24,503 nt of DNA from a virus. Shown piece after piece: positions 1-24,503 of the stretch. Position numbers and translations under genes: made by a program. The notes under the pieces were generated by a model, which was not told the DNA's origin, made no database searches, and saw nothing but the letters and a program-made list of their open reading frames with translations. Where the stretch lies: positions 1-24,503 of the IMG/VR virus record IMGVR_UViG_3300021365_000107; one strand, written 5' to 3'. The number at the start of each line of letters is the position of its first letter. Within the stretch, counting starts at the first letter, position 1.

Positions 1-1017
1 TGATAATTTTGCTACTTCTTGTAAAATTGATTTTTCTGTAATTGCTGTATTATTAGCAGCATTCATAGCTACAGATTGACCCATTACATTAGCTGCTATT
101 TCCTTTGATGTTTTACCTGTTAGTAAACCAAGTTTAGCAATTTCTCCACTTGTTTCAGCGCTTAATCCTAGTTGATGAGTTAACTCAGTTTGAGTTTGCA
201 ACATTTCAGCAGTAAACATTGCATTAGTTCCAAGGGCTGCTGATAGTTGTATTTGAGATTCTGCAATACCTTCGGTAGTAACAAATATATTATTTGAATC
301 TTGTGCAATTTGAGAAAACTGTGAATTCATTGCAGCCGCTTCATGGAAGCTTATCCCTAGGTTTTTTGCAACTTTCTCTGTTGTTTTATCTAAGGATAAA
401 AAGGCGTCAACTATACCCACAACAACTAATTCAAATATTCTGAGAGGGGTTAATGTTTTAAGGAGATTACCTGATAGTACTTTTGATAGTGTACCACTTT
501 TATCGATTTTATCCGCTACACCACCAGCATTTTCCCTAATTAATTGAAATATACCTTTTTGTTTTTGTAATTTATCGTTTTTAGCATTTATGGTATTAAG
601 CATATTTTGCTGTGTGGCTAGCTCATTTTGTTGTAAGATAAAAAATTCTTTTTGTTGAGCCGTAATATTGTTACCTAGAGCTTTTCTTTTAATTTGCAAC
701 CTGAGTCGGTTAGAATCTATTTTTTCTTGTTCTTTAGCTATATCCTTTTGAGTAATAGCATCTCTACCTAATTTAGCATATAAATCAATTAATGCATCCG
801 TATTTTTTACACTTTGTTTTAAATCTGCAGCTAAACCTCTTTGAAATGTTTTACTAGCAATTTCAAAAGCATTATTCATATTACCTGCTTCGTCAACTGC
901 TTGTTCAAAAGAACCAATTAATTTATCACCTAAAGAAGTAATGGCATCATACATGAATGCAAATTCTTGCTTTAAGTCTTGTGCTTCTTTTTTAGCTTTT
1001 CCGTCTCCGATTGGCAT
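1..1017 (-). CDS. Probable tail tape-measure protein, N-terminal part (runs off the window edge)
   Basis: The frame is open from an ATG at 1017 to the left edge, giving 339 residues with no stop, so the protein is C-terminally truncated here. Residues 1-80 are helical and polar. About 90-160 are rich in Gln, Lys, Glu and Asn and look like a coiled coil. About 193-208 form a hydrophobic stretch (ELVVVGIVDAFL), followed by Ala/Thr/Ser-rich helices. That composition, and the position directly after the tail tube and the tail-chaperone-like genes, fit a tape-measure protein that sets tail length and is threaded through the tube. I recognise no enzymatic domain. It has its own promoter-like motif at 1031-1042, just behind a terminator. 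An alternative is a baseplate hub or other long tail protein. The family assignment rests mainly on synteny and composition. Confidence 0.7.
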   Translation of the reverse strand, partial: MPIGDGKAKKEAQDLKQEFAFMYDAITSLGDKLIGSFEQAVDEAGNMNNAFEIASKTFQRGLAADLKQSVKNTDALIDLYAKLGRDAITQKDIAKEQEKIDSNRLRLQIKRKALGNNITAQQKEFFILQQNELATQQNMLNTINAKNDKLQKQKGIFQLIRENAGGVADKIDKSGTLSKVLSGNLLKTLTPLRIFELVVVGIVDAFLSLDKTTEKVAKNLGISFHEAAAMNSQFSQIAQDSNNIFVTTEGIAESQIQLSAALGTNAMFTAEMLQTQTELTHQLGLSAETSGEIAKLGLLTGKTSKEIAANVMGQSVAMNAANNTAITEKSILQEVAKLS

Positions 1018-1030
1018 ATAAAATTATTTT

Positions 1031-1042
1031 GTTATAAATATG
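1031..1042 (-). promoter_or_regulatory. Promoter-like late motif upstream of the tape-measure gene
   Basis: The minus strand reads CATATTTATAAC, 13 bases before the ATG at 1017 and directly after the U-tract of the terminator at 1043-1068. It is one of about eleven copies in the window of the motif MATATKTATAAH, nearly all in short gaps upstream of starts. Promoter function is inferred. Confidence 0.5.
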
Positions 1043-1068
1043 AAAAAAAGCAACTATTTATAGCTGCT
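1043..1068 (-). terminator. Rho-independent terminator overlapping the stop of the gene ending at 1054
   Basis: On the minus strand AGCAGCTA, loop TAAA, TAGTTGCT form an 8-bp stem with one G-U pair, followed by seven T. The hairpin overlaps the TAG stop codon of the 1054-1374 gene. The next promoter-like motif follows immediately. Confidence 0.7.
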
Positions 1069-1374
1069 TTTACCTTCATATGCTTTAGATGCTTGTTTAA
1101 ATTGAGGGGCATTTACTTTACCTTCTGAATTAACCAGAGAGGTTTTTCCAGCAGACATTTCATTTTTCTGTGTTGCTGCTTTTTCCTCGTAAAAATCGTT
1201 TATTTCTTTAAAAGTAAATTTACGCAACCATATAGGCATATTGTAAATAGTTACATAGTCATATCCACCTTTACCATGAAATATTATTTCATGGATTTGT
1301 TTAAATATGTTTAGTCTAATTTGAGGAGCTGTCTCCGAAGTCAGGCCAAAAAAAGTTAAGCCCAATGGGCACAA
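1054..1374 (-). CDS. Overlapping second frame after the gp26-like gene: gp51-like or GT-type tail assembly chaperone extension
   Basis: This 106-codon frame overlaps the end of the gp26-like gene by 59 nt in the +1 (equivalently -2) frame. There is no early ATG. The first possible start is TTG at 1374, so the true N-terminus may come from a ribosomal frameshift at the U7 run (1348-1354), giving a 334-335 residue fusion. The alternative is independent initiation at TTG behind the purine-rich AGGAGAGGAGGT. The body has a compact helical domain with the segments EIIFHGKGGYDY and MPIWLRKFTFKEI, then a polar Lys/Ala/Ser-rich tail. The position between tail tube and tape measure matches the G/GT tail assembly chaperones of many tailed phages and the small hub-assembly proteins of T4-like phages. 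The coding assignment is good; the exact function is inferred. Confidence 0.65.
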   Translation of the reverse strand: MCPLGLTFFGLTSETAPQIRLNIFKQIHEIIFHGKGGYDYVTIYNMPIWLRKFTFKEINDFYEEKAATQKNEMSAGKTSLVNSEGKVNAPQFKQASKAYEGKSSYK

Positions 1375-2059
1375 CTACCTCCTCTCCTGAATCTAAAACA
1401 ACATTAAGATCTACATCAGGGGAAGTTAGAGTTAAATGTTTTCTAAATTCTCTAGCATCTCTAGCTAAAAAGTAATTATCAACAAATTCTCTAATATCTT
1501 TCTTTTCAGTTTCTCCATCTACAGAAGTAATTGTATATTTTAATCTAGTAGAGGCTTCATAAGAAGCATTTTTATTTATTTTTTTAAGTCCTTTTAATTC
1601 TCTTTCAATTTTAACTTCATCATGACCCGTTAATAACTTATAAGTAATTTTAGTACCGCTATGTGGTAGAGTAAAAGCAAATTCATTTTTATCCTCAATC
1701 ATAGAAGAGCTATCAAATTCTTTATTTTCTAATTCTGATAGGTCTATGGTTTCTGTTTTTCCATTTACTATAGTTTTGTAATCCGATCCATATCCTAAAA
1801 TACGAGTAGCAATTAGAATAGCATTTTTGTCACCTATAACTAAATCTTTTAAATCTATTTTAGATATTACTACAGATTCTAAAAGTTTATCTAATACTGT
1901 ACCTTTTTCAATAAATGCTTGATTAGAAAGAATATCTTCTTCTTTAGCAGTCATATATTTAATTTCTACCTTACCACTAGATAAGGGATTATCTTTAGGA
2001 TATAATAATCCTTTTGAGGGTAGTTCTATTTCTTCTGTTGGGAATTTAAATTCAGCCAT
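1316..2059 (-). CDS. gp26-like baseplate hub / tail assembly chaperone protein
   Basis: This is a 247-residue acidic, Lys/Glu-rich protein with no signal or membrane segment. Its opening ELPSKGLLYP (residues 12-21), followed by MTAKEEDIL (36-44), and its ending in LNFFWPDF match the pattern I know from T4-like base plate proteins annotated as gp26 (T4 gp26 is 208 aa). Genes of this class lie between the tail tube and the tape measure, where tailed phages encode tail assembly chaperones, and this gene has that position. It is preceded by a terminator and its own promoter-like motif (2090-2101). The end overlaps another frame at a U7 run, so a minority product extended by about 97 residues is likely. 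The family call comes from recalled motifs without a database search, so the hub and chaperone roles cannot be separated. Confidence 0.75.
   Translation of the reverse strand: MAEFKFPTEEIELPSKGLLYPKDNPLSSGKVEIKYMTAKEEDILSNQAFIEKGTVLDKLLESVVISKIDLKDLVIGDKNAILIATRILGYGSDYKTIVNGKTETIDLSELENKEFDSSSMIEDKNEFAFTLPHSGTKITYKLLTGHDEVKIERELKGLKKINKNASYEASTRLKYTITSVDGETEKKDIREFVDNYFLARDAREFRKHLTLTSPDVDLNVVLDSGEEVVVPIGLNFFWPDFGDSSSN
1348..1354 (-). promoter_or_regulatory. U7 run, candidate programmed frameshift site
   Basis: In the mRNA sense the gp26-like frame reads AAC UUU UUU UGG. A P-site tRNA-Phe on the second UUU can re-pair perfectly after either a +1 or a -2 slip. Either slip enters the downstream frame that runs to 1054. 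This is the only heptameric homopolymer at that overlap. Frameshifting itself is inferred. Confidence 0.5.
1377..1388 (-). promoter_or_regulatory. Lone Shine-Dalgarno-like sequence before the TTG at 1374
   Basis: The minus strand reads AGGAGAGGAGGT. The AGGAGG core ends only 3 nt before TTG, while the upstream AGGAG is 9 nt away. Other genes in the window have no such sequence. It lies inside the gp26-like coding frame and may simply encode Gly-Glu-Glu-Val, or it may drive initiation or stimulate frameshifting. Confidence 0.3.
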
Positions 2060-2089
2060 AATCTTTATTTGGTTAAAACGTTTTTATCA

Positions 2090-2101
2090 GTTATACATAT
2101 G
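2090..2101 (-). promoter_or_regulatory. Promoter-like late motif upstream of the gp26-like gene
   Basis: The minus strand reads CATATGTATAAC, the T-to-G variant of the recurring motif, 30 bases before the ATG at 2059 and shortly after the terminator at 2110-2140. Confidence 0.45.
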
Positions 2102-2109
2102 TAATATAC

Positions 2110-2140
2110 AAAAAAGCTTGACCGAAGCCAAGCGTTTTTT
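2110..2140 (-). terminator. Rho-independent terminator after the tail tube gene
   Basis: On the minus strand GCTTGGC, loop TTCG, GTCAAGC form a 7-bp stem with one G-U pair and a UUCG-type tetraloop, followed by TTTTTT. A-rich sequence on the upstream side could make it bidirectional. Confidence 0.8.
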
Positions 2141-2165
2141 GAAAAATTAGGGGTGAGTAAAATTT

Positions 2166-2654
2166 TTAGAAATTTAATACACAGTAATCTGGTTGAACTG
2201 TCATTGTAATTTCTTGAGCAGCATTTTCAGTATCCCAGTTATAATCTCCAAATGAAGCTTCTGTAATCATTGCTCCTTTGATAATCCATTCTGAAACGAT
2301 ATCACCTACAGGTCCTAGTACATTGATTGTAAGATCTTTCTTATAAAAATCACTATAACCATCTCTACCAGTTACTGATTCATGATGTAATCTAACCCAT
2401 TCCATTACTGATTGTGCACCAGATGGAGTAATTGGGTCAAATAATGTAAATTGAATTGTCCCCCAAGTTGTTTTACCTTTTACAAAACGTTGAACGTTAA
2501 TATGATTTAAAGGTACTGTTCCTTGAGATACAGTTACGGCTCCTACACCTTTCATGATGTATGCTGGGAATCCATCTACAAAAGCTATAAATCTGTTCTT
2601 TTGTTTTGGCTCGAAAGCTGTGAAAAATATTTCGTTTGGGTTTAATACTGCCAT
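2166..2654 (-). CDS. gp19: Tail tube protein, gp19-like
   Basis: The 162 residues are almost exactly the size of T4 gp19 (163 aa), the protein that polymerises into hexameric rings to make the inner tail tube. The N-terminus (MAVLNPNEIFFTAFEPKQ) followed by RFIAFVDGFPAYIMKGVG is the typical tube opening. The remainder is beta-rich, with VMEWVRLHHES and a closing AAQEITMTVQPDYCVLNF, as expected for the T4-type tube fold. It directly follows the sheath gene, the usual sheath-tube pair. A promoter-like motif (2671-2682) lies between them and a strong terminator follows, so high separate expression is plausible. Confidence 0.92.
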   Translation of the reverse strand: MAVLNPNEIFFTAFEPKQKNRFIAFVDGFPAYIMKGVGAVTVSQGTVPLNHINVQRFVKGKTTWGTIQFTLFDPITPSGAQSVMEWVRLHHESVTGRDGYSDFYKKDLTINVLGPVGDIVSEWIIKGAMITEASFGDYNWDTENAAQEITMTVQPDYCVLNF

Positions 2655-2670
2655 TTTATATGTTTATTTT

Positions 2671-2682
2671 ATTATAAATATT
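2671..2682 (-). promoter_or_regulatory. Promoter-like late motif upstream of the tail tube gene
   Basis: The minus strand reads AATATTTATAAT in the 42-nt gap between the sheath and tube genes, 16 bases before the ATG. There is no clear terminator in this gap. Confidence 0.5.
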
Positions 2683-2696
2683 CGGTTTTCTTTTTT

Positions 2697-5048
2697 TTAT
2701 GCTGGGAATGTTGCTCCAGTTGGTAATACATTGAAATCAAGTATAATAAATTCAGCTGTTTTAGTTGGTTGTAAGAAAATCTGACCGATTAACTCATTTC
2801 TATCTATTACATCCGGTGTATTATTTGTTTCATCCATTACTACTTTAAATGCATACAAACCTTGTCTTTGTTGAACACTTTCTAAATATGGATTTACTTG
2901 TGTTAAGAAGTTATTTCTTGTAGCAATTGTATTTGCTTCAAATACTAAGTTATCAGCAATTTGAGAAATATAATCTTTAAGTGTTATTAACAATCTACGT
3001 ACATTTACTCTATCTAAAGCAGTTGCTGCTTTTTGTAATGTTTTCTGTCCGAATACTACAACTCCTTGTTGTGGGAATGTAGCAATTGGGTTAACATTAC
3101 CTTCATATAAAGTATCTCTGTTTGCTGATGTTAATTTTCTTTCAGCTCTTACTACTGAACCCATTCCACCTCTTGTAATACCTGCTGGTGCAAACCATGG
3201 ATCACTTGAAGCATCTGTAAAGGCATATACTCCTGGGATCATTGTTGAAGCTGGAACATAAACTAATAATCCAGTACTTGGATCAACAGTTTGTAACCAA
3301 GGCCAATATGCCGCTGCATAACTAGAATCTAGTGATGATGCATTTTGTAATACAGTGTTAATTGCTGTATTATAAGGAACTAAATCCATTATATAAATAG
3401 CATCACCTCTTGCAATAGTATTGTTTTTAATCAAATTACACTGAGTAGCATAATTTGAAAAATATAAACCTGGTGCCGAGATTACATTATATTGATAATC
3501 ATCTTGATTAGCTAATAAATTAATAGCATTTGTATAATCTGTTCCAATTAAACCTTGTGTATTTGTTCCATCAATTTTATCGTAGAAACGATTAAATGAT
3601 ATGGAATTAAGATTTGAACCTACTGCTTGATCAAAAGAACCTGAACCTATTTGTGGTAAAGATGATGTAAATTCATTTTTTGCTATTCCATTATTTTGGA
3701 AATATTTAGGAGTATTAAATTTTACTTCTTTTACTCTTACGTAATTAGAAACATTTGGATAAGAACCTGATTCTTGTAAATATGTTCCAGAACCATCTGC
3801 TGCTACTACTACATTAGAAGTAATATCACCAATTGCTCTTGAAATATAATTTGGAGAAAATGGATCTAATGAAATGTTATTAAATGATTCTAATATTACT
3901 TTTGAATTATTATTATCATTACCACGTCTAATAAGTAGTGAAAACACACCTGAAGCAGTATTTACACTTGCAATTTCCCATCTAATATTATCTGCTGATC
4001 CACTTGATAATGCACCACCTGATAATTCTGTTCCTGCTGAATCTGCTCCTACTGGAGTTGTGTTATTCATAATTATTCCTTCAGAAAGTGTTTCTAATAT
4101 AAAAGTATTTGCATTTTCTATTTCTGAGGCTAATAATGTGTGAGAAGCTTCTGTAGATCCCGCACCTAATAATCCCGCAGCTATTGTAACTGCATTACCT
4201 GCTACATATCCTGATCCTTCTGTTGTAACTGAAACTGTTGAAATTGCTGAACCTACATTAGTTCCTGCTAATTGGATAACTATATCTCCACCTGTTCCTC
4301 CAGAACCTAATTGTGCATCTGCTTGTAATGTTGCTTCTGGTATTGTAATGATTGAATCAGCAGCATATCCTGTACTTGAAGCTACTGCTAAAGTAACACC
4401 TACTACTACTCCACCTGCTGCATCTGTAGTAATTACAGCGGTACCACCTGAAGCACCAGCTGTATCAACCATACCTGCAGTTATTGTAATAGGATCTGAA
4501 GATACACTAGCTGCATATGCACCAGCTGCAACTCCAGTACCTGTTGGTACTGCTGTTGTTGAAACTACTAATAATCCACTTACTACTGTTGTTACTGTTG
4601 CTTTTGCACCTGAACCAGGTGTACTAGTTAAAGCAACGTTAGAGAATGTAGCTGCTGTATCACCAGTATTTGTACCACCAGTCCAAGGAGTTAAACCTCC
4701 TACTAACCCACCATCTCCTGTTTCAACATTGTTTTCAATATTGGTTGATAGAGCAGGTGAAAAAGAACCGCTTGTTACTCTTGTTACTAATAAAGAACTA
4801 CCTCCACTTGAAAAATAGTTATCTGCTGCTATTGAAGTTAAATAAGTATAATCTGTAGATCCACTTTCTAATGCTCCTCCAAAAAGAGCATTAAATGAAC
4901 TAAATGAACTAACATAGGTTGGTTTTTCAACTGGACCCTTTACGGTTGGGCCTATTATAGCCGCACCTCTTACTAATGGTTGAGCCGTAACAAGTGATTG
5001 ATCGTTTTCTCTTGCTAATACTCCTGGAGATATTAATGTTTCTGCCAT
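2697..5048 (-). CDS. gp18: Contractile tail sheath protein, gp18-like, with a large insertion domain
   Basis: This 783-residue protein is clearly longer than T4 gp18 (659 aa). The N-terminus (LISPGVLARENDQS, then VRGAAIIGPTVKGPV) and the C-terminal part (about 640-783, including DNLVFEANTIATRNNF, IGQIFLQPTKTAEFIILDFN) have the conserved pattern of sheath proteins, whose contraction drives DNA injection. Between about residues 105 and 320 sits a Gly/Ala/Ser/Thr/Val-rich region with repeated beta units such as STGYAADSIITI (225-236) and GSGYVAGNAVTI (278-289). It looks like a surface-exposed insertion. The core resumes with NISLDPFSPNYISRAIGD (391-408). The gene follows a small coiled-coil gene and precedes the tube gene. 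The identity is strong; the role of the insertion is unknown. Confidence 0.93.
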   Translation of the reverse strand: MAETLISPGVLARENDQSLVTAQPLVRGAAIIGPTVKGPVEKPTYVSSFSSFNALFGGALESGSTDYTYLTSIAADNYFSSGGSSLLVTRVTSGSFSPALSTNIENNVETGDGGLVGGLTPWTGGTNTGDTAATFSNVALTSTPGSGAKATVTTVVSGLLVVSTTAVPTGTGVAAGAYAASVSSDPITITAGMVDTAGASGGTAVITTDAAGGVVVGVTLAVASSTGYAADSIITIPEATLQADAQLGSGGTGGDIVIQLAGTNVGSAISTVSVTTEGSGYVAGNAVTIAAGLLGAGSTEASHTLLASEIENANTFILETLSEGIIMNNTTPVGADSAGTELSGGALSSGSADNIRWEIASVNTASGVFSLLIRRGNDNNNSKVILESFNNISLDPFSPNYISRAIGDITSNVVVAADGSGTYLQESGSYPNVSNYVRVKEVKFNTPKYFQNNGIAKNEFTSSLPQIGSGSFDQAVGSNLNSISFNRFYDKIDGTNTQGLIGTDYTNAINLLANQDDYQYNVISAPGLYFSNYATQCNLIKNNTIARGDAIYIMDLVPYNTAINTVLQNASSLDSSYAAAYWPWLQTVDPSTGLLVYVPASTMIPGVYAFTDASSDPWFAPAGITRGGMGSVVRAERKLTSANRDTLYEGNVNPIATFPQQGVVVFGQKTLQKAATALDRVNVRRLLITLKDYISQIADNLVFEANTIATRNNFLTQVNPYLESVQQRQGLYAFKVVMDETNNTPDVIDRNELIGQIFLQPTKTAEFIILDFNVLPTGATFPA

Positions 5049-5077
5049 CTTATTTTTATTATTTTAATAATTGTTTT

Positions 5078-5089
5078 ATTATAAATATT
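5078..5089 (-). promoter_or_regulatory. Promoter-like late motif upstream of the sheath gene
   Basis: The minus strand reads AATATTTATAAT, 29 bases before the ATG at 5048, in the 59-nt gap after the 84-residue gene. Confidence 0.5.
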
Positions 5090-5107
5090 AAAGAAGGACT
5101 CAAAAAC

Positions 5108-5362
5108 CTATTCTGGGGTAATAAATTCCCCTGTTTCTAAATCTATATTTCCTTCTCCATACTTTTTTTGGAGTTCTTTAGCTGTTTTATTTGATTTTTC
5201 TTGTAAATCTGCTAAACCATCCAAAATTGAAGCTCTTTGACCTTCTAAAAATGCTTTTTGGATATCAACTTGTCCTAAGTCAAAAGTAATTGCATTTTGG
5301 TTTTTTTGGTATTCTCTAAGAATTGTTAATTCTTCTTCTGATAGTTTGATTTTTTTACTCAT
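5108..5362 (-). CDS. Small coiled-coil protein of unknown function
   Basis: This is an 84-residue, charged, mostly helical protein. Residues 5-20 and 35-68 have heptad-like spacing (FLEGQRASILDGLADLQEKS), followed by a short acidic end (GEGNIDLETGEFITPE). It has no Cys and no membrane segment. It starts with ATG just after a promoter-like motif and sits directly upstream of the sheath gene. I recognise no family. A small assembly factor or chaperone for the tail is possible from position alone. Confidence 0.7.
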   Translation of the reverse strand: MSKKIKLSEEELTILREYQKNQNAITFDLGQVDIQKAFLEGQRASILDGLADLQEKSNKTAKELQKKYGEGNIDLETGEFITPE

Positions 5363-5370
5363 TATTGTTA

Positions 5371-5382
5371 TTTATAAATATT
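5371..5382 (-). promoter_or_regulatory. Promoter-like late motif upstream of the 84-residue gene
   Basis: The minus strand reads AATATTTATAAA, only 8 bases from the ATG at 5362. If it is a -10 element, the transcript would be nearly leaderless. The sequence continues as TATTTATAAATA and is therefore palindromic, so both orientations of the octamer are present here. Confidence 0.4.
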
Positions 5383-5391
5383 AATTAATTT

Positions 5392-6351
5392 TTATTCAGT
5401 GTATTCTATTGTTTGGTAAATTGATTCTTTATATTTATTTGTTAAGTCAGTATACTCACCATCTAATATAAAACCTATAGTTTTAATTTTAGGTAAAGTT
5501 ATTAATTCATTTTTACCTTTTATTATATCTGTATATTCATTATTAACTATTAATTTTAAATTAGAAATTTGAATATCAAAAAGTAAAATTTTAGATACCC
5601 CATCATTTTGAATAGTATTATGAGTATGATTGTTTTGGAAAAAAAGCTTAAATTTATTTGTGCCACTATAATTAAACATAGATTCAGGGTTATCAAATAC
5701 AATTAAATCAACTATAGGTTCTGGATGGATAGTGTATAAAAAATTAGTTATTAAATGGCCCCAGTAATCTTCAGCTGATTTAAACCTGCTAGGTTCTTTC
5801 CATGGGAGGGTGTCACACATATAATGTTCTTTATTAATTAGAGGTAATAAAGCTTTTAAATTTTTCCTATTTAAAATATTAAGCATAAAGCTTGGGTATC
5901 TAGGGTTTGATTCACTACAAGGCTGTACCTTAGATGTTAAAAAAGAAGTAGGATTATTTAAAGCAGTAATTATTAAATCTGTAATTTGGATATCATAATT
6001 TATAAAACTAAAATGACTATAGTCTAAAGATAAACCTAAATTACCACCTAATAAAATTTGATTAAAAGCAGTCCAACCATAATCTGGGTATATAGTTTGT
6101 AAGCGATAGTTAGTATCATCTAATATTTTTTTCCAAAAAACCATCCCCCTATATGGCCAATTAATTATAGGGTTACTTTTATCATAAATAAAATACTCTA
6201 TCATTTGTTGAATATGAGAAGGTATAGGTGTGTGTGATAATAATAAAATATCAAAATTTTGAGTCTTTAATTTTTTAATATTATCTGTTAATATTTCTAT
6301 TTTTTCCTTTGAATCACAATGGGAAAGAATTATTATTAAATTATTTTTCAT
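5392..6351 (-). CDS. Putative glycosyltransferase of the glycan cassette
   Basis: This 319-residue soluble protein opens with beta-alpha-beta pattern NLIIILSHCDS, then DILLLSHTPIP (34-44) and EYFIYDKSNP (52-61). This opening resembles GT-A-type transferase-like proteins I associate with phages and giant viruses. A motif around HFSFINYDIQ could stand in for the metal-binding DxD region, but I do not see a clean DxD. It starts with ATG overlapping the preceding gene by 11 nt and is the last gene of a four-gene overlapping run of sugar-modifying enzymes, which supports a glycan role through coupled translation. No terminator hairpin is visible after it. The enzyme class is inferred and could be wrong; the coding call is secure. 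Confidence 0.6.
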   Translation of the reverse strand: MKNNLIIILSHCDSKEKIEILTDNIKKLKTQNFDILLLSHTPIPSHIQQMIEYFIYDKSNPIINWPYRGMVFWKKILDDTNYRLQTIYPDYGWTAFNQILLGGNLGLSLDYSHFSFINYDIQITDLIITALNNPTSFLTSKVQPCSESNPRYPSFMLNILNRKNLKALLPLINKEHYMCDTLPWKEPSRFKSAEDYWGHLITNFLYTIHPEPIVDLIVFDNPESMFNYSGTNKFKLFFQNNHTHNTIQNDGVSKILLFDIQISNLKLIVNNEYTDIIKGKNELITLPKIKTIGFILDGEYTDLTNKYKESIYQTIEYTE

Positions 6352-7783
6352 AACATTTTATATAGTTATCTTTATTTTTACTAACATCGTATTTTTCGAT
6401 ACACTCATATTCTATATAGTTAGTAAAAGGATCATTGCTTTTAAACCAATCCCCATTATTATTTAATAATTGATTTATAATAGGTGTTTCCGACGTATAT
6501 AATGTAAGTAAATTATTTTTGGTATCCAAAGTATTTTGGTCTAGTTTTTGTTGGGATTTACCAAATACGTAAAAATCATTAGTAATATTAAGTATAATAT
6601 CAAATACTAGTTTATGTTGTGGGTGACCATATTCACCTATAGGATTATGAGTAACTATTTTTTCCCATTCTCTACTTTTTAAAATATCTTTTAAATTAAA
6701 TTGTTGGGTAGGGTATAGTGTATCTTCATAATCAAACATTTCCCAAGAACCTACATTTAATTTTTTCATTACTGTTTCAAATTCTTTACTTCGTATTTTA
6801 TTTAATTTATTAGTAAGACAAACAACTTTATATTCTGGGCCATATTTTATTAATTCTGCTCCTCCAAATATTAATTCATCATCAGGGTGAGCAACAACCA
6901 TTAATTTAGTAGTTTGGTAATCATTAAAGGCTAATTTTAAAGTTTCAGCATTTTTAGGCTTTACTGAAGGATCGGGACCATGAATAAAGTAAGGTTGAAG
7001 GGTTAATGTATCATACATTACATCAAATCCTTGTTTTAAATAATAAGGATTTACTATTGTTTCTTCTTTTGAACTGTAATAATTATTCCAGGTAATAGGT
7101 AAATTTTCTTTTTTATCTTCTTCCCATAATATATTATTAGCTACTCTTTCTTCTGAAAAGGCATTATCATCAATATAGATTTTAATTGAATATTGATTTA
7201 ATTCTTTATTCCATTCTAGACATTTTTCAAAAAAGGGTTTACTTTTTTTATCGTAAAAATAAAACCCAGTTGCTATTAATTTGTTGTTAGGATTTCTTTT
7301 TATATTTTTTATAGAAGCTAATTCATTACCATATCTACCATCTAATTTTATACCTCCATGTTGTCTCCATTGGTATATATCAGGGTTAAAATATTTCATA
7401 AATAATGGATAATCTTTTAAAGATGGTAAATACTGTAATGAAGAATCTATATTTTTAGTTGCAAAGGCATCACCATCTATCCAAGCAAAACTATTAAAAT
7501 TTTCATTTAGTGAATCTAAACTTGCTAAATATTTAGCAAAGTAAATAGAATAATCTTTATTAAATAAATCGGGTTCATGTGTAAAATTTGACGTAGGTTT
7601 AGGTATATAATCAATTCTTTTATTAGTTACATTAGGTAAATCGATTGTAGAATCACAATTAAAACTATACACTATAAGATTGTATTTAGAATATTTTAAC
7701 AAACTTTTAGCTAATATTTCTATCATTAATAAATAACTTTTATCCCCTCCAGTTATCCATGTAAATTTATTTTTTTTAACCAT
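6341..7783 (-). CDS. Fusion of a GT-A-type glycosyltransferase and a PIG-L family de-N-acetylase
   Basis: This 480-residue protein has two domains. Residues 1-270 look like a GT-A nucleotide-sugar transferase: an N-terminal strand (KFTWITGGDKSYL), a metal-binding DxD-like WIDGD (Asp103, Asp105), and later HGGIKLDGRYG and TGFYFYD. Residues about 293-400 match the PIG-L/LmbE zinc-dependent deacetylases of sugar N-acetyl groups: AHPDDE (298-303), an Arg-x2-Glu element (331-334), and HPQH (387-390). By analogy with MshB-type enzymes, His299, Asp302 and His390 would bind zinc. The protein could add an N-acetylated sugar and then deacetylate it, leaving a free amine, although the two activities might be independent. 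It overlaps the upstream gene by 8 nt and the downstream gene by 11 nt. The PIG-L call is strong and the GT-A call moderate. Confidence 0.82.
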   Translation of the reverse strand: MVKKNKFTWITGGDKSYLLMIEILAKSLLKYSKYNLIVYSFNCDSTIDLPNVTNKRIDYIPKPTSNFTHEPDLFNKDYSIYFAKYLASLDSLNENFNSFAWIDGDAFATKNIDSSLQYLPSLKDYPLFMKYFNPDIYQWRQHGGIKLDGRYGNELASIKNIKRNPNNKLIATGFYFYDKKSKPFFEKCLEWNKELNQYSIKIYIDDNAFSEERVANNILWEEDKKENLPITWNNYYSSKEETIVNPYYLKQGFDVMYDTLTLQPYFIHGPDPSVKPKNAETLKLAFNDYQTTKLMVVAHPDDELIFGGAELIKYGPEYKVVCLTNKLNKIRSKEFETVMKKLNVGSWEMFDYEDTLYPTQQFNLKDILKSREWEKIVTHNPIGEYGHPQHKLVFDIILNITNDFYVFGKSQQKLDQNTLDTKNNLLTLYTSETPIINQLLNNNGDWFKSNDPFTNYIEYECIEKYDVSKNKDNYIKCYEK

Positions 7784-10064
7784 TTAAAATATTTATAACT
7801 TTATTATATACTTGGTCTACTGTTATTGATTTCTGACAAATATGTTGGTCTTTAGTTCCTTTATTTTTAGGGCACCAATCCCAATCACCAGCATCAAAAG
7901 TATAATCTTTACTTACCCAACAATTATTACATACAGAATTATTTTCGATTTTAGTTAAGTAACTAGTAAATTCATAACCATAGGGGATAAAATTATTAAT
8001 CATTACTGTTTCTTTATTTAAAGCCCAATTAACCCAAGATAAACCTGATCCTAATCCTATAAATAAATCTGCGTGATGGAGGTAATTAAATGTTTTATCC
8101 CAATTTAATTTTTGTTTATTAATTATATTAGTTCCTTTAAATCCTTCATAAGATAAATTAACTATTTTATATCCTTTTTTATGCAATTTTTTTGCTAGTT
8201 CTCTCCAATTTTGATAAGGCCATTCTTTTAAACCTGCTGTTGATTTAGGTCCTATACAAATATATTTTCCTTTTATAGGTCTTTTACCTGGGGTGAAATT
8301 GACACCTTTATTAATTTCTTTATATGGTAAACCTAATATATCTGTAATAGTCTGAATTAAAGGGATAGTATTAGGGGAATTTGGGTTTTTAAAACCTTCA
8401 TCCCATTTTTTATTATTTTTAAACCATCCTATTGTATAATGAGCATAAGCCTCAACATTGGAATTGGGTTGTACAAACTTAATATTTTTATATGCTTCCA
8501 AGTTTTCAAACCACTCATTGTGAAAAGTTGAAGCTATTATTTCACATTTATGTTTATTTTGAAATTCTAAAATTTGGGGTACCCATGCTAAAGTATCACC
8601 TACTGATTTTGAATCTAATGATATTTTAACAACTTTATTTTTTAAATTTAATTTATGTACTATTTCTCCATTAATTTTAATAATCCAGGGAATATAATAT
8701 TGTTTACTACACGTAGTCCACATATTATTTGTAATAGTAGAAGAATGGATAACTTTATCATTTCGTGAATCAATAAACTCTACAAAATATTTTTTATTTT
8801 TAGTACCATAAGTTTGAACTTTAGGTCCTTCACCAAAACTTATTTCTACTTTATTTTCAGGAAGATTATTATATAATCTATCAATTTCTATACTTGCTAG
8901 TTTTGCAGCTCTTTCCCAAGTAAATTTATCTCTTATTTCTTTAGATTCTTTTAATGCTTGTTTTTTATGTCTATCATAATTTTTATAAGCATCCCTCATT
9001 ACTTTTTTTAAGTCTTCATAATCAGGAGTATAAAATTCACCTGTCATATCAGATTGAGAGAATGTACTATATTCACCCATTATAGCGGGTTTTTTACCTG
9101 TTATTTTAACAGGTAATCCTTTACCTTCTGCAAATTGTAATTGGGCACTACAGTTAGAATAAATAGAAGGTGTACCACATGCCATTGCTTCTATTAAAGG
9201 TAAATTCCACCCTTCAGCACGAGCACAGGATAGAAATACATGACCCTTTTGTAAATATTTTACATAGTCTTCTCTAGAAGGAAAATGTTTAATTTTTAAT
9301 CTAGGATCTAAAAGTTTATAATGTTTTAATCTATTTTCAGTAGTCTCTAATTTATCCTTTGCAAATCTATTGTCTATAGATAAAACTAAATCTATAGGTT
9401 CATCTTCTCCAAATTCTTCTAAAAACGCTTCTATTATTTCTTTAGTAGATTTTCTATAATCCCATCTACCAAAATGGACAAATTTAAACCTACCATCATC
9501 ATATTCAGGTAAAGTTACATCTGGGTTTGGGTGGAAGATGTTGGAATCAACAGCCTCTGGTATTACTTTTATTTTATCCTCAGGCATTCCTTGCTCTATA
9601 TTGCATTGTTTTTGCCATTCTGAAGGTACCCATAATTGTTCATATTCTTTTAATTTATCAAAGAAATAATCAGGGTATCGAGTTGTTTCCCATACTGTGT
9701 ATCCTATCTTTGGACCTTTATAGTCTTGGTAAAAATAATGGTGATTTACTTCAGCTAAAATTATATTAAGATCAGGGGTAAAAACATTTGGGTAATTTTG
9801 ATAAATTGGAAAATCATTTAATTGATGTTCATTATTAAAATATGTTTGTTGATCTAGAAAAATTTTATCAGAAGTTGTTAAATATTCTTCTTTATTAAAG
9901 GGTTCGTCTTCTAAACCTTTCCAATGTTTACCAACAGTAAAATTTCTAACTTTTATTTTATATGTTTTAGATATTTCTCTAAAAAAATCTCTAGTATGGT
10001 TATTAAATCCTGTTGTTCCTATATAACAACTATGGAGATGTAATTTTGGTTTTTTATCTAACAT
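7776..10064 (-). CDS. Bifunctional GT4 glycosyltransferase fused to a BAHT-type protein O-heptosyltransferase domain
   Basis: This 762-residue protein has two parts. Residues 1-400 are a GT4 (GT-B fold) glycosyltransferase: HFGRWDYRKSTKEIIEAF (197-214) and the E-x7-E motif in AEGWNLPLIEAMACGTPS (Glu284, Glu292). Residues about 425-762 match the bacterial autotransporter heptosyltransferase family (Aah, TibC). The evidence is a strand-loop-strand N-terminal section, GDTLAWVP (489-496), GLSWVNWAL (674-682), and four cysteines spaced C712-x2-C715-x15-C731-x11-C743, like the iron-binding finger described for TibC, followed by SITVDQV. Characterised BAHT enzymes transfer heptose from ADP-heptose to serines of repetitive adhesins. 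Here the nearest repetitive Ser-rich proteins are the collagen-like fibres encoded upstream. The gene starts 2 nt after the GT9-like gene. The domain calls are good; the substrate is inferred. Confidence 0.85.
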   Translation of the reverse strand: MLDKKPKLHLHSCYIGTTGFNNHTRDFFREISKTYKIKVRNFTVGKHWKGLEDEPFNKEEYLTTSDKIFLDQQTYFNNEHQLNDFPIYQNYPNVFTPDLNIILAEVNHHYFYQDYKGPKIGYTVWETTRYPDYFFDKLKEYEQLWVPSEWQKQCNIEQGMPEDKIKVIPEAVDSNIFHPNPDVTLPEYDDGRFKFVHFGRWDYRKSTKEIIEAFLEEFGEDEPIDLVLSIDNRFAKDKLETTENRLKHYKLLDPRLKIKHFPSREDYVKYLQKGHVFLSCARAEGWNLPLIEAMACGTPSIYSNCSAQLQFAEGKGLPVKITGKKPAIMGEYSTFSQSDMTGEFYTPDYEDLKKVMRDAYKNYDRHKKQALKESKEIRDKFTWERAAKLASIEIDRLYNNLPENKVEISFGEGPKVQTYGTKNKKYFVEFIDSRNDKVIHSSTITNNMWTTCSKQYYIPWIIKINGEIVHKLNLKNKVVKISLDSKSVGDTLAWVPQILEFQNKHKCEIIASTFHNEWFENLEAYKNIKFVQPNSNVEAYAHYTIGWFKNNKKWDEGFKNPNSPNTIPLIQTITDILGLPYKEINKGVNFTPGKRPIKGKYICIGPKSTAGLKEWPYQNWRELAKKLHKKGYKIVNLSYEGFKGTNIINKQKLNWDKTFNYLHHADLFIGLGSGLSWVNWALNKETVMINNFIPYGYEFTSYLTKIENNSVCNNCWVSKDYTFDAGDWDWCPKNKGTKDQHICQKSITVDQVYNKVINILNG

Positions 10065-10066
10065 TT

Positions 10067-10942
10067 TTATTGATTTAAGGAGGAGGTTATTTTATCTATA
10101 TCAAATACTTCATTCAAATCATTATAAGGAATTGAGTGTATATTTTCAGATAAAAAAGTTGGATTATAAATTTTAGAAGTATAATCTGGTTCTTTAGTAA
10201 AGGGTTCAGCTATTATGTTATTATGTATTTTATAACCAAATATTTCCGGTTTAGTTGTAACCCAACATACTGTTGATTTTAAATTTAAAGCAGCAGCCAT
10301 ATGTTGTGTAAAAGAATCTATAAGTAATCTTTTATCAGACATTTGTAATAATATTGCTATGCTTCTATACCCATCTAAAGCTTGAAGAGTATTCTCATAT
10401 ACTATTTGGTCCTTCCTCTTAATGTGAATTATTAAATGAGATTCTTTATAATATTCTATTATTTGTTTTATAATGGGTGTTGGGATATCTCTTGTCCAAG
10501 TATATTGATACCCAAGTCCTTCTGGACCACCATGGGGGTGGATTGTTAAAATAGGTTTATCTTTAAGATAATAAGGAGAAAAATAATCTATCTCAGGTTG
10601 AGTTAAATATATTTGAGGTTGTTCATTATTATAATTTAACCCTAAAATTTTACACCAAGTTTTAAGTAAATTTATAGGTTTCTCTGTTATAAAGTCTGTA
10701 TCTTTATAAGGTTCAGTAGCAAAAACTTTACAATCTTTATCTTTAATATATTTAAGATATAAACCATTTAGTTGGCCAATTTGATGTACTGCAAATACAT
10801 AGGGGTTGTTTAAAAATACATCTGTATAAGATGTTACTACTATTAAATTAGAATTTTTATATTGTTTTTTTATTACTTTTATCATGGCAGTTGCCATAAT
10901 GCTTTTACCTAGACCACCATCTATTTGGAAAATAATATTCAT
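10067..10942 (-). CDS. GT9-like (heptosyltransferase-like) glycosyltransferase
   Basis: The 291 residues match the GT9 layout (GT-B fold, as in lipopolysaccharide heptosyltransferases). There is a glycine-rich N-terminal loop GGLGKS (9-14) followed by a helix and VVTSYTDVFLNNPYV, then IHPHGG (134-139). The C-terminal nucleotide-sugar region is LLIDSFTQHMAAALNL (206-221), with the Asp-Ser-x3-His arrangement, followed by TKPEIFGY. It is somewhat shorter than typical GT9 enzymes. It is the first gene of the tightly coupled glycan cassette; the next gene starts 2 nt after its stop. No recurring late motif lies before it, so it may be read through from the fibre genes. Donor and acceptor are unknown. 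Confidence 0.75.
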   Translation of the reverse strand: MNIIFQIDGGLGKSIMATAMIKVIKKQYKNSNLIVVTSYTDVFLNNPYVFAVHQIGQLNGLYLKYIKDKDCKVFATEPYKDTDFITEKPINLLKTWCKILGLNYNNEQPQIYLTQPEIDYFSPYYLKDKPILTIHPHGGPEGLGYQYTWTRDIPTPIIKQIIEYYKESHLIIHIKRKDQIVYENTLQALDGYRSIAILLQMSDKRLLIDSFTQHMAAALNLKSTVCWVTTKPEIFGYKIHNNIIAEPFTKEPDYTSKIYNPTFLSENIHSIPYNDLNEVFDIDKITSSLNQ

Positions 10943-11000
10943 TTATAACTTTTTTATTTAAAACCAATATACGTAAACTATTTATCTACTCCACATTATA

Positions 11001-11711
11001 TTACACTCCTATTATTTCAGATATATCAGATTTAGATATATCAATTACTTTTGTATATTTACTATTAGGTATCCCAATTATGTCATTGCCATATGAAGGA
11101 GCAGAGTGTGTTATAAATAATTGTGGGAATACTGTTGTACTAGCAAATTGAATACCTCCTAGTAAATCTTGGGGTAAAAGCATTTCTGTATTAGTATAAT
11201 CAAAACTACCACCTACAACTACTAAATTAAGATAGTTATTACTATTAGCATCAGAAATTGCTGTTGCATTCAACGTGATAGTATTTGTTGATGTGGACCA
11301 AACGTGGTTTGAAGCATTATAAGGAGTAGGAAGAAGACCATTTGTGGTAGTCCAATTATTAAAGTCTGTATTAACATATGCACTTCCACCACTAGTACCA
11401 AAAGCTGTACTTTTTGCAACTCTAGTATTATAACCTCCATTTGTAGCTCCTTGTATTTTTAAATCTATAGCAGTAATAGTATCAGTTATGGTTGAAGTAT
11501 CGAAAAAGAAAAATGCTCTATTTAATCGATAAGCACCTCCTTTTGGACCTGAACTATATAATTCTCTAATAGCTGAAGTATTATTTGATTGAAATGTAGT
11601 ATAATTAACATGTATAGCAGAAGAAGTAGCATCTCTAGCTGCCGACCAACTAGATTTAGTACCAGATTGAGCTGCTGTTTGTTTACCTGCATTTATAGTT
11701 GTTGTAGACAT
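11001..11711 (-). CDS. Beta-rich probable virion appendage protein
   Basis: This is a 236-residue Ser/Thr/Asn-rich protein with strong beta propensity and no signal peptide. Residues about 60-90 contain RLNRAFFFFDTS followed by alternating hydrophobics (ITAIDLKIQG), reminiscent of jelly-roll surface or carbohydrate-binding domains. The C-terminus ends in short similar units, IIGIPNSK and ISEIIGV, a pattern I associate with phage structural proteins. It starts 15 nt after the giant fibre gene with no promoter motif between, so the two are probably co-transcribed. It could be a tip or adhesin partner of the fibre. Family membership is not certain. Confidence 0.7.
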   Translation of the reverse strand: MSTTTINAGKQTAAQSGTKSSWSAARDATSSAIHVNYTTFQSNNTSAIRELYSSGPKGGAYRLNRAFFFFDTSTITDTITAIDLKIQGATNGGYNTRVAKSTAFGTSGGSAYVNTDFNNWTTTNGLLPTPYNASNHVWSTSTNTITLNATAISDANSNNYLNLVVVGGSFDYTNTEMLLPQDLLGGIQFASTTVFPQLFITHSAPSYGNDIIGIPNSKYTKVIDISKSDISEIIGV

Positions 11712-11726
11712 ATTTTAAAATGATTT

Positions 11727-14700
11727 TTAAGCTCTTTTAACCCAAGTGTTATCTGGGTGTAAATAAATCTTTCCATTTTCAATACTATAACCTATTACCC
11801 TAGCTATATCCCCATTACCTGTAGGTGCAGAGGTAGATACCTCTCCAGCAGTAGATCCAATATATAAAGGAACACCATATGAATTTGGAAAAGCAGAAAA
11901 TTTAGCAAATCCTCTAATTAGAACTCCACTACCAGCACTAGTACCTAAAGCTATTCCTAACATTCCTTTAGCATTATCTTCAGTATCGCTTTCTGCTAAT
12001 TTCCAATTAAGAGCAGATAATGCACTAAAACTAACAACAAGATCTCCTGCTGCAATACTACCATTAATAGTACTAAAGGTACCAAAGGTTACTATTTCTC
12101 CAACAGTTTCATTAGCACTTGCTGGTTCTTCGTACTCAATATAACCATCAATATTTAATATACTACCATCAAATAATAAATTTGCTTCAGCATTTACTGA
12201 TCCAGCAATACCAGTAGCTGTTATTACTCTATTATCACCATTATTTCCAATAGTAGCAGCACCACTTGTTCCACTTGAACCTGATGAACCTGAATTACCA
12301 GATGTTCCTGAGGATCCAGAAGAACCTGATGTACCTGATGAACCACTTGAACCTGAAGTTCCTGAAGATCCTGAACTACCTGAGTTACCAGATGTACCTG
12401 ATGTCCCTGAAGAACCTGAAGAACCACTAATACCTGATGAACCTGAACTACCTGAGTTACCAGATGTACCTGATGTCCCTGAAGAACCACTTGAGCCGGA
12501 TACTCCGGAAGAACCACTTGAGCCTGAATTACCACTTGTTCCAGAAGTACCACTTGTTCCATCTGCTCCTGATGTTCCCGAAGAACCACTTGAACCCGAA
12601 TTACCTGATGTCCCTGAAGAACCACTTGAGCCTGATACTCCGGAAGAACCACTAGAACCTGAATTACCACTTGTTCCTGAAGTACCTGAATTACCAGATG
12701 TTCCTGAAGATCCAGAAGAACCCGATGTACCTGAATTACCGGATGTACCACTTGAGCCTGAACTTCCTGAAGTTCCTGATGAGCCTGATGAACCTGAAGT
12801 ACCACTTGTTCCATCTGCTCCTGATGTTCCCGAAGAACCACTTGAACCTGAATTACCAGATGTTCCTGAAGAACCAGATGAACCACTTGTTCCTGAAGAT
12901 CCTGAGGTACCACTTGTTCCTGAGTTACCACTTGTTCCTGAAGAACCTGATGAACCTGATACACCACTTGATCCACTTGAGCCTGAAGTTCCTGATGTAC
13001 CACTTGTTCCAGAAGATCCACTTGAGCCTGACACTCCAGAAGAACCACTTGAGCCTGAATTTCCTGAAGTTCCGGATGTACCTGAATTTCCAGATGTTCC
13101 TGAAGAACCAGATGAACCACTAGTTCCAGAAGAACCTGATGAACCTGAAGTTCCTGAAGTCCCTGAAGTTCCACTTGTTCCTGAATTACCACTTGTTCCT
13201 GATGAACCACTTGAACCTGAAGTTCCTGATGAACCACTAGTACCAGATGAACCACTAGTACCAGATGAACCACTTGAACCTGAAGTACCATCGTCACCTC
13301 TATCACCTGTTGTTACAAATGATGCTATAATATCTTCATTATTTGTTAAAGCATTACCCCCTTGTGCTTCAAATATTATTGTAAATTGCCACCAAGATCC
13401 TTGATCAACTAATTCATCAATAGCAAATAATATAAAATCAGAGGGATCATCTTTATCTGATAATCTCATATGACCTTTTATAGCTGAGGTTGAAGAATCT
13501 ATTGTTTCAAAAAATGATTGAACAGAATTTCCATCATCATCAGTTTCACTAATCGCCGATATAGTTGCAGAAGTTTGTGTTGCATTATTTAATCTTACTT
13601 TACCCGAACCTGGGTTTGATATTGTAGTAGAAACATTAAAAGTATAGTCAAATGTAGCACCACCAAAGTTACCATCTTGTCCTGATGTACCCGATGAACC
13701 TGAAGAGCCGCTTGTACCAGATGAACCACTTGTACCTGAAGAACCTGAAGTTCCACTTGTTCCTGAGTTACCAGATGTACCTGATGAACCACTTGAACCT
13801 GAAGTACCACTTGTTCCTGAGGATCCACTTGAACCTGAATTACCTGATGTACCTGATGAACCACTTGAACCTGAAGTACCAGATGTACCACTTGAGCCTG
13901 AACTTCCTGAATTTCCTGATGAGCCTGATGAACCCGAAGTTCCAGATGTTCCTGATGAACCATCTGCTCCCGAAGTTCCTGATGAACCACTTGAACCTGA
14001 AGTTCCTGAAGAACCTGAAGTTCCACTTGTTCCTGAATCTCCAGATGTACCTGATGAACCAGATGAACCTGAAGAACCAGATGAACCACTTGAACCTGAT
14101 ACACCACTTGATCCACTGGATCCTGATGTACCTGATGTTCCTGATGTTCCTGATGTTCCTGAATTTCCAGATGTACCTGATGAACCACTTGAACCCGAAG
14201 TTCCAGATGTACCTGATGAACCATCTGCTCCTGATGTCCCTGAAGAACCTGAAGAGCCATCTGCTCCAGAAGTCCCAGATGTTCCTGATGAACCTGAAGA
14301 ACCTGAATTACCTGATGTACCTGATGAACCACTTGAACCCGAAGTTCCAGATGTTCCTGATGAACCATCTGCTCCTGATGTCCCTGAAGAACCTGAAGAG
14401 CCATCTGCTCCAGAAGTCCCAGATGTTCCTGATGAACCTGAAGAACCTGAATTACCTGATGTACCTGATGAACCACTTGAACCCGAAGTTCCTGATGTAC
14501 CCGATGAACCATCTGCTCCTGAAGTTCCAGATGTTCCTGAAGACCCTGATGAGCCTGAATTACCCGATGTACCAGATGAACCACTTGAACCTGAAGTACC
14601 ACTTGATCCAGATGAACCTGAAGTTCCTGATGTACCTGATGAACCGTCTGCTCCTGAAGTTCCTGAAGATCCTGAACTACCTGAATTACCAGATGTACCG

Positions 14701-15104
14701 GATGTCCCTGAAGTACCATCTGCTCCTGAAGTACCTGAAGTACCACTTGATCCACTTGAACCTGAAGTTCCTGATGTTCCAGAAGAACCATCTGCCCCCG
14801 AAGTACCTGAAGTACCATCTACTCCTGAAGTTCCTGAAGAACCTGAAGAACCTGAAGAACCTGAAGTTCCTGAAGATCCAGATGAACCACTAGTACCTGA
14901 TGAACCACTTGATCCAGAAGTACCTGAACTCCCAGAAGAACCTGATGTACCACTAGATGCAGCATTTTCTCTGGTACCTACTGTACCATCACTATTTATT
15001 ACTAGGGTTGTTTCTTCAGATCCTTGGGTTGAAAGACCTGTTAATTTTATTTCATTCAGCTCAGCGTTACTACCACTGGTAATTACTTTTTTCCAATTTG
15101 GCAT
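11727..15104 (-). CDS. Giant collagen-like fibre protein with Gly-Ser/Thr-Ser repeats
   Basis: The protein has 1125 residues. Residues 1-51 form a small N-terminal module (NWKKVITSGSNAEL to VGTRENAASS) almost shared with the 395-residue fibre. Residues about 52-475 and 603-950 are Gly-X-Y triplets where Y is almost always Ser (sometimes Asp) and X is Ser, Thr, Asn, Ala, Val, Ile or Asp. No proline appears in these tracts. Residues about 476-602 are a globular insert (FDYTFNVSTTISNPGSGKV onwards). Residues about 951-1125 are a globular C-terminus with NLLFDGSILNIDG, DIARVIGY and NGKIYLHPDNTWV. Collagen-like triplets in phage fibres usually make elongated trimers. The extremely dense Ser/Thr content and the downstream glycosyltransferases suggest it may be glycosylated. 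It has a promoter-like motif and a structured leader. Confidence 0.9.
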   Translation of the reverse strand: MPNWKKVITSGSNAELNEIKLTGLSTQGSEETTLVINSDGTVGTRENAASSGTSGSSGSSGTSGSSGSSGTSGSSGSSGTSGSSGSSGSSGTSGVDGTSGTSGADGSSGTSGTSGSSGSSGTSGTSGADGTSGTSGTSGNSGSSGSSGTSGADGSSGTSGTSGSSGSSGTSGSSGSSGTSGNSGSSGSSGTSGTSGADGSSGTSGTSGSSGSSGTSGNSGSSGSSGTSGTSGADGSSGSSGTSGADGSSGTSGTSGSSGSSGTSGNSGSSGSSGTSGTSGADGSSGSSGTSGADGSSGTSGTSGSSGSSGTSGNSGTSGTSGTSGTSGSSGSSGVSGSSGSSGSSGSSGSSGTSGDSGTSGTSGSSGTSGSSGSSGTSGADGSSGTSGTSGSSGSSGNSGSSGSSGTSGTSGSSGSSGTSGNSGSSGSSGTSGTSGSSGSSGTSGNSGTSGTSGSSGTSGSSGTSGSSGSSGTSGQDGNFGGATFDYTFNVSTTISNPGSGKVRLNNATQTSATISAISETDDDGNSVQSFFETIDSSTSAIKGHMRLSDKDDPSDFILFAIDELVDQGSWWQFTIIFEAQGGNALTNNEDIIASFVTTGDRGDDGTSGSSGSSGTSGSSGTSGSSGTSGSSGSSGTSGNSGTSGTSGTSGTSGSSGSSGTSGSSGSSGTSGNSGTSGTSGNSGSSGSSGVSGSSGSSGTSGTSGTSGSSGSSGVSGSSGSSGTSGNSGTSGTSGSSGTSGSSGSSGTSGNSGSSGSSGTSGADGTSGTSGSSGSSGTSGSSGSSGTSGNSGTSGSSGSSGTSGNSGTSGTSGNSGSSGSSGVSGSSGSSGTSGNSGSSGSSGTSGADGTSGTSGTSGNSGSSGSSGVSGSSGSSGTSGTSGNSGSSGSSGISGSSGSSGTSGTSGNSGSSGSSGTSGSSGSSGTSGSSGSSGTSGNSGSSGSSGTSGAATIGNNGDNRVITATGIAGSVNAEANLLFDGSILNIDGYIEYEEPASANETVGEIVTFGTFSTINGSIAAGDLVVSFSALSALNWKLAESDTEDNAKGMLGIALGTSAGSGVLIRGFAKFSAFPNSYGVPLYIGSTAGEVSTSAPTGNGDIARVIGYSIENGKIYLHPDNTWVKRA
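12256..13296 (-). repeat. Second Gly-X-Y coding repeat tract of the giant fibre
   Basis: About 115 nine-base units encode Gly-X-Ser/Asp triplets, bounded by the GDRGDDG start at about 13290 and the C-terminal domain near 12256. It includes a 47-base stretch repeated exactly 72 bases apart (12370-12416 and 12442-12488). Synonymous Ser and Gly codons are mixed, so most units are not identical at DNA level. Confidence 0.9.
13680..14952 (-). repeat. First Gly-X-Y coding repeat tract of the giant fibre
   Basis: About 140 nine-base units encode mainly Gly-Ser-Ser and Gly-Thr-Ser, with scattered Gly-Ala-Asp and Gly-Asn-Ser. Long open frames in the other five frames across this tract are a by-product of the periodicity. 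Confidence 0.9.
14161..14484 (-). repeat. 144-bp tandem duplication inside the fibre repeat tract
   Basis: Copies 14161-14304 and 14305-14448 differ at only three positions (14166, 14169 and 14211 compared with their partners), and the identity runs on about 36 bases into a third, diverging copy. Each unit encodes 16 triplets (48 residues). This is much more similar than the surrounding repeats, so it is probably a recent expansion. Confidence 0.9.
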
Positions 15105-15124
15105 ATCAATTTATTATTAGGTTG

Positions 15125-15160
15125 GTTACACAAAGTGCCCACTTCCCCGAAGGGCCGTAA
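15125..15160 (-). promoter_or_regulatory. GC-rich structured leader of the giant fibre gene
   Basis: Between the promoter-like motif and the ATG is a 60-nt leader holding an island far richer in G/C than its surroundings. On the minus strand it can fold with TTAC pairing GTAA and GCCC pairing GGGC, or alternatively CCC-TTCG-GGG plus CAC-TTT-GTG. It lacks a U-tract, so it does not look like a terminator. Confidence 0.35.
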
Positions 15161-15165
15161 TATCC

Positions 15166-15177
15166 ATTATAAATATG
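15166..15177 (-). promoter_or_regulatory. Promoter-like late motif upstream of the giant fibre gene
   Basis: The minus strand reads CATATTTATAAT, 61 bases before the ATG at 15104, leaving the longest leader among the fibre genes. Confidence 0.5.
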
Positions 15178-15193
15178 TTTTAAATTTTCCCTA

Positions 15194-15382
15194 TTAACTA
15201 GGAGATGAAGGGATAATTTCTTTATCCTCTAATTGTTGCTCAATAGTTTCAATTTTTTGATTTAGCTTTACTTGTATAGTACCTATAAAAATAGCATCAA
15301 TACCTGTAATAGGAATAAAATCAGTAGATTTCCTAAGAGCACGTAATTCTCTTAAAGATAAATTTGTTAAATTATAAGACAT
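15194..15382 (-). CDS. Small unknown protein between the two fibre genes
   Basis: This 62-residue protein starts with ATG 2 nt after the stop of the preceding small gene, suggesting translational coupling. It contains a basic helical N-terminal half (NLTNLSLRELRALRKS), a hydrophobic middle (FIPITGIDAIFIGTIQV) and a helical end (LNQKIETIEQQLEDKE), possibly a short coiled coil. I recognise no family. Its place between two collagen-like fibre genes would suit a fibre assembly factor, but that is only inference. Confidence 0.6.
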   Translation of the reverse strand: MSYNLTNLSLRELRALRKSTDFIPITGIDAIFIGTIQVKLNQKIETIEQQLEDKEIIPSSPS

Positions 15383-15384
15383 AA

Positions 15385-15597
15385 CTATATTTTTTTAATT
15401 TTTTTATATTTTTCTTGCATCTTTAAAGTTAGATTGTAAAGTGTTTCTACATATTCTCCTTTAAATAAACTATTTTTAATAGTAAGTAAAATTAATTCAA
15501 TTTCATTTTCTGTTAACTCAACATTATGAGTTAAAGAAGTACCCACTTTATCAGTAGGTACTCCTTTTATTTCAACTTTGTTAGATTTAAACCCCAT
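15385..15597 (-). CDS. Small unknown protein after the 395-residue fibre gene
   Basis: From the ATG at 15597 this is 70 residues. A TTG at 15624 in the same frame would add nine residues of AT-encoded MLLKKLKSF. I prefer ATG, with an A-rich leader like its neighbours, but the longer form is possible. The protein has a Lys-rich N-terminus, an acidic stretch ELTENEIELILLTIKNSLF and a basic C-terminal helix ending KKIKKI. No family is recognised. A partial promoter-like match, GATATTTATATT (15645-15656), overlaps the end of the upstream gene. Confidence 0.6.
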   Translation of the reverse strand: MGFKSNKVEIKGVPTDKVGTSLTHNVELTENEIELILLTIKNSLFKGEYVETLYNLTLKMQEKYKKIKKI

Positions 15598-15635
15598 AAA
15601 ACTTTTTAATTTTTTTAATAACAATTTTTTACTTT

Positions 15636-16823
15636 TTAAGAGTAAATATAAATATCTTGATTATTAGCGACAAATATATTTCCTTTTGCATCATATCTTG
15701 TTGGTGCATCATCTGGGTCATTGGTTGTCCCAACAACTACTGTTGCCATAAAGGCATCAGGGGTAAATGATGAACCACTTGCATGGAATGAACTTGTTAC
15801 ACCCCATCTTAATGATGATAATCCATCATAAGCAAAGGCATCACCATAGTCTTGATCTACTTGTTGAATTACAATACCACCATCTCCGGCTGAATTTGAA
15901 CCTGAAGCTAATAATATAAATCTATCTTTTATTAATAAATTTTCTGAATTTTGGAAAGATGCTGTACCTTGTACTGTTAAATCACGTGTGATAATTACAT
16001 CACCAACAACATTTAATAATCCATCACCCTCTGGGCTTCCAACATCATTAAATGTAAGATTTGTATTAGCTCTAGCACTATCACCATCAATATCAGTCAT
16101 TACTCTTCTAACTCCTGAATTAGTAATATTAATTACACCACTTGTTCCACTTGATCCTGATGAACCTGATGAACCACTTGAACCTGAAGTACCACTTGAT
16201 CCTGAGGATCCACTTGAACCAGAAGTACCATCTGCTCCTGATGTCCCTGAAGAACCTGAAGAACCTGAAGAACCTGAACTACCGCTTGAACCTGAAGTTC
16301 CTGAAGTACCACTTGTTCCATCTGCTCCTGAAGTACCTGAAGAACCTGAAGATCCTGAAGTACCATCTGCTCCTGAAGTTCCTGAAGAACCTGAAGAACC
16401 ACTTGTTCCATCTTCTCCTGATGTACCAGATGAACCACTTGAACCTGAAGTTCCATCTGCTCCCGAAGTTCCAGATGAGCCACTTGAACCAGAAGTACCA
16501 TCTGCTCCTGATGTTCCTGAAGAACCTGAAGAACCTGAACTACCGCTTGAACCTGAGCTACCGCTTGAACCTGAAGTTCCTGAAGTACCACTTGTTCCAT
16601 CTGCTCCTGAGGTACCAGATGAACCACTTGAACCTGATGAACCTGAACTACCTGAAGAACCTGAACTACCTGAACTAGCAGCATTTTCTCTTGTACCAAT
16701 AACACCTGATGTGTTAATAGTTAATACTGTGTCTTCTGATGCTTGTGTTGATAAATCCGTTAAAGTTAGTTGTGCTAATTCTGCATTAGACCCACTAACT
16801 ATTACCTTTTTCCAATTTGCCAT
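15636..16823 (-). CDS. Collagen-like fibre protein, shorter paralogue
   Basis: This 395-residue protein has an N-terminal module (residues 1-50, NWKKVIVSGSNAEL to GTRENAASSG) that closely matches that of the 1125-residue fibre, indicating paralogy or a shared docking role. Residues about 51-228 are roughly 60 Gly-Ser/Thr-Ser triplets with Gly-Ala-Asp and Gly-Glu-Asp interruptions and no proline. Residues 229-395 are a globular beta-rich C-terminus containing GLLNVVGDVIITRDLTVQG and ENLLIKDRFILLASGSNSAG, typical of phage tail appendage proteins. It probably forms a trimeric thin fibre. It is a second Ser-rich candidate acceptor for the glycosyltransferases. It has its own promoter-like motif (16857-16868). 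Confidence 0.88.
   Translation of the reverse strand: MANWKKVIVSGSNAELAQLTLTDLSTQASEDTVLTINTSGVIGTRENAASSGSSGSSGSSGSSGSSGSSGTSGADGTSGTSGTSGSSGSSGSSGSSGSSGSSGTSGADGTSGSSGSSGTSGADGTSGSSGSSGTSGEDGTSGSSGSSGTSGADGTSGSSGSSGTSGADGTSGTSGTSGSSGSSGSSGSSGSSGTSGADGTSGSSGSSGSSGTSGSSGSSGSSGSSGTSGVINITNSGVRRVMTDIDGDSARANTNLTFNDVGSPEGDGLLNVVGDVIITRDLTVQGTASFQNSENLLIKDRFILLASGSNSAGDGGIVIQQVDQDYGDAFAYDGLSSLRWGVTSSFHASGSSFTPDAFMATVVVGTTNDPDDAPTRYDAKGNIFVANNQDIYIYS
16139..16674 (-). repeat. Gly-X-Y coding repeat tract of the shorter fibre
   Basis: About 60 nine-base units encode Gly-Ser-Ser, Gly-Thr-Ser and Gly-Ala/Glu-Asp triplets. The same codon-mixed style as in the giant fibre suggests a common origin. Confidence 0.9.
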
Positions 16824-16856
16824 TATATATTATTTTAATTTTGTGGTATTCAATTT

Positions 16857-16868
16857 ATTATACATATT
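16857..16868 (-). promoter_or_regulatory. Promoter-like late motif upstream of the shorter fibre gene
   Basis: The minus strand reads AATATGTATAAT, 33 bases before the ATG at 16823, directly behind a weak hairpin and T-rich run. Confidence 0.45.
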
Positions 16869-16893
16869 AAAAATAAGTTTATTAATTATAAAC
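16868..16893 (-). terminator. Weak Rho-independent terminator after the 126-residue gene
   Basis: On the minus strand GTTTAT, loop AATTA, ATAAAC form a 6-bp A/T-rich stem followed by TTATTTTT. The hairpin overlaps the stop codon. The arrangement matches other terminator-plus-motif pairs in the window, but the stem is weak. Confidence 0.4.
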
Positions 16894-17266
16894 CTACATA
16901 AAAATTATTAGAAGATATAGCTAATCCTCCTTCTGGTGCTGTTCCTGGGAGGGTATTAAATTTAATTAATTGGAATACACCATCACTATCTACTTTTATA
17001 CCTTGGTTACTTGCATTTTTTATTAATAATAAATCACGGCCTGTGTTATCATTAATTTCAAATCTAGCACCTGCTGATGGGCCTCCTATTCCTAAATTTA
17101 CACCATCAAATTGTAATAAAGTGTTACCTTTAATATTATCATTACCAGTTGCAGTTAATACATAATTATTAAAGTTATTATCTATTACAGTACCACCACC
17201 AGCACCACCAGAAACTGTGTATGCTCCTACTTTTAAGTCATCTACAAATCTAATATTACTAGCCAT
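16886..17266 (-). CDS. Small probable virion appendage protein
   Basis: This is a 126-residue beta-rich protein starting with ATG 5 nt after the gp15-like gene. Residues about 34-60 (NNYVLTATG, then NTLLQFDGVNLGIGG) resemble a segment in the C-terminal domain of the giant fibre (NRVITATG, then NLLFDGSILNIDG), so the two probably share a small fold. The rest (RFEINDNTGRDLLLIKNAS, EGGLAISSNNFYVG) has the look of phage fibre head modules. No catalytic motif is seen. It could be a collar, neck or fibre-tip protein. Confidence 0.65.
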   Translation of the reverse strand: MASNIRFVDDLKVGAYTVSGGAGGGTVIDNNFNNYVLTATGNDNIKGNTLLQFDGVNLGIGGPSAGARFEINDNTGRDLLLIKNASNQGIKVDSDGVFQLIKFNTLPGTAPEGGLAISSNNFYVGL

Positions 17267-17271
17267 ATATT

Positions 17272-18255
17272 TTAATTTTTTAATTCTGTTCCTGGGGTTA
17301 TATCAGATATGTTTGATATTTCTCCTTGATCTTCTCTTTGTCTTCTTGTTCTACCATCTTTTGTTTTAGTAACTCCTTCTTTAAATATTTCAGGATTAGA
17401 TGTTGTTTCCATTGAAATAATAAATTTAGATTTAGTATTGTATTTTGATATAGAATTTAAGTCTTTTTGGATAGTATCTGGTATAATGTATCCTCTTAAT
17501 CTAATATTAAATGTTCCTTTTACTAATCTATCTTTTCCATTTGTTAAAGAAGTTTCAGTAGAAAAACTATCTATAAAGGCTCTAAATTTAAATCGTTCTG
17601 GGTTACCCCAATAAGCATCAGAGGCATATTCACATGATTCAATTATTTTATTTAATTGTTCCATGTAATATGTTTGAATTAAACAACTATATTCTAAATT
17701 AACAAAATCTGGAACAGCTACTGCGTAAAATTGTTGTGAAGGAACTTTATTATTTATTGCTGCAAAGTTGCTATAAAAATTTTTTGGATTATATGAACGT
17801 TGAAAACTTCCATACAAATTAGGACTATTAGCATCTAATTTATTATATACGGTTCTGTCTTTAGTTATAGAATTTCTTTTAAGTACTATAATAGGTAACA
17901 TAATAGCACCATTTTTATCTCTATAGTAATTATCTTTTTGAAATGATTTCCATCTTTCAGGGGAACCATATATTACGGGTACTTCTCTTCTTTCCCCATT
18001 TTGATAAACAAAAGGTTTTATTACATTTTGAAAATAATAAAATACTGCTTCATCTAAATCTTTTAACCCAATAGAAAAGGGTTTTGTAGTATCACCTGTC
18101 CATGATAATTTTTCAGACCTATTAAAATCTATACCTGTTTCACTTAAGTTAGAAGGTGCAGATATATTAGGATTTCCATATCTTTCACTAGATGGTGTTT
18201 GTTGAGCTATATTTAGTTCTTTTTGGGTTTTAGGTATGGGTTTTCTTATAGCCAT
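17272..18255 (-). CDS. gp15: Tail completion / sheath stabiliser protein, gp15-like
   Basis: This 327-residue protein (T4 gp15 is 272 aa) matches the gp15 pattern along its length: YYFQNVIKPFVYQNG then VPVIYGSPERWKSF (T4 has VPITYASKEHF), MLPIIVLKRNSI, a YSCLIQTYYMEQLNKIIES segment, and RLVKGTFNIRLRGYIIP near the end of the core (T4 ends its core in GWMYPP). gp15 forms a hexameric ring at the top of the tail, stabilises the sheath and joins the tail to the head. N- and C-terminal extensions are polar and low in complexity. Its ATG overlaps the preceding stop by one base (TAATG), so translation is coupled with the gp14-like gene. Confidence 0.85.
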   Translation of the reverse strand: MAIRKPIPKTQKELNIAQQTPSSERYGNPNISAPSNLSETGIDFNRSEKLSWTGDTTKPFSIGLKDLDEAVFYYFQNVIKPFVYQNGERREVPVIYGSPERWKSFQKDNYYRDKNGAIMLPIIVLKRNSITKDRTVYNKLDANSPNLYGSFQRSYNPKNFYSNFAAINNKVPSQQFYAVAVPDFVNLEYSCLIQTYYMEQLNKIIESCEYASDAYWGNPERFKFRAFIDSFSTETSLTNGKDRLVKGTFNIRLRGYIIPDTIQKDLNSISKYNTKSKFIISMETTSNPEIFKEGVTKTKDGRTRRQREDQGEISNISDITPGTELKN

Positions 18256-18785
18256 TAAAATCTTTCTTTATAAGGTGAAATAGCAACTTTATCTGCTGGT
18301 ATATAATATGTTGATACTAATATAGATACATTTTCTCCAAATTTATCTAAACCAGGATTTAATGGGTTTGGTGTTCCATTAGAATTATTATTAGGATATG
18401 ATGGGTTTTTTCCTCCCCAATATTGGTTACCTACTGTACTTTGTACACCATAATATCCTTCTTGATATAAGATAATATCACCTACTTCAGGTACAACATT
18501 GGCTACTTTTAAATCATCTCTTAAAAAATAAAAGTCAATAGCTTGATTAAACTGTATTCCTTCTTCATCTTCACCATATTGCTGATCTGATCTATTTATT
18601 AAGACATTAAATAAAAATGGACCATTATAAAACTTTTCACCAGCTGCTTCACCATAAATATTAACTTTAGTTTCTTCTAGTTTAAATTGATATATAGCAC
18701 ATTGTTGGGTAATAATATTACCCATTAATTCTCTATTTAATTTTCTCAGGAGTGAAACATCCCTGAGTCCTGTATACATTGCCAT
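18255..18785 (-). CDS. gp14: Neck protein, gp14-like (short)
   Basis: The 176 residues are fewer than T4 gp14 (256 aa). The order of features fits gp14: an N-terminal helix, CAIYQFKLEETKVNIYGEA, FLFNVLINRSDQQYGED, the phrase VVPEVGDIILYQEGYYGV (T4 has EGDLIYFP at the equivalent place), and a final beta segment NVSILVSTYYI. gp14 and gp13 form the neck that closes the DNA-filled head and accepts the tail. The gene sits between the gp13- and gp15-like genes, as in T4, with a 1-nt gap before and a 1-nt overlap after. The assignment relies partly on this order. Confidence 0.75.
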   Translation of the reverse strand: MAMYTGLRDVSLLRKLNRELMGNIITQQCAIYQFKLEETKVNIYGEAAGEKFYNGPFLFNVLINRSDQQYGEDEEGIQFNQAIDFYFLRDDLKVANVVPEVGDIILYQEGYYGVQSTVGNQYWGGKNPSYPNNNSNGTPNPLNPGLDKFGENVSILVSTYYIPADKVAISPYKERF

Positions 18786-18786
18786 A

Positions 18787-19971
18787 TTATCCTATATAAA
18801 TAAAGGTTGGGACACCTTCTAATTCTCTATCTCTACTTTCTTTCTCATTTGCTCTTCTTTCTAATAAAGAAGCACGAGACATTTCATCAAAATATGCTCT
18901 TAATCTTTCTAATAGTGCCGTTTTTTCTGCTGTTGCCGCTGCTAATAAATCAGCTTGATTTAAGGTTAAGTCAGCATTAGGTATAGGAATAGTACCATAT
19001 TTTCCTCTTACATATCCTAAAATTTCTTTTACTAATGCTAATGTATACTCAAAAATCCATTGTCTACCAATTGAATTGATTAAATCATAATTAGGATTAG
19101 TATAAGGCATATTAGAGGCATTTGTTACTTGTCCACATGAGGGATCTACACTTCCACTTGTTCTATCATTTACTTTAATATATTCAAACCACATATTCCC
19201 TGCACAAGAACTAGAACCTTCTACTTCAAGATGGTTGTTGCTTGATGGGATTGGAAATACTCTTAATACATTATCATGCATTTCAAAACTATAGTTAGAT
19301 AATCTAACCTGAGTATTCATTTCAATGGCTTGGATTACTTGCATATCATAACTAAGTGGCATCATTAAATAACCCATTCCACCACCAAAACCTCCTACTT
19401 CCATTAGTCCTGCGGCAGCTACTCCTCCAAATCCAAAACCATCAAATGGGTCTAAATATCTTGCTGAAGCTGGGACAGGTTCTTGATAAAATACTCGTTT
19501 AATTTCTATGCTACCTGTTATATTTTCTTTTTTGGCCCATGCCTTTAAATCATAGTCCTGAACACTAGAGGTTAAGGGGATACTTCCTTTATACCAAGGT
19601 ACATTACCACCAGTGCCTGCTTCTGCCCCATATTGTTCTGACATTCTTATTATTGCTCCTAAATTAGGGGTAATTATACTATTATTTAAAAAACTAAAAT
19701 CTTCGATTTCAAATCCTTCTAAGGTTAGCATATTATCTCTAACAAGATAAGCATATAATTCATTCCCATATACTGTAATTGCTTCTTCGAAGGCAGTAAA
19801 AAATGAACTTGATTGTAATTCAATATCAACTAAGGGATAACCTAATCTAATAGCACAAAATTCAGCAACTTTTACACAGTCAACTTGAAACTCAATACTA
19901 TTATTGTAAAACCCAAAGGGTACTGCATCTGGGTTCCATAGAGGGTTACCATCATATATAGGTACATTCAT
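18787..19971 (-). CDS. gp13: Neck protein, gp13-like
   Basis: The protein has 394 residues (T4 gp13 is 309 aa). The N-terminal domain has RLGYPLVDIELQ then FFTAFEEAITVYGNEL, paralleling T4 RLGAPIINVELT and the following ALELYGEYH. The C-terminal region WIFEYTLALVKEILGYVRGKY then IPIPNADLTLNQADLLAAA parallels T4 WVKDYATALAKELNG and GGVTIDGQRLIEEA. Both proteins end in a hydrophobic -G sequence (FIYIG here, ILVG in T4). A Gly/Met-rich central loop (GFGFGGVAAAGLM) and a charged stretch before the C-terminus are extra. gp13 caps the portal with gp14. The gene has its own promoter-like motif after a strong terminator and leads the gp13-gp14-gp15 set. Confidence 0.85.
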   Translation of the reverse strand: MNVPIYDGNPLWNPDAVPFGFYNNSIEFQVDCVKVAEFCAIRLGYPLVDIELQSSSFFTAFEEAITVYGNELYAYLVRDNMLTLEGFEIEDFSFLNNSIITPNLGAIIRMSEQYGAEAGTGGNVPWYKGSIPLTSSVQDYDLKAWAKKENITGSIEIKRVFYQEPVPASARYLDPFDGFGFGGVAAAGLMEVGGFGGGMGYLMMPLSYDMQVIQAIEMNTQVRLSNYSFEMHDNVLRVFPIPSSNNHLEVEGSSSCAGNMWFEYIKVNDRTSGSVDPSCGQVTNASNMPYTNPNYDLINSIGRQWIFEYTLALVKEILGYVRGKYGTIPIPNADLTLNQADLLAAATAEKTALLERLRAYFDEMSRASLLERRANEKESRDRELEGVPTFIYIG

Positions 19972-19986
19972 AATATAATTAGTTTT

Positions 19987-19998
19987 ATTATAAATATG
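19987..19998 (-). promoter_or_regulatory. Promoter-like late motif upstream of the gp13-like gene
   Basis: The minus strand reads CATATTTATAAT, 15 bases before the ATG at 19971 and directly after the U-tract of the terminator at 19999-20025. Confidence 0.55.
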
Positions 19999-20025
19999 AA
20001 AAAAGAGGACTCAAATTGAGTCCTC
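19999..20025 (-). terminator. Rho-independent terminator after the 157-residue gene
   Basis: On the minus strand GAGGACTCAA, loop T (or a 3-5 nt loop), TTGAGTCCTC form a near-perfect stem of up to 10 bp followed by TTTTTT. It is one of the two strongest hairpins in the window. Confidence 0.88.
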
Positions 20026-20050
20026 CGTAATTTTATTTATAGGTTTAAAT

Positions 20051-20524
20051 TTAGGATAAAGAACCTGATCTCCAAGCACCACCTAAATAAACATACATTG
20101 TGTGAACACTACCACTTGCCACAAATTCAAAAGTTCCTTCTGGTCTGGCACCTGATGGAGCTACTGAGCCAGTACAGCCTATTAAACATGAACCAGAGTT
20201 AAATTGTGAATTAATAGAACCAGTAAATGAACCTGACAATGAACCTGATGAATCTACACCAAATGAACTAGTTGTTGAGCCACTTACAAATATAAGTGAA
20301 TCACTTGATACAAATATTTCTTTAAATGCATTTGTAGCTGATCCTAGATTGTAATTTCCACCAGCTTTAGGTATTATACTCCCTGTTATTAATATATTAC
20401 CATTTATTGTAAGATCTCCTGTTATAGGGTGAGATCCTGTAAAGTGTCTAAAATTATTATCTAACTCGTTAATTGTTAAAGCTGATCCTTTACCATCTGA
20501 GCCTGTTCTGAATGTTAATGCCAT
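20051..20524 (-). CDS. Probable tail-appendage/fibre-like virion protein
   Basis: This 157-residue protein opens with FRTGSDGKGSALTINELDNN, a module I recognise as frequent at the N-terminus of phage appendage proteins. It is followed by a beta-repeat ITGDLTINGNILITGS and then NYNLGSATNAFKEIFVSSDSL, a common phage fibre phrase. The second half is Gly/Ser-rich with a CLIGC pair, and the C-terminus (TMYVYLGGAWRSGSLS) looks like a fibre-end strand. It lies between the head genes and the neck genes and could be a head or neck fibre. A terminator follows it. Confidence 0.75.
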   Translation of the reverse strand: MALTFRTGSDGKGSALTINELDNNFRHFTGSHPITGDLTINGNILITGSIIPKAGGNYNLGSATNAFKEIFVSSDSLIFVSGSTTSSFGVDSSGSLSGSFTGSINSQFNSGSCLIGCTGSVAPSGARPEGTFEFVASGSVHTMYVYLGGAWRSGSLS

Positions 20525-20543
20525 TTTTTATTAATTTAATTTT

Positions 20544-20555
20544 GTTATAAATATT
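20544..20555 (-). promoter_or_regulatory. Promoter-like late motif upstream of the 157-residue gene
   Basis: The minus strand reads AATATTTATAAC, 19 bases before the ATG at 20524. It touches the stop codon of the preceding gene. Confidence 0.45.
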
Positions 20556-21096
20556 ATGAAGATGCTACAAAATACTCTATTTGTACATTTGCTGTATCTG
20601 CTTTTGCCTTAATTGAAGATAAAGAAGAAAATGAAGAAAAATATTGAATATCAACATATCCTTCTACTACATAATCATAATAGTCAGTTCCTTGAAATTG
20701 TGCGTTTGAAAATACCATAGATTTTCCTGCATCTAATTTAAATAAGGATTCATCTCCTGAACCTACATTGCCAACATTAGGGTTTTGTGCTTCTGGGCTA
20801 TCTTGGATTAAATATAAAGATACAAAATTTGTTTTACATAAATTTGTAAACCTCATATATTTAACTGTATCCCTAACAAAAGAACCAGCAGTTTGCTGTT
20901 CTTCAGAATCTACAAATTTTAGTATTTCAATTCCGCTTCCACTAAATGTAGGAGCTATAGTATCAGTTCTTTTCATTATCTGATTAACATCAGTAATAAC
21001 CTCAGTATTAATGGATTGCTCCATATTACCATTAGGTAATCTTATTTCTTCTCTAATAGTTACAGATAAGGATCCTGTTGGGTTACATATTGCCAT
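20554..21096 (-). CDS. Hypothetical probable virion protein
   Basis: This is a 180-residue protein of mixed beta/polar composition with no membrane segment or enzymatic motif. It opens CNPTGSLSVTIREEIRLPNG, has a middle section with RFTNLCKTNFVSLYLIQDS, and a beta-rich end (DYVVEGYVDIQYFSSFSS, then ANVQIEYFVASS). Sequence character and location between phoH and the appendage gene suggest a structural or decoration protein, but I do not recognise the family. It starts with ATG after a promoter-like motif (21108-21119). Confidence 0.65.
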   Translation of the reverse strand: MAICNPTGSLSVTIREEIRLPNGNMEQSINTEVITDVNQIMKRTDTIAPTFSGSGIEILKFVDSEEQQTAGSFVRDTVKYMRFTNLCKTNFVSLYLIQDSPEAQNPNVGNVGSGDESLFKLDAGKSMVFSNAQFQGTDYYDYVVEGYVDIQYFSSFSSLSSIKAKADTANVQIEYFVASS

Positions 21097-21107
21097 TGTT
21101 TTATTTT

Positions 21108-21119
21108 ATTATAAATATG
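21108..21119 (-). promoter_or_regulatory. Promoter-like late motif upstream of the 180-residue gene
   Basis: The minus strand reads CATATTTATAAT, 11 bases before the ATG at 21096, in the 26-nt gap after phoH. Confidence 0.5.
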
Positions 21120-21122
21120 GTA

Positions 21123-21860
21123 CTAATTTCTATTATTATAAGTGTTAGAACCAGAAGTTATAATAGATATTCCATTATCAATTGCTTCTTGATAATATTC
21201 TAATAAATCTTCAACAATTTCGTTTCTATGATTAGTAATTAAAGTAATTGCTTCTAAATTTTTAATCTTTCTAGCGGCAGAATATAAAAATTTAAAACCT
21301 GAATCTGATTTTTTCTTTAAATCTGTTTGTTGTGCATCACCACACACCATCATTTTACTTCTTAAACCTAAACGTGAAGTGATCATTTCCATTTGTTGGT
21401 GAGTAACATTTTGTGCTTCATCTACTATTATCATTGAATCTAAAAATGTTCTACCTCTCATAAATGATACGGGTACTATTTCTATTTTACCATCTTCAAT
21501 AAGTTTTTCAACTTTAACTTTATCATACAATTGGAAAAAGTTTTGGTAAATAGGTTGAACCCAAGGATCCATTTTTTCTCTTAAATCACCAGGTAAAAAA
21601 CCTATTTCTTCTTTTGATACCGTAGGTCTGGTTATTATTATTTTATCGTATTGTCTTCGTAACAATCCATCTAAAGCAACATTACATGCTAATAATGTTT
21701 TTCCACTACCTGCACTACCACCTAAAAGAGTGACTGTGTTTTCAAGTATAGTTGCTTTTGCTTCTTTTTGTTCTTCATTAAGTTGGAGTTTGAACTTAAT
21801 TGGGTTTTTAGGAATTCTCTTAGGTCGATATACATCGTCCGTATGGTGTTTACTTGCCAT
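21123..21860 (-). CDS. phoH: PhoH-like P-loop ATPase
   Basis: The 245 residues form a single PhoH domain: Walker A GGSAGSGKT (47-55), the family phrase IIITRPTVSKEEIGFLPGD (74-92), an RGRTF element, Walker B MIIVDEAQN (143-151), and CGDAQQTDL (173-181). PhoH-like ATPases are common in aquatic phages and in bacteria are tied to phosphate-starvation regulons; their role in phage infection is not settled and may involve RNA. The gene lies directly after the major capsid gene, inside the structural region, behind a terminator, a promoter-like motif and an unusually long 120-nt leader. A second frame starting within the leader is probably not coding. Confidence 0.93.
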   Translation of the reverse strand: MASKHHTDDVYRPKRIPKNPIKFKLQLNEEQKEAKATILENTVTLLGGSAGSGKTLLACNVALDGLLRRQYDKIIITRPTVSKEEIGFLPGDLREKMDPWVQPIYQNFFQLYDKVKVEKLIEDGKIEIVPVSFMRGRTFLDSMIIVDEAQNVTHQQMEMITSRLGLRSKMMVCGDAQQTDLKKKSDSGFKFLYSAARKIKNLEAITLITNHRNEIVEDLLEYYQEAIDNGISIITSGSNTYNNRN

Positions 21861-21982
21861 AAATTCTTGAAATTAGGGGTTAGGTTATGGGTTAATGCAA
21901 CCGTAGTAAATACGTTAAAAAACAGTAAAGTATTGATATAGCTATATAATGAGATAAATATAGTTTGGGTATAACGCATTTT
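21861..21982 (-). promoter_or_regulatory. Leader region of phoH
   Basis: This is a 122-nt AT-rich stretch between the promoter-like motif and the phoH ATG, the longest leader in the window. It contains near-repeats TAACCCATAACC and TAACCCCTAA close to the start codon and no clear hairpin or Shine-Dalgarno sequence. I see no gene in it that I can support. Confidence 0.25.
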
Positions 21983-21994
21983 ATTATACATATG
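21983..21994 (-). promoter_or_regulatory. Promoter-like late motif upstream of phoH
   Basis: The minus strand reads CATATGTATAAT, just past the terminator that follows the major capsid gene. Confidence 0.45.
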
Positions 21995-22000
21995 AAAAGT

Positions 22001-22028
22001 AAAAAAAAACCCGGTCAAAGACCGGGTT
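22001..22028 (-). terminator. Rho-independent terminator after the major capsid gene
   Basis: On the minus strand AACCCGGTC, loop TTT, GACCGGGTT form a perfect 9-bp stem followed by a run of nine or so T (partly shared with the stem). It would end the abundant capsid transcript. Confidence 0.92.
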
Positions 22029-22057
22029 AATTTTATTAAAGTGTATTAATCTAAATA

Positions 22058-23752
22058 CTATAAAGTATCTAAACCAGCTACGTTGATTGTTCCATAAAAT
22101 TCTGGACGAACCATTTTCTTAGCATATCTAGTTAATAGACCTTTTCTTGGTACGAACGTATCTGGATCGTATACAAGTGGAGTCATGATTAACGGAATGT
22201 AAGGAGCAAATACAGCACCACTTTCTAAGAACTGAGTACCACGGTATCCTAATAGGATTGTGTTAGCAGTCATGTAAGGGTTTTTGTATACTTTTTGGCG
22301 GCTATTTAAAGCACCAACTTTTTGTACACCAAATGCGTAACTTGATTTAGCAGCATCACCATCTGTGTCAGCAGCAAATCCTGGAATTGATTCCAAAACA
22401 GTTGCTACAGTTGGAGAAACAACCATAAAGTTAGCACCACCACGTAGAGTTTTCTGGTGAATGATGTTACTTAATTTCTGAATTTTAGTTCCTAATGTTT
22501 GGAACCATTGTCCCTGAGAATTATAGAATCCTAAGTTTGTTTCAGCGATAGTTGCACCTGTACCTGTGATAGAGATGTTGTTAACAGCTGACCAAGTTTC
22601 AGTTCCTGCAGCAGCACCATCGATCAACATAGAAAGAATTTCTAAATCGATTTCTAATGAAATGTACTCACTAAGGATTGAAGTTAATTCAGCTTCAGCA
22701 TCTAATGCATGGTATGCATTTAAATCCTGTGCAAATTCTGGTGTCCATACAGCTTTAAGTTTTCTAGTTTTAGCAACTATTGCAGATGATTGCATCTGAA
22801 TGTTGATTTCTGGAATTACTTGGTCTGGGCAACAGTTAGCTCCTGATTCATCGTTAAATGCATTTGGATGAGGGTTACCTGCTTCAAAATCACCTCTGTT
22901 ATTATCAGTTGGTTGAATTTGATAGTTTACAGCTACTAATAAATCATTTGTAAATGCTGTATCTAGTACAACGAATTTTACATTTGCTCCACCATCATAA
23001 GATGTAAATTCAGATACTTGTGAACCAGCTACTTGACCATTAGATCCAGTAATTACTGCTGCAGTTGCAGATCCAGAGAAAATATTAAATCCTTTTACAC
23101 CATCAAAATCACCAAATTTTAAAGATGATGTAGGTACAGAAATAGTTGTATAGTCACCAGCTGCTACAGAAGCAGAAAAATCACTATTAAAATTTACTTC
23201 ATCCCAAGTTGTATTAGCAGCAGTTGATACTACATTTAAAGATTGAGTATTTTGGATTGAATATCCAAATCTACCTGATCCATAAAGTCCACCTGTGTTA
23301 GTGTTTCCAAAAGGATTATCACCTGCACCTTTGTCTCCATATAATGAAGAACCTGCTGCGAATGGAGTCTTAGAAGATCCATATTGGAAATCTAAAAAGA
23401 ATACAAGACCAGAAGGTAAATTCATTGGTTGTACTGATACAAATTCCTGTGCAGCAATTTGTCCGAATACTTTACGTACTAATGGTAAAGCAACTCCAGC
23501 CCACTGTCCACCAACGTTTACGCCAGTTTGAGATGAAAAAGTACCACCTGTTCCTACACCACCACTAGTTTGTGATGATTCTACTACAAGTTGTTTAGCT
23601 TGGTTTTCAAGAATAAGACCCATATTATTTTTGTGGGCACCATTCATTCCTTCCAATAAACCTGTTTTTTCCCATTTGCTAGCTAATCTAGCCGCGTCAG
23701 ACTGTAAAGACTGATAAGGGTTTGCGCTTTCTAAAAGAGTATTTAAGCTCAT
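22058..23752 (-). CDS. gp23: Major capsid protein, gp23-like
   Basis: The protein has 564 residues (T4 gp23 is 521 aa). N-terminal landmarks of T4-type capsid proteins are present: KWEKTGLLEG (26-35) and KNNMGLILENQAKQL (41-55), then GGQWAGVALPLVRKVFGQI and QPMNLPSGLVFFLDFQYG. The second half has the strongly conserved EINIQMQSSAIVAKTRKLKA and WTPEFAQDLNAYHALDAEAE, then SEYISLEIDLEILSMLIDGA, and the end GLLTRYAKKMVRPEFYG. It builds the hexameric shell. In T4 the N-terminal arm is removed by the prohead protease; a similar cut after the first 50-65 residues is likely but cannot be placed exactly. The gene follows the scaffold-like gene without a promoter motif and is followed by a strong terminator. 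Confidence 0.97.
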   Translation of the reverse strand: MSLNTLLESANPYQSLQSDAARLASKWEKTGLLEGMNGAHKNNMGLILENQAKQLVVESSQTSGGVGTGGTFSSQTGVNVGGQWAGVALPLVRKVFGQIAAQEFVSVQPMNLPSGLVFFLDFQYGSSKTPFAAGSSLYGDKGAGDNPFGNTNTGGLYGSGRFGYSIQNTQSLNVVSTAANTTWDEVNFNSDFSASVAAGDYTTISVPTSSLKFGDFDGVKGFNIFSGSATAAVITGSNGQVAGSQVSEFTSYDGGANVKFVVLDTAFTNDLLVAVNYQIQPTDNNRGDFEAGNPHPNAFNDESGANCCPDQVIPEINIQMQSSAIVAKTRKLKAVWTPEFAQDLNAYHALDAEAELTSILSEYISLEIDLEILSMLIDGAAAGTETWSAVNNISITGTGATIAETNLGFYNSQGQWFQTLGTKIQKLSNIIHQKTLRGGANFMVVSPTVATVLESIPGFAADTDGDAAKSSYAFGVQKVGALNSRQKVYKNPYMTANTILLGYRGTQFLESGAVFAPYIPLIMTPLVYDPDTFVPRKGLLTRYAKKMVRPEFYGTINVAGLDTL

Positions 23753-23788
23753 TTTTTTAAGTTTTTAAGGTTAATTAATTTTTAAGTT

Positions 23789-24503
23789 TTAAATTAAACC
23801 AGCTAGTTTACGCATTCTGTTGTAAACATCGTTTGATTCAATTATTGGTTGTTTTTTAGCTTCAGTTATTGTTCCAGTTGCTTTTGATGCAGCACCTTTT
23901 GGTCTTGCAATTGCTTTTGTTTTCGACACTAAACCTTCGTTTAATGTTTCAAAAATAACTTTAGCTTCTTTTACTGTTGACGCTTTGTCAAATGCTTTAA
24001 GCACTCTAACTTTTTTGTCTTCAGATAAGTTTTTAGATTTAAAAACTTTGTTAGTGTAAAGAAGTTTAGCATTTAAAAGGTTAACTTCATTTAATTCTTT
24101 TTTAAGCTCATTGATTTCATCAATTGCTTCTTTGAATCTCATTTTTTCGGTTTCTTTTTCAATTCTAGAGTCATCTCTGTCTCCATCCTCGTTTCCAACA
24201 CCTGTTTCACCTTTATCCATGTCTTTTGCTTCGTCGATTTCTACATCAACATCCACATCTTCAACATCTTCAACATCAACTATGTCTTCTTCATCTTCCA
24301 TTGCTTCATCACCTGCTTCAATTGTTCCGTCTGCTACTAAATCTTTAATAACATCCTCAATGAATCCTTTTAAGTCATCTTCTGACATATCTTCAAGGTC
24401 AATTTCCTCGTCGTCTTTGTCTTCCATGTCTTCTTTTTCGTCCTTCATGCCATCTTCGTAGCCTTCTTCTTCAGCATCAGTACGTTCGTCCTCTTTCAAG
24501 TCC
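23789..24503 (-). CDS. Prohead core/scaffold-like protein, gp22-like, C-terminal part (start outside window)
   Basis: The frame is open to the right edge. The first in-frame start-like codon there is only a TTG, preceded in frame by Asp, so the true start lies outside. The visible 238 codons begin with about 95 very acidic residues (runs of Glu and Asp with DVEDVDVDVEID), continue with a Lys/Glu/Leu-rich coiled-coil segment (FKEAIDEINELKKELNEVN), and end in VYNRMRKLAGLI, a terminal motif common in T4-like head proteins. Placement directly before gp23 and the helical, charged composition match the gp22 scaffolding core, which is degraded during maturation. A fused or adjacent protease domain upstream cannot be checked. 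Confidence 0.78.
   Translation of the reverse strand, partial: DLKEDERTDAEEEGYEDGMKDEKEDMEDKDDEEIDLEDMSEDDLKGFIEDVIKDLVADGTIEAGDEAMEDEEDIVDVEDVEDVDVDVEIDEAKDMDKGETGVGNEDGDRDDSRIEKETEKMRFKEAIDEINELKKELNEVNLLNAKLLYTNKVFKSKNLSEDKKVRVLKAFDKASTVKEAKVIFETLNEGLVSKTKAIARPKGAASKATGTITEAKKQPIIESNDVYNRMRKLAGLI

Follow-up and report, generated by a model that had tools for sequence, protein, structure and literature searches.

A phage TibC-type glycosyltransferase domain proposed to O-glycosylate serine-rich collagen-like fibres

Why a phage should carry collagen-like fibres made largely of Ser-bearing triplets beside a group of putative glycosyltransferases is the question raised by the window analyzed here, a 24,503-nucleotide stretch of the IMG/VR record IMGVR_UViG_3300021365_000107 (Table 1). 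The phage seems to encode an enzyme that attaches sugar to fibre Ser: the BAHT domain of a fusion protein probably O-glycosylates the phage's own Gly-[Ser/Thr]-Ser fibres. This would explain, in a way open to test, why many environmental phages have such odd Ser-rich collagen-like fibres.

Table 1 Features of the window relevant to the proposed fibre modification.
Feature	Coordinates	Strand	Basis
Predicted GT-A fold protein, 319 aa	5392..6351	-	structure match, residues 4-219
Protein with PIG-L deacetylase domain (residues 294-399), 480 aa	6341..7783	-	Pfam
Fused glycosyltransferase, GT4 + BAHT (TibC-type), 762 aa	7776..10064	-	profile matches and fold
BAHT domain, residues 404-762	7779..8855	-	TIGR04414 and TibC match, fold
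GT4 domain, residues 1-403	8856..10064	-	PF00534 and fold
Perhaps GT9-like protein, 291 aa, between fibre and GT4-BAHT	10067..10942	-	weak profile match
Collagen-like fibre, 1125 aa, proposed acceptor	11727..15104	-	Pfam Collagen, triplet count
Long fibre C domain	11730-12263	-	
Long fibre repeats	13674-14957 and 12264-13304	-	
Long fibre mid domain	13305-13673	-	
Long fibre N domain	14958-15104	-	
Collagen-like fibre, 395 aa, proposed acceptor	15636..16823	-	repeats 16140-16676

Both fibres are collagen-like in that they contain long Gly-X-Y tracts, with the triple helix itself a prediction. The Pfam Collagen family matched the 1125-residue fibre with an E-value of 1.4e-108 and the 395-residue fibre with 1.2e-26, and the two proteins share an N domain. 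Ser occurs in 243 of the 261 Gly-X-Y triplets of the longer fibre (GTS accounting for 101) and in 52 of the 60 triplets of the shorter (20 GTS); the resulting 321 triplets, 295 with Ser, agree with the roughly 300 mostly Ser-bearing triplets given in a preliminary description of this DNA. The Ser codons of the long fibre comprise 299 TCN and 58 AGY, and since both codon families are used, it is the amino acid that is conserved, beyond a mere DNA repeat. The two fibres lie upstream of the GT4-BAHT gene in transcription order (at higher plus-strand coordinates), as had been described. The absence of an autotransporter was likewise borne out within the scope of a Pfam scan of eight window proteins, none of which matched an autotransporter family, the window being a genome fragment. 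Among ten other window proteins compared with PHROGs, six matched phage families (hub, tube, sheath, neck, PhoH, head) and four had no match.

The 762-residue protein had been described as a fusion of GT4 and BAHT domains, and profile and fold matches confirmed this. The TIGR04414 profile (hepto_Aah_TibC) covered residues 406-757 with 203.2 bits against a cut-off of 200 (204.1 bits in a second scan), and TibC (4RAP) aligned to residues 409-760 (E 4.5e-34). BAHT-like folding had been proposed as a check, and in the predicted model (pLDDT 82.4) this domain matched the TibC fold with a Z-score of 35.4 at 2.3 A over 346 residues. The N-terminal half matched PF00534 with 38.8 bits in a Pfam scan (cut-off 26.4), and its predicted structure gave fold matches with Z-scores of 25-33, that to 3oy2 being 33.0 over 355 residues. 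The motifs GDTLAWVP and GLSWVNWAL and the cysteine pattern C712-x2-C715-x15-C731-x11-C743 are all present in the open reading frame. Judged by sequence and model, residues 404-762 are a TibC/Aah-type O-glycosyltransferase domain. Passages of PMC4358343 give a protein Ser as the target of TibC, Asp110 as its catalytic base, and Lys230, Trp305 and Thr226 as residues of its sugar site. The corresponding residues here are Asp490, Lys613, Trp677 and Thr609, and Cys712, Cys715, Cys731 and Cys743 correspond to the iron-finger residues Cys339, Cys342, Cys358 and Cys370. In 68 distinct phage BAHT domains the Asp, Lys and Trp were present without exception (68/68), the position of Thr226 held Thr in 59 and Ser in nine, and the four predicted iron-finger Cys were again found in 68/68.

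A further TibC position differs. The adenine-contacting Arg286 is replaced by Thr658 in the window BAHT domain, so heptose is not assured as the sugar. Arg occupies this position in eight of the 68 phage domains versus all 59 rows of the bacterial autotransporter branch. This sequence change argues that ADP-heptose need not be the donor of the window enzyme; heptose as a firm conclusion was dropped after the comparison.

The adjoining genes could supply further steps. In relatives, a PIG-L-type protein is joined to the C end of GT4-BAHT, so the 480-residue PIG-L protein, whose N-terminal half had no Pfam match, and GT4-BAHT probably belong to one pathway. The predicted structure of the 319-residue protein matched mannosylglycerate synthase 2bo7 (Z 14.3, 3.2 A over 169 residues), and its sequence gave neither a Pfam family over cut-off nor a PHROG match. 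The 291-residue protein matched the BAHT profile weakly (probability 25%, E 8e-4) as well as PHROG 8954, a family of unknown function, and is perhaps GT9-like. A PIG-L protein and several transferases close together could also make a polysaccharide, and the cassette might then alter the host surface (O-antigen or capsule) and exclude other phages, its proximity to the fibres reflecting a host-recognition module. Such a role has been published for pelagimyophage glycosyltransferases beside fibres (passages of PMC7029224), with a similar suggestion for freshwater actinophages (passages of PMC10202952). For this locus it is considered improbable: it predicts neither that fibre Ser content should track the BAHT gene nor that bacterial genomes should pair BAHT with small repeat proteins, and it sits poorly with the action of TibC on protein Ser reported in PMC4358343.

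The proposal that BAHT genes co-occur with Ser-rich fibres was examined across phage records. Seven BAHT-bearing loci were found among the 80 short ones listed around Ser-rich repeats; local adjacency being so poor a measure, whole records were searched instead. TIGR04414 scored over cut-off in 22 of 50 records picked solely by Gly-Ser/Thr-Ser repeats, compared with 0/50 records with a Pro-type collagen pattern and 0/46 with an unrelated pattern (one weak match below cut-off), and co-occurrence was thereby upheld. The Ser-type sample represents 50 of the 79 records listed, mostly the larger ones, from an underlying scan of at least 120 stretches, and includes one record (L144) with no Gly-X-Y tract of eight triplets. 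The Pro-type scan pattern was partly palindromic, and only 57 of 79 new listed loci had a tract of at least 15 triplets, so some of these 50 controls are weak collagens. The unrelated control used 46 of 80 listed records, on contigs longer than 15 kb. Among records of at least 40 kb, tallied by eye, BAHT was present in 16/33 Ser-type records versus 0/36 controls (p 6e-7). Microcystis phage Mel-JY01 has a relative of the 762-residue protein (44% identity over 97% of the protein), and a six-frame ORF of this phage contains 202 Gly-X-Y triplets with 79% Ser/Thr at X and Y, only the end of which is called in the deposited annotation.

Within the same phage lineage (50 loci including L002, with small fragments and some near-copies removed), BAHT was matched at E <= 0.001 in 20/20 repeat-positive records, and the Gly-Ser/Thr-Ser repeat was found in 0/19 BAHT-negative records. 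When the count was restricted to the 34 records selected through the tail sheath instead of BAHT, the repeat occurred in 6/15 BAHT-positive versus 0/19 BAHT-negative records (p 0.004). Six of the 31 lineage BAHT matches were below the TIGR04414 cut-off, and 11 of the 31 BAHT-positive records lacked the repeat, each being at most 36.2 kb long.

The fibres that share the globular mid domain allowed a closer comparison. Two scans covered 75 of 77 mid-domain loci, with five of nine matches over cut-off in one of them; for L499 and L504 a local HMM supplied the scores. BAHT accompanied 11/29 Ser-rich and 0/44 Ser-poor mid-domain fibres (p 1e-5, near-copies included). The L057 fibre, for example, has a mid domain 49% identical, carries Ser in five of 273 triplets, and comes from a record in which BAHT is absent. 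The association is one-way, because BAHT was lacking from 28/50 Ser-rich pattern records and 18/29 Ser-rich mid-domain fibres, the latter having the same X/Y code as the BAHT-positive repeats described below; a strict two-way rule, with a BAHT gene for every Ser-rich fibre, was rejected on these counts. Some of the BAHT-less Ser-rich records are contigs of 60-148 kb, and a phage BAHT profile, run without a positive control, detected no missed copies in 41 BAHT-negative Ser-rich records. Pfam glycosyltransferases were matched by 0/45 proteins neighbouring BAHT-less Ser-rich fibres at ten loci (from an initial 69 proteins at 12 loci, after L525, L538 and most of L540 were removed as near-copies). 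Near Ser-poor fibres, GT2 was matched by two of 103 scanned neighbours (178 listed), among the matches listed, which cover 25 of 62 families. DUF2827, DUF7164 and a 2OG oxygenase had one match each among neighbours of Ser-rich fibres.

Bacterial relatives of the BAHT domain fell into two branches, one with AIDA-type autotransporter neighbours and a phage-like one with (Gly-Ser/Thr-Ser)n protein neighbours. The repeat pattern was present in 16/24 loci of the phage-like branch versus 0/55 of the autotransporter branch; L617, with a Gly-Ser/Thr tract of 61 triplets yet placed on the autotransporter side on a long stem, was excluded from both groups and by the Gly-X-Y measure would be one autotransporter-side positive. 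AIDA matched five of six scanned neighbours in the autotransporter branch, and 0/10 scanned repeat proteins beside phage-like bacterial BAHT gave an AIDA or autotransporter match. In Methylobacter luteus the protein neighbouring BAHT is a Gly-Thr-Ser/Ala repeat protein. Among 14 whole genomes, mostly chosen for a nearby repeat protein and with overlapping matches in one array counted repeatedly, a pattern match lay no more than 11 kb from the BAHT gene in 12, and in nine every match in the genome did; matches distant from the BAHT gene made up 15/16 in G268 and 2/2 in G267. The repeats of BAHT-positive phage and bacterial proteins follow one code, with Ser/Thr at X in 83-85% and Ser at Y in 76-85% of triplets, the count being limited to ORFs in which Ser/Thr fills half or more of the X and Y positions. 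These bacterial pairings give independent, sequence-based support to the fibre-modification reading.

Shared ancestry or module exchange might also let BAHT and Ser-rich fibres travel together without acting on each other. Many records have Ser-rich fibres without BAHT, some counts contain near-copies, and the independent BAHT-differing pairs on the mid-domain tree (two to three concordant in Ser content, none opposite) are too few for significance. Mere co-travel is nevertheless very unlikely, given that the pairing recurs in several separate phage branches, in Methylococcaceae and in other gammaproteobacterial assemblies, that in nine of the 14 genomes all repeat matches adjoin the BAHT gene, and that the Ser-poor label changed at least six times by supported branches of the mid-domain tree with BAHT still at 0/44 Ser-poor fibres. 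There is similarly little probability that the enzyme's substrate is a different virion protein or the phage DNA, the repeat composition then having a cause such as flexibility. Phages are known to glycosylate both virions and DNA (passages of PMC12619734 and PMC11256854), and Ser-rich fibres do occur without BAHT; against this, three bacterial contigs (L565, L570, L573) whose neighbours are not virion-like by eye carry BAHT beside Gly-Ser/Thr-Ser proteins.

The self-contained fibre-modifying system of the preliminary description is thus supported by the TibC fold, phage co-occurrence and bacterial pairing with similar repeats. In the mechanism we infer, with the fibre as acceptor, the cytoplasmic BAHT O-glycosyltransferase would attach a sugar to fibre Ser (perhaps Thr) during virion assembly, and the fused GT4, GT-A-fold, PIG-L deacetylase and possibly GT9-like proteins would probably extend and trim the glycan, an order and a glycan role that are likewise proposed. 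The fibres would become densely glycosylated, nearly proline-free rods protruding from the tail.

The window system resembles BAHT enzymes (TibC, Aah; TIGR04414) in sequence family, GT-B fold, Asp110/Lys230/Trp305, four iron-finger Cys and a repetitive partner; it differs in being phage-encoded and fused to GT4, in Thr for Arg286, and in its collagen-like rather than autotransporter partner. The known TibC substrate is described as a beta-helix (passages of PMC4358343), which counts against a collagen-rod acceptor. Mycobacteriophages also sugar virion proteins with phage-encoded glycosyltransferases (Freeman et al. 2023, as cited in passages of PMC12619734 and PMC11256854), but there the targets are capsid and tail tube C-termini, whereas the present proposal concerns a TibC-type transferase acting on collagen-like fibres. 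Mimivirus L230, a lysyl hydroxylase/glucosyltransferase, is a virus enzyme that glycosylates a collagen-like protein, through hydroxylysine and a GLT25D1-like domain (passages of PMC9614988), whereas Ser/Thr and a TibC-like domain are proposed here. In vent-worm cuticle collagen, the sugar on hydroxyl residues of Gly-X-Y is credited with taking over helix stabilization from hydroxyproline (cited in passages of PMC6953826); that collagen is animal and uses Thr, whereas the window fibres are phage-encoded, nearly proline-free and Ser-rich, and glycan stabilization here would hold by analogy. The titles, abstract openings and passages returned by a literature search described no BAHT-type enzyme on phage fibres or collagen-like repeats; one query led solely to a paper on Cronobacter.

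A broader, tentative possibility, somewhat doubtful as a whole, is that a TibC-family branch moved to (Gly-Ser/Thr-Ser)n repeats, many members using other donors as the Arg286 change would suggest, and became a portable writer and scaffold for phage fibres and for small secreted or lipoprotein-like bacterial repeat proteins, with Y-position O-glycans replacing hydroxyproline and stiffening a nearly proline-free helix. Fibre modification offers an alternative to the published host-surface reading of fibre-adjoining glycosyltransferases (passages of PMC7029224). If true, collagen-like repeats would join the known TibC-type substrates, and their short, simple acceptor motif might be useful for putting dense O-glycans on proteins. 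Both other phages and some free-living bacteria carry related enzymes next to the same Ser-rich repeats; Microcystis phage Mel-JY01 and Methylobacter luteus are named members.

The window, a 24,503-base virus record from IMG/VR, looks on the minus strand like part of a contractile-tailed phage; it encodes a major head protein, PhoH, neck, fibres, glycosyltransferases, sheath, tube and hub. The preliminary description paired a BAHT-type (TibC/Aah-type) O-glycosyltransferase with Ser-rich collagen-like fibres, and this idea stands, strengthened: a branch of TibC-type enzymes adjoins Gly-Ser/Thr-Ser collagen-like repeats, and the phage encodes one such enzyme next to its likely substrate, the fibres. 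The TibC-type domain passed the TIGR04414 cut-off of 200 bits (203.2 bits) and aligned with TibC at E 4.5e-34. The anticipated TibC-like folding of this C-terminal domain was also predicted by an AlphaFold2 model of the GT4-BAHT protein (pLDDT 82.4), on which TibC superposed with Z 35.4 and 2.3 Å over 346 residues.

Coordinates of window features and of loci in other records (L, single phage record or genome contig; G, whole genome)
Location	Strand	Feature
Window 7776-10064	-	762-aa protein; GT4 domain (residues 1-403) and TibC-type domain (404-762)
Window 11727-15104	-	1125-aa collagen-like fibre
Window 15636-16823	-	395-aa collagen-like fibre
L048:8741-9625		Shorter second BAHT-like ORF directly after full GT4-BAHT gene
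L047:4568-5002; L092:1521-2764		Small ORFs preceding BAHT gene, kinase-like and nucleotidyltransferase-like by eye
L110:5775-13773		Ser-rich Gly-X-Y fibre next to two proline-rich Gly-X-Y fibres in one phage record
L556:8569-10665		Ser/Thr-rich Gly-X-Y protein ~4 kb from BAHT gene (735-kb phage record LR756501)
G268 contig C22:58607-58853		Second Gly-Thr-Ser array away from BAHT gene (Methylobacter genome)

The estimate of roughly 300 Gly-X-Y triplets, nearly all Ser-bearing, was borne out by counting. The longer fibre has 261 Gly-X-Y triplets, with Ser at Y in 243 and Ser or Thr at X in 114 and 101, respectively; the shorter has 60, with Ser at Y in 52. Ser is written with both the TCN and AGY codon families (299 and 58 codons in the longer fibre), an argument for selection at the amino-acid level.

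Residue roles in TibC were taken from PMC4358343, where Arg286 contacts the adenine of ADP-heptose. All 68 distinct phage BAHT domains compared keep residues equivalent to Asp110, Lys230 and Trp305 as well as the four iron-finger cysteines; at the Thr226 position 59 have Thr and nine have Ser. Arg286 was retained in just eight of the 68, and its position is Thr658 in the window enzyme; in a joint alignment it was kept in 59/59 rows of the autotransporter branch, 8/37 phage rows and 10/25 rows of the phage-like bacterial branch. With the catalytic residues kept, the chemistry of the window domain looks active; with residue 286 changed, its sugar donor need not be ADP-heptose.

Co-occurrence of BAHT domains with Ser-rich fibres was examined in three designs, with near-copies included in the counts and an ancestry-independent pair test of low power. 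Among 50 records found solely by a Gly-Ser-Ser-Gly-Thr-Ser DNA pattern, 22 exceeded the TIGR04414 cut-off, versus 0/50 for a Pro-type collagen pattern and 0/46 for a poly-Glu pattern (one weak match). Within a single phage lineage, sampled as 50 records located through BAHT or the tail sheath, the domain was present in 31, 25 of them over the cut-off; the Gly-[Ser/Thr]-[Ser/Thr] pattern occurred in 20, all within those 31, and in 0/19 lacking the domain. At 40 kb or longer, the pattern occurred in 12/12 records with the domain versus 0/5 without, close relatives being among them; the 11 BAHT-positive records without the repeat were all at most 36.2 kb. Finally, 77 loci were found by the mid domain of the 1125-aa fibre, between its repeats, and Ser content measured in the same ORF fell into two groups (at least 0.46 in 29 loci, at most 0.16 in 44, no tract in four); BAHT domains accompanied 11/29, 0/44 and 0/4, respectively. 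One such record, L057, shares the mid and C-terminal domains, but its repeats are mostly Gly-Ala-Gln, Gly-Asn-Gln, Gly-Asn-Thr and Gly-Ala-Thr, and it has no BAHT domain. A two-way rule is contradicted by the Ser-rich cases in which no BAHT was found, 28/50 records in the first design and 18/29 loci in the third.

The window also encodes a 480-aa PIG-L protein, whose counterpart in relatives (e.g. L011, L015, L040, L046) is joined to the GT4-BAHT C-terminal end, the Pfam domains of the L046 fusion having been determined; fusions in L233 and L234 carry an FkbM methyltransferase domain. A GT-A fold is predicted for a neighbouring 319-aa window protein, and a 291-aa neighbour may be GT9-like (weak match). 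Judging from these partners, the product may be a short and elaborated glycan instead of just one sugar. The kinase-like and nucleotidyltransferase-like ORFs of L047 and L092 might supply activated sugar.

In earlier reports, glycosyltransferases beside pelagimyophage fibres were interpreted as modifying the host O-chain, mycobacteriophage virion glycosylation and a mimivirus collagen glucosyltransferase were already known, and vent worm collagen stability was attributed to glycosylated threonine. Searches of open-licence literature, judged by title and abstract start, turned up no report of phage fibres as targets of a BAHT-type enzyme.

Genome contigs were scanned for BAHT (best 80 of 90 loci), and a quick tree of 122 phage and bacterial rows placed 59 bacterial rows in a single autotransporter branch (support 100), with L617 joining it on a long stem, and 37 phage plus 25 bacterial rows on the other side (support 93). 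AIDA matched 5/6 scanned neighbour proteins of the first branch and 0/10 scanned repeat proteins of the phage-like side, where many loci adjoin proteins of Gly-Thr-Ser or Gly-Ser-Ser repeats; Pfam Collagen matched all 10 at E of at most 0.001, eight over cut-off. A four-repeat pattern occurred in 16/24 phage-like-branch loci versus 0/55 first-branch loci. Phage contigs that ended up in bacterial bins may account for part of the 24: on the tree, L559, L563, L568, L569 and L576 sit with the phage rows, and L581 appears phage-like by eye. Methylococcaceae L565 and L573 (L566 is of the same group) and gammaproteobacterial L570 do not look phage-like by eye.

In 14 whole genomes, chosen mostly for a nearby repeat protein, 94 of 114 overlapping pattern matches lay no more than 11 kb from the BAHT gene. 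Such a match was found in 12 genomes, and in nine every match was there; the exceptions were G268 (1/16 near the gene) and G267 (0/2), and G270 had no pattern matches. X and Y preferences were common to phage BAHT-positive repeats, bacterial repeats and Ser-rich fibres without BAHT.

Several phage-like-branch repeat proteins are short, with signal- or lipoprotein-like starts by eye. In the Methylococcaceae contigs L565, L566 and L573, at about position 9-12 kb, the BAHT gene adjoins a small Gly-Thr-Ser/Ala repeat protein with a signal-like start, and in gammaproteobacterial MAGs L560, L567, L570 and L571 small lipoprotein-like (by eye) Gly-Ser/Thr proteins, some with acidic tails, lie beside BAHT genes. 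L561 and L581, binned as archaea (Thermoplasmatales, Nitrosotalea) with doubtful host assignment, also carry BAHT and Ser-rich repeats.
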